Origin: Sorghum bicolor
Lineage: Eukaryota; Streptophyta; Magnoliopsida; Poales; Poaceae
Length of the DNA stretch: 64,000 nt
Direction: 5' to 3'
NCBI RefSeq assembly: GCF_000003195.3
Contig: NC_012871.2
Coordinates: 48,579,862 to 48,643,861, forward strand
The position numbers and the translations under genes are program-made. Below, piece by piece: positions 1 to 64,000 of the stretch (position 1 is its first letter; the number at the start of each line of letters is the position of its first letter). The notes beneath the pieces were generated by a model that was not told the origin of the DNA, did not search any database, and was given only the letters and a program-made list of their open reading frames with translations.

Positions 1-3000
1 AGCAGGCCGCGGCCTCGCTTCTGGCCCACTGGCCGAAGCCGGCTCGGCCCGCCCGCGCTCTCCCCTCCCCCTTCCCCGCGCTCGCGCCCGCGTCCGCGCG
101 CGGACGGCCTCGCCGCGACGCCGTGGCGCGCCGGCAGGACTCGGCCGCCGCGTGGCGGGCATGCGGCAGCAAGGACGCGCCCCGGTCGGCCACCAAAGCG
201 CCCCGGTCGCGCTCGCCTCCGCCCCTGCTCCCATTTGCGCCCCCCAGCTCTCTCTCTCTCTCGCTCTCTCGCCCTCGCCCCGCACGCGCGGAGCGCCGCC
301 GTCGCCATTGGAGCCCGAGCTCCGCCTCGGCTGTTCCTCCTCCGTGCGTGCGCCATTCTTCAATTAGTTCTTCCCCGAGCTTCGCTTTCGCTCCGCCGTT
401 GCGAAACGCTCATCTGAGCGCTCGGTAAGGCACGGTGAGCCCCGCTCGCCCTCGCTTTCTTCTCCGGCGAGAGCTCCGCCGCCGCACGCGTGATCCGCGC
501 GTCTCCATGCCTTCCGGTGCTGCGTAGTTGGCGCATCGTGTTCGCCTTGGCACCGCGATGCTCGCAAGCCCCTCCAGCCACGCTCTACCGAGCCGGCGTC
601 CCGTACCGACGACGAGCAGCGCCGCCGCTCCGCCATGGCCGGTGGCGAGCCTGCTCCGGTCCGTTTTAGGCCGCGCAAATGGGTGCCCTAGGTCCGCCGT
701 GATCCGTAGAGCGTGTAGAGCCGCTTGATTCGCCGAAAGGGGTCGCCGACGGTGAGCTCCGGCTCGCCGGAGCTCCTCCCCCTCTGCGCTCTGACCAGCG
801 GGCCCTGCTGGCAGGCGGGTCCGCTCGTCAGCGGCCGCGGGTGCACTGCACCGGGTGCACCTAGCGGGTCTCGGGGTGGAATTGTTTTGTTTTCAGAAAA
901 ATAATTTCCAGGAAATGATTTAAATGTTCAAAAATCCATATCTTGATGAATATAGCTCCAAAAATGGTGAAATAAATTTTGGTGTGTTCCTTATTTCCAG
1001 ATCTATATCCTAGTATGATTGCATGTCATGTTTGAGTAACTTTTCTGTGTAAGTATAATTAATCCATGTTTTTGTTAAACTTGGAAAATGCATAGTAAAT
1101 GAAATATGGCTCAGAAAAATGTGAAACTTGTTTTGCTGGCTCTGCATGTGTGTTTACTCACTGAGAAAATATTGTTACATAGTATTTGGTGTATAAATGG
1201 ATTTATGGCAATTTAAATGCTTGCATGGCAGTGCTTTATGATTTTTAATAATTAATTGAGTCATGCAATAAATCTGGAAAATTTTGTAGGTGTTTCTTAT
1301 GATATTAGACAAATTGTAAAAATATGAAATCTGTTGTTTGACACTTATACCTCAGTAGGGTGATTATACTTACTTCATTACTTAATCTTGTGATTTTTGT
1401 GGTTCAAAATAAGTAACCAAAAATTATGAAAAATTTACAGTGGACTTTATGATTAACTAGTAGTCTCCTGTAAGTTTTTCGGAATTTATTGATGAACAGA
1501 ATTGCATGTGATTTTTAATGGGCTTAGAAATGAATAAAGAAAATTTTGAATGGTTGTGTCTATGGGTTGAATGGACTAAGTTGGGTCTGGTGTATCTTTG
1601 AAGCATCATATAGGTTGCTGATGTCATTTGAAAAATAATTATAGAAGAGAATGTAATAGGTGTTTGATTCAATTGTTTATTCTTGGATGATGTTGACTAC
1701 CTTGTAATAAGCATGACCAAGTGCATTACCTATGCATCATAACATGACTCCTTTGGTACTCTCTCATATAAGCATCCACTCGGGCATCCCGCACTCCACT
1801 CATGAGCATATATGCATCATACAGGCTCGCAGGAGAACGAGGTGGGAACCGAGGAACCCGAAGAGCTTCAGGAGCAGGAACCTCCGGAAGCACAAGAGCC
1901 CGGAGAGGAACTGCAGGAGTGTCCGGATCACAGCCCCAGCACGTTTGAGAAAGGCAAGCCCCGGAGCATTCTAAGTCTCCCTATTCTCGCTAACTTATAT
2001 AAAGTGCTATACTTATTCTACTATATTGCATATTAAGTGATAGGAGTTGCCTGATACCGTTGCTGCATATGTACTCCTTGTTATCCCTACTCGTTATCTA
2101 CCTTGTCCTATGTAGATAGGCGCGGAGTCTATGCTTAGCTTGCTTAGTCCGGTAGAAGTCGGGTGATGTCCTGTCACCTGCGAGATATAGGTGGATACCT
2201 GCTTGATTAAGCAGTGGTTGCTGGGGAAAGAAATAACCAAGTGTGGAATGTAATTGGAGACCGGGCAGGGTCTTATGGTGGGTTGACCATGGTGCCCCTG
2301 CCTGTGTCGATTAAGGACCGATCGTTGACGGCCCTCTTGTCATGTTGAACGCATGCCCCACACTTAGCTGGAAGGATAAGTCGTTCCGACCGCGAAGCCT
2401 GAACACTATCCGGGCCGGGAATCGAGCCGCCATGCGCTGTATTGGTGGTGGTTGAGGAGAACGACGAGGGCGCGGCGCGCAACCTTGGTATACCTTGGAT
2501 ACCTCGGTCGCCGGAACGGTCCTCGGGTACTGGCGGTGCCTGCCGAACCCGCGAATTGGTCCTGGATAGTGTAACACGGTGATCTGTAGCTCACTTGATC
2601 AGTGAGTGTGGTTTGTGTGGGGAATACCTCGCCAGCTGGTTAGAAATCGATTCGAATCGCCATCGCTCCTGGATAGTGAGCACTTGACATGAGCCCTATC
2701 CTCGTAGTAAGGACTATGGAACACTTGGGTTATAATGAAACGGGTTTATGACTGCTGTGATGAGGTACTATCATAGTCTCATACTTGCTTGTAATAGCAC
2801 AGGAGTAAACCTAGATAATAGATAATGATACTTTCAACTTGAGCAGATTAAAAGAAGAAAAGATTTATGTAGGTTCGGGTAATAAAACCTTGCGGTCTTT
2901 GCAAAATGTTTGTCAGCTACCCCACTAAATAGCCTTCATGATCCTTGATGAGTCTTTATTTTAAGTTTATGACGGGTAAGTCTAGCTGAGTACCTTCTTG

Positions 3001-3457
3001 TACTCAGGGTTCTATTCCCATGTTGTTTTGCAGATGGTCAAATGTATTATGGTTATTGCATCCTCTGTCTGTACCCAGCTATGGGGGATGACTAGACCAA
3101 GGGCAATGGTCGCTCCGTCTCTTCCTTTGCTTTTGTGGGAATGACCGAACTATGGCACTGTATCAGACTTATCGTGTGTGTTGTAATTTTAAACTATGAA
3201 ACTTCCGCTACTTGAAGAACTTGGTTTGTAATAACTTTAAGCACTCCGATGTATTTTATGAATGTTGTAATCTGGATGTGCTTGTGGATGGCGACCGCTA
3301 AACTTATTACGATCTTGGCTGTCTATGCGAGGTGTGGTTTGAAATCCTTCGAGATTTCACGGACTACCGGGATTATATGGGCTTAAGCGTGATAGTTCGA
3401 CTATGCAAATGGTCACTATTAGGCTTAATCTCTTATAATTTGGTCGGTTCTGTTACA
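1..3457 (+). mobile_element. Family A chromovirus LTR, left part outside window
   Basis: From about 790 to 3457 this stretch matches, in order and with few changes, the two LTRs of the complete family A element at 24155-28098 and 34775-38735. It ends in the same bases (GGTTCTGTTACA). Positions 1-780 are GC rich like the corresponding LTR segment but have diverged strongly. No internal region follows: at 3458 the sequence switches directly to family B sequence. It is therefore a solo LTR or the 3' LTR of an element lying to the left. The 5 bp after it (TCTAT) would be the target duplication, but its partner is outside the window. Overlapping ORFs on both strands of the GC-rich part are not coding. 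Confidence 0.85.
1812..2036 (+). other. Conserved acidic mini-ORF inside family A LTR (copy 1)
   Basis: A 74-codon ORF is open in this LTR and in both LTRs of the complete element. It is Glu/Pro rich at the start (QENEVGTEEPEELQEQEPPE) and hydrophobic at the end. A pyrimidine-poor CATACAG just upstream could be a splice acceptor, so it may be an exon of an LTR-driven transcript rather than a protein. Function unknown. Confidence 0.25.
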
Positions 3458-4065
3458 TCTATTACCCACCTGAAAAAAAAGAAGAGAAAAAAGATAGCCC
3501 ATGTTCTCCCAAAGCAAAGATCAAAGAGGAGGAGAGATAGCAATATGAGGAGCAATGAGAACCAAGTTTTATTATTATTTATACATTTTTATCATCACTA
3601 TCATTTACTCCACCACACATGCACATCTTGATTTAATTATATGCTGAGTTCCTTTGGATCCATAGCTCGATTAGACAACATATGTATGAGCTGTTTTTCA
3701 CTCCTATGAGCTCCACTTAAATATTCCATTAGCTATAGGTAAGTGACATTATGGTAAGGATCCACAAATACCACATATAGAGAGACTTGAGAGAATCAAT
3801 GCTGGGAACTCTGAGTTTTATTTTGAAAACTTATGAAAAACTCTGGAACAAAGGTGAAGTATAGACAGGAGGGATAGTGCTTGACTTAATTATTTTGTCT
3901 TTCGATCACTTAAGATTTAAGTGCAGGTATTAAACTCCATAACACTTCACTCTAATCTGGAAGAATTTTATGCAAAAGCATGTGTGCCTGTCAGGAAAGA
4001 AAACATCGAAGCAACTTCCGATTCGTCTAAGTTTAGCTATTTGCTTAGGGACGAGCAAAGGGTAA

Positions 4066-4078
4066 GCTTGGGGGAGTT
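4066..4078 (+). other. Polypurine tract of family B element
   Basis: GCTTGGGGGAGTT lies directly before the LTR start TGTTGACGG, the position expected for plus-strand priming. The same tract is seen in reverse at 22989-23002 of the other copy. Confidence 0.75.
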
Positions 4079-5596
4079 TGTTGACGGTCCTTAAGTACTA
4101 AAATTAATAATCAAATAAACATGAAAAAGGATCAATATGAAACAAACATCTAGAATTAGGGTTTGATCTGACAGAATTCCACGAGCTTTGGTGTTTATCT
4201 ATTTCTGCAGGGGGTTATCAGAGAATATGGAGAGAAGGCCCACATGTCATGTTTACAACGAGATAATTACGTGCCGCACAATTTTCCTCAATCTAGAAGA
4301 GTCCAGAAGCCACGGGAACGAACGAGAGCACGATCGGGCTCGGGGGCAGGGCGGCCGCCCACCCCCCTTGGGCGCCCGCCGAGGGTTGGAGGCCAATCAG
4401 GACTCTGCTTCGGGACTACGCTCCACCGACCTAAAGGATCAATCTAAACCATACAATCTATGTCGGTTTGATCCAATGGCTCACGTTCACTTGAGGGGAC
4501 TATATAACCAAGGCCAAAACCCCCTGGAGGGAAGAGAGGAGAAGAAATCATTATTTAGAGGTAGCCATCAAAGTTAGGGTTTAGAGCTTCTCTCCCACAG
4601 AGAATTAGAATTAGCTACTCCCTAATCCTTCAAGTTTAGAGGTTTGATTAGATAGCAATTAGAGAAGTAGAGCACTACGCTCTGGATTCGGATCTTCGGT
4701 AATAAAGATTGGTATTATTCATATCTTTCTCTAATTCTTTGTTCTAATTGTATTATGTCTCCAATTATTATGTTCTTAGTTTGTTCTAGTTCTATATTTG
4801 ATATAGTTCTAATTGATAATGAGTTTATGTATAAGTTTGCAAAGCGCTTAGCTCTTGACGCGAGGGAGTTAGGTGATAGATCACATGTGAGCGTGGTGCT
4901 TAGATGTTATTTATCTGCAAATGTATCCTATTGGTCGGGTCGTGTGGTATTTCGCGATAGTGATAGCTTCGTTGATTCTTATATAGTCCACCCTCCGTTG
5001 ATAGGACAGGCAGAACCGGTATTGTGGAGTAAGTCATGCGATGCTCTGATTTACTTTATCAATGTTCCTTATACATGAATGAAGAGTCTTTTATGCTATA
5101 TATGATCTTGTAGATAACTAGAGTAGATTATGACTTAGTAGTTAGTAGATAACTTAGAATCCATTCTCTAGCTAATCCGACATCACCTACATATCTGAGG
5201 AGTAGTCTATTTTCTAATCGCTGTGTTATCTACCCATGAACTTATACTTTATTATCATTATCTTTATGGTTTACCCCATGCTAAAGTAAGTGACTGTGTG
5301 ACGAGTTTCTCATTAGTAATCATGTTCTTGCATGTTTATCTTTAGTCTATGCCTTGATAGATTTTGCCCCTTAATTTAATTTCATCTTCCTTAGATCCCT
5401 AGAGCAAAATTATAAATAACGATACCTGGAATACTTATCCTGGTGAAATGCTACAATGAGGTGTTTTATCTGTGCGCTTGCGGATAGAATAGATTATTTT
5501 CTAGACAGCCTTTACATTTATAAATACCTTTGTACACTCTGGCGCCACGCTAGGGATGACAACCTAGTATTTTAGTGGTGTTAGCTAGTGTCAACA
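4079..5596 (+). repeat. Family B LTR, complete, plus orientation
   Basis: About 1518 bp, starting TGTTGACGG and ending GTGTCAACA. It matches 21476-22988 and 53219-54535 in inverse orientation. It holds a paired GC palindrome (4349-4381) and a TATA box (TATATAA at 4501), then a U5-side segment with a 107-codon frame that stays open in all three LTR copies. Confidence 0.9.
4349..4381 (+). promoter_or_regulatory. Twin GC palindromes upstream of LTR TATA box (family B, + copy)
   Basis: GGGCGGCCGCCC begins at 4349 and GGGCGCCCGCC at 4370, starts exactly 21 bp apart. TATATAA follows at 4501. The same arrangement recurs in every family B and C LTR and before their 3' ORFs. Confidence 0.6.
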
Positions 5597-6259
5597 CCTA
5601 CCGGTACCACCGGGCTTTTGTCGGTACTACCGACCATTGCCGGTACCACCGGCAGTTCAAATCTCCGCAACCAAAGTCAGCGCAGATTTGGCCTGCCGGT
5701 ACTACCAGCGTTTCACCGGTACTACTAGTGTTGGCCGGTACCACCGGCCTGAGCCCAGTAATACCAGTAGTTCATTTTCTCGCAAAACTCAGGAGAAGAG
5801 CTGGCACTGCCGGTACCACCGGCCCTGAGGGTCGGTACTACCGGCTCACCCTGGCAGAGAAGAAATTTCCTAGTTCTTCGTGCGTGCAAGTGTGTCTCTC
5901 AAGCGCAAGAAGTAAGTTGACTTGAGCAACCCTATTGTCATCTTACCAACTTAATTTGCATCCCTCTTGATAGTACGGCATTTCCTAAAACTCAACAAAA
6001 GATAAAAACTTTGTAGCCACTTGAGTCGAAACGTCGTTCATCTATTGAAAACTTTGGGGTGCTATAAATCACCGAATGCTTTCAATCAACTCCATCAATG
6101 GACCAACACATTTGGTAAATTGGGCTTTTTCCATCTCACATCTCATGTGTTATCCTCATTCTTATTTTACCTGCTTGTCATCTCAACAAATCTCATTAGT
6201 CTTCTAATTGTGTGGTCATTATCACCAAAACCCACAACTAGGGCTTGATTGCACTTACA
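5597..6259 (-). repeat. Copia 3' LTR, truncated by family B insertion
   Basis: Matches 14055-14736 of the right LTR, ending at the same GATTGCACTTACA. It includes the CCGGTACYACCGG dyad cluster at 5602-5845. One CCGG-rich unit present near 14105 in the right LTR is absent here. Confidence 0.88.
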
Positions 6260-6782
6260 ATCTCCCCCTTTTTGGTAATTGATGACAACACAACTAGAGC
6301 TTACAAAAATATTCAAAGTATAACTGAGATTTTGAAGTCATGGGTGTAGAGACTCCCCCTAAATATGTGAATGGAGAATTGAATTCTCAAAATGGCATAA
6401 GAGGCCAAAATTCACGTTTCACATATAAAGTTAAGTGATGGGGCTCCCCCTACATCCATGCTTCTGTGGGGTGCTGCGCATAGTGTCACAAGAATATATG
6501 TGATGCATATGACAAGTATGCACACAATCATTCAAGGAAAAAGAAAAAAAATTGTACCTCCCTCTCATTCTCCCCCTTTGGCAACAAGTACCAAAAAGTG
6601 AGAAAAGAAGAAAGAGGGATACAACACACTTAACATGTTATGGTCAGCAACAGATGAACAAGAACAAGTAATGACCATAAAATGCAAGTTCTCTTTTGAT
6701 AAAGCATTTTGAACCACATTATGAACCTTTTTGCAAACCTTTTGCCTAGATACTAGTTGATCAATCAAAGGTGTGCTAAATT
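6260..6782 (-). other. Copia 3' untranslated region with four polypurine-like tracts
   Basis: No gene. Between the restored pol stop and the 3' LTR there are four CTCCCCCT-type tracts (near 6261, 6352, 6444 and 6570), which read AGGGGGAG on the element strand. The one at 6261-6274 touches the LTR and is the expected plus-strand primer. The others may be spare primers. No envelope-like ORF is seen here, unlike some SIRE elements. Confidence 0.6.
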
Positions 6783-9700
6783 TCAAACCACGTTACGAGA
6801 ATCAAGTATATTTAGCTCACTACGTAAAGCACAAAACCTTGTCTCGTCAAGAGGCTTAGTGAAGATATCGGCTAGTTGCTTTTCGGTGCTCACATGGCGA
6901 ATTTTGATATCTCCTTTGGCTTCGTGGTCTCTCAAGAAGTGATGTCAGACGTCTATGTGCTTAGTTCTTGAATGGCTTACGGGATTGTTTGCAAGCTTTA
7001 TGGCACTTTCATTGTCACACAATAATGGGATTTTGGTAAAACAACATCTGAAATCACGAAGGGTTTGCCTCATCCAAAGTAGTTGAGCACAACATGCACC
7101 GGCTGCAACATACTCGGCCTCGGCGGTGGAAAGGGCTACACAATTTTGCTTTTTAGAACTCCAAGACACTAGGGACCGTCCAAGGAATTGACATGTCCCC
7201 GAAGTGCTTTTTCGATCCACTTTGTAACCGGCATAATTGGAGTCCGAATACCCAAGTCGATCAAACTTAGAGCCCTTAGGATACCACAAGCCAAGGTTAG
7301 GAGTGTGTACTAAATATCTCAAGATTCTCTTAACAGCCACTAAGTGGCACTCTTTTGGGTTAGCTTGAAATCTAGCACACATGCACACACTAAGCATAAT
7401 ATCAGGCCTAGATACACACAAATAGAGTAGAGAGCCGATCATGGAGCGATATACCTTTTGGTCGATGGCTTTCCCTTCCTCATTAAGATCAAGATGTCCT
7501 TTGGTTGGCATGGGAGTTTTTATGGGCTTTGCATTCGCCATGTCAAACTTCTTTAGCATATCATGGGTGTACTTAGTTTGGCTAATGAAAGTTCCATCGT
7601 TTAATTGCTTGATTTGAAAACCAAGAAAGAACTTCAATTCACCCATCATAGACATCTCAAATCTCTTGGTCATGATCCTACTAAATTCCTCATAAAACGC
7701 TTGATTAGTACTACCAAATATTATGTCATCGACATATATTTGGCACACAAATATATCTTTATTGACTTTGTGAGTGAAAAGGGTAGGATCAGCTTTGCCT
7801 ATTTCAAAGCCTTGTTTGAGCAAGAATTCCTTAAGGCATTCATACCATGCTCTTGGTGCTTGCTTAAGCCCATAGAGCGCCTTTTGGAGTTTGTAGACGT
7901 GGTTGGGGAACTTGGGATCTTCAAAACCCGGTGGTTGCTCAACATAGACAAGCTCTTGGATAGGGCCATTGAGAAATGCACTTTTAACATCCATTTGATA
8001 TAGCTTGAAGTCATGATGGGCAGCAAAGGCTAAAAGCATTCGGATTGCCTCTAGTCTTGCCACTGGTGCATATGTTTCTTCAAAGTCCAAGCCCTCTACT
8101 TGAGTGTAGCCTTGAGCAACCAATCTTGCTTTGTTCCTAGTCACCACTCCATTTTCATCCTGCTTGTTGCGGAAGACCCACTTGGTGCCAGTCACGTTTG
8201 TCTTGGGTCTTTCCACCAATGTCCAAACTTGATTTCTTTCAAAGTTATTCAACTCTTCTTGCATGGCCATCACCCAGTCCTCATCTTCAAGAGCCTTTTC
8301 AACCTTGACTGGTTCCATAGGAGAAACAAAAGAGTAATATTGACAAAAATTTGCTAAATGAGAACGTGTCAATACCCCCTTTCTAAGACTCCCAAGGATG
8401 TTGTCGACGGGGTGATCTCTTTGAATGATTTGCTTGAGTCTTGGATGCTCGATGGCCTCTTGATCAGTTTCTAGATCTTCAGCTTCTTCTTCTTCTTCAA
8501 ATATGGGTTGTAGGTTTTGTCCTCGAATTTGAGTTGGACTTGTTGCTGTTGTTGAAGGGGGTGCAGCATTTCCACTCTTAGGTGTGGCACAACAGCTCTG
8601 TTGTGCTGCAGCAGGGGTTTGCTCCCCCTCAATATCAGGTACATCAGCGGAAACTTGTTCATCAGCAGCTTGGGAAACCACCACATCAGTGACTTCATCT
8701 TCTTGTGGCCTAATATCGCCAATAGCCAATTGTTTGATTGCATCACAAGGTGGATCCTCCTTTCCTACAACACTTGAATCAACTTGCTCTACTTGAGAGC
8801 CATTAGATTCATCAAATGTCACATCTACCGCTATTTCAACTCTCCCAGAGGTTTTGTTGAAAACACGATAGGCATGCTCATTTGATCCATAACCAAGAAG
8901 AAAACCTTCATCAACTTTAGGTGCAAACTTAGATGTTTTGGGTTTCTTGTTAAGTATGAAACACTTACACCCAAACACTCTAAAGTAAGACACCTTTGGT
9001 TTGTTACCGGTTAGAAGCTCATATGAAGTTTTCTTCAATTTCTTGTGTAGGTAGAGGCGATTGATGGCATGGCAAGCGGTGTTGACGGCGTCACACCAAA
9101 ACAAATCTGAAGTCATGTACTCATCTAGCATTGTCCTTGCCATATCAATGAGTGTTTGGTTCTTCCTCTCTACTACACCATTTTGTTGAGGGGTGTATGG
9201 ACTTGAGAACTCATGCTTGATGCCCTCTTCATCAAGGAACTCCTCAACTTGAGTGTTCTTGAATTCGATCCCATTATCACTTCTCATCTTCTTGATGGGG
9301 AGACCAAACTCCTTTTGAGCTCTTCTAACAAATGTCTTCACTTTGTCCCTAACTTGACACTTATCAAACAAGAAAAATACCCAAGTGAAACGGGAATAGT
9401 CATCAACAATAACAAGACCATATTTGTTACCCCTGATACTTAGGTAGGCGATCGGTCCAAAGAGATCCATGTGGATGAGCTCCAATGGTTGTGTGGTGGT
9501 CATGATGCTCTTTGGTGGGTGAGGTACGCCAACTTGCTTTCTGGCTTGACAAGCTCTACATATCCTATCTTTCTCAAAGTGAACATTTGTTAGTCCAAGA
9601 ATGTGTTCATCCTTTTGAAGTTTGGCCAAGTTCCTCATCCCAACATGGGCTAGTCAGCGATGCCAAAGCCAACTCATGCTAGATTTTGCCACTAAATAGG

Positions 9701-10110
9701 TCTCAAGATTAGCTTTACTTTTGTTGAAATCAACTACGTAAAGCTTATTCTATAAACAACCCGTAAAGACAATAGAGGAATCCTTCCTTCTAAAGACTTC
9801 CACACCCTTATCCGTAAAGAGACAATTGTAACCCATCTCACACAATTGAGAAATGGATAATAAATTATAGCTCAATGAATCAACATATAAAACATTTGTA
9901 ATTGAATGCTCAAGGGTTATATCAACTTTATCGAGACCAAGCACATCCCCTTTAGAATTGTCTCCAAAGACAATATTCTCATTTGAGTTCACCTTTGGGT
10001 TTATGATTGGAACATACTCCTTTCTCCGGTCATATGATTTGTACATCCACTATCAAGCACCCAACTTGATCCACCGGAGGAGTATGCCTGCAAAACAAGT
10101 TTAGTTGCTA
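6783..10110 (-). pseudogene. pol: Copia pol: protease, integrase, RT, RNase H (broken)
   Basis: The protease motif WVLDSGCTNHMTG is near 10050-10090, in a different frame from what follows, so there is a frameshift around 10030-10046. From 10046 one frame runs to 6783 with stops at 9750-9752 (TAG), 9654-9656 (TGA, inside the zinc-binding pre-integrase segment) and 6945-6947 (TGA, near the C terminus). It encodes the integrase core ([23 protein letters not shown]), RT with YVDD, and copia RNase H ending ADIFTKPLD. The two TGA stops sit where copia relatives have Arg, consistent with CGA to TGA change. The longest uninterrupted piece is 6945-9638 (897 codons). It is not expected to give a working polyprotein. 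Confidence 0.9.
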
Positions 10111-13043
10111 GATTTAGGTCCCCAAATAGACTTGGGGCCTTGCATGTTAGTCACGAGTATCTTAGGAACCCAAATGGAAGTATTCTTGTAGACATTGGTC
10201 TCCTTGCCAACATACTTAGCAACAACTTCACCACGGTTGTTACTTTTCAACACAAAGCATGATGACAAGCTTTGTCGAGGTGCATGGACCTTTGGTTGAT
10301 AAGCATACTTGTTTGGAGTTCCCCATATTAATTCCTTTGGCTTCTCGGAAATCTTCTTTTCCTTGTATGTCATTTTCTCTTCGGGCTTAGTTTGATTAGG
10401 AACAAAATTGGTAGCCTTACCATTTTTGCGGGGCGTGACATTACCGCCCTTCATCATGGTATTGCCACTATGTGGCACTACCGCTCCGGGACGTTGTACT
10501 GTCACAATCTGTGCAGGCCGCTCTACACCAATTTTGCCCTTCCTTTCAAACTTGACACACTCATAGCCATTGATTATCTTTCTTCCATTTGTCTTGGCTT
10601 CTATTGTGTGTCCAAGCCCATGCTTGATTGATGGATGCCTCCCTTGCTTGAATTGAGGCCCTTTTGGATCATTTTCCCTTTTATCACTCACTTGAGCCTT
10701 ACCACCCAAGCAATTCTTACTAATGATCTCATTGAGCCTTTCAAGCTCCTTTCTCATAGTCTCTAAGTTTACAAGGTTAGTAGAATGAGCATTCAAATCA
10801 AGATTATAACATTTTCCACAACCTTGACTAGTGGAGGGAGTAGAGGCACCCTTTGCCTTAGAGGGATGTGAGTTGCTATCCCAAAGAATGCTATATTGTT
10901 CCTCAAGTTTCTTGTACTTTCCATCTAAGTCACAAAACTTTTGCTTGAGGGCAATATTTGCTTTCTTTGTGATAGCATGGGCCCCTTGCTCCTTGGCCAA
11001 AGCCTCGCGCAACGATTCCACCTCACTTCTCACTAATGCAAGAGCTTCCTTGCTAGCAATGTAGAGGTTCTCTTGTTTGATAAGAGTCTCTTCACTAGAT
11101 TCTAACTCAGCTTGAACACTCTCTAAATCCTCCATTAGCTTAGTTATGAACAGTTTGGTCTTGCTATCCAAATTTTTAGTTATGTTATCAATTTCTTCAT
11201 CACTAGACACATTATCACTAGAGTAATCACTTATATCACTACTAGATGTGTCACTAGGGAGAGAAGGTTTGGATTTGGATTTTACCTTCTCATACTTTGC
11301 CATAAGACAAATGTGAGGGGAGTAGTAGTCATCATCAAACATGTCGTTGAAGAGCCTTGGTGTGGAGGATGGCTTGTGAATAGCCACAGTTGCAATCTTC
11401 TCATCCTCCTCACTTGAGCTATATTTTGTTGAGTCCCATTCATGTCCAATGTGAGCTTCTCCCATGTGTCTTTTGCTCATTTTGTAGTCGGTCTTGCTCT
11501 CTTTCTTGTCTCTCTTGTAATTGTTGTCTTCGATTTCATGAGGACAATGAGCAATGAGATGTTCGATGCTTCCACAATTGTAGCATAGCCTCTTCTTCTT
11601 GTTTGGGAACTTCCTCTTCACTACCTTGTAGCCTTGATTTTTGAGTCCCTTTTGATATCTTCTCAAAAAGAGAGCAATATCTTGCACTTTCTCATATTGT
11701 TCACTATCACTTTTATCTTCACTTGATGATGATGTTGTCTCTACTTCTTTGATTTGCTTTGGTGCTTTGGTCTTGCTAGTTGATGCTTGCTTGTTGGACT
11801 TGGACTTGCTTGTACAGGGTCGTTTGGTTGACTTGTTGGCTTTGAGAGCTATATCATCATTGATCTTGATGCCTTCTAGCTTTGCTTGCAGCTCACCAAG
11901 CTTCTTTCTTTCATTTGCTTCTTCTCTTTGCATATCAAATGTCAAAATCCTCCCAAGTACATCATTTGGTGTGAAGTACTCAAACTTCTTCTTGTCTCTA
12001 ACTAGAGTGATAACGGTCTCATTTCTTGGTGAATAAGCTTCCAACATAATCTTGACAACTTTATGATCATCTAACTCATCACAACCATAGCCTCTAATCT
12101 TGCCCACCGAGGACATCAACCTATCAAACATCTCTTGTGGCCCTTCTCCATCCAAAATAACAAACCGGTTGAGCTTGGCCATCATCAAATCAATTCTTGC
12201 CTTCCTTACTTTGTCAACTCCTTCATGTGCAAGGTGCAAAGTATCCCATATTTGCTTGGCAATGTCAACACCAATCACTCTATTGTACTCATCACCATCC
12301 AAAGCACTAAGCAACACACTTGTGGCTTGACCATTTAGGTGAATGATTCTCATCTCTTCTAGTGTTGGGTTTTTGGGATCAACCGGTGACTCAAACCCAT
12401 TGCAAACAACCTCCCAAATACCAGGGTGGAGACCTATAAGATAAGCTCTCATCAAGTGCTTCCACTTGGCAAAGTTAGTCCCATCAAAATGAGGTAACTT
12501 CCCTGCGGGCATATTAATGAAAGACTTGTGATCATGGTTAGTCATAGACATAGAAGAATAGTTAAAGGATACAGTGGCATATTTGTTGTTGTCGTTCTTC
12601 TTGCCCTTTCCTTTCTTGTCCTTCTTACTATGCACTTGATAGGACTCATCATCATCACCATCTTCGGAGCTGCTAGAAAGCTCACTAGAAGATGTGTTGG
12701 GAGCTTTGGCTTCTTCTTTCTCCTACCTAGCTTGCCTTCTCTTTCTTCTTTCTTCTCTCTTGAGCCTTCTAGCTTCTTTTCTTGCCTTCTTCTCATCTAA
12801 TCGTTGTCGCTCTTTCTTCTTTTCTCTTGCTTCTCTTTTGAGCTTTCTTGCTTCTTTCCTCTTTCTCTTCTCTTCTTCAGTGAGAGCCCTTTCACCATCG
12901 GTAGGCTCGAGATGAGGAAGTGTGGTATTGCTTGCTGTCGACACACTGAGTTGGCGGCTATCAGTGTCACTGTCATGCAAGCCCATTTCCTTTGGACGAA
13001 CTTCCGTAGACTTTGCACCGCTCCATCTTCCTCCGGGCTCCAT
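10101..13043 (-). pseudogene. gag: SIRE-type gag with zinc knuckle, one in-frame stop
   Basis: A frame of about 980 codons opens at the ATG at 13043 (MEPGGRWSG) and is interrupted once by TAG at 12723-12725. The remaining 844-codon block starts at 12635. The N-terminal ~110 residues are extremely Lys/Arg/Glu rich, then a Ser/Asp segment, the copia gag core (MRAYLIGLHPGIWEVV), a CX2CX4HX4C knuckle (CYNCGSIEHLIAHC), and a long helical Glu/Lys/Ser region. It ends in TAA just before the protease frame, so protease would need a frame change. It forms the particle shell in related elements. Confidence 0.85.
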
Positions 13044-13073
13044 ACCTCACGCGGTGAAGCGCACACGAGGTAA

Positions 13074-13088
13074 CCGGCTCTGATACCA
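13074..13088 (-). other. Copia primer binding site (initiator Met tRNA)
   Basis: On the minus strand TGGTATCAGAGCCGG starts 2 bases inside the 5' LTR. Its first 12 bases are the complement of the plant tRNA-iMet 3' end. Confidence 0.85.
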
Positions 13089-13159
13089 CTTGTAAGGATC
13101 CTTGGTAGCTAGAGGGGGGTGAATAGGCGTATCTAAAAACCTAAAACTCAAAAACTCAA

Positions 13160-13262
13160 GTTGCAGAAGTTAAATGCCTGTCGGTACCACCGACAGTTTG
13201 GGCCGGTACTACTGGTGTAAGACAGCCGGTACTACCGACGCAAACTGTTGGTACTACCGACC
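13160..13262. repeat. Dyad motif cluster 1 in copia LTR
   Basis: Four copies of a CCGGTACYACCGG-like site, 5-bp inverted halves separated by 3 bp, some degenerate. Confidence 0.65.
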
Positions 13263-13969
13263 TCCTAAGAGAGCTATGAAATCAGAGTATAATGAGTTTT
13301 GATTTCAGATCTGGGAGTTACCCCACTCTCCTAGATGTAGTTGAGGATGATGTTGAAGTTCCCTTGACTCGATTCTTCTCCAAAACGTAGATCGGCCCTT
13401 GTTCACCTATGAAAAGGGGTAGAGAGGAAGAACACGAAGAACACAAGAACAAGGATAGTCGATGCTACCTCCACAGCAAGACAAGATATTTATCCCGAGG
13501 TTCGGCAATCCCCACTAAGGAGTTCCTACGTCCTCGTTGTTGAGGTGACCACGAAGGTCCGGCCACTTAGGCCTCCTCCCTCAAGCAACCACGAAGGTTA
13601 GCTAGAGATTTCCACTAAGAATCAAAGGGTAACACAAACACTTCGGGGTGCCCTCACAAATGAAACAACATGAGCAACCACAAAGAACGCCTAGCCGGCT
13701 AGGGTTCCAAGAACCCAAGAGTAACAAATGCAAACCAACCGGCAAGACGAAGAAACCAAGTGCTCAAGTCACAAATCAAAGCTCCCAACTCTCTAATCTC
13801 ACTTCTCTAGCTCGAATCTCTCAAGGATTGAAGCCTAGGAGCAAAGAGGGAGAGAGAGTGGGTGAGTCAAAGCTTGGAGACTATTTTCTTAGATGTGGAT
13901 TCGAAGGAATGGAAGAGCCAACGGTTAGAAATGAGGGAAGAGCTATTTATACATAGGTCCTGAACAACT

Positions 13970-14312
13970 GCCGGTACTACCGGGGCAACCACCGGTACCA
14001 CCGGCTACCTCAGATCTAACGGTAAGAAGTCTCTATGATTTGCGAGAAATAAGCCTACCGGTACCACTGGGCTTTTGTCGGTACTACCGACCATTGCCGG
14101 TACCACCGGTGGAAGGCCGGTACCACCGGCAGTTCAAATCTCCGCAACCAAAGTTAGAGCAGATTTGGCCAGCCGGTACTACCGGCGTTTCACCGGTACT
14201 ACTGGTGCTGGCCGGTACCACCGGTCTGAGCCCGATACTATCGGTAGTTCATTTTCTCGCAAAACTCAGGAGAAGGGCTGCCACTGCCGGTACCACCGGC
14301 CCTGACGGTCGG
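13970..14312. repeat. Dyad motif cluster 2 in copia LTR
   Basis: About a dozen CCGGTACYACCGG-like sites at irregular spacing. Several are perfect (for example around 13992, 14095 and 14285). The matching part of the left LTR keeps the array at 5602-5845. Confidence 0.7.
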
Positions 14313-14756
14313 TACTACAGGCTCACCCTGGCAGAGAAGAAATTTCCTAGTTGTTCGTGCGTGCAAGTGTGACTCTCAAGCGCAAGATGTAAGTTGACTT
14401 GAGCATCCCTATCGTCATCTTACCAACTTAATTTGCATCCCTCTTGATAGTACGACGTTGCCTAAAACTCAACAAAAGATAAAAACTTTGTAGCCACATG
14501 AGTCGAAATGCCGTTCATCTATTGAAAACTTTGGGGTGCAATAAAACACCGAATGCTTTCAATCAACTCCATCAATGGACCAACACATTTGGTAAATTGG
14601 GCTTTTTCCATCTCATTTCTCATGTGTTATGCTCATTCTTATTTTACCTGCTTGTCATCTCAACAAATCACATTAGTCCTCTAATTGTGTGGTCATTATC
14701 ACCAAAACCCACAACTAGGGCTTGATTGCACTTACAATATTGTTGGGAAAGGTGTG

Positions 14757-14837
14757 ATGGCTAGTAGTCAGGAAAAGAAAGCTGCAGGTACCAGCGAGAT
14801 CGATCTTGGTTCGGAGACTGGGGGCAAGAGCTACTGA
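14757..14837 (+). pseudogene. C-terminal end of an unidentified host gene
   Basis: Immediately right of the copia element the frame MASSQEKKAAGTSEIDLG runs to TGA at 14835-14837 and is open back into the target site. It reads like the last codons of a gene cut by the copia insertion, with 3'-UTR-like AT-rich sequence after it. Family not recognised. Confidence 0.3.
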
Positions 14838-16062
14838 TGTGTGTGTAGGGTTGTACCTTTTGGTTGGCTAAAACCTTGAGCCATCAGGGATATCTTTTTT
14901 TTGGGAAGTCCATTGTTACTATAGAATGAGGTCGTAGTAACATTATATTGTAGTCTTTTGAACGGGAACCATGTTCGTGACCCATTGTAATGACTTTCTT
15001 TTTATTTACTATTAGTTCAATAATCATGTAGCTCTATTTTATCTAGAACCTAAAAGACTGAGAAGAAGAGCCGGATTTGTGATCTTTTTGGGTTTATGTT
15101 ACCCTATTAAATGTGTTACAGCTTAGTTTTATTGGTGAAAAAATTGGGTCTTGGTACAGTAGCACTTTAGTTTGGGTTTTCCAATTACAGTAGAATTAAG
15201 CACTAGTAAAAAGGATAAACCCAAAAAGATCACAAATCCGGCTCTTCTATAGTTAGTGTATAATCACTTCCTGAATCTTTTGAGTATAGTTAGTGTATAA
15301 TCAAATAATAATTATCAAATAAAGAAGGAAGTGCTACAGTAGCGAAACCCAAAAAATTTCACGAACAAAAGAAGTCCTTAGTTCAGAAAAATTTTTGTTT
15401 TTAGATCTTGTAGTGTTTGTGTTTTTACTTGGCTATTGTTGACCAATAGTTCGTTAACTAAGCTCAAAAAATGAAATATGCAATTTAGATGAAAACTAAG
15501 CAATTAGTTTTTCTTTTTGTATGTGTTTAATGGATGAAACATGTAAAGCAACAATAGAGGTGTCGAGAAATCTTGACATTTCTATTGTTTTTAGGGTGAA
15601 GAGAAGACCAAAAACCATTGCGAAAAAATTAAACATTAACTGTCACATGTAAAAATGATGGAACATTAAAAGATAGATTAAGAAATTAATTATAAGTAAG
15701 CATAGTATTTGCGGGAAGAATGTTTGGATCCAATATAATGTATAATTAGGAAATATTATTTTAGAAACAAGGAGAATAGATACAGTAACTATTAAAAAAA
15801 GTTACAACCAAACAAGTGCTAGCATTTAATATTACCAGCTGGTGTTTGGTTCCTTTTGCCTCAAGGGTGGGTACAGCTGTAGTTCTTATATTGAGGTCTT
15901 GAACCGGGGTACCTTGGCCAAGCTTTGTCATAGTAACAAAGGCCTGAAGCATAGCTGCCCATGGGGTCTGCGCAGTCCAGGGTGAGCACCATGAACTATC
16001 TTTCTTTACCATTTTTTGGATGTACCAAAGATAAATCGTCTGATATCTACTCTGCTTCATAG
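14838..16062. other. Non-coding host DNA with a perfect inverted repeat
   Basis: AT rich, no supported gene. It contains the 34-bp inverted repeat described separately. 15840-16062 may hold upstream exon or promoter sequence of the B3 gene that follows; no start codon could be fixed there. Confidence 0.5.
15064..15248. repeat. 34-bp perfect inverted repeat with ~117-bp loop
   Basis: Arms 15064-15097 and 15215-15248 are exact reverse complements (arm begins AGAAGAGCCGGATTTGTGAT). A CACTAGTAAAAA sequence lies just inside the right arm. It could be a MITE remnant or a foldback transcript. Confidence 0.75.
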
Positions 16063-17455
16063 GATGGTTCATTTTCGTGGGGTGGATTCGTGCCTAGGTA
16101 CCAAGTGTTGCGTATTGTAGCGGCGGACATGGATCGCCTGGTAAGTTTGCAATGATAATAGCTTGTTGGTTCTTGATATTCACCTGATAAAAATGGGATT
16201 CAATCGTGAACTTGTTGTAGGTTGTACCGGAAAGAGTCTTCAGCGCATGTGATCTGACTGCTGGAGATTGTGTGTACATTAGGGACTGTCTGGGTCGTAC
16301 TTTCAAGATTGCAATTGAGAAGCCAGGGATGAACTACTTGTTGGGTTCTGGTTGGGGTGACATGCTGCAAGAAATAGATTGTGGTTGCGGGGATGAGCTG
16401 ATGTTGAAGTTCAAACTTCAAAGGCAAAAGAACATGGAAGGGGGTCGTATTCTGCGGCACAACTGGTAATCAGAAGTTTCCTAGGAGGGACAATAGACGC
16501 ACAGGTTCATCTGCAGTTGAGTCTACCCACTGTGAGTTTTCTCCATGACCATGCTATGTAGTTTGTTGTACAGTTTAGAGCAGGGCGATAAAATAAACTC
16601 AGACATCAACCAACTAGTCATTGATTTGCTGTGGCATGGCAGTGTTCTACAAGACTACAACGACAAGCATGCTCCTGGAGGAGATGCTCCAAGCCCTGGT
16701 AGAAATGGAAACAATGCGAGAAATGCCATTGAAGTAGGCAAGTGTGATACTCATCATCTTAATGTATTTTGGACCTTTTTTTGTTCAATTCTTGAAGAGG
16801 TTGATGCTTTTTCCCAGGAAAAGTTGGAACAAGGAGTCGTCCAATCGAGTTAGATGGTAACTTAACCTCATTGAAAAGTTTTGCCTCGTACACATTTTGT
16901 GAACATTAGTTGTTGACTAGCTAATTTGAATTATAAACCACTGGACAGAAACAAATGCTGAAGAGGTGGTGTATAACATCTCCGGTAGAGAGATCGACGA
17001 AACTATGAGAGATTTCTTCGACAATATGTCTAAGACTTATGATCTGCGGATCCCATTGTACTACTGCAAACTGGATCTGGTTGACATAGCATGTGATTGT
17101 ATTGTAAGTTTTTTGCAGTTCTCCATTACTTTCGAGGCAAATATAACATTTTGTTCACAATTGAGTAAGTTTTTTTACCTTCATGCACTATACAGGCTTT
17201 ATCGAAGGAATTCGGTAAGAAATATGTGGTTCCTATAATGGAAGAAGATGGTTACGCAGTAGTGGCACAACTTTACCACGATGGGCATGAGGAGAATTAT
17301 AAAGTGAACCTCTGCATCACATCAGATGGGATGGTGGTTCTCGCAGGGGATGGTCTGCCTTTGTGAATAGAAATATCGTTCCCTCGGGGATGGAAGTTGT
17401 TTTCCGATTTGATTTCGGTGATGAAGATATCAGTATCTACGTCTATGACTTTTAA
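16063..17455 (+). pseudogene. REM-type protein with two B3 DNA-binding domains, frameshifted
   Basis: First B3 domain: exon 16063-16140 (frame ...VPRYQVLRIVAADMDRL), GT-AG intron 16141-16220, exon from 16221 (VVPERVFSACDLTAGDCVYI ... GSGWGDMLQEIDC ... ELMLKF). The splice is phase 0 and rebuilds the usual B3 order of beta strands and GW motif. A linker exon lies near 16660-16733. Second B3: exon ending 17103 (PLYYCKLDLVDIACDCI), intron to 17195, exon from 17196 (ALSKEFGKKYVVPIMEEDGY). Near 17350 the frame breaks, and the last strands (GWSAFVNRNIVPSGMEVVF ... YVYDF) continue in another frame to TAA at 17453. B3 proteins of the REM group bind DNA in the nucleus; the target is unknown. Exons between the domains are tentative and the true start was not found. 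Confidence 0.6.
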
Positions 17456-20068
17456 TTAATATGCAGTCTGTTGTAGTAGTTTGTGTCCTGCTTTCTTTGT
17501 CCTGGGAAGACCTCCTTGAAGACATTGAATCCTATTCCAAAACTAAGTTAGTAGTCTGAATCTTTTATTATGATGTATCCAGTGTTTAGTGTATCTTTTC
17601 TATTAACGACTCTGAATGTAGTTGTCTAAATATTTAATATGTGTTTATGTGTGGAATTTTTGGGTGCATCTAATTCTCTCCTTTTTTAAGATAATTCAAG
17701 TTGATGGTGCTAGCTATCCCCCATGTAATAAGCCTGACAATCTTTCTAGATACTGTGGTAGCTGAGTGATTGTTAATAGTGACACCAAAGGCCAAGATGT
17801 TAACCAGATTGTTTAGACTAGTGGACAAATTTAGTGGCGATGGGTTGGGTTCTGTTAAAGGGGCGAAGTAGTAGTGAAGGGAGATGTAGTCAGTTTTCTT
17901 CTTGGACTAACTCAAGTATAGAAACCATATTTTGAAATGGACAAAAGGGACATATATAGGTATAGGGAATGCAGCTGTTAGTGTAGCTAACGGGGAGGGG
18001 CTCTGATATTTGACTTCGATGAAAGAAACGACGGCGAGAAGTGATAAGTACAGAAGGCAATAGCATGGATACGACCTAAAACACTTTGGTTCGTGCGAAA
18101 AAATTGGAAAAGCATGTTTCGTGTAATATGGTTGTTCGTGCGCTAGCGTCGCATAATAAAATGATACCTAGAGATAACGAGAATCAAATTGGGTAGTGAA
18201 TCCACTAATTTTACAACAAGTCGCCATAGCCCAGGAGGCATAAAAAAACCCCAGCCATTTGTGAGTGAAAAAAAAGTGTAAGTGTTGATCCTGGAAACCG
18301 ACAAGGCTCTAGTCAGTTTTGTTTTGCAAATAATCAGTAGCAGCAGTAGCATGAAATGCCACCTAATGATCGTTGCCTGGACTTTTTCTCGTGATCAGGT
18401 TTGCTGGTGAAAATGGATGCTCGGCAGGGTAAAAAGTGGCCAGTTGATGTCAGTGAATACACAAAGCTACAACATTTCCCCTCCGCACAGCAGTCAGAAG
18501 ACGGTGCTGAGGACAATTGTCAGTTTAGTCTATGCAATACAAAGCCTATGCTGCCACTAGGAAAACAGTGCTACAGTGGGTACTTTCATTTTTTTGGTAA
18601 TTATTACGAAATCAGAGACAAACTTAGCTTAAAAAATTTGTATCCCAAATTAAAGCCAGAATATGTAATTAGTTATTTTTAAACTCTATATTTAGTGCAT
18701 CATACATGTGCCGCTAGATTTTATGTGACAGGGAATCTAGAAATTTTTTGTGCACTTAACAAGGCCTTAGGCTTTAGGTTACCCCAAAATCAAAAAGTTT
18801 ATGTAATTGTATGGGCATAATAAGGAGGCCTATGCGTGACATAAAATGAAAGATTATGTAATTGTATACCAGCTTTCCAAAACAAGATATGGACTATGAA
18901 AGTCGGAGTTCACAAAAAACAAAAACATTAGAGCAACTCCAACATTTTGCCAAGCAAAGTTTCCATACTTAAAATATTATCAAAATAATAAAATTTCATC
19001 TCTAACAGTTTATTAAATGAGGTTACTATTTTTAGCAACATGCTATTTCTCCCCCAACTCACTAACATATTTAGGCGCGCGCATGGCAATTGTCATCCGG
19101 CCGCCAGCTTCTACTCTTCTTCAAACCTAGCAGAAACTGATTGGACATATGCAGTTAAATGAGACGGGTCAGTGCCGGCCGGACGTACGTGCTTGCATGT
19201 TATAGTCGAAGGGCCATGCTGTGAATTAGTACTCGATCTGCTCCTGACAATTCTAATCTGCTAGGCTACTTGTTTTCAATTTATGAATGCAACCAAATTT
19301 TCACAAGAAAATAAACATTGTGGATATTTGTTCTAAACAAACTGATGAATGAAATATAAATCCAAATATTATAGGTTGTGGGGCTACTTTTTTATTTTTA
19401 CCAAGTTAAAATGACAAACTATTGGAGAGAGTCTATCTTTTGAATTGCCATATATTTTAGGGTGTTGTCAAATCATGATATTTGCCAAGTGAATTTTGAA
19501 AAATTGCTGGAGATAATCTGACGAGTTTGAGCCTAGGGTTGAATCTTTGAGAAAAGTAAACACGAAGTAGTTGGCATTTTTTTTATTTAGCCTCAATAAT
19601 TGATTTTTATAGAGTTGGCATATGCCATAAAAAGAAAAAAATGGTCTCATCTAGTAGATTTCACACCTGCCTCTCTATCAGAAAATGTAGATTTCACACC
19701 TGCCCCTCAATAATTTCACAGCTGCCCCTCAATAATTTCACACCTGTTCTCAACTGCGGCTATAAATAACCGATAATCTGGTTATCGCTTGCATACAGGA
19801 AGGAACTAGAAACCAAAAAGCATAAAGGGACCAAAACCTAACTCTAATTAAATTGCGCAAACTAAATGGGGATGCTGAAGTTTTTTGAGTGGTTCTTGAT
19901 ATAGCTCGTAGATAACGATGTCGTTGTCAAACATAATAGCCATCTTAGACGATACAGAAACGTAAAAATAAGGAGTCTTGTGATTTATTACATGTTATCC
20001 AAGAGGTCACGGCATAGACAAAAACAAAATATCCAGCTATGTCATATGCTGGAGCTGCTACGATGGCG
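17456..20068. other. Intergenic DNA between the two B3 genes
   Basis: No convincing gene in 2.6 kb. A 93-codon ORF at 18401-18682 has no recognisable domain. Around 18929 GAGCAACTCCAAC resembles ends of Tourist-like MITEs but no partner was found. At 19668-19750 a short motif (ATTTCACACCTGCC..) is repeated four times. The rest is AT-rich sequence. Confidence 0.5.
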
Positions 20069-21325
20069 CTAGACCTCATACACAGTAACTTGCCAACCAC
20101 CATCGCAAATTTCAAACTTAAAAACGTATAGGAAACCTATCTTGATGCCATTTGCGCGGACAAAGTCAAGCCATCCACCGTTAATTTTGGCCGATTGGTC
20201 TTCCCGCTTCTGGATGTTGCCACTGTAAATCAGGGAGCTGCCGTCGAACACCAAACCAATCTTAGCAGGCCCAGCTGGGAGTTTCGCTAAAACGTCCCTG
20301 GCGAGTAACTTTAAAGAGAAAATAACCAAACAGAAAAAGGGAATAAATGTATATTAGTTTGCGAATTGGACAGAAATGTAGCGTAGTAACTAATTATAAA
20401 AATATAATTACCAGAGTTCTGTTTTCAACCGCACTTTGTTTCATATGTGCGGCGAATAGTACAATTGGATGTCTAGAGGAAACCCATATAGAGTATAGAG
20501 TGCTGACAAGCTTAGGGGTGCGTTTTACGCCTTTGCCGTGGAAGAACTTGACCTCTGCCCACTGAACTACTCTACCTGAAAATTGTAAAGTGAAAACTTG
20601 TTGTTCGTACGATTGGCTAATTTATCTGTTCGATCAGGATTGCAATCTGGAATGATTAAAAATGAGCTTACGTCTTTTGTTGGTGTTCGTCAAAGGATTA
20701 GGTGTTGGCGACTTCTGGAGGCCGCCTCTGGTCATGATTGTCAGCGAGAATGCCATGGATTCAGTGCGGGTAAAGAGGCCTATATCACCTTGAGAGACAC
20801 ACTCGTTGTCCATAAGATCGGCCCATCCGTTCCTTATTACTAGACTATCCATGTAACTCTCCATCCAAACCCGATACAGTGAACCGCTAGGAGCGGTGAT
20901 GCTGAACCAGTGTTTGGACAGAACCTCAGGCTCTATAGTGTATCCTCTAGGATGGAACTGCAAAGGAAAACATAAATAGACGGGACTAAGAGTCGGGGTT
21001 TACTAAGGTTGTAGATGCGAGTTGGATTGTACTGACCACCATTTCCCAAACGTTCCCAACGAACATTTTGAGGAAACAGAATCCAACACCAAGGATGGTA
21101 TTTTGCGGGTTGTCTTGATTTGTCTCACCGGGATTGGGGATCACGGATGAATTAGAACGCTATGGAATAGGAAAAAAGATCTTAAATAACAGGATAAATT
21201 AATTCAATACAAAGAAAAAGGGACTTGCCTGTCTTGAGGAAGAAGATGCGGAATAACCAGGAATAGGGACTCATGCTGCAAGGGGGAGTTCGAATTGATC
21301 TGGAGTGTTTTCCACCGCGTGCCAT
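20069..21325 (-). CDS. REM-type protein with two B3 DNA-binding domains
   Basis: Minus-strand exons fit precise splice sites and phases: 21159-21037, 20957-20672 (ending before GTAAGC), 20575-20412 (ending before GTAATT) and 20308-20069 with TAG. Joined, they stay in one frame. B3-1 spans the first two (FLKMFVGNVWEMV / FHPRGYTIEPEVLSKHW ... IRNGWADLMDNECVSQGDIG). B3-2 spans the last two (IVLFAAHMKQSAVENRTL / LLARDVLAKLPAG ... NGGWLDFVRANGIKIG). A linker with a basic patch separates them. A candidate first ATG lies at 21323-21325 (MARGGKHS), but the link from there to 21159 by a GC-AG intron is out of phase, so the 5' end is unresolved; translation might start at an internal Met. Its promoter is cut at 21476 by the family B LTR, only ~150 bp upstream. 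Predicted nuclear DNA-binding protein. Confidence 0.75.
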
Positions 21326-21475
21326 GTCTCCAAAAAGAGGTAGCGGATGGTAGTTGGTCTGTGTGTTGAGATATTTGCTTGACTGTAGGTGGGCGAGGGA
21401 AAACCTCGTTTGGAAATGGATGAGTGTTCTCTAAGGTCTGTAGCTATAAGTGATGGAAGGGCTGGCCGAAGGCAG

Positions 21476-22988
21476 TGTTGACACTAGCTAACACCACTTA
21501 GATACTAGGTTGTCATCCCTAGCATGGCGTCAGAGTGTACAAAGGTATTTATAAATGTAAAGGCTCTCTAGAAAATCATCTATTCTATCCGCAAGCGCAC
21601 AGATAAAACACCTCGTTGTAGCATTTCACCAGGATAAGTATTCCAGGTATCGTTATTTATAATTTTGCTCTAGGGATCTAAAGAAGATGGAATTAAATCA
21701 AGGGACAAAATCTATCAAGGCATAGACTAGAGATAAACTTGCAAGAACATGATTACTAAAGAGAAACTCGTCACACAGTCACTTACTTTAGCAGGGGGTA
21801 AACCATAAAGATAATGATAATAAAGTATAAGTTCATGGGTAGATAGCACAGCGATTAGAAAATAGACTACTCCTCATATATGTAGGTGATGTCGGATTAG
21901 CTAGAGAATGGATTCTAAGTTATCTACTAACTACTAAGTCATAATCTACTCTAGTTATCTACAAGATCATATATAGCATAAAAGACTCTTCATTCATGTA
22001 TAAGAAACATTGATAAAGTAAATCAGAGCATCACATGACTTACTCCACAATACCGGTTCTGCCTGTCCTATCAACGGAGGGTGGACTATATAAGAATCAA
22101 CGAAGCTGTCACTATCGCGAACTACCACACGACTCGGCCAATAGGATACATTTGCAGATAAATAACATCTAAGCACCACGCTCACATGTGATCTATCAAC
22201 TAACTCCCTCGCGACAAGAGCTAAGCGCTTTGCAAACTTATACATAAACTCATTATCAATTAGAACTATATCAAATATAGAACTAGAGCAAACTAAGAAC
22301 ATAATAATTAGAGACATAATGCAATTAGAACAATAGAATTAGAGAAAGATATGAATAATACCAATCTTTATTTCCGAAGATCCGAATCCAGAGCGTAGTG
22401 CTCTACTTCTCTAATTGCTATCTAATCAAACCTCTAAACTTGAAGGATTAGGGAGTAGCTAATTCTAATTCTCTATGGGAGAGAGATCTAAACCCTAACT
22501 TTGGTGGCTACCTCTGAATAATGATTTCTCCTCTCTCCTCCAGGGGCCAGGGGGTCTGGTTTTATAGTCCCCTCAAGTGAACGTGAGCCATTGGATCAAA
22601 CCGACATAGATTGTATGGTTTAGATTGATCCTTTAGGTCGGTGGAGAGTTGTCCCGAAGCAGAGTCCTGGTTGGCTTCCTGGCCAGGGCGGGCGCCCAAG
22701 GAGGGTGGGCGGCCGCCCAGCTCCCGAGCCCGAATCGCGTCCCGTTCGTTCCCGTGGCTTCTGGATCCTTCTAGATTGAGGAAAATTGCGCGGCACGTAA
22801 TTATCTCGTTGTAAACATGACATGTGGGCCTTCTCTCCATATTTTCTGATAAACCCCTGCAGAAATAGATAAACACCAAAACTCGTGGAATTCTGTCAGA
22901 TAAAACCCTAATTCTAGATGTTTGTTTCATATTGATCCTTTTCTATGTTTATTTGATTATTAATTTTAGTACTTAAGGACCGTCAACA
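21476..22988 (-). repeat. Family B 3' LTR
   Basis: 1513 bp, TGTTGACACT to ACCGTCAACA on the plus strand. Twin GC palindromes at 22686-22718 and a TATA box (TATAAAA on minus, 22560-22566). Confidence 0.9.
22686..22718 (-). promoter_or_regulatory. Twin GC palindromes, family B 3' LTR
   Basis: GGGCGGGCGCCC at 22686 and GGGCGGCCGCCC at 22707; starts 21 bp apart; TATA about 120 bp downstream on the minus strand. Confidence 0.6.
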
Positions 22989-24154
22989 AACTCTCCCAAG
23001 CTTACCCTTTGCTCGTCCCTGAGCAAATAACTAAACTCAGACGGATCAGGAGTTGCTTCAATGTTTTCTTTCCTGACAGGCACACATGCTTTTACATAAA
23101 AATTCTTCCAGATTAGAGTGAAGTGTTATGGAGTTTAGTACCTGCACTTAAATCTTAAGTAATCAAAAGACAAAATAGTTAAGTCAAGCACTATCCCTCT
23201 TGTCTATACTTCACTTTTGTTCTAGAGTTTTTCATAAGTTTTCAAAATAAAACTCAGAGTTCCCAGCAATGATTCTCTCAAGTCTCTCTATATGTGGTAT
23301 TTGTGGATCCTTACCATAATATCACTTACCTATAGCTAATAGAATAATTAAGTGGAGCTCATAGGAGTGGAAAACAGCTCATACATATGTTGTCTAATCG
23401 AGCCATGGATCCAAAGGAACTCAGCATATAATTAAATCAAGACGTGCATGTGTGATGGAGTAAATGATAGTGATGGTGAAAATGCATAAGTGATAATAAA
23501 ATTTACTTCTCATTGCTCCTCATATTGCTATCTCTCCTCTTCTTTGATCTTTGCTTTGGGAGAACATGGGCTATCTTTTTTTCCTCTCTTCTTCTTTTTT
23601 TTCAGGTGGGTAGTAGATACCCTTAATTCTACTGTCGGACACTTGTCCATTTTTTCCGCTCAAGTGGGCATCTTTGTACCCCTAATTCTACTTCGGACAC
23701 TTGTCCATTTTTACCTCTCATCTCACTCTTTTTCTTTCTTTTTCGAGGTTCCGGGCACTTGCCCCTTTTTATTTCCTCGCATATTTTTGCATAACCCATG
23801 CCTCTTCTGCATTGAATCTTTTTAGCGAGAGAATAACAATATTCGGGACAGTGAGTGATACTATTTTTAGCAATTTTAATGATTGGTGATGAATGCTGTG
23901 GTAGATGTGTGCAAGTGAATATCTTAATTTAACCACATGAAAAGCTCCTAAGGGTCTACACAGCTCGATCAAACTCAATGTGAATATAGTAAAAGATGTT
24001 ATAGCAAGTATGGCTGTGGTAGGTAGTTTTGTTATGCTAGGAACTCATCATGCGATTTGTAAGTTTTCAAAATAAATCTCCAGAACTTAGTGTAGTAGAA
24101 ACAAGATAAACAGTAGCTCAACTTTATATCATGCCTTTCTCTTACCTTGACTTT
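22989..24154 (-). other. Family B 3' non-coding region
   Basis: No gene. Pyrimidine-rich on plus (purine-rich on the element strand), starting with the polypurine tract. It has a duplicated ~30-bp unit (CTAATTCTACTGTCGGACAC and a close copy near 23680). A single-copy version is present in family C at about 40540, showing common descent of the two 3' ends. Confidence 0.7.
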
Positions 24155-27100
24155 AGTAACACCCTAGGTGTTAAGCATGCATTTAGTCCCCTCACAACAT
24201 GCATAAGCATCCTCATCAATCATAAGCATCACGAGCATGTCATTCTCTTCAAGTATGATTTTATGTGCATCATTTCATGAGTTTTAAACATGTTAAAAAT
24301 GTGATGCTTGCTTTAAAAATTGGGAAATATTCAAACTAGGTTGGTTTATGTGTAAGAAGAATTGAGAACATTTTTGTGCAATTTTTGGAGCCAGGGAAAT
24401 TGAGAAATGGAATTTATACAAAAATATCCAAAAAGAATTTATTTGAAAACCTAGAACTAGTTTTGTTTTGCAATTCAAATTCTATTGGGAATTTGATTTG
24501 GCTTATTAAAGCAAAGTTGTAGAGTTTTTATTTTGGAACAATTTTGTTTTTGGGAGCAAGAGGTGAAAATGCTTTTTGGCTGGTCCAAATAATTTTAGAA
24601 AGGAATTTGGAAAAAAAAATTCAAAAAAAAAGAAAGGGGGAGCTGTTCACTGGCGGGCCGGCGCCAACCAACCGGCCCAGCCAGCGAAGCCAGCCCAGGC
24701 CGACCGCACCGCGTCCACCCCCTCCCCGCGCGCGCTCGGACACGGCCGCGCCGCGCGCGCCCGACCGCGTCAGGCCGACGGCGCCGCGTGGACGGCATGC
24801 GCTGCTCGCCGGCGCCACGACCCCCCCCCCTCCGCTGCGGACAGCGCCACCTCCCTCGCCATTCTCTCCTCCACCCGGTGCGCGCCCCCTCGCTCTCTCT
24901 CGCGCTCTCCTGCCTCCTCTCCACGCGCACCGTGCCGCCGCTCGCCATTGGAGCTCCCCGAGCTCCGCTCGCCGTGTTCCCGGCACTCCGTCGCCTCTCC
25001 GAGCTCCGCATTCGTCTCCGCGTGCTCGGACGTAGTTTCTTCGCGCAGGTAAGCGGTTCTAGCGAGCCGAATCGCTCGCCGGAGAGTCCGCGGCCTCGCC
25101 GGAGCTCTCCGCGGCTTCGGCATCGCTGGTTTTCCCCCTCCCGAACCTCTCTTGCCTCGCTAGCGCGCGCATTATGGTCGTCGTGGCTCCCTGAGTCGCG
25201 AGAAGCCGCACTCGAGCGCTCTACCGGAGCGTGGTGGCCGGCACCGCTGCGGCAGCACCGCCGGTCCGCCATTGCCGGTGGCCAACTCGCTGTGCGGGGT
25301 TTCAGGGCGAGTAAAGGGGTGGGATCGAGTCGCAAGAGGGAGGCGAACGTGTTGGTGCCGTTGGTTCCGGCCGAGAGGCATCACCGGCGGCGAGCCGTCG
25401 TCGGGGATCCCCTCCCCTCTCGGTGTCCTGGCCAGCGGGCCCGGCTGGCAGGCGGGTCCGCTCGTCAGCGGCCGCGGGTGCACTGCACCGGGTGCACCTA
25501 GCAGGTCTCGGGGTGGATTTGATTTGTTTTCAGAAAAATAATTTCCAGGAAATGATTTAAATGTTCAAAAATCCATATCTTGATGAATATAGCTCCAAAA
25601 ATTGTGAAATAAATTTTGGTGTATTCCTTATTTCCAGATCTATAGCCTAGTATGTTTGCATGTCGTGACTAAGTAACTTTTCTGTGTAAGTATATTTAAT
25701 CCATGTTTTTGTCAAACTTGGAAAATGCATAGTAAACAAAATAGGGCTCTGAAAAATGTAAAATTTGTTTTGCTGACTCTGCATGTGTGTTTAATCACTG
25801 AGAAAATATTGTTACATATTATTTGGTGTATAAATGAATTTATGGTAATTTAAATTCTTGCATGGCAGTACTTTATGATTTTTAATAATTAAATGGGTCA
25901 TGCAATAAATCTGGAAAATTTTGTGGGTGTTTCTTATGATATTAGATAAATTGTAAAAATATGAAATCTGTTGTTTGACACTTATATCACAGTAGGGTGA
26001 TTATACTTGCCTTATCAATTAATCTTGTGATTTTTGTGGCCCAAAATAAGTAACCAAAAATTATGAAAAATTTACAGTAGAGTTTATGATTAGCTAGTAG
26101 TCTCCTGTAATTTTTCTGGAATTTATTGATGAACAGAATTGCATGTGATTTTTAATGGGCTTAGAAATGAATAAAGAAAATTATGAATGGTTGTGTATGT
26201 AGGTTGAATGGAATAAGTTGGGTTTGGTGTATCTTTGAAGCATCATGGGGGTTGCTAGTTGCATTTTAAAAAAAATATTTGTAGAAGAGAATGCAATAGA
26301 TGTTTAAACCAAGTGCCTGTTCTTGGATGATGTTGCATACCTTGTGATAAGCATGACCAAGTGTATCATCCATGCATCATGTCATGGCCCTTTGGTACTT
26401 TCTCATACAAGCATCCACTCGGGCATCTCGCACTCCACTCACAAGCACACATGCATCATACAGGCTCGCAGGAGAACGAGGTGGGACCCGAGGAGCCAGA
26501 GGAGATTCAGGAGCAGGAACCTCCGGAAGCACCGGAACCCGGAGAGGAACTGCAGGAGTGTCCGGATCACCGACCCAGCACGTTTGAGAAAGGCAAGCCC
26601 CGGAGCATTCTAAGTCTCCCTATTCTCGCTAACTTATATAAAGTGCTATACTTGTTCTACTGTATTGCATATTAAGTGATAGGAGTTGCCTGATACCGTT
26701 GCTGCATGAGTACTCCTTGTTATTCCTGCTCATTCAACTACCTTGTCCTATGTAGATAGGCACGGAGTCTATGCTTAGCTTGCTTAGTTCGGTAGAAGTC
26801 GGGTGATTCCCTGTCACCTGCGAGATATAGGTGGATACCTGCTTGATTAAGCATTGGATTGCTCGGGGAAAAGAATAACCAAGTGTGGAATGAATTTGGA
26901 GACCGGGCGGGGTCTTATGGTGGGTTGACCATGGTGCCCCTGCCTGTGTCGATTAAGGACCGATCGTTGACGGCCCTCTTGTCATGTTGAACGCATGCCC
27001 CACACTTAGCTGGAAGGATAAGTCGTTCCGACCGCGAAGCCTGAACACTATCCGGGCCGGGAATCGAGCCGCCATGCGCTGTATTGGTGATGGTTGAGGA

Positions 27101-28098
27101 GAACGACGAGGGCGCGGCGCGCAACCTTGGTATACCTTGGATACCTCGGTCGCCGGAACGGTCCTCGGGTACTGGCGGTGCCTGCCGAACCCGCGAATTG
27201 GTCCTGGATAGTGTAATACGGTGATCTGTAGCTCACTTGATCAGTGAGTGTGGTTTGTGTGGGGAATACCTCGCCAGCTGGTTAGAAATCGATTCGAATC
27301 GCCATCGCTCCTGGATAGTGAGCACTTGACATGAGCTTCGTCCTCGTAGTAAGGACTATGAAACACTTGGGTTATAATGATGAATGGTTTAGGAAATGCT
27401 ATGATGAGGTACTATCATAGTCTCATACTTGCTTGTAATAGCACAGGAGCAAACCTAGATAATAGGTAATGATACTTTCAACTTGAGCAGATTAAAAGAA
27501 GAAAATATTTATGTAGGTTAGGGAAATGAAACCTTGCGGTCTTTGCAAAATGGTTGTCAGCTACCCCACTAAATAGCCTTCATGATCCTTGATGAGTCTT
27601 TATTTTAAGTTTATGACGGGTAAGTCTAGCTGAGTACCTTCTCGTACTCAGGGTTCTATTCCCATGTTGTTTTGCAGATGGTCAAATGTACTATGGTTAT
27701 TGCATCCTCTGTCTGTACCCAGCTATGGGTGATGACTAGACCAAGGGCGATGGTCACTCCGTCTCTTCCTTTGCTTTTGTGGGAATGACCGAACTATGGC
27801 ACTGTATCAGACTTATCGTGTGTGTTGTAATTTCGAACTATGAAGCTTCCGCTATTTGAAGAACTTGGTTTGTAATAACTTAAGAACTCTGATGTAATTT
27901 ATGAATGTTGTAATCTGGATGTACTTGTGGATGGCGACCGCTAAACTGATTACGATCTTGGCTGTTATGCGATGTGTGGTTGAAATCCTTCGAGATTTCG
28001 CGGACTACCGGGATTATATGGGCTTAAGCCTGATGGTTTGACTATGCAAATGGTCACTGTTGGGCTTAATCTCTTATAATTTGGTCGGTTCTGTTACA
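24155..28098 (+). repeat. Family A 5' LTR (~3.9 kb)
   Basis: Unusually long LTR. 24640-25500 is very GC and CpG rich, the rest AT rich. Starts (T)GTAACACCCTAGG and ends CTGTTACA. Long ORFs on both strands in the GC block come from base composition, not coding. Confidence 0.9.
26451..26675 (+). other. Conserved acidic mini-ORF inside family A LTR (copy 2)
   Basis: Same 74-codon frame as at 1812-2036, differing at about five residues and with both silent and replacement changes. Frame is open further upstream in this copy. Confidence 0.25.
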
Positions 28099-28100
28099 GC

Positions 28101-28119
28101 TGGCATCGGAGCAAGGTTT
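28101..28119 (+). other. Primer binding site, initiator Met tRNA (family A)
   Basis: TGGCATCGGAGCAAGGTTT two bases after the LTR matches the complement of the plant tRNA-iMet 3' end except at two positions. Confidence 0.85.
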
Positions 28120-28921
28120 AGCGAGTTACTGTTCATAAGTACGTTTTAAACAAAAATCTAAACCGGTTTAGAAAAGATTTTATTAATTAATTAATAATGA
28201 TCAAGGTGTTAAACTAAGTTTTGGGAAAATTATCTAGTGTGCCATGGTCATATCCTTTATGCCCAGCTAAGGACTCTAAGGTGGCTAGATAAGTACTGAC
28301 TTGGGGGTTAATGCATCATATTTTTATTTCGTCGCTCATACGGCGTGCAATAGTATGAGTGCCATTCATTTGAGTGGTAATGTATGGATCAATTCTTCCT
28401 CTACGCCATGGTAAGTGGGAGTTGTGAGCGCATGATCGGATACACTGCCGGTCTAGGGAAGTGTTGTCAGGTGCTGTGTCATGCACACATGTTGGTGTGT
28501 CTTGGGAACAGTACCGCATGCTGGGAATTCCGTCCTGAGAGGCGATGCCGTCATTAGGGCGATGATGTGGGTAGTAACACGTCACATGCATGGACGGGTG
28601 TCTGTGTATGTGAAGTGTATAGTTTTAAATTTTGTTCTGCACGACCATACTGTGGGTGGGCTGAAATGAGTTTTCTGCAGGTACCCTAACCACGTTCTCG
28701 CTTAGAACGCTAGTTACGTAATGAGCGAACGTTGTATGCCACCGCGTATACCGCTTAGTGTTAACCTTTGTTTTCCAAGTTTGTGAGATCGTAAGTTCGT
28801 ACATGCATCATGTGCATTTCATATCATTGCTTACTTTCCCCTTAATTTAATCTGTCCCAATTTTAAATGAAATAAATAAAGGTAATCCTCGCTCTTACCC
28901 ACGGTATTCCATTTGCAGCAG
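28120..28921 (+). other. Family A leader, non-coding
   Basis: About 800 bp without a supported ORF. It ends in a pyrimidine-rich stretch and TTTGCAG just before the ATG of the H3-like ORF, resembling a splice acceptor. A possible donor is TTTCTGCAG/GTACCC near 28680. Confidence 0.5.
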
Positions 28922-29965
28922 ATGGCACGCACTAGGCTCACCGCTCGCAAGTCCACTGGTGGGCGGGCCCCTCGCCGTCCGTTGGCAGCTAGGAGCTCGC
29001 GACATAAGAGCAAGTTCTTAGAGGAGTTTGGGATGCCCACTTTGCTTTGGAGGGTGCTCAGTTCGATGGGGTATCCCGAAGGAAGGGAGCCTCACTACTA
29101 TTGGGATAAGGAGCCGCTTGGTGACGAGACCCTGGTGGGGATCGAGGCAGTTGTCCCTACCAGTGGAGGAGACCCTGCTTGGGGCGGTTGGGTGTACGAG
29201 TCCCAAGGTGTCACGCCTTTCCACGGTGCCAGCAGGGCAGCTTTCGCAGTTTTGAGGGACCTCATGGAGAGGTTTCCACAGGAGCTGGCCCACGCCTTCG
29301 CTGGGGTGTTTCCCCGGGGTGACCCTTACGCTTCGGTGTGGGATCAGTCCGAGGTGAATGCTCTAGAGAGGAGTGCGGATGAGGACCAGCACAGTGACAG
29401 TGCAGCTATGAGTGCCATGTACGCGTTGATGAAGACCTATGGAGGCCTGGAGCGTTGTTTGGGTCGCTTGTCCGGGTCTCTTCTCACCGTCCAGGATGAG
29501 AAGCGTCAGTTGCAGCGTGAGTTTGACTCTGAGGTTGAGAGGCTACAGGCAGAGTTGGCTCGTGTGACCAGAGAGAGAGACCAGGCAGTCCAGAAGAACA
29601 GTGAGCTGAGTCAGGACCTACTTGCAGTGCGAGAGCAGAAGGACAGGGTGACTACTGCTCACAGGAACTGCGAGTGCATGCTAGTCCATGTGCTTGGACA
29701 GAGGAATGAAGCCTGGCACGAGGAGGACACTTTGAGGGCTCGACAGCTAGAGCTAGAGCAGCAGCTAGCTAATGCTGAGGAGTACAATGAAAACTTGCAT
29801 GAGGAGATCCACCAGCTGCATAACCAGCTCCACCCTCACCACCTGCCTGGAGCAGCGGAGCAAGACTCTGAGGACGAGATGGACGCGGATCCCGAGATAG
29901 GAGCAGCTGCTAGTGGTGATGAAGATGAGGATGGCTCCGGCATGGACAGTGACCATAGCGAGTAG
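28922..29965 (+). CDS. Retroelement ORF with histone H3-tail-like N terminus, coiled coil and acidic tail
   Basis: 347 residues from the ATG at 28922 (an upstream in-frame TTG is not needed). Without Met, residues 1-17 read ARTRLTARKSTGGRAPR against H3 ARTKQTARKSTGGKAPR, and L20, A21 and R26 also match: 17 of 28 positions. R replaces K at 4, 14, 18 and 23. K9, S10, T3, T6, T11, R2, R8 and R17 are kept. There is no histone fold after it. Residues ~33-150 look globular (Trp/Tyr rich, PHYYWDKEPLG, WGGWVYESQG). About 185-305 form a long heptad-rich coiled coil. 311-347 is an acidic tail (EQDSEDEMDAD ... GDEDEDGSG). It lies upstream of gag on the same strand, outside the polyprotein, and is intact while pol has a stop. 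Not a standard retroelement protein; function unknown. Inference: a chromatin-interacting accessory protein whose tail could be modified at K9. Confidence 0.85.
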   Translation: MARTRLTARKSTGGRAPRRPLAARSSRHKSKFLEEFGMPTLLWRVLSSMGYPEGREPHYYWDKEPLGDETLVGIEAVVPTSGGDPAWGGWVYESQGVTPFHGASRAAFAVLRDLMERFPQELAHAFAGVFPRGDPYASVWDQSEVNALERSADEDQHSDSAAMSAMYALMKTYGGLERCLGRLSGSLLTVQDEKRQLQREFDSEVERLQAELARVTRERDQAVQKNSELSQDLLAVREQKDRVTTAHRNCECMLVHVLGQRNEAWHEEDTLRARQLELEQQLANAEEYNENLHEEIHQLHNQLHPHHLPGAAEQDSEDEMDADPEIGAAASGDEDEDGSGMDSDHSE

Positions 29966-30283
29966 ATGCTAGGGCTCTAGAGCTAGTCTTTCCTCTTTTG
30001 TGATGTATGTTGCATGGCATGTCATGTACTTTTGGATCTGGGCTGTGTAAGACTTCATGAGTTGATGCTGAAAGTCCAGTGTATGTATGCTGGCAAGTTG
30101 GATGTACGCGAACCTTATTGCGTGAATGTTAAGTAATCTGTTAGTGATGTTGTGCGTGGATGATGAGTTGTTGTGCCTCTGTTTATTGTGTGAATTTATT
30201 CCCTCAGTAAATTCAGTATGGCACGATTTTACACATTTTCTACCGGTTGATGGCAACTCCTAACGATTGCTTATCATTGGCGT
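29966..30283 (+). other. Spacer between H3-like ORF and gag
   Basis: 318 bp, stops in the frames examined. It ends TGGCGTATGCAG/ATGGTG, again an acceptor-like TGCAG directly at the next start codon, so gag-pol may be expressed from a spliced or alternative RNA. Confidence 0.45.
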
Positions 30284-33200
30284 ATGCAGATGGTGCAAAC
30301 ACGTGGCGGGGGTAACAGCAATCTGGGTCTTGGAGCAGGTACATCCGGAGGTGGGGCTCAACGGAATGAGGACCGAGCACCAACACCGCCACCACCACCA
30401 CCTCCCCCGTACACTGCGGATGTGTTTTTCGCGCAGTTTCTGGGAAGCCAACGCAACATGGAACAGATGCAGCGCAACATGGAAGAAGCTTTGCGCAACA
30501 TAGCTGACAACACCCGTCGTGGAGATAATCAGGGTGGCCGGGAGGTCAACCAGTACAGTTCGTTCAAGGACTTCATGGATACCAAGCCACCAATCTTTAA
30601 GGAGGCCTTGGAACCGCTCGAAGCAGATGAGTGGATCAACACCATGGAGCAGAAGTTTCGTCTTCTCCGAATGATAGAAGAACTCAAGGCTGAGTATGCG
30701 GCACATCAGTTGCAAGGACCTGCTGGGATTTGGTGGTCCCATCACCGTACCACCTACCCAGAAGGGACACCAATCACCTGCAACCGCTTCACCACCGCTT
30801 TCCGGGGAAATTACATTCCTCCTGGTGTGGTTGAAATGAAGGTTGGGGAGTTCATGAGGCTGTCCCAAGGGACAAAGTCTGTGAAGGAGTATCTACACGC
30901 TTTCAACAATCTCGCTCGCTATGCCCCTGAGTTTGTGAACACGGAGGCTAAGAAGATTGCTAGTTTCCAGAGAGGCTTGAATCCAAAGATGCTGAAGACC
31001 ATGGGTACAGGGGCTAGAGCTACTTTCAATGCCTATATCAGTGACTGTCTGACCCAAGAGAACAATAACAACAACTACAGTGCATCCAAGTCACGTAAAA
31101 GGGCTTTTGAAGCAGGATCATCCCAGTCCAGGGCACCAGTGGCAGGGCGACAGCAGTATCGTCCTCCTGCCCCGGGTGCTAGGTTCCGACCGCCGCAGAG
31201 AAGGAACACCGGGCATCCAACCCAGCAGAAGCCATACAAGGTGGCGATAGCTCCTGCCAAGCCAAAGGCCATTCAAGCCGCAGCACCTGCCGCCAACAAT
31301 GCGCCCAAGGGTCCGTGCTATAACTGCCACAAGATGGGGCACTTTGCTAAGGAATGTCCCTACCCCAAAAGGCAGCAGCCAACCTATCCAGCTCGTGTGC
31401 ATCATACCTCGATTGAGGAAATCCCGGAAGGAGAACCGGTAACAGCTAGTATGTTTTCTATCAACCAACATCTTGCAGTTGTTTTGTTTGATTCTGGATC
31501 ATCGCATTCATTCATGAGCCAAGCATTTGCACAAAAGCATAATCAACCAGTTACAGATCTGGGCTATGGCTACCGCATCAGCTCAGCAGGGGCAGATGTG
31601 TTGACCAATAGAGTGGTCCGAGGGGCAACCCTGGGTATAAGTGGCCGAGTTTTTCGGGTAAATCTAGTGGTCATGCCTGGGTTAGTTTTGGATGTTATCA
31701 TGGGCATGAACTGGATGAGAGAATGGGATGCTGTCATAGATACTGGAAAGAGGATGTTATCTCTCAGAGAACCACAGGGCAGTAACTCTTTTCAAGTACC
31801 TCTGCCCCGTCGTCTTGACTTTGCTAGCATCTCCTGTGCTACGCACGTGGTCCCTTTACCGCAGATTCCAGTAGTCTGTGAGTTCCCTGATGTGTTTCCC
31901 GAGGAGTTACCAGGACTTCCCCCAGATAGGGAGGTAGAGTTTGCAATCGAGTTGATACCAGGTACAGCACCAATATCTAGAAGGCCGTACCGGATGCCAC
32001 CAAACGAACTCGCAGAGCTGAAGAAGCAACTGAAGGAGTTACTAGAAAAAGGGTTCATCCGGTCAAGCTCGTCGGAATGGGGTTGTCCAGCGTTGTTTGT
32101 GAAAAAGAAGGATCAATCGTTGCGCATGTGCGTGGACTATCGTCCACTCAATGCAGTGACAATCAAGAATAAGTATCCCCTGCCAAGGATTGATATCCTG
32201 TTTGATCAGTTATCCAAGGCCAGAGTGTTTTCTAAGATAGATTTGAGATCTGGGTATCACCAAATCAAGATTCGTCCGCAAGATATCCCAAAGACTGCTT
32301 TTTCCACTAGATATGGGTTGTATGAGTATCTTGTCATGTCCTTTGGGTTGACAAATGCTCCTGCATACTTTATGTATCTGATGAATTCAGTCTTTATGCC
32401 GGAATTGGATAAGTTTGTTGTAGTGTTTATCGATGATATCCTGGTATACTCAGAAAATGAGCAAGATCACGCCGAGCATCTGAAAATCGTGCTGACACGG
32501 TTACGAGAGCATCAGTTATATGCCAATTTCAGCAAGTGTGAATTCTGGTTGAAGAAAGTTCCTTTCCTAGGGCACATTCTATCTGAAGAAGGAATTGCTG
32601 TGGATCCATCAAAAGTGCAGGAAGTCATGGACTGGAAGGCACCAACTTCGGTCTCGGAAGTTAGAAGTTTTCTTGGTCTGGCCGGGTATTATCGTCGTTT
32701 TATACCTGACTTCTCCAAGATTGCTAAGCCAATGACAAGTTTGCTACAAAAGGATCATAAGTTTGTCTGGACGGAAGGGTGTGAGTTAGCCTTCCGCACC
32801 TTGCGAAAGTTGCTAACCACTGCTCCCGTTCTGGCACAACCTAATATAGAGAAGCCTTTTGATGTGTTTTGTGACGCATCGAAGAGTGGCCTGGGGTGTG
32901 TGTTGATGCAAGATGGCAGGGTGATAGCTTATGCTTCCCGACAGTTGAGAAAGCATGAAGTCAACTATCCAACGCACGACCTTGAGTTAGCAGCCGTGGT
33001 ACATGCTTTGAAGATCTGGAGACATTATCTGCTAGGAAATAAGTGTCACATTTACACCGATCACAAGAGTTTGAAGTACATCTTCACTCAGTCCGAGCTG
33101 AATATGAGGCAACGACGGTGGTTAGAGCTAATCAAGGATTATGACCTGGAAGTTCACTATCATCCAGGCAAAGCTAATGTGGTCGCAGATGCTTTGAGTC

Positions 33201-34762
33201 GCAAACCGCACTATCAAATGGTTCAACCGTTGTTTGAAGATGGGTTCAATCTTATGCATCCTGAGGTCTTATGTCATATACAACTCAGTTGTTCACTCGA
33301 GAGTCAAGTCATTGAAGGTCAGAAAACAGACAAGGGTATTTTCCACATCAAAGAGAAGATCAAAGATGACCCAAAGACACAGTTTCGGGTTGATGAGAAG
33401 GGGGTACTGTGGTTTCAACAGCGGTTAGTGGTCCCGAAAGATCGGGAGTTGAAGAATCGCATCATGGATGAAGCTCATCTCTCTAAGCTTTCTATTCATC
33501 CTGGCAGTAGCAAAATGTATCAAGATCTAAGGCCCCACTTTTGGTGGACCAAGATGAAGAAAGAAATAGCCGCCTACGTGGCCCGTTGTGACACGTGTTG
33601 CAGAGTTAAGGCCATCCATATGAAACCTGCAGGTCTGTTACAACCGTTATCAGTTCTGGAGTGGAAATGGGAAGAGGTCAGTATGGACTTTATCACCGGC
33701 TTACCGACAACCAGGAAGGGGAATGACTCGATTTGGGTAATCATAGATCGATTAACCAAGTCGGCTCATTTCATTCCAGTCAAGAACACATACAGACCTC
33801 CCGAGTATGCTGATATATATATGGCTGAGATCGTCAAGTTGCATGGTATCCCCAAAACCATCATATCGGATACAGGACCGCAGTTCACCGCTCACTTCTG
33901 GGAGCGCATGCATAAGAGTTTGGGGACCAGCCTGATAAGAAGCACGGCGTATCATCCCCAGACTTCAGGCCAAACAGAGAGGCTAAACCAAGTGTTAGAA
34001 GATATGCTGAGGGCCTGTGTGCTATCATCCAAGGGATCGTGGGAATCGTGGTTACCTTTGGCTGAGTTCTCCTACAATAATAGTTATCAAGAGAGCATCA
34101 AGATGGCCCCGTTCGAAGCTTTGTATGGTCGAAGATGTAGAACTTCGTTAAACTGGGTGGAACCTGGGGAAAGAAGATACTATGGTATCGACTTTGTGAA
34201 TGATGCCGAGAAAAAGGTGCAGATTATACAGCAACATATGCAAGCAGCGCAATCACGGTAGAAGAGTTATGCTGACAAGAGGAGAAGGCCGCTTGAGTTC
34301 AAAGTAGGCGACTATGTGTATCTCAAGGTTACGCCAATGAAGAAAGTTCAACGTTTCCGAGTTCGAAGCAAGCTTGCACCCAGATATGTGGGACCATACC
34401 AAGTGCTAGAAAGGAAAGGCCCAGTGGCCTACAAGGTTCAGTTACCTGAGGAGATGAGCTCGATCTTTCCGGTCTTCCATGTGTCGCAACTACGGAAAAG
34501 TTTGAAGGTGCCGGAGCAAAGAATCGAACCTCGAGGAATCAAGATAAAAGCAGACCTAGAGTATAAAGAGCAGCCAGTGGGGATTGTGGATACCAAGGAG
34601 CGAGTAACCCGAAACAGAGTTGTTCGAACATACAAGGTGGTGTGGAGTCATCATGACGATAGGGATGCCACTTGGGAAACAGAGGATTACTTAAAAACAG
34701 TTTATCCAAAATTTCACAAGAAATGGTTAGTAACCCAAAATCTCGGGACGAGATTTCCCTAA
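30284..34762 (+). pseudogene. gag-pol: Chromovirus gag-pol polyprotein with C-terminal chromodomain, one nonsense codon
   Basis: A single frame of 1493 codons broken once by TAG at 34259-34261. Residue positions: gag with CX2CX4HX4C knuckle [14 protein letters not shown] (~345); protease [10 protein letters not shown] (~402); RT with [10 protein letters not shown] (~714); RNase H with FCDASKSG (~862) and TDHKSL; integrase zinc finger (HLSKLSIH ... CDTCC) and catalytic D1135, D1196 and E1232, spaced DD35E. After the stop come the integrase C-terminal GPY-type region and, from ~1425, a chromodomain-like segment (YKVVWSHHDDRDATWETE). The stop lies between the integrase core and the GPY/chromodomain part, where relatives have a codon such as CAG. 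Start: ATG CAG ATG GTG follows TGCAG; either ATG could serve. Readthrough or an intact sister copy would be required for mobility. Confidence 0.93.
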
Positions 34763-34773
34763 GGGGGGAAGGG
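34761..34773 (+). other. Polypurine tract of family A element
   Basis: AAGGGGGGAAGGG, one base before the 3' LTR start TGTAACACCC. Confidence 0.9.
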
Positions 34774-34774
34774 C

Positions 34775-37700
34775 TGTAACACCCTAGGTGTTAAGCATGC
34801 ATTTAGTCCCCTCACAACATGCATAAGCATCCTCATCAATCATAAGCATCACGAGCATGTCATTCTCTTCAAGTATGATTTTATGTGCATCATTTCATGA
34901 GTTTTAAACATGTTAAAAATGTGATGCTTGCTTTAAAAATTGGGAAATATTCAAACTAGGTTGGTTTATGTGTAAGAAGAATTGAGAACATTTTTGTGCA
35001 ATTTTTGGAGCCAGGGAAATTGAGAAATGGAATTTATACAAAAATATCCAAAAAGAATTTATTTGAAAACCTAGAAATAGTTTTGTTTTGCAATTCAAAT
35101 TCTATTGGGAATTTAATTTGGCTTATTAAAGCAAAGTTGTAGAGTTTTTATTTTGGAACAATTTTGTTTTTGGGAGCAAGAGGTGAAAATGCTTTTTGGC
35201 TGGTCCAAATAATTTTAGAAAGGAATTTGGAAAAAAAAATTCAAAAAAAAAAGAAAGGGGGAGCTGTTCACTGGCGGGCCGGCGCCAACCAACCGGCCCA
35301 GCCAGCGAAGCCAGCCCAGGCCGACCGCGCCGCGTCCACCCCCTCCCCGCGCGCGCTCGGACACGGCCGCGCCGCGCGCGCCCGACCGCGTCAGGACGAC
35401 GGCGCCGCGTGGACGGCATGTGCTGCTCGCCGGCGCCACGACCCCCCCCTCCGCTGCGGACAGCGCTACCTCCCTCGCCATTCTCTCCTCCACCCGGTGC
35501 GCGCCCCCTCGCTCTCTCTCGTGCTCTCCTGCCTCCTCTCCGCGCGCACCGTGCCGCCGCTCGCCATTGGAGCTCCCCGAGCTCCGCTCGCCGTGTTCCC
35601 GGCACTCCGTCGCCTCTCAGCGCCTCCTTCCACCTCTCCGAGCTCCGCATTCGTCTCCGCGTGCTCGGACGTAGTTTCTTCGCGCAGGTAAGCGGTTCTA
35701 GCGAGCCGAATCGCTCGCCGGAGAGTCCGCGGCCTCGCCGGAGCTCTCCGCGGCGTCGGCATCGCTGGTTTTCCCCCTCCCGAACCTCTCTTGCCTCGCT
35801 AGCGTGCGCATTATGGTCGTCGTGGCTCCCTGAGTCGCGAGAAGCCGCACTAGAGCGCTCTACCGGAGCGTGGTGGCCGGCACCGCTGCGGCAGCGCCGC
35901 CGGTCCGCCATTGCCGGTGGCCAACTCGCTGTGCGGGGTTTCAGGGCGAGTAAAGGGGTGGGATCGAGTCGCAAGAGGGAGGCGAACGTGTTGGTGCCGT
36001 TGGTTCCGGCCGAGAGGCATCACCGGCGGCGAGCCGTCGTCGGGGATCCCCACCCCTCTCGGTGTCCTAGCCAGCGGGCCCGGCTGGCAGGCGGGTCCGC
36101 TCGTCAGCGGCCGCGGGTGCACTGCACCGGGTGCACCTAGCAGGTCTCGGGGTGGATTTGATTTGTTTTCAGAAAAATAATTTCCAGGAAATGATTTAAA
36201 TGTTCAAAAATCCATATCTTGATGAATATAGCTCCAAAAATTGTGAAATAAATTTTGGTGTATTCCTTATTTCCAGATCTATAGCCTAGTATGTTTGCAT
36301 GTCGTGACTAAGTAACTTTTCTGTGTAAGTATATTTAATCCATGTTTTTGTCAAACTTGGAAAATGCATAGTAAACAAAATAGGGCTCTGAAAAATGTAA
36401 AATTTGTTTTGTTGACTCTGCATGTGTGTTTAATCACTGAGAAAATATTGTTACATATTATTTGGTGTATAAATGAATTTATGGTAATTTAAATGCTTGC
36501 ATGGCAGTACTTTATGATTTTTAATAATTAAATGGGTCATGCAATAAATCCGGAAAATTTTGTGGGTGTTTCTTATGATATGAGATAAATTGTAAAAATA
36601 TGAAATCTGTTGTTTGACACTTATATCACAGTAGGGTGATTATACTTGCCTTATCAATTAATCTTGTGATTTTTGTGGCCCAAAATAAGTAACCAAAAAT
36701 TATGAAAAATTTACAGTAGACTTTATGATTAGCTAGTAGTCTCCTGTAATTTTTCTGGAATTTATTGATGAACAGAATTGCATGTGATTTTTAATGGGCT
36801 TAGAAATGAATAAAGAAAATTATGAATGGTTGTGTATGTAGGTTGAATGGAATAAGTTGGGTTTGGTATCTTTGAAGCATCATGGGGGTTGCTAGTTGCA
36901 TTTTAAAAAAAATATTTGTAGAAGAGAATGCAATAGATGTTTAAACCAAGTGCCTGTTCTTGGATGATGTTGCATACCTTGTGATAAGCATGACCAAGTG
37001 TATCATCCATGCATCATGTCATGGCCCTTTGGTACTTTCTCATACAAGCATCCACTCGGGCATCTCGCACTCCACTCACAAGCACACATGCATCATACAG
37101 GCTCGCAGGAGAACGAGGTGGGACCCGAGGAGCCAGAGGAGATTCAGGAGCAGGAACCTCCGGAAGCACCGGAACCCGGAGAGGAACTGCAGGAGTGTCC
37201 GGATCACCGACCCAGCACGTTTGAGAAAGGCAAGCCCCGGAGCATTCTAAGTCTCCCTATTCTCGCTAACTTATATAAAGTGCTATACTTGTTCTACTGT
37301 ATTGCATATTAAGTGATAGGAGTTGCCTGATACCGTTGCTGCATGAGTACTCCTTGTTATTCCTGCTCATTCAACTACCTTGTCCTATGTAGATAGGCAC
37401 GGAGTCTATGCTTAGCTTGCTTAGTTCGGTAGAAGTCGGGTGATTCCCTGTCACCTGCGAGATATAGGTGGATACCTGCTTGATTAAGCATTGGATTGCT
37501 CGGGGAAAAGAATAACCAAGTGTGGAATGAATTTGGAGACCGGGCGGGGTCTTATGGTGGGTTGACCATGGTGCCCCTGCCTGTGTCGATTAAGGACCGA
37601 TCGTTGACGGCCCTCTTGTCATGTTGAACGCATGCCCCACACTTAGCTGGAAGGATAAGTCGTTCCGACCGCGAAGCCTGAACACTATCCGGGCCGGGAA

Positions 37701-38735
37701 TCGAGCCGCCATGCGCTGTATTGGTGATGGTTGAGGAGAACGACGAGGGCGCGGCGCGCAACCTTGGTATACCTTGGATACCTCGGTCGCCGGAACGGTC
37801 CTCGGGTACTGGCGGTGCCTGCCGAACCCGCGAATTGGTCCTGGATAGTGTAATACGGTGATCTGTAGCTCACTTGATCAGTGAGTGTGGTTTGTGTGGG
37901 GAATACCTCGCCAGCTGGTTAGAAATCGATTCGAATCGCCATCGCTCCTGGATAGTGAGCACTTGACATGAGCTTCGTCCTCGTAGTAAGGACTATGAAA
38001 CACTTGGGTTATAATGATGAATGGTTTAGGAAATGCTATGATGAGGTACTATCATAGTCTCATACTTGCTTGTAATAGCACAGGAGCAAACCTAGATAAT
38101 AGGTAATGATACTTTCAACTTGAGCAGATTAAAAGAAGAAAATATTTATGTAGGTTAGGGAAATGAAACCTTGCGGTCTTTGCAAAATGGTTGTCAGCTA
38201 CCCCACTAAATAGCCTTCATGATCCTTGATGAGTCTTTATTTTAAGTTTATGACGGGTAAGTCTAGCTGAGTACCTTCTCGTACTCAGGGTTCTATTCCC
38301 ATGTTGTTTTGCAGATGGTCAAATGTACTATGGTTATTGCATCCTCTGTCTGTACCCAGCTATGGGTGATGACTAGACCAAGGGCGATGGTCACTCCGTC
38401 TCTTCCTTTGCTTTTGTGGGAATGACCGAACTATGGCACTGTATCAGACTTATCGTGTGTGTTGTAATTTCGAACTATGAAGCTTCCGCTATTTGAAGAA
38501 CTTGGTTTGTAATAACTTAAGAACTCCGATGTAATTTATGAATGTTGTAATCTGGATGTACTTGTGGATGGCGACCGCTAAACTGATTACGATCTTGGCT
38601 GTTATGCGATGTGTGGTTGAAATCCTTCGAGATTTCGCGGACTACCGGGATTATATGGGCTTAAGCCTGATGGTTTGACTATGCAAATGGTCACTGTTGG
38701 GCTTAATCTCTTATAATTTGGTCGGTTCTGTTACA
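34775..38735 (+). repeat. Family A 3' LTR
   Basis: 3961 bp, nearly identical to the 5' LTR. About 20 extra bases near 35617-35638 and a shortened C run are the main differences. Confidence 0.92.
37088..37312 (+). other. Conserved acidic mini-ORF inside family A LTR (copy 3)
   Basis: Identical in translation to copy 2, as expected from LTR synthesis. Confidence 0.25.
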
Positions 38736-38829
38736 CTTCCCAAAGATAGTAATTTTAGTTTTAGTAATTCCTGGAAGAATTCTAATATAAAAGCTAGGTA
38801 CTTGTAAGTAAGCAAACAGAGCAACTATT
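38736..38829 (-). other. Family B internal fragment between two nested insertions
   Basis: 94 bp of family B sequence left between the family A and family C elements. It ends in CTATT (38825-38829), the left copy of the family C target duplication. Confidence 0.75.
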
Positions 38830-40063
38830 TGTTGATATTTGGGAACGCAATAAGGAATTGATCCGCAAGCGCACGGATATCGGTGAGCACTTCACCCGGG
38901 AGGTTATCCAGAGTATCGTATTTATTTTTTTACCACTAGGAGAAAGAGTGCATCTGACTAACTGGTCTATTACTACTAACCTTTAGGCACAAAGAATGTC
39001 TTTCGATGTGAGTGATAAATAGAGAAGACTGCAACCGTAGTCTCCTTCTAACCTTGGTAAGGATGATCTACTGTTCTAATGGGGAGGCTAACGGAATCTA
39101 GACACCACAAAGGATGTTCAACCCGCACCTATAAACCCTATCCTTCCTGCTAACGAGATGTGATCTACAAAGGTAGCTCGGAATTGTCACGTTCCTCACT
39201 ACTACCACGGTCCAGCTAGTCAGGGAATATCTATGAGTACCCCAGCCTAAACACCACGTTTACGCCAGCAATGATTACTCTAAACTCTACGCGAAGAGAT
39301 TAAAGTAAACTCATAAACCATAAGAACAATAAAACAAGAACTTACTAGAATTTAGAAGTCGAATTACTGAACAATCCTAGGAGCAAGCTTCGGGTTAGGA
39401 GAACTTGATCCCGCAGGTACAAGCTTGGAGTAGACACCGACAGGCCGCGCTTCCTCCACTCTACACCTCCACTCTATCTCTCTCAATCTAGTAGAAACTA
39501 GAAGATCTATTTCTACCTTACATTGATTGCTAAGCCTAAAAAGAAATATTAATTAGAGAAGAGGTTTTCCTTCGAGGGCACCCCTCAGTATCTATGATAA
39601 TTTCTTCATGTCTTCTCCAGGGGCCAGGGGGCCTTGCTTATATAGTCCTCCCCTTCTATGCGTTTTTGGGTCGATAGGCGAGGTGGTACTATGTTTTTCT
39701 TGATCCAATAGGTCGGTGGAATATCCCGAGCGAAAGAGTCCTGATTTGGCTCCAACAGGGGGGCGGGCGCCCAGGCTACCAGGGCGGGCGCCCTGGGCCT
39801 GGCCCAGTTTCGCCTCCGCTTCGGTCTCGTGGCTTCTGGAGTCTTCTAGATGATGAAAAATTACGCGATGCGTTGATATCTCTATGTAATCCCGACATGT
39901 GGGCCTTTCTTCCTTATTTCCTGATAACCCCCTGCAGAAATAGATAAACAACAAAACTCGTGGAATTCTATCAGATCAAACCCTAATTCTAGGTGATGGT
40001 TGCATATTGGTCCTTTCTCTTGTTTATTTGATAATTAAAATTGATACTTAAGAACCGTCAACA
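38830..40063 (-). repeat. Family C 3' LTR
   Basis: 1234 bp. U3 is clearly related to family B U3 (shared AGAAATAGATAAACA, CTCGTGGAATTCT, and the CCGTCAACA end), while the U5 side is different. Twin GC palindromes at 39761-39793, TATA (TATATAA on minus) near 39638-39644. Confidence 0.92.
39761..39793 (-). promoter_or_regulatory. Twin GC palindromes, family C 3' LTR
   Basis: GGGCGGGCGCCC at 39761 and again at 39782; starts 21 bp apart; TATA about 115 bp downstream on minus. Confidence 0.6.
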
Positions 40064-41366
40064 AATACCTCCATACTTAGGCTTTTACTCGTCCTCGAGA
40101 AAAGGATGGTTAAGAAAAATATCTGGCGTAAAACATTTTAAAGCATTCTCTTTATAATTGCAGGGTGTTAAAAATTCACTGTGTACCATAGTCTGGGATG
40201 TATATGGTTAAAAGTAAAGATCCTTTCTTCTCAATCCTGCCACTTGGAGCTTTTGTATATTTTTGAAAGAAAGTTAGCATACCTTTTTATCCTCATAGGT
40301 TCTCTCAGATCACTCATTATCTTTTATATATATCTCACTGAGGCTGTTTTAATTTGCAAAAATTCTCAAGCATACTTACTTTGCATTTATTGCCTGATCA
40401 AAACGGGATCCGAGGAGGGGAATGTCATACTCTTAGATCAAAGACTTTGGAAATTAAAAACTTTGTCAACTCTTGCTGGCATATTGCTTATTAGAGGGAC
40501 CATGGGCTATCATTTTTTTTAAAGTGGATACCGAGGTACCCCTAATTCTACTGCCGGACACTTGTCCATTTTTCTGCGAGGTTGTCGAGCACTTGCTCCT
40601 TTTTATTTCCTCGAAATATTTCTATTTTTGCATAGCCCATGCCTCTAATGCAATAATACTTCGGAAGAGTGAATCTTACTGAAATAATGTCTTGATCTTA
40701 GGAGCATGATAAATCTCTCAACAAGGGTCTAACTCATTTTGAACAAACTCAATACAGAGCAGATAGCTTTTATAATCATAATTAATATTTTCAGTTTTAT
40801 CAGGCATATAAAACACTGAGGATGGTAGATAGAAATTTGAATATTTTGAAATAAATTCTCCAAGCAACAATGATATCAAGAATAAGAAACTCATACTCTA
40901 TCATCACATATTCCAATTGACTTAAATAACACAGGGTTTTAAAATGATTTTATAATAATTGCAAGTTTTCAAGAAATATCACAGGTTGAGATTAATCATG
41001 ATTAGAAATATTTTAATCCTTTTATTTTATCATGTCGGAAATAGTAATCTGCATAGAATAAATGTATGTGTAAAGTAAAGTGTGCAAAGTGTGTACCTGA
41101 ATTGAGGAGTGGTGTAGTCGGAGTGTGTTTAGCATGTCGAGGGATCTCCCCCATACTTGTTTTCTGCTTTCTTGCACAAAAATAAAGTAGAGACACACAA
41201 GACATAATAATAATAATAATAATACTCTTTATTGATCTTGAGGCATTTAGTACAAAAGACTGATAGCAAACTGATAATAATAGTAAACTGATGATAATAG
41301 CAAACTTAAACCGAATTTAAAGATAAATAACTAAGATGCATTGCCTCAAGGTCTAATCTAGATAAC
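40064..41366 (-). other. Family C 3' non-coding region
   Basis: No gene in 1.3 kb. Contains the CTAATTCTACTGCCGGACAC segment shared with family B, a short ATA/AAT microsatellite near 41206-41222, and otherwise AT-rich sequence. ORFs on plus at 40181-40682 have no recognisable features. Confidence 0.6.
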
Positions 41367-41996
41367 TTAACGGCGCTCTAATTCCTTGATCTTCTTGTTG
41401 GCACTGGCAAGATCCTGCCTAAGGCCTAGTATAATAGTGTTGTGGTTAGAGAGTTGCCTAGTAAGGGAATTAATCGAGGACTGGAGGTCTATGATAACTC
41501 TATCTAGCCTGCGAACTTCCTCATCAATATCCATTATAGTCTTGCGACGCTTGGGAGGTGTCTCAAAAGCATTGAGAGAGTGCTTTGGGGCTGCCTTTGG
41601 AGGGACGAAACGGACTTTGGCTGCTCTAATCCCTTCAAAGTAAGGCCTTTCCTCCTCCGTAGTGTAGCGAATACTGCTGATCTCGCCGCTCCGGTTGGTC
41701 TTGACTCCAACGACCCTCTCATTGGGTCTAGGTGGAAGGATCCTTGTGCCGGTTGGCACCTCGATGGTGGTCTTCGTCTTGGATGATGATCCTTTAAGGA
41801 GTAGGGGTTGTGGTGGTGCGGTGAGAACTGGTTGAGCATGGTAAGATTGGGCGGAGCTGCGTTGGCGTAATGGCATGGCTTCTAGCTGACGCTCTGTGTT
41901 GGCCGGGACGAGAGCACGGGCATCGGGGTCTTCCACAGGCTCCATGTTGAGGTTGAAGGGGACGACTTCCCAATCGTCGTGGTACTTGTCAGCCAT
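41367..41996 (-). CDS. Extra ORF of family C: 209-residue protein with C-terminal coiled coil
   Basis: Intact ORF starting MADKYHDDWEVVPFNLNMEP, placed after integrase where Athila elements can carry an envelope-like gene. It has no signal peptide or membrane segment. The middle is Pro/Arg rich with basic patches (PPKRRKTIMD could act as a nuclear signal), and residues ~154-209 form a heptad-rich helix (LDRVIIDLQSSINSL..). It has its own upstream promoter-like sequence. Not recognised as a known family. It stays open although pol in the same element is broken. It could be a nucleic-acid or gag-associated accessory protein; this is inference. Confidence 0.6.
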   Translation of the reverse strand: MADKYHDDWEVVPFNLNMEPVEDPDARALVPANTERQLEAMPLRQRSSAQSYHAQPVLTAPPQPLLLKGSSSKTKTTIEVPTGTRILPPRPNERVVGVKTNRSGEISSIRYTTEEERPYFEGIRAAKVRFVPPKAAPKHSLNAFETPPKRRKTIMDIDEEVRRLDRVIIDLQSSINSLTRQLSNHNTIILGLRQDLASANKKIKELERR

Positions 41997-42106
41997 TGGA
42001 GTAGCAAGGAACTAATGAAATTTTAATTGAAGTGGAGCTAATCAAGCTCTAATTGAAGGAGAGAAAGCTTGGTGGCTTGGTGTTTGAAAACTGAGGTCAG
42101 GGGTCT

Positions 42107-42291
42107 GTTTATATAGGGGTCAAAAGGATGCCTCTATGGGTTGTTCGGGTTGCTCCCGTCGATGTGCGTGCGAAACTTTCCATCCGAGGGATTATTCGGA
42201 TTACCCTAAGTGCATTTTCCATAAGAGAGAAAGTCGGGACCGAGGGGGAACAGGGGCTGGGCGCCCGCCCACATGACCTGGGCGCCCGCCC
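42107..42291 (-). promoter_or_regulatory. Internal promoter-like module before the family C extra ORF
   Basis: On plus, GGGCGCCCGCCC at 42259 and 42280 (21 bp apart), then TATA (TATATAAAC on minus, 42107-42115) about 110 bp upstream of the ATG at 41996. It copies the layout of the LTR promoter with its GC pair. Confidence 0.5.
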
Positions 42292-42400
42292 TCTCTCTGG
42301 CCCCTCTGTGGGCCCACTTCTCCGAGCATGTTTCTAGATGCGAAATTATTTAGAAAAATATATATATGACCCAAAACCATCAGACCAAAAATATCGGGCT

Positions 42401-44358
42401 CTAATTCTCCATGGGAAGGTAAAAATGGTCTACGTTTATTTCTTCAAATTCCTCATTGGGCTCTAAAAATAATTTAAGACGTTGACCATTTACCTTGAAT
42501 TACGTACCTTCGCTATTTTGAAGTGTGATAGCTCCGTGGGATGATGAATTGATTACCTTGAATGGTCCTTCCCATTTGCTCCGGAGTTTTCCATGCCCGA
42601 AAAGCTTCACCCTGGAATTAAAAAGTAATACCTTATCTCCGGGTGTGAACTCCTTCTTCTTGATTCTCTTGTCATACCACCTTTTGACTCTTTCTTTGTA
42701 GATTTTTGAATTGTGATATGCCTTCTCTCGCCATTCTTCCAATTTTGATAGTTGCATTCTTCTATAATCTCCAGCAACATCCAGGTCCATATTCCATCTC
42801 TTTATGGCCCAGTGTGCTTTGAACTCTAGTTCAACAGGTAGATGGCAAGTCTTCCCGTACACCAATTGGTATGGAGACATTCCAATTGGGGTCTTGTATG
42901 CTGTCCGGTATGCCCAGAGTGCATCGGGTAACTTGTCTTTCCATGCCGTTCCCATTTCATTTACTGTCTTCTGAAGAATATTCTTGATTTGTTTGTTGGA
43001 AGCCTCTGCTTCGCCACTTGTCTGAGGATGATAGGGGGTAGCGACGTTGTGATGGATTCCATGTCTTGATAGATATTGCTTGAAGCGTTTGTCGATGAAG
43101 TGAGCTCCTCCATCACTTATCACTACTCTGGGGACTCCAAATCTTGGAAATATAATTTCTTCGAACATCCTCTTTGAACTGACGTTGTTGGCATGCTTGC
43201 AAGGTAATGCTTCTACCCACTTGGAGACATAGTCAACTGCCACCAAGATGTACTCACACTTCTTTGATGGAGGAAATGGACCCATGTAGTCTATTCCCCA
43301 GACATCAAAGAGCTCAATCTGAAGATTGTTGGTGAGTGGCATTGCATCCCTTGTATTTATGTTTCCGTGTCTTTGACATTGCCCACATCTTCTGATATAT
43401 TGCTTTGTGTCTTCATACATTGTAGGCCAATAGAATCCACACTGCCAGATCTTTGAATGTGTACGGAATGCTCCATAGTGACCTCCATATGGTGATGAAT
43501 GACATCTGTCGATGATCTTCCATCCTTCCTCAGTGGTCACACATCTCCTGAGTAAGCCATCAGAGCATACTCGGAAGAGGTATGGCTCATCCCATATATG
43601 TGAACGACTTTCTTGAAGAAGCTTCTTCTTGTTTGCTCCTGGTGGTACATACCCTGAAACCATAAAATTAACAATATCTGCATACCAGGGGTCAGACCTG
43701 TTAATCCCGTAGAGCATGTCGTCCCGGAGTGAATCATTGATGGGGGTTTCCTGTGGACTCTTAAAATACATTCTAGACAAGTGATCAGCAACAGAATTTT
43801 CTACTCCCTTTTTATCTTTTATTTCTAAGTCAAATTCTTGGAGTAATAAGATCCATCTAATCAGACGAGGTTTAGCATCTTTTTTAGTGAGCAAATATTT
43901 TAATGCAGCATGATCAGTGCAAACAATTATTTTAGCTCCAACTAAATAAGATCTAAATTTATCTATGGCAAAGACAACAGCCAGAAGCTCTTTTTCAGTG
44001 GTTGCATAATTAAGTTGAGCTCCTGTCAAAGTTTTACTGGCATAAGCAATTGCATGATGCTTTTTATTTTTAGTTTGTCCCAATACTACCCCCACAGCAC
44101 AATCACTAGCATCACACATAATTTCAAAAGGCAACGACCAATCAGGCGGTTGAATGATTGGTGCAGAGATGAGTGCTTTCTTTAATAAATTGAAAGATGT
44201 TAGACATGCATCATCAAATTCGAAAGGAGCATCCTTGGCTAGCAAAAGAGTAAGTGGTCTAGCAATAAATGAAAAATCTTTTATGAATCTACGATAAAAA
44301 CCAGCATGGCCAAGAAAGCTTCGAATTCCTTTTGTGTTCACAGGTGGAGGTAGTTGTT
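42401..44358 (-). pseudogene. pol: Family C pol, second part: RNase H and integrase
   Basis: The frame enters by a one-base shift relative to RT at about 44360. It contains the RT connection ([13 protein letters not shown]), RNase H ([20 protein letters not shown]), the integrase zinc finger ([19 protein letters not shown]), and core motifs [19 protein letters not shown] and [17 protein letters not shown] at 42500-42502 stops it near the C terminus; the same frame continues for 33 more codons to TAG at 42401-42403, where relatives end. The catalytic DDE residues are present. Confidence 0.9.
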
Positions 44359-44361
44359 CAA

Positions 44362-46334
44362 TTACTTCAATTTAGCTTTGTCTACCTCAATCCCTTTTTC
44401 AGACACTAAGTGTCCCAGCACTATTCCTTCCCTAACCATAAAATGACATTTTTCCCAATTAAGGATTAAGTGCTTTTCTTCACATCTTTGCAAAACCTTG
44501 TCTATGTTTTCAAGACAACTATCAAAAGTTTTTCCATAAACAGAGAAATCATCCATGAAAACTTCCATAATCTCTTCAATCATATCAGAAAATATAGACA
44601 TCATGCATCTTTGAAAAGAAGCTGGTGCATTACATAACCCAAAAGACATTCTACGGTAAGCATAAGTTGCATAAGGGCATGTAAAAGTGGTTTTGCTTTG
44701 ATCATCGGGATGGATCGGGATTTGGTGATACCCTGAATATCCATCTAAGAAACAAAAGAACGAATGGTTTGCTAACCGCTCTAGCATCTCATCTATAAAA
44801 GGTAAAGGAAAGTTATCCTTTCTCGTGGCTTTATTTAGTTTTCTATAGTCTATGCACATCTGCCATCCTGTGACGGTGCGTTGCAGAATTAGCTCATTCT
44901 TTTCATTCATAATAATTGTCATGCCTCCCTTTTTGGCCACAACTTGTACTGGGCTCACCCACTCACTGTGCGGCACAGGATATATAATCCCTGCATGCAG
45001 CAACTTTATAACTTCCTTTTTAACTACCTCTCTCATAGTGTTGTTAAGTCTACGTTGGGGTTCTCGAGAGGGTGTAACAGAAGGATCTGTTGGAATACGA
45101 TGTGTACAAATCATAGGACTGATTCCTATAAGATCTTGAAGTGAATAGCCAAAAACCGAGTGATGTTTCTCAAGGATGGTCATTAATCGCAGAGTTTGAT
45201 CCTGAGTGAGTTTATCGCTAATGATCATAGGGAACTCTGGATTATTGTTTAGGAAAGCATAGGTAAGACCGGGTGGTAAAGTTTTAAGTTCTATGGGGGG
45301 TCTAGGTGTTTCTGCAAACTCATCTAAGGGTTCAGGCTCAGAAGTTTCATCTTCTTCTTCAGTGAAGAAAGGAGTTTCGTCTTCTAAGTCTGGTTCATCT
45401 AAAAGCTCTAGAGATGCAGCCTTTACTTCCTCCATAGGATCAGGCAAAAGATATGACTCGGCCTTATTGTTTAAGGAGTGTGAAATTATTATTGGGAATT
45501 TAAAGGTTTTTCCAAAAGAAATGTGTAGCTTTCCAGTATGACCTTCATAAAGGAGTCTTCTAAAAGGTAGTCCTATCAACAGGTCGAAGTCCCATGTATC
45601 AAAGATATAGAAGTTCAAATGAACCATGGAGCCTTCTACCGTGAGAGGTAGGACATTAATAATTCCAAGACTGGGGACCAATCGTCCCGAAGATTCCTTT
45701 ATGACCTTTGTTGTGGGGGTTAAGATAAGATTTTTAAATAGTTTAAGTGCAAAGGATTCAGACATAATGTTGATCCCCACAATAGGATTATAGAGAGCAT
45801 TAAATCGATCAGAATTATAAGCACAGCGTATAGTTATCGAGGGTGTGTCCAAACGGATCACATCAGAGGAAAGCTCTGATTCCTCCAACCATTCGCTACT
45901 CATTACTGAGATAAGCTCTCTCAATTGATATTCACTTGGTAAATAAATGCTAAACTGGCCGTTTTGGGGTTTGTCAATAGGATGGTAGTTTGAAATGTTT
46001 CCAAAATCGGCAAAAAGATCGGATTCTATATCCAGCATGAAGTCCGGTGGTGGAATTTCTTCCTCTTGTGGCTCAGAACTTGGGATAGCTAAAGTAGATG
46101 AAGAATTTGGCAGAGTGTCTACTTCGGCTTCGTAGGTTTCATCATGAAGGGTATTATCCATCTCAACTTCTAGGATTCTATCTAGGATCACTCTTGCTTC
46201 ATCAGCAGGGATGCGAAAGAAAGAACCTCTAGACATTGTGTGAAGCATTTGTTTGTGATTTTTCTGAAGACCTCGAAAAAAGTGAAATAAAAGAACAGGG
46301 TCTTCAAGATTAAGGTTTGGACCAGATTCTAAAA
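44362..46334 (-). pseudogene. pol: Family C pol, first part: altered protease-like region and RT
   Basis: The longest open piece is 46248-44362 (628 codons), and the frame is open up to the gag frameshift near 46335. After an acidic linker, a retropepsin-like region reads NALYNPIVGINIMSESFA, where the catalytic D-[TSL]-G of related elements is expected; Asp is absent. GLPFRRLL matches the end of the protease fold. RT follows with WQMCIDYRKLN and FMDDFSVY. It ends at TAA (44362-44364), where one missing base shifts the frame into RNase H. The linker carries no zinc knuckle. Confidence 0.88.
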
Positions 46335-46793
46335 GATCAGAAAACGTTTCCAGGATTTTCCCAAAGTTTCATTATCTTTTTGTTTAAAAGATAGGACTTC
46401 GAGTCTAAGGTCAGCTCTACGGTCAAGGGAATAGAAATCTAGACAAAAGTTGGCTCGTAAAACTCCCCATTCACCTTGTTGTTGACTTACCTTCTGACTG
46501 TACCATTGTCTAGCTTCTCCCCTTAGAGAAAAAGGAAAAAGCTTCCAACGTAAAGTCTTATCAGAAATGCCTTCAATGCGAAGACAATCACATGTTTGCT
46601 CAAAATCTCTAATATGAAGGTAAGGATTTTCGTCTTCCTTTCCCGAAAAAGATAGGTTTTGAATCATGGCAATCAACCTAGAACTTATCTTATACTGGGA
46701 TGTTTGGATAGGCTGTGATGATTCCCATGGTAAAAGGTCAGTTGCTAAAGGGATTGCAGACTCATGGATCGATTTAGAATTTTGGTTTTCCAT
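46329..46793 (-). pseudogene. gag: Family C gag, frameshifted
   Basis: Starts at MENQNSKS (ATG at 46791-46793), with the retrotransposon gag core (LFPFSLRGEARQWYSQK, ENPYLHIRDFEQ). It ends at TAG after a one-base frame loss near 46340; the next codons of the domain continue in the pol frame (LLESGPNLNLEDPVLLFHF). The shift occurs at a TTTTC run, so ribosomal slippage cannot be excluded, but a deletion is simpler. The gag is short and lacks a zinc knuckle. Confidence 0.8.
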
Positions 46794-46899
46794 AAGGTAA
46801 GAATAAAGAAAATAAATAAAGGATATAAAAGATAAGAAAAGATAAAAGTATAGATACAAGCTAGTAGCAAGACAGAGGTTATCTCAGCAACCGTCTTTC

Positions 46900-46917
46900 T
46901 CCCCGGCAACGGCGCCA
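46900..46917 (-). other. Primer binding site, tRNA-Asp (family C)
   Basis: On minus TGGCGCCGTTGCCGGGGA, the complement of the plant tRNA-Asp 3' end, 8 bases inside the 5' LTR. Confidence 0.9.
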
Positions 46918-46925
46918 GAAATGCT

Positions 46926-48159
46926 TGTTGATATTTGGGAACGCAATAAGGAATTGATCCGCAAGCGCACGGATATCGGTGAGCACTTCACTCGGGAGGT
47001 TATCCAGAGTATCGTATTTATTTTTTTACCACTAGGAGAAAGAGTGCATCTGACTAACCGGTCTATTACTACTAACCTTTAGGCACAAAGAATGTCTTTC
47101 GATGTGAGTGATAAATAGAGAAGACTGCAACCGTAGTCTCCTTCTAACCTTGGTAAGGATGATCTACTGTTCTAATGGGGAGGCTAACGGAATCTAGACA
47201 CCACAAAGGATGTTCAACCCGCACCTATAAACCCTATCCTTCCTGCTAACGAGATGTGATCTACAAAGGTAGCTCGGAATTGTCACGTTCCTCACTACTA
47301 CCACGGTCCAGCTAGTCAGGGAATATCTATGAGTACCCCAGCCTAAACACCACGTTTACACCAGCAATGATTACTCTAAACTCTACGCGAAGAGATTAAA
47401 GTAAACTCATAAACCATAAGAACAATAAAACAAGAACTTACTAGAATTTAGAAGTCGAATTACTGAAGAATCCTAGGAGCAAGCTTCGGGTTAGGAGAAC
47501 TTGATCCCGCAGGTACAAGCTTGGAGTAGACACCGACAGGCCGCGCTTCCTCCACTCTACACCTCCACTCTATCTCTCTCAATCTAGTAGAAACTAGAAG
47601 ATCTATTTCTACCTTACATTGATTGCTAAGCCTAAAAAGAAATATTAATTAGAGAAGAGGTTTTCCTTCGAGGGCACCCCTCAGTATCTATGATAATTTC
47701 TTCATGTCTTCTCCAGGGGCCAGGGGGCCTTGCTTATATAGTCCTCCCCTTCTATGCGTTTTTGGGTCGATAGGCGAGGTGGTACTATGTTTTTCTTGAT
47801 CCAATAGGTCGGTGGAATATCCCGAGCGAAAGAGTCCTGATTTGGCTCCAACAGGGGGGCGGGCGCCCAGGCTACCAGGACGGGCGCCCTGGGCCTGGCC
47901 CAGTTTCGCCTCCGCTTCGGTCTCGTGGCTTCTGGAGTCTTCTAGATGATGAAAAATTACGCGATGCGTTGATATCTCTATGTAATCCCGACATGTGGGC
48001 CTTTCTTCCTTATTTCCTGATAACCCCCTGCAGAAATAGATAAACAACAAAACTCGTGGAATTCTATCAGATCAAACCCTAATTCTAGGTGATGGTTGCA
48101 TATTGGTCCTTTCTCTTGTTTATTTGATAATTAAAATTGATACTTAAGAACCGTCAACA
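46926..48159 (-). repeat. Family C 5' LTR
   Basis: 1234 bp, nearly identical to 38830-40063. In its twin GC palindromes (47857-47889) the second box has one change (GGACGGGCGCCC) but the 21-bp spacing is kept. Confidence 0.92.
47857..47889 (-). promoter_or_regulatory. Twin GC palindromes, family C 5' LTR
   Basis: GGGCGGGCGCCC at 47857 and GGACGGGCGCCC at 47878, 21 bp apart, upstream (minus) of the LTR TATA near 47733-47741. Confidence 0.55.
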
Positions 48160-48684
48160 CTATTCATCATTTCCATCATGTATATTTTTGGTCTTTTTAT
48201 TTTTTCTAGAGATTAAACTTAGCAGAAAAAATAAAACACACTTATCTACACACTCTTTTTATTTTGTTTTCGTGTTTATAAAGTGCAGTAAATTAAAGCA
48301 AGAAAATATTTATTTGGTTTTCTAAATTTTCCTTTTAAGGTAAATTAAATACTAGAATAAAAAAGAATAAATAAGAAGAGCAAATAAAAACTTACTCGAT
48401 AAATTTAGGGAGGAACTCCCCCAAGCTGGATGTTGCCGTCGGTCTTACCCGATGTTCCAGAACCGCATCATAGTTGTGATGTTGTCATTCATTGTTGTTG
48501 TATCTTGTCTCAGCTCTTCTACTGCAGCGGCATGGTCCTGGTTCCATTTTTGTTGCTCTTCCAGGAGTCTTCCATGTTCTGCTTGCGTGTTCTGGATGTC
48601 GAGGAGGGTGTTGTCGGTACGAGTGAAGAAAGCACCGGCCTCTTGATAATAGTCATTCGTGAAGGCGTAGGAGGCGTCGAAGTA
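48160..48684 (-). other. Family B non-coding sequence after the ATHILA-like ORF
   Basis: CTATT target duplication at 48160-48164, then AT-rich sequence and GC-moderate sequence antisense to short non-coding ORFs. Nothing else recognised. Confidence 0.5.
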
Positions 48685-50001
48685 TCATCCTGCATCAAAT
48701 TGGGCCGGAGGTCTGGATCCTGAAGCTCCATATGGATCAGTGGAGTACCTGCCCGTATGAAAAGGCGGGTTTGTCCACTGGTGATTTTGGCTCTCCGGCC
48801 ATGTCTCTTCTGTTGGCTCTTGTGGTTGCGCATGACGAGCCCATGGGTCTCGAAGGACTCGAGGGTTGTAATCGCAATAATGCAGGTGCGCTGCTTCTTC
48901 TGGTCCAGGGTCAGCTCCATACCAAGTGCGTTCTCGGTGAGTGGTTATCCTTTCAGATGCCACTCGCTGTGGAGTTCTCTGGTTCACTGGTGTTGCTGCA
49001 ATCTCAATCAAAAAGTTTTGCACAGCGTAGAGGCCAAGGTTCGGGTTAGGTAACCGAATCTTGCCTTTATCATCATACAGCATATACATTATATTCCCCT
49101 CTTTCTTTAACATCCGAGCTTGTCTAAATGTGTCATAGCCATCATAAATTCTTAATTCTTCTATGAAGTCCAACGATGAGTTTTCTAATAAATGAAGATT
49201 AGAGGCTAGACGAGTGATAAGTGAAGTACATCCTACTGGTCCCTGAAGACTAGGTATACTAAGCCAATGTGAAACTAATAGTGTGACAGGTGAAGTGTGT
49301 ACTTTACTAATAGCAGCATATAAAAGTTGTAAATCTCCTACTCTTACTTTCCCAATATCATCGCGATAGAAAAGATTGTACCCAAGCCATTTGTGGAACA
49401 TCCTAAGAGTGGGGTGTTCCATGTCACTGGTTCGGGCTTGACTGTAAAAATTATCTCTAGATATTTCTCTCCAAAACTGGTGTCTCTCAAAATTGGGTAA
49501 ATCGGAGTCAATGTTCAGGATGCATCTTGAAGAGAAACCAAGATGGTCGCTCAGCTCTCTCCAAGATAACATAATTTCCTGTTTGAACATCCGAAAAACA
49601 ATTCCCCCCTCATAGTATTGTAAGGTGCAAAGAAATTCGAGGGTGAGAAGACGAGAACCCAGCTCAGTTATATTCCAAAAATTTGTCCAACCCATCATTT
49701 GAAAAATTAAGTCAAATTCAGTGTCCATACCTGTTTCTTGTAGTAGGGTTGGATCGAGAGTAGGGGTGTGAATGAAATCTTTATTCTTCAATTGCTGATA
49801 GACTTCCTTCTCTCTTCAGGTCTTCAGTCCAAGGTCTCCTATCTTGAGAAGGACCTTGACTTGCTGGCCTGATGAAGATGATGGAGCTTGTGTGGGTATC
49901 GGATCGACGCTCATCTCTGATGGCTGTGAGGAGTGTCGGGTTGAACTCCTTGTACCAATGTTCTTGAGAGCCTTCCCTACATTTTTCACCTTCTTAAACA
50001 T
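48685..50001 (-). pseudogene. ATHILA ORF-like gene of family B, one in-frame stop
   Basis: 439 codons from MFKKVKNVGK (ATG 49999-50001), interrupted by TGA at 49816-49818; the part after it (49791-48685) is open for 368 codons. The central region (LTLEFLCTLQYYEGG, LSWRELSDHLGF, WLGYNLFYRDD) resembles the ATHILA ORF-1 family of plant Ty3/gypsy elements, with a Pro/Gln/Arg-rich C terminus. Immediately upstream is a pyrimidine-rich stretch ending TTTGCAG/G-ATG, which looks like a splice acceptor, and ~340 bp upstream a TATA box. In family B it follows gag-protease directly, with no RT or integrase between. Role in the element unknown. Confidence 0.7.
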
Positions 50002-50339
50002 CCTGCAAACAAAAGTTGGCAAAAACACAACTGGTGGAAAATGTGAGATAAAATGTTAGTGGTTAGCTGTCCGGAGTGTCAGTAGTCAAGGGGTTAATTG
50101 TTCAAGACAAGTTTCTATTTTGGTAGAGCCTCCCCCTAAACAGCTTTTACTTCCGCTTAGACAACGGGATCACTACTTGCTAGGTGACAAACACTCTCTC
50201 ATAAGAACTCCAACCTTCTCTTCCACTCTCCTCTTTCTTTCTACTCTCTTCTCTTTACTACAAAAGCTCCTCCTCGGGAAACTGAGATTTGTGTGGTTTT
50301 CTGAAGTGTTTGTGTGAAGAGAAGGGGAGCTGGAGGTGG

Positions 50340-50397
50340 CCTTTTATAGGCTGAGCAGGGGACAGGGCGGGCGCCCTTGGTAGGTGGGCGGGCGCCC
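50340..50397 (-). promoter_or_regulatory. Internal promoter-like module before the ATHILA-like ORF
   Basis: GGGCGGGCGCCC at 50365 and 50386 (21 bp apart), immediately followed on the minus strand by CCTATAAAAGG (50340-50350). It is a strong TATA box, closer to the GC pair than in the LTRs. Confidence 0.6.
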
Positions 50398-50908
50398 ACT
50401 TGTGATGCCCATCCTGGGTGTGCCTCCTCCACTTGCTTCCTTGCTTTGATCTCACGCAGAATAATATTGTGTTGGTGGTGGTTGGACGGTGGAAAGATGT
50501 CAGGTGAGTGGAAACATATTGGTGGATGAAATTATGTGATGGGATGTATGTGAGATGAAGTGTATGACATGTGGGACCCAAAGAGTGTGGGTCATGCTTC
50601 TAGAAGATTTATATGATTAAATATAATGCAGGAAAATCTATGAGAATCGAAACTTATTGAAAATGATATTGGAAAATATTTTTGTGCCCCCACAATAATT
50701 AATAAATATGGGTTGTTACACACCACGAATATTATTTATCTAGGGCTTTTTGATTATTATAATAATGCTATGAATAAATGTGACTAATGCAAGATTTAAT
50801 TATGCAAGAAATTAAATATGAGAAAAATAATAATGCGGATAAATACCGATTTACCTCCTGGTGAGGGTTTGGGATTTTTAGGTCCCCCAAGCTGGACCTC
50901 CAATTCTT
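50398..50908 (-). other. Family B spacer between gag-protease and the internal promoter
   Basis: About 510 bp, AT rich, no gene. RT and integrase would be expected from here on in a complete Athila element and are absent. Starts (element sense) with a purine-rich stretch CCAGCTTGGGGGACC. Confidence 0.6.
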
Positions 50909-52864
50909 TTAATCTTCTGAGTTACCTTCCTCCGGAGATGGTGTCTCCAGTGGTTCTTCTTGAACTTCCTTCACTGTAGAGTCTCTCTCTGGTCTGGGTT
51001 TGAATGTGAAGTGTTCTTCTTGACCGTTTATGTTGAACTTGATTTCTCCTTTTCCGACATCAATGTGGGCATTGGTAGTGCTCAGAAATGGCCTTCCAAG
51101 GATGATGGATACTTTTGAGTCAGGACTCATGTCCAATACTACGAAGTCTACTGGCACAAGGAAATCTCTGATCTTGACTGGAATGTTCTCGGCGATGCCC
51201 AACGGGTGTCGAACCGATTGATCCGCTAGTTGTAGGCACATTGATGTTGGTTCTAGGGTTGCATGATCAAGCTTTTTGTAGACTGATGCTGGCATCACAC
51301 TGACACTTGCTCCGAGATCACAAAGTGCATTGTTGAAGTGTTGGTTTCCGATCGAGCAGTCAATAGTGGGGCATCCTGGATCTTCCTTCTTATTTGGTGG
51401 TTTGTTGAGGATGGCCGCACTACATTCTTCTGTCAGCTTGATAACCTCAGTGGTGGGCAGTGGTCTCTTATTGTTAAGAATATCTCTGATGTACTTTGCA
51501 TATGTAGGTACCTGTATGGCATCGAGCAGAGGTATGTTGACATATAATTTCTGAATGACCTCTACAAACTTACCAAACTGCTCATCCGACTGCAGTCCTC
51601 TGTTTCTTCTGGGAAATGGCAAATAGTTGGTGTCGTAAAAATCTTTCCTCATTTCTCTAGCTCTTGGTGGTTGGAGCAGATCTTCTGCTTCAACTGGGCC
51701 TTCTTGTTCTATCACTGCTGGTTGCACTGGTGCTGATGTTCTTTGTTTCTCTTTTGGGTATGGTGGATCTCTGGTAGCTTTGCCTCCTCTAGTAGTTATA
51801 TTCTTTACCTGCTTAATGTTAGTAGCAACAAGCAGTGCAGCAGCTATCTTTATTAATTTAAGTTCTACCCTTTTATTAAGAGTGTTTTGCTCATCAAAGG
51901 CAGTTAGTAGAAAATCCATTTTATTGTGTATATCTTTTAGAGATGATTCATTTGTATCTAGCCTTTCTTTAACTTCATCATTAATTTTGGTTTGTTGAGC
52001 AATTATCTCTTTTAATGAAAGTTGCTTGACAGTATTACCTGAATTCATACCTTTGCTATTGGGTTGACTTGAAGTTGGTTGATATTTGTATGCTGTCTCA
52101 ATGGCCCTTTGATCTTCTTTGAACTTGGCCCTCTGGTCAATCCAATGGAGCAAATTTTCCATCTTAGCTGATAATGCATTTACTTCTTCTGGTATTTCTT
52201 CAGTTTGATGACATTGTTGAGCTTTATCTTGGAACCAGCTTTGGTTTTCTGCTATCTTATCCAAAAGTATCTCTGCTTTTCCAGTTGTAAGCTCCAAGAA
52301 TGATCCTTTAGCAGATGCATCTAGGCACTCACGAGTCTTCTGGGTTAATCCATGGTAGAAGGTCTGCATAAGTAACCATGTAGTCATTCCATGGTGAGGA
52401 CAATCTGATATGTATCCTTGAAAACGCTCCCATGCTTCTGAAATGGCTTCTGTCTTCTGCTGTTGGAAACTGACAATATTTCCTCTTAAGGTAGTTGTTT
52501 TGCCTATAGGGAAAAATTTTGATAGAAAGGCATCTGACAAGTTCGTCTAGTTGTTGATGTTATCTTGATGAGTGTAGAACCACTTCCTCGCTTTTCTTTC
52601 TAGTGAGAATGGAAAAAGGCGAAGCAGTATGACGTCTTTGTCAACTCCATTGATGTGGATTGTGCTTCCAATCTCTAAGAAATTCTGCAAGTGTGCACTA
52701 GCATCTTCATGTGCCTTTCCACTGAATTGTGTAGCTTGCACCAAATTGATGAGGCTTGACTTGAGCTCAAACTCGGGTATTCCTTCTTCTACTGCAAATC
52801 TTGGACCAGTTGGAATGTTGTCAAGACTTGGAGCAGAGAATTCTTGCAAGGTCTTTTGTGCCAT
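50909..52864 (-). pseudogene. gag-pro: Family B gag-protease, one in-frame stop
   Basis: Frame from MAQKTLQEFS (52864) to TAA at 50909, with a single TAG at 52547-52549 inside the gag core; relatives have Trp at that place. Gag core: LFPFSLERKARKWFYTH, FLSKFFPIGKT. A middle helical region follows, then a protease domain with ALCDLGASVSVMP, the DLGA-type active site usual in Athila/Tat elements, and ILGRPFLSTTNA. The acidic C terminus ends EEGNSED. No zinc knuckle is visible. The canonical active site contrasts with the altered one in family C. Confidence 0.85.
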
Positions 52865-53192
52865 AGCTTCAGCAATTGGTAGCTAGCTTCTTCTTCTCTT
52901 GATTGCTTTGGTTCTGATGATGAAGAGTTGAATGTACCCAAAGTCAATCCTGTTATACCCTGTATAAAAATATAAACATAGAAAAACAACAGGGTGAACC
53001 TGCCAAAGCAGAGGTGCCTTGTTATGATTTCTCACTTAGTAGCTGTTTTATGCAATTATTTCTCTATAGTCTAGTCTAATATTTTATGTGAATAATCCTT
53101 GATTGATTTTCTGGCTTTCCTTAATATTACCCTTTTGTTCCCTTTAATGACTTATTCCTGAGGCTCGTATAATTCCTATAAGATCCTATAAT

Positions 53193-53210
53193 TCCCCGGC
53201 AACGGCGCCA
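53193..53210 (-). other. Primer binding site, tRNA-Asp (family B)
   Basis: Same 18-base tRNA-Asp complement as in family C, followed by the same GAAATGCT spacer and then the LTR. Confidence 0.9.
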
Positions 53211-53218
53211 GAAATGCT

Positions 53219-54535
53219 TGTTGACACTAGCTAACACCACTTAGATACTAGGTTGTCATCCCTAGCATGGCGCCAGAGTGTACAAAGGTATTTATAAATG
53301 TAAAGGCTCTCTAGAAAATAATCTATTCTATCCGCAAGCGCACAGATAAAACACCTCATTGTACCATTTCACCAGGATAAGTATTCCAGGTATCGTTATT
53401 TATAATTTTGCTCTAGGGATCTAAAGAAGATGGAATTAAATCAAGGGACAAAATCTATCAAGGCATAGACTAGAGATAAACTTGCAAGAACATGATTACT
53501 AAAGAGAAACTCGTCACACAGTCACTTACTTTAGCAGGGGGTAAACCATAAAGATAATGATAATAAAGTATAAGTTCATGGGTAGATAGCACAGCGATTA
53601 GAAAATAGACTACTCCTCATATATGTAGGTGATGTCGGATTAGCTAGAGAATGGATTCTAAGTTATCTACTAACTACTAAGTCATAATCTACTCTAGTTA
53701 TCTACAAGATCATATATAGCATAAAAGACTCTTCATTCATGTATAAGGAACATTGATAAAGTAAATCAGAGCATCGCATGACTTACTCCACAACACCGGT
53801 TCTGCCTGTCCTATCAACGGAGGGTGGACTATATAAGAATCAACAAAGCTGTCACTATCACGGACTACCACACGACTCGGCCAATAGGATACATTTGTAG
53901 ATAAATAACATCTAAGCACCACGCTCACATGTGATCTATCACCTAACTCCCTCGCGACAAGAGCTAAGTGCTTTGCAAACTTATACATAAACTCATTATC
54001 AATTAGAACTATATCAAATATAGAACTAGAGCAAACTAAGAACATAATAATTAGAGACATAATGCAATTAGAACAATAGAATTAGAGAAAGATATGAATA
54101 ATACCAATCTTTATTACCGAAGATCCGAATCCAGAGCGTAGTGCTCTACTTCTCTAATTGCTATCTAATCAAACCTCTAAACTTAAAGGATTAGGGAGTA
54201 GCTAATTCTAATTCTCTGTGGGAGAGAGATCTAAACCCTAACTTTGATGGCTACCTCTGAATAATGATTTCTCCTCTCTCCTCCAGGGGCCAGGGGGTCT
54301 GGTTTTATAGTCCCCTCAAGTGAACGTGAGCCATTGGATCAAACCGACATAGATTGTATGGTTTAGATTGATCCTTTAGGTCGGTGGAGAGTTGTCCCGA
54401 AGCAGAGTCCTGGTTGGCTTCCTGGCCAGGGCGGGCGCCCAAGGGGGGTGGGCGGCCGCCTAGCTCCCGAGCCCGAATCGCGTCCCGTTCGTTCCCGTGG
54501 CTTCTGGATCCTTCTAGATTGAGGAAAATTGCGCT
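53219..54535 (-). repeat. Family B 5' LTR, outer end missing
   Basis: Matches 21476-22793 and stops after GAGGAAAATTGCGC; the last ~195 bp of U3 are lost. Twin GC palindromes at 54429-54461 and the TATA box remain. Confidence 0.88.
54429..54461 (-). promoter_or_regulatory. Twin GC palindromes, family B 5' LTR
   Basis: GGGCGGGCGCCC at 54429 and GGGCGGCCGCCT at 54450; 21-bp spacing. Confidence 0.55.
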
Positions 54536-55060
54536 GCAAAATAACACTAAAGGTTAAAATGTTATGCAAATAAGTTAAAGGAAAATGCTCTAGTATAGCA
54601 CTTTTCATCTGCTTGAATTTCAAATTAGCATTCATATCTATGGCTCTAGAGTTCCTGTTGGTTCAGATAGCCTGAAATAAAGGAGAATGAATCAATGTAA
54701 CCAGATGATGCCAACTATACGGGATAAGCTAAAATTCATTAAACAGATTGTAAAATATGAAAGAGAGGTGCAGTCCAACCTGTGCATATATACATAAAGG
54801 ACAAATTCATGTATCTACTCACAACACTATCAATTAGGTTACCACTCACACCACTATGAGCCTGTTACATATAGGCTCCTCAAAGCACATAAGTTTTTCT
54901 ACTTCTTGCTCACATATATTAAGATGGTTGAAAACATGAATGATTCGAGATGATCCACGTGCAATGACTTGATAACATGACATTGATGCTATTGTTGTAG
55001 AGAATTCTTGGATGAGGAGAAAAGCAAATTATTGTGTCCCTCAACTAACCTGACACCTTC
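54536..55060. other. Unassigned sequence left of CACTA transposase fragment
   Basis: AT rich, no gene recognised. Probably upstream introns or non-coding parts of the first CACTA element, whose 5' end has been lost. Confidence 0.4.
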
Positions 55061-55065
55061 CTGCA

Positions 55066-55696
55066 TTCAAAATTTGATGGATCAACACTTTCCTGACTGG
55101 TTGGAGCAAAAGGTTTGTACATCTAAAATTGCTACAAATTTGGCAAGGGACTAATAGAAGTAATGGACATAAGTTTTTCCCCTTAAATACAGGTTATCTT
55201 AGGTGATGGAACAGGCATCACGACAAAGGTCCGAGCTTTGGCTGCAAAACCAAACAGATGTGGTGTGACATATAGTGGTTACATTATTAATGATTTTAGG
55301 TTCCACACTTTGAGTCGTGAGGCTGCACGGTTGACACAAAACAGCGGTGTGGTCAACATTGCTGATGATGGGGTTAATTATTTTGGCAGATTATCAGATA
55401 TAGTTGAATTGTCATATGCAAACTACAAGGTAGTGCTTTTCAAATGTGAATGGTATGATGTTCATCATAAAGCTGGGTTGCGACAAGATGAGTTTGGATA
55501 CAGTCATGTGAATTTTTCACGGAAAATACACACCGGTGATAAATTAGAGGATGATCCTTTTGTATTTTCATCACAAGTTCAGCAAGTGTTTTATGTCGAG
55601 GACCCAAAAGCTGAACCATGGAACACTGTGGTGAGAGTTAGCCCTCGAGATAATTTTGACATGGGTGTAGAACTCTCCGCATATGAAGAAAGTTAG
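55066..55696 (+). pseudogene. C-terminal fragment of a CACTA TNP2-type transposase (element 1)
   Basis: Exon with LMDQHFPDWLEQK up to 55112, GT-AG intron 55113-55192, exon 55193-55696 (VILGDGTGITTKVRAL ... GVTYSGYIINDFRFHTL ... YFGRLSDIVELSYANYKVVL ... DDPFVFSSQVQQVFYVEDP) ending in TAG. This is the DUF4216-type C-terminal part of En/Spm transposases, and the exon is intact. The catalytic parts are missing, lost at or before the family B boundary. A second, different copy of the same domain is at about 62740-63070. Confidence 0.8.
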
Positions 55697-57404
55697 ACAA
55701 GGCTTGGTTTTTTCAGTCTTCTGATGCTATAGATAAACATTGTGGGTTTTTTCTTTCTCTCCATGAGAATGAACTAGTCTATATTACTTTAAGTAGGTGT
55801 CAACTTATTGGATTATTTTTGTTTAGCATACAAATTTTCCTATTTGATTAAATAGTGTAATCCAAGAGACCTGTAACATGGCTTATTTAATTGTTCCTTG
55901 CTCTGTCCTGGTTATAAGTTAAACAATAGCGGCAATTCAATGTTGAATTTCTAGAGCAACGGCTAGGCTTGACCTTTTGTAATCATTGTTTACATGTGTG
56001 CCTAATTATTTCAGCTTACTAGTATATGATGAGTATCAGCTCTACACCTCGACCCTGTTTTCACTTTTCAAGTTGACAAAGTGTGTTTAGGAGATGCTAG
56101 TTTTCATTAGGTAGCATGTCCATCAACACTCTTGGTTCAGCAGAAACTTCATTCAATATCTTTCTAGTGTCATGTTTTGTGCACTTCAGTCATATTCTTA
56201 ATGTATTGCGTGCAATTGTTAGTGGCCATTGAGGTAGCAATATCAAACCCTTATGATGGAATTTGATGAATCCAAGCCTGTTACGTGATGAAATTTGAAT
56301 CCAAGCATGCTATTCTGGAAAAGCCAATCTACTTCATGCCACCTCTTTTCTTTTCTTACATGGCTCCTACAAATCTTACTGTGCTATTATGGAAAAGCTA
56401 CATGTATAATAAACAAATAAAAGAATTAATCCCATCATACAAAGCTAAATGATTGGCGCAATGGTAAGACATGCTGGTCTTAATCCTTTAATGCTTAGAT
56501 CGAGTCTATAATCCAACATTTTTCCTATTTATTATTGTTATAAGTGTGTGACCAAATCTATCATTTTTTCTATTTTTAATTATCAAGTGAGTGACCATAT
56601 TTTTCCCAATTCAAGTGTGTGACCTATTTTTATATTTATTATGATTATTAGGTGCGTACTCTATCAAACATGTATGCCAAACACTAGCGATTTCACTAAT
56701 ATTTTTAACTGAAAGAAACCAAAACACAATTAATGTTTATACTATTTTAGCCACGAATAATTTATGAAATGTCAGCTCTCGAGTGAAAGATACGCCATAT
56801 CAACTCTGGTAAACAATATGCCATGTTAGCTTAAAGCCCTCTCAGTAGGTTACACGTTTTCAATTTCGCATCAAAAATCGTCTCTACATGGTTAAGAACA
56901 AATTTCGAATACAAATTAAAATGTCTCTACCAGCTAGTAATGTTAAAAGCGTATCTAATTTCGTATCAACTAGCCATTTTTTGTATCGTACAAAAAAACA
57001 TCTCTACACACCTAACAATGATTATTTGATACACTTTACAACGTGTCTTCATCCTACTCACGGTTGAAAGCATGTCTAACTATGTGTTATTTTTATACGT
57101 TTTTAGTTGTGTGTCAGGAAGCATTTTTAGGTGTCTATTGACGATTTTGAGATGCGCTTTACAACGTGTGTAGATGTTACTGACGGTTAAAAGTGTTTCT
57201 AATTTCGTGTATTTTTAATATGATTTTAATAGCGTGTTGAAAATGTGTTTAAATATCTCTTAACGTTGAAAGTGTGTTAAATATCGTGACACTTTGATGC
57301 GTTCTTGAAATTGTGTCAAATAACATCTTTATGTGCCAACATAGAGACGCTTTTAATGTGCGTTACAAATATAGCATGACTACATGGGGGGTTTTCTAGT
57401 AGTG
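55697..57404 (+). mobile_element. 3' non-coding end of CACTA element 1
   Basis: Downstream of the transposase fragment. From ~56880 it is packed with related subterminal repeats (TCTAATTTCGT, GTGTCTA, AACGTGT types) and ends in the CACTA terminal repeat GGGGGGTTTTCTAGTAGTG at 57386-57404. The 3 bp after it (ATA) would be the target duplication. The left terminus is not in the window. Confidence 0.75.
56450..56514 (+). other. tRNA-like segment inside CACTA element 1
   Basis: TTGGCGCAATGGTAAG matches a tRNA D-arm/A box (similar to plant tRNA-Trp), and AGATCGAGTCT resembles a degenerate B box. A cloverleaf is only partly possible. Likely a decayed tRNA-derived SINE or tRNA pseudogene. Confidence 0.3.
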
Positions 57405-59397
57405 ATAATGGTAGATAAAAATTATTACTTATTAATTGTTGCTAATAATTATTCTCAACTAATTAATTTTTTTATTTATGTAAAGATGGAGAATAGGGCT
57501 ACTTGGATGTATGGTTTGCCAAGGTACTCGCAAGCCTATGCTGATGAGGTGAACAAATTTATTACAGTCGCGGTGAATCATGCAAAGACGTTATCAGTAG
57601 GAAATAATTGTTAAGTTATTTGTACCTGTAAAGATTACAAGAACCACTTAGCAACTTATGATGTGGAAATCATCAGATCACATCTGATTAGGCGAGAATT
57701 TGTCCCGAACTACACAGTATGGCTTCATCATGGTGAAGTAATGTTTCTTGACGGCAACAATGATGACCAAGAAGACGATGTTGAAGAAGGCCAATTGTTG
57801 TCCCAATACGCAGACATGTTTGAAGCACAAAAGCAACATGATTCAGCCAATGAACAAGCACGTGGTGATGATGCCGGTGGTGTCGACAATAATGATGGGG
57901 ATGTTGGCGGTGTTGACAATAATAATGCTGGAGCATGTGAGGGGGATGCAGAAAACTTTAACAACTTAGAGGAAATGCTTCGGGCCATTGGACCAGAAAT
58001 ACTACAACAGAAGAAGGGTCTAGAAAATCTAGAGCGAGTGAAAACAGCGTCAAAGGAGACTGTGTATAGTGTTGAGAAGGGCTGTCCAACACACTGGACA
58101 CTGCTCTATTTTGTGCTTGAGCTACTCATCCTGAAGGCTAAGTACAGCTGGTCAGACTGCAGTTTTGATGATCTGTTGCATCTTCTGTCATCTGTGCTGC
58201 CACTGCCGAACTTAGTTCCCTCCAACACATACCATGCTAAGAAGGTCATAAGTCCATTAACAATGGGTGTTGAAAAGATCCATGCATGCCCCAACCATTG
58301 TATCCTTTTTGTGGTAAAACGTTCGAAGGTCTGGATAAATGTCCTCGTTGTGGGGCAAATCGGTACAAGGACAATGACCTTTACAGTGGCGGAGGAGCCT
58401 CCACCGGGAACAAGAGGAGTAAGAAGGGTTCTAAAAAGGTGGTACAAGAATCTCGACCTCCAGAGGACACCCCATTAGGCAACGACGCAAAGAAGAGAAA
58501 AATTCCTGCATTGGTAATGTGGTATCTGCCAGTGACCGACCGCTTGAGGCGTATTTTCCTGAACCCTAAGGAAGCCGCGCTCATGACATGGTGGGACAAT
58601 AAGCGCAAGGTCGATGACGATGTGATTGCACACTCGGCCGATGGCAGTCAGTGGCAGGACTTCGATAATAACAACCCAGTTTGGACCCAAGGAATGTCAC
58701 TACGAGAAGTGTGTGGCTTTTTGACATTCTATTGTGTCATAATATATGCAGTTTATGTCACAAATTGAGTTTCATGACATCAAGGTGACATAAACTGTAT
58801 TGTCAAAAATCCACTGTCACAAAATGATTTTATGACATCTATTTTGCTAAATGTCATAAGTTTATGACGTGTCATTTCAGTGCCATATAATCTTATGACA
58901 CTGGTTTAGTGTCATTAAATCCAGCCTTGCCATGTAGGCAATGCCATGTAGGATGAATTGCTGATATAGTAGGAAGGAGAAAAACGTCACAAAATAAATT
59001 TGGTCTACTAGAGCCTGCAGTTGTTTTTCAGCCCACTCACTCAACAATTACACAATCTTGACAAAATTCCAAGTTGCAAAATATATTGTCAAACTCATAC
59101 ATCCAGGTAGCAATATACATCACGCTATATCTAAGTCACATGTCCAAAATGACAAAGAGCATAGCCCTTTCAACATCTTGAATATTCATCAAGCTAACAA
59201 AAAAAGTGTATAATACAACTATATATAATACAACTATATATTTAGTGAAAACACTAGAACATCCTACCTACTAGAAAGCAGTGTATAATACAACTATAAG
59301 AAACACCACACTGATTGCCAACGGAAGTCCAAATGCTCAACACATAGACAAGATTATTTCGGCGTGAAATCAAATCAGTGGATCCAGCCACCAAACC

Positions 59398-59619
59398 ATG
59401 CTTCCCCCTGGCGAATCTCAGCCATCGCAGCCGACGGAGCGTGCGGTGGACCTCCTGCGTGACCTCCCGACGCACGTCCTCAACAAGATCCTCGGCGGCC
59501 TGCCAGCCGGCGACGTGGTGCGCACGTCTGTGCTGTCGCCGTCGTGGCGCCGCCGCTGGGAGTCCGTGCCAGGCCTCGACATCGAGCTCCACGACGTCCG
59601 CAACGAAGCCGGCGCCTAG
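59398..59619 (+). pseudogene. F-box gene fragment carried by the nested CACTA element
   Basis: 73 codons: MLPPGESQPSQP, then an F-box (DLLRDLPTHVLNKILGGLPA ... VLSPSWRRRWESVPGLDIEL), as in plant F-box/LRR/FBD proteins, ending in TAG at 59617-59619. The same frame continues after the stop for about 55 codons with ASILERC and DDWVQLV, similar to the region after the F-box in such proteins but shortened. The segment is far more GC rich than its surroundings. F-box proteins select substrates for SCF ubiquitin ligases; this piece has only the Skp1-binding domain and is probably a captured, degenerate copy. Confidence 0.75.
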
Positions 59620-59862
59620 GTCTCGGCCGCCAGCATCCTCGAGCGCTGCGGGAGACCCGTCGGCCGCGTCGACGACTGGGTGCAGCTTGTTCGCCAGGCT
59701 TGTCACGCTGTGAAGCAGAGCCTGCAGCAAAGAAATAAATGGCCTGTGAGTGAGTCGCCAGCAAGAATATCGCACCGGCGCTGGCAAACAAAAGCACCAG
59801 CATCCTAGACTAGAGCTGTAAAATGCATGCGGCGGCGGGGCCTAGATCCACACGGAAATCAA

Positions 59863-60282
59863 TTATTTCCCTCTGATTTCACCGGAAATCCAGCCTCCGA
59901 TTGCACTGGAATCGTTGGTCGAGCCAGAGGAGAAACAAGGCAAAACAAAACAAAACAAATCGAACCGAATCCGGCGAGCCAACGCGGTTGCTAAGCACAA
60001 GCAGCGCGGCGGCGGCGGGGCCTGGATCCACTCCCACACGGGATCCAGCATTCTCCGCCCGTCCCTCGCGCTCGCATTGGCCACGCCGCTGCCGTCGCTC
60101 TTTCGCTGCGACCCCGCTGTGCTGGCCGAGCTGGAGCTCCGCTGCTGCGTGATCCCGGCGCCGCTCGCCGCCGCCGCTGTGTGTAAGGAGGAGAGGAGAG
60201 GGAGTGAAGAAACCAGAGGCTCTAGGGTTTGGCCGGTTTTTATATGAGCCGATTTTAAGCTGGTCAAATATAAACCATCCAT
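59863..60282 (-). other. Second GC-rich segment in nested CACTA, possible captured 5' gene end
   Basis: GC-rich 59990-60230. On minus it reads like a plant 5' leader (AAACCCTAGAGCC, CT-rich stretches), and a 139-codon ORF spans it without a recognised domain. Suggests a second captured fragment in opposite orientation to the F-box piece. Confidence 0.3.
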
Positions 60283-63200
60283 CCTAGATCAATGGCTCAC
60301 ATCGCTTGGCCATTAGTGTCTCCCTGTTTGGGCCATTGCTGGGCTTCGGGGAGCCACAGAGGCCTTATCAGGCCAGCACGGGAGTTTCTTATTTTTCAAA
60401 AAAAAAAGTTTCTTCTATTATTTAATATAAGTGCATTGTTTAAGTGTTTTATTTAAAGTTTTAAGCTCATGCGGTGGGTCATTATAGCGTTGCAATTTAG
60501 GACACGAGTGGAGTTGACCATACCGACATACGGTGGGTCATTAAAAGCTCAATATAACGACAGACTATCCAATATTAAAGTTAAATAGAATTAAAGTCCG
60601 ATTGGTAGTAGATTCTTTACTCACGTGGCCCAGCTAGAATAAAAAATCAATTAGGCTGAAATAAACATCTAAAAAATAAAAAATTCTAACGTGGCAATAA
60701 GACATACCAACATCAGAAATATTATTTAAAATAATTCAATAAACATTTTTATGACACAAAATCTTTGTCAAAGGCTCATGACACTACAAAATAGGTCTGA
60801 TGACGTAGAAAATAGTGTCACTAAATGAACTTGAAATAGGTGTATGACATATATTGTGACATACAATTTTCAAATGTCACTAAATTGAAATTTCTAGAAA
60901 ATAACGTCAAAAAATAGATAATATAGTGACGTAATGACTCATTGTCATACTAAATACGTCAAAAAACCACACATCTCTTGTAGTGTGTACGGTTTGCCTT
61001 GAGCACCGATGGAATGAATCCCTTCAACGAGAGGACGATCAACCATAACACTTGGCCAGTGATCTTGACCATGTACAACATCCCAACGTGGTTGTGTCAG
61101 AAGAGAAAGTATCTTTTCCTCACTGTTCTTGTTTCTGGCCCTCAGCAACCAGGCTTTGATATGGATGTGTTCCTTGAGCCTGTGATGGAAGAATTCGAGA
61201 AACTATGGAGGACAGGGGAGCTGATGTATGATGCATTCCAAAAGGAGACCTTCACACTGAGAGCAATAGTATTTGTGACTATCAACGACCACACTGCATT
61301 GTTTGCCTTGTTTGGACAAATCAAAGGCAAGACAGGATGCTTAGTCTGTCTGGATCATACTAAATGGGTGTACCTAGATGGATCTAAGAAAACTGTTTAC
61401 ATCAGGAATCGTCACTTTTTAAAACAAGGTCACAAGTACTGCATCAAACTGTACTTAAAGTATTTTGGCAACATCCCTGAGGATGAAGATCGACCTCCGG
61501 AGAGACGTCATGATGGACAATATGTGTTCCAAATGGTGAAAAATATAAGCGTCATCTATGGAAAGAAGAAAATGGATGGAACACCTAGAGATAGAAGCAC
61601 ACCTCCAATTGAAGGCGTGCCTTTTAAGAAAAAGTAAATCTTCTTTCAGTATCTTGAATATTGGCCACAATTGGAGGTCCCCCATGCCATTGATGCTATG
61701 CATGTGTAGAAGAATGTCTTTGAGAGTCTCATTGCTACCTTGATGGACACACCAAAGTCAAAGGATAGTCTCAAAGCAAGGAGAAACATGGAGCAGCTAC
61801 ATGTGATGCCAGAGCTTCACCCGGTACTTGAAACAAAAACTGGAAAATACACCCTACCCGCGGCTAGCTACAACCTAGACCTAGAAGAGAGGAGAGGTTT
61901 ATGCACTTCTGTGAAGGGGATCAAAGTCCCGACTGGGTTTTCGGCAAACCCGAAGAAGCTAGTGTCGATGAAGGACCTGTTATTTCCACACTTCAAGGCT
62001 CACGATTGTCATATGATGTTGACGGTGTTCCTACCAATCGCAATAAGGGCTACCAAGCCAGAGTTTTTGAAGATGGCTATCACCCGCATGTGCTACTTCT
62101 GGTCGAAGATCTCACAGAAGAAGATTAGCAAGACAGAGCTGAGTGACCTACATGATTTTGTCGTAGAGACCCAAAACCAACTAGAGATGTGTTTACCCCT
62201 CGCTTTCTTCGACCCTATGGTACATCTCATGATTCACATGGTTTATCAGATACAGACGTTGGGCCCTTGCTACTTGCATGAAATGTGGTCGTATAAGCGG
62301 TTCATGTCAGTTCTAAGCCGATACGTGCATAATCGTGCATACCCAGAGGGCGAAGAAGTCATCGAGTGCTGTCAAGAGTTCCTAAAAGTACAGAGAGGGA
62401 TTGGTATTCCCGATTCTCACTACAAGGGTAGGCTGGCTGGGAAGGGCACAAATGGTAGAAAAATCTTCATCGACAATGAATACGCAGAAGTGAGTCGGGC
62501 GCACTACGCTGTCTTGGTGAGCACAAAACTGATGGAACCATATATTGATGAACACATGGAGATCATCCAATCAGAGAGAAATGGTCGTACAGGTGATTGG
62601 GTCATGAAACAACACAAGCAACGCCTAACTTCATGGTTGAAGAACCAAAACATACAGCCTGGAGAAACCATAGATTCTATTACCATCAGTAAGTTGGCAG
62701 CGGGGCCATCAAGACAGGTGACATCTTGGAGTTCTTATGAGATCAATGGGTACACATACTATACCCACGCAAAGGATAGTAAATGTGTGAACCAAAACAG
62801 TGGTGTTCGAGCAGTGGCTATCGGCGTAGGGGGACAAAAGATCGACTACTTTGGCATAATTGAAGATATATGGGAACTTGACTATGGAATTGAGGCACTA
62901 AATGTGGCCCTATTTCGATGTCGCTGGATCAAGCAACATGAATTCAATGAAATCAGACTGAGGGTCATGGACCTTCAGAACATAGGCTACTAGGATGATC
63001 CATGGGTCCTTGCTTCACATGTTACATAGGTTTTCTATATGACCGACCCGCTCAGCATTGTCCCCCCAAAGATGAAACCTAAGCATGTGGTTATCCCTTG
63101 GAAACAACACATTATCAGAGTTGATGGCGTTGATGATGTTGAAGCCTACAATAAGTGTGATCAGATGCCGCTATTTATAGACTTTATTAACAAGATCGGT

Positions 63201-63302
63201 GTTGTGGAAAAAAACCTACCCAAAGACGTATTGCCATGGGAACGAAAAGGTGTGAAGTGGAAAACTATTATGGCGGCGGATACTAATAAATAGTCATTTG
63301 TA

Positions 63303-63466
63303 TGTGTGTGAGACTACATTTATGTATCCATGTGAGACTACATTTATGTATGCGTGTGAGACTACATTTATGTATGCGTGTGAGACTATATTTGTGTATG
63401 CGTGTGAGACTACATTTATGTATGCGTGTGAGACTACATTTATGTATGCATCTGAGACTACATATC
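63303..63466 (+). repeat. 24-bp tandem repeat, about seven copies
   Basis: Unit GTGTGAGACTACATTTATGT plus ATGC, with small variants, just after the transposase stop. Part of the subterminal region of CACTA element 2. Confidence 0.85.
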
Positions 63467-64000
63467 AAATGTAGATCTTGATGAGTGGAACAAACTTGCA
63501 ATTCATGACTTTCGGAGTTGGGGCCGTCTAGGGTCCCGAAAACGTGCGTGTAGCCATGAAAATTTGAAATTTAATAATTTAAGTGGTCCAAACCATCTCA
63601 GATGAATAGTTGACCATTACACCAAATGTGTATCTTGATAAGGGGAACAAACTTTGTATTCATGACTTTGGCATCTGAGACCATCTTGGATCCGGTCAAA
63701 GTGTATTTTTTAAAAAATCCAATGTTTGACTTGGTCAAACTAGGTCAAACTAAGCAATAAAAGACCTCAAATGAAAAAAAAATTGAATACAACATAGTTA
63801 GACCTCATCAAGGTCTACCTTTGATACACAATACATGTTTGCATTTGGAAAAGTTTCGGTAAACTTAGTTCACATGTTTTACCCAAGGCGTGACTTGGTC
63901 AAACCTGGTCAAACGAGGGAGTAAATGACCTCAAATGAAAACTTTTGAATACAAGGTAGTTTGAGCTCATCAAGATACACATTCCATACATAGGACATTT
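63467..64000 (+). other. Subterminal non-coding region of CACTA element 2 (runs off window)
   Basis: No gene. Two diverged copies of a ~50-bp unit (ATCTTGATGAGTGGAACAAA near 63475 and a close variant near 63633) and several TTGGTCAAAC motifs (63730-63915). The terminal CACTA repeat was not reached. Confidence 0.6.

What the first reader, a model, noticed from the sequence alone, without database searches (positions are those of the whole stretch)
28922..29020. Histone H3 N-terminal tail mimic at the start of a retrotransposon ORF
After the initiator Met the protein reads ARTRLTARKSTGGRAPR, matching H3 at 17 of the first 28 positions and 16 of the first 21. Such a match starting exactly at residue 1 of an otherwise unrelated 347-residue protein is very unlikely by chance, and the tail ends before any histone fold. 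I know of no standard plant LTR-element protein with this feature. It could be a substrate or decoy for H3-tail enzymes and readers.
Basis: partly seen in the sequence, partly recalled or inferred. Interest (0 to 1): 0.95.

Follow-up and report, generated by a model that had tools for sequence, protein, structure and literature searches.

The report
Jumping gene's histone H3 tail mimic
In a plant genome (likely sorghum), long retrotransposons encode an extra protein whose start, found at hundreds of places, closely copies the tail of histone H3 and keeps, in every copy examined, the lysine whose methylation on real H3 marks silenced DNA; it likely serves as a decoy for the plant's silencing machinery.

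Summary
ORF0 (28922-29965) of a young LTR retrotransposon starts MARTRLTARKSTGGRAPRRPLAAR, matching H3 at 16 of residues 1-21. PDB's best sequence hits are H3 tails; 300,000 shuffles reached at most 11 of 23 matches against 16 observed. The pattern MARTxxTARK occurs 714 times in the window's genome, about 12 of them H3 genes or pseudogene by sequence; the reversed pattern 0 times. Five ORF0 families carry it; one five-copy family is H3-identical over residues 1-13. All 16 copies found through the non-tail part, in the range checked, have it. Two ORF0 classes align by profile only there, yet both are predicted as tail, dsRBD-like fold and helix. K9 is kept in 24 of 24 distinct homologous tails; K14, K18 and K23 in none. 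ORF0 is known in grasses (PMC3485330); none of the rows listed by ten full-text searches reports its H3 tail. Most likely: a dimeric H3K9 decoy or bait opposing silencing. Expression, methylation and function are untested.

The parts
24156..28098 (+). 5' LTR of the element (3.9 kb)
   Evidence: 98.9% identical to 34776-38735, 20 mismatches in 3964 aligned columns
28913..28921 (+). splice-acceptor-like TTGCAGCAG directly before the ORF0 ATG
   Evidence: YAG directly before the ORF0 ATG in one representative copy of each of 5 families; background 37 of 1365 ATGs in the window; use as an acceptor is inferred
28922..29965 (+). ORF0, 347 aa
28922..28993 (+). H3-like tail: Met plus residues 1-23; K9 is the only lysine in residues 1-27
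29030..29290 (+). predicted dsRBD-like domain, residues 37-123
29396..29830 (+). predicted long helix, likely coiled coil, residues 159-303
   Evidence: block pLDDT 91-98 over residues 181-300; coiled coil and dimer are inferred
29831..29962 (+). acidic, predicted disordered C-terminus, residues 304-347
   Evidence: sequence; pLDDT mostly below 50
30283..30289 (+). splice-acceptor-like TATGCAG directly before the gag ATG at 30290
   Evidence: CAG before the likely gag ATG in 4 of 4 families examined, one copy each
30290..34261 (+). gag-protease-RT-RNaseH-integrase frame, ended by an in-frame stop inside the integrase region
   Evidence: Pfam domains; frame map
34262..34762 (+). rest of the integrase frame with SH3-like and chromodomain parts
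   Evidence: PF24626 E 1.6e-22; PF00385 Chromo E 3.5e-4, below its curated cut-off
34776..38735 (+). 3' LTR

Best explanation
ORF0 of this plant LTR retrotransposon, likely a grass chromovirus, begins with a 23-residue histone-H3-like tail that keeps K9 but not K14, K18 or K23, followed by a predicted dsRBD-like domain, a predicted long helix and an acidic end, and it likely acts as a decoy or bait for the host's H3K9-methylation enzymes and readers, protecting the element from silencing. Shown here: the tail, its pattern at hundreds of places, its presence in several diverged families, the residues kept and lost, and that it is among the most conserved stretches of the protein between families. 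Predicted: the domain folds. Inferred: Met is removed to expose Ala1 (ordinary Met-excision rule, general knowledge); K9 is methylated by SUVH-type enzymes; paired tails on a coiled-coil dimer titrate or recruit readers such as ADCP1 or CMT3. ADCP1 contacts R2, K4 and K9me2 of H3 but not A7, R8 or S10 (PMC6318295, passages). The natural variants fit this in part: K9 fixed, K or R at position 4 throughout, A7 and S10 freer; but R8 is kept as well as R2, which points rather to an enzyme or reader that needs R8-K9. The dsRBD-like part, closest to DRB7.2, DCL4 and HYL1 domains and without an evident KKxAK motif, would bind silencing proteins rather than RNA.
For: Non-random H3 match anchored at residue 1. 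Families A, B, C, E and F in one genome and 26 of 63 homologous proteins carry it. The other 37 do not show it; many look like fragments or start at an inner Met (judged by eye). P0001 and P0023, close kin of tail-bearing copies here, show that such a start can be a gene-calling effect. In 24 distinct tails: K9 24, A1 23, K4 23 (R in 1), T6 23, T3 22, R8 21, R2 20; K14, K18, K23 0. Non-basic A1, T3 and T6 are kept as strictly as basic residues, which a mere basic patch does not predict. Tail identity A to E 18/23 against 122/313 elsewhere, p 2.5e-4; A to P0011 17/23 against 146/296, p 0.019. Between A and E the tail has many silent and few replacement differences (pS 0.60, pN 0.16). The only stretch that hhalign aligns between the two ORF0 classes is residues 1-17 (E 1.5e-4, probability 52%), although both models show a dsRBD-like fold.
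Confidence: 0.5

Rival explanations
1. Targeting tether: the H3-like tail docks ORF0, and with it the element's particle or integration complex, on H3-tail readers in heterochromatin, so it guides integration rather than opposing silencing.
For: Plant type II chromodomains are reported to lack most of the aromatic cage and to have no identified partner (PMC6317226, passages), so another targeting device would be useful. Same tail data.
Against: Nothing links ORF0 to integrase or particles here; insertion sites were not analysed.
Confidence: 0.25
2. Nuclear import or nucleic-acid binding only: the basic tail is an import signal, as the H3 tail itself can be (general knowledge), with no chromatin role.
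For: The tail stays basic in the families read.
Against: A1, T3 and T6 (23, 22 and 23 of 24) are kept as tightly as basic residues, lysines at 14, 18 and 23 are lost in 24 of 24, and the match starts at residue 1.
Confidence: 0.15
3. Exon-capture relic: the tail came from the first coding exon of an H3.3 gene and persists by descent without function.
For: In the H3.3 genes L040 and L052 the first coding exon ends exactly after K23 and the next begins AARKSAPTTGG; in L040, not L052, an acceptor-like CAG sits directly before the ATG. The class A match also ends at residue 23.
Against: Many silent and few replacement differences between families do not fit a relic; class C usually keeps only residues 1-9. 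Capture as origin remains open and is compatible with the best explanation.
Confidence: 0.06
4. Chance or composition artefact.
For: Short, R/A-rich segment.
Against: Maximum 11-12 of 23 in 300,000 shuffles for each of families A, B and E against 16, 16 and 19 observed; 714 against 0 pattern hits.
Confidence: 0.01

Closest known systems
ORF0 of grass Retrosat2, RIRE3, RIRE8, Sorsat2, ZMsat2 (PMC3485330, abstract and passages)
   Same: Extra ORF upstream of gag-pol in a large element with LTRs of about 3 kb or more, reported only in grasses, fast-evolving, function unknown.
   Different: That paper's main text has 0 occurrences of 'histone'; it inferred hydrolase, transferase or transporter roles from models. 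The H3 tail and dsRBD-like fold are new to it as far as I saw. I could not compare with the rice sequences.
Viral histone mimics: influenza H3N2 NS1 (C-terminal ARSK), adenovirus VII, SARS-CoV-2 ORF8 ARKS (PMC10208167, passages)
   Same: A parasite protein carries an H3-tail-like motif around a modifiable lysine.
   Different: Those are motifs of 4-5 residues; in families A, B and E here 16-19 of 23 residues match, start at residue 1 and recur across retrotransposon copies. ORF8's role is disputed (PMC10833455, title and start of abstract in the search listing).
H3 captured by a hAT DNA transposon in fungi (PMC6710886, passages)
   Same: A transposon carries and multiplies H3-derived sequence.
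   Different: There H3 coding sequence, copies reported inactivated by RIP; here only the tail, joined to another protein and kept open.
SNAG-domain and EZHIP-type H3 mimics of animals (SNAG recalled; EZHIP from search listing PMC12713659)
   Same: Non-histone proteins that present an H3-like stretch to a histone enzyme.
   Different: Host proteins; no relation to retroelements known to me.

Membership tests
Tekay-clade chromovirus | LTRs and gag, protease, RT, RNaseH, integrase in Ty3/gypsy order | tested here: met
Tekay-clade chromovirus | C-terminal chromodomain | tested here: inconclusive
   PF00385 E 3.5e-4 but 20.9 bits, below the curated 25.1
Tekay-clade chromovirus | Tekay motif (K/R)-x-(L/T)-R-x-(k/r) and conserved TWE (as given in PMC3350952, passages) | tested here: met
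   RVTRNR and ATWETE in the 34316-34762 frame, by eye; the longer EEXTWEXE is only partly matched
Tekay-clade chromovirus | Place in an RT tree | not tested
   no reference RT set was used
Retrosat2/RIRE3/RIRE8 ORF0 group | ORF0 upstream of gag-pol, LTRs of about 3 kb or more | tested here: met
Retrosat2/RIRE3/RIRE8 ORF0 group | LTR termini TGTCACACCC...GGGCGTGACA (RIRE8, Retrosat2; PMC3485330) | tested here: not met
   this LTR reads GTAACACCC...TGTTACA, similar but different
Retrosat2/RIRE3/RIRE8 ORF0 group | Sequence homology of ORF0 to the rice proteins | not testable with these tools
   no rice sequence could be identified in what was returned
Histone H3 | Histone fold | tested here: not met
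   no histone Pfam hit; H3 similarity ends at residue 23
dsRBD domain family | Alpha-beta-beta-beta-alpha fold matching solved dsRBDs | tested here: met
dsRBD domain family | Sequence match to a dsRBD profile | tested here: not met
   no dsRBD model at E up to 1 in Pfam; so filed only as dsRBD-like
dsRBD domain family | KKxAK dsRNA-binding motif (recalled) | tested here: not met
   TPFHGASRAAF at the start of the second long helix, judged by eye
Histone mimic | Non-histone protein with H3-tail sequence | tested here: met
Histone mimic | Demonstrated contact with an H3 writer, eraser or reader | not testable with these tools
   needs the bench

The most novel reading that the evidence does not exclude
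Grass chromoviruses carry a dedicated two-armed anti-silencing protein: an H3-tail mimic locked to the K9 signal that sequesters H3K9 methylation enzymes and readers, and a dsRBD-fold arm that engages DCL/DRB small-RNA proteins, so one retrotransposon protein attacks both arms of plant transposon silencing; this would help explain their success in grass genomes.
Probability: 0.3. Interest if true: 0.95.

Novelty: new variant of a known kind. Interest (0 to 1): 0.87.

Why it matters
H3K9 methylation is a central silencing mark for plant transposons (general knowledge). A retrotransposon protein that has kept an H3 tail, fixed at K9 and without K14, K18 and K23, across diverged families suggests that these elements act on that mark directly. 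It gives a testable function to ORF0 proteins of grass retrotransposons, whose role has been open since their description, and supplies a natural set of H3-tail variants that shows which tail residues matter. It would extend histone mimicry from animal viruses to plant transposons.

Tried and rejected
Chance: rejected by shuffles and the reversed-pattern control. H3 pseudogene: rejected; no histone fold, and the rest of the protein is a separate conserved family; one real H3 pseudogene was met (L039). Own integrase chromodomain as reader of the tail: not pursued, because plant type II chromodomains are reported to lack most cage residues (PMC3350952, PMC6317226, passages). Capture from an H3.3 exon: suggestive boundary at residue 23 only; 45 nt upstream of the ATGs, compared by eye, show no clear likeness apart from the acceptor. 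Searching with residues 1-45 alone found only P0004, which lacks residues 1-19 (12 candidates). P0009's own family was not found in this genome: its best 126 scored hits are 54-57% identical, the level of family A, and many coincide with places. Other plants could not be searched: their genomes are not held. Folds other than dsRBD (ribosome hibernation factors, YcaO) stand among the rows at similar Z; a fold missing from those lists is not excluded. A first motif script had a faulty pattern and found nothing; one search replaced it.

Prior print: ten full-text searches showed, among the 7-25 rows each listed, no paper on an H3-like tail in a retrotransposon ORF; several matched far more papers than were listed, and subscription papers and preprints are mostly not held. 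A paper on H3 N-terminal mimicry named in a reference list (PMC8166343) is not held and is unread.

Selection caveats: the 30 family-A copies are the best by protein score; B and C copies were picked by the tail pattern; only E (all 5 high-identity copies in the whole-protein search) is unpicked, with p 0.028.

Full report
What is there. The window lies at C2:48579862-48643861 of a 709-Mb genome; its size and large contigs fit Sorghum bicolor (recalled, not from a call). A 14.6-kb LTR retrotransposon spans 24156-38735, with LTRs 98.9% identical (20 mismatches in 3964 columns), about 0.2 million years at a recalled grass rate of 1.3e-8. I see no matching target-site duplication at the ends (by eye). 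Gag, protease, RT, RNaseH and integrase follow in Ty3/gypsy order. One in-frame stop interrupts the integrase region, and a weak chromodomain match with Tekay-type motifs lies beyond it. ORF0, 347 aa, sits between the 5' LTR and gag.

The tail. After Met, ORF0 reads ARTRLTARKSTGGRAPRRPLAAR. It matches H3 at 16 of residues 1-21; PDB H3 tails are the best sequence hits. Shuffling residues 1-23 gave at most 11 matches in 300,000 trials against 16. After residue 23 the likeness ends.

How widespread. The ATG-anchored pattern for MARTxxTARK occurs 714 times in the genome; reversed, 0 times (100 places listed). Fifty have K at position 4. By their 32-nt sequence I sort these as 30 class C, 11 H3-gene-like, 5 family E, 2 A-like, 1 family F and 1 H3 pseudogene (only some were fetched and read). 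Families read: A (the window's; 117 places scored of 3294 candidates, 97-100% identical), B (155 aa, no dsRBD-like part), C (324 aa, MARTKWTARKR), E (349 aa, MARTKQTARKSTGGRAPRGQLAPR, H3-identical over residues 1-13 in all five copies), F (one broken copy). A and E are about 42% identical overall.

Do copies lack it? A search with P0009, which starts after the tail, scored 126 places. Sixteen of these fall in the range that one search lists (C1, and C2 below 42.41 Mb; matched by eye): 15 have the exact pattern, and the sixteenth has the tail with A7 changed to T. Six further copies chosen for shortened open frames also keep residues 1-23; their stops lie after them. An internally deleted copy keeps the tail too (L056).

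Which residues are kept. Of 63 homologous proteins from two whole-protein searches, 26 hold an H3-like start by my threshold (6 of the first 11 positions) and 37 do not, many of them fragments or starting at an inner Met (by eye). P0001 and P0023 start so although near-identical DNA here has the tail. In the 24 distinct tails K9 is invariant; A1 23, R2 20, T3 22, K4 23 (R in 1), T6 23, A7 19, R8 21, S10 15; K14, K18 and K23 are never lysine. In families A and B K4 is R, so K9 is the only lysine in the first 27 residues. The threshold favours conserved positions 1-10 somewhat, K9 included; it does not touch 14, 18 or 23.

Selection. Tail identity A to E is 18/23 against 122/313 for the rest (p 2.5e-4). 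Of 301 windows of that size 3 reach it: the tail itself and those starting at residues 31 and 32. For A to P0011 it is 17/23 against 146/296 (p 0.019), with 13 of 273 windows as high. Variable codons, silent-only to replacement: tail E 8:1, A 4:1, B 7:1; rest 26:30, 73:38, 21:14. Only E is significant alone (p 0.028; A 0.66, B 0.23); pooled p 0.019, or 0.083 without B. Pooled pN/pS tail against rest: E 0.04 and 0.28, B 0.05 and 0.16, A 0.11 and 0.07, so A goes the other way. The three replacements in the tail are at H3 positions 18, 19 and 22. Constraint on residues 1-17 is well supported between families and moderately within them.

Origin. In H3.3 genes L040 and L052 the first coding exon ends exactly at K23, where the class A likeness also ends; in L040, not in L052, an acceptor-like CAG directly precedes the ATG. 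This suggests, but does not show, capture of one H3.3 exon. A YAG also precedes the ORF0 ATG in one representative of each of 5 families (single copies differ, for instance L012 and L032) and CAG the likely gag ATG in 4 of 4, against 37 of 1365 ATGs in the window. The gag ATGs of C and E were chosen among two YAG|ATG sites by the reading that follows, so that count is not blind. It points to alternative splicing of the element's RNA; untested.

Mechanism. I commit to an H3K9 decoy or bait acting against silencing. ADCP1, a plant HP1-like reader, contacts R2, K4 and K9me2, not A7, R8 or S10, and does not bind unmodified H3 (PMC6318295, passages). The tails fit this in part: K9 fixed, K or R at 4, A7 and S10 freer. 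They also keep R8 as well as R2, so an R8-K9-dependent enzyme or reader is as likely a target. K4R in A and B is a weak point for ADCP1. The long helix, if a coiled-coil dimer, would present paired tails. The dsRBD-like part lacks an evident KKxAK motif and its nearest folds include dsRBDs solved in protein complexes (DRB7.2:DRB4, DCL4:DRB4), so protein contact is more likely than RNA binding. Each of these steps is inferred.

Known or new. ORF0 itself is known in grasses (PMC3485330; abstract and passages seen), with no mention of histones. Virus histone mimics are known (PMC10208167, passages). A fungal DNA transposon that captured H3 is known (PMC6710886, passages). A retrotransposon ORF with an H3 N-terminal tail was in none of the rows listed by ten full-text searches. 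Hence: new variant of a known kind.

Noticed in passing
28913-28921 and 30283-30289; same places in L033, L036, L041 (and L047 for ORF0): A splice-acceptor-like YAG directly precedes the ORF0 ATG (5 of 5 family representatives) and the likely gag ATG (4 of 4); background 37 of 1365 window ATGs. Suggests two alternatively spliced messages.
   Followed up: partly
22625-22990 and 39700-40065: A 370-bp direct repeat, 79% identical, flanks the element on both sides, perhaps the ends of an older element it is nested in.
   Followed up: no
24544-25501 and 35126-36140: The LTRs carry a stretch with long overlapping ORFs on both strands.
   Followed up: no
P0061 (Miscanthus floridulus, annotated disease resistance protein RGA3): The annotated protein is an NBS-type protein whose C-terminal part is a class C ORF0 start (MARTKQTPRKR...), perhaps an annotation chimera.
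   Followed up: no
L031-L035, L044, L045; P0026-P0035, P0037-P0041: Short ORF0 forms keep the H3-like tail and C-terminal parts but lack the dsRBD-like domain in the alignment.
   Followed up: partly
41367-41996 (-): A 209-aa ORF, not examined.
   Followed up: no
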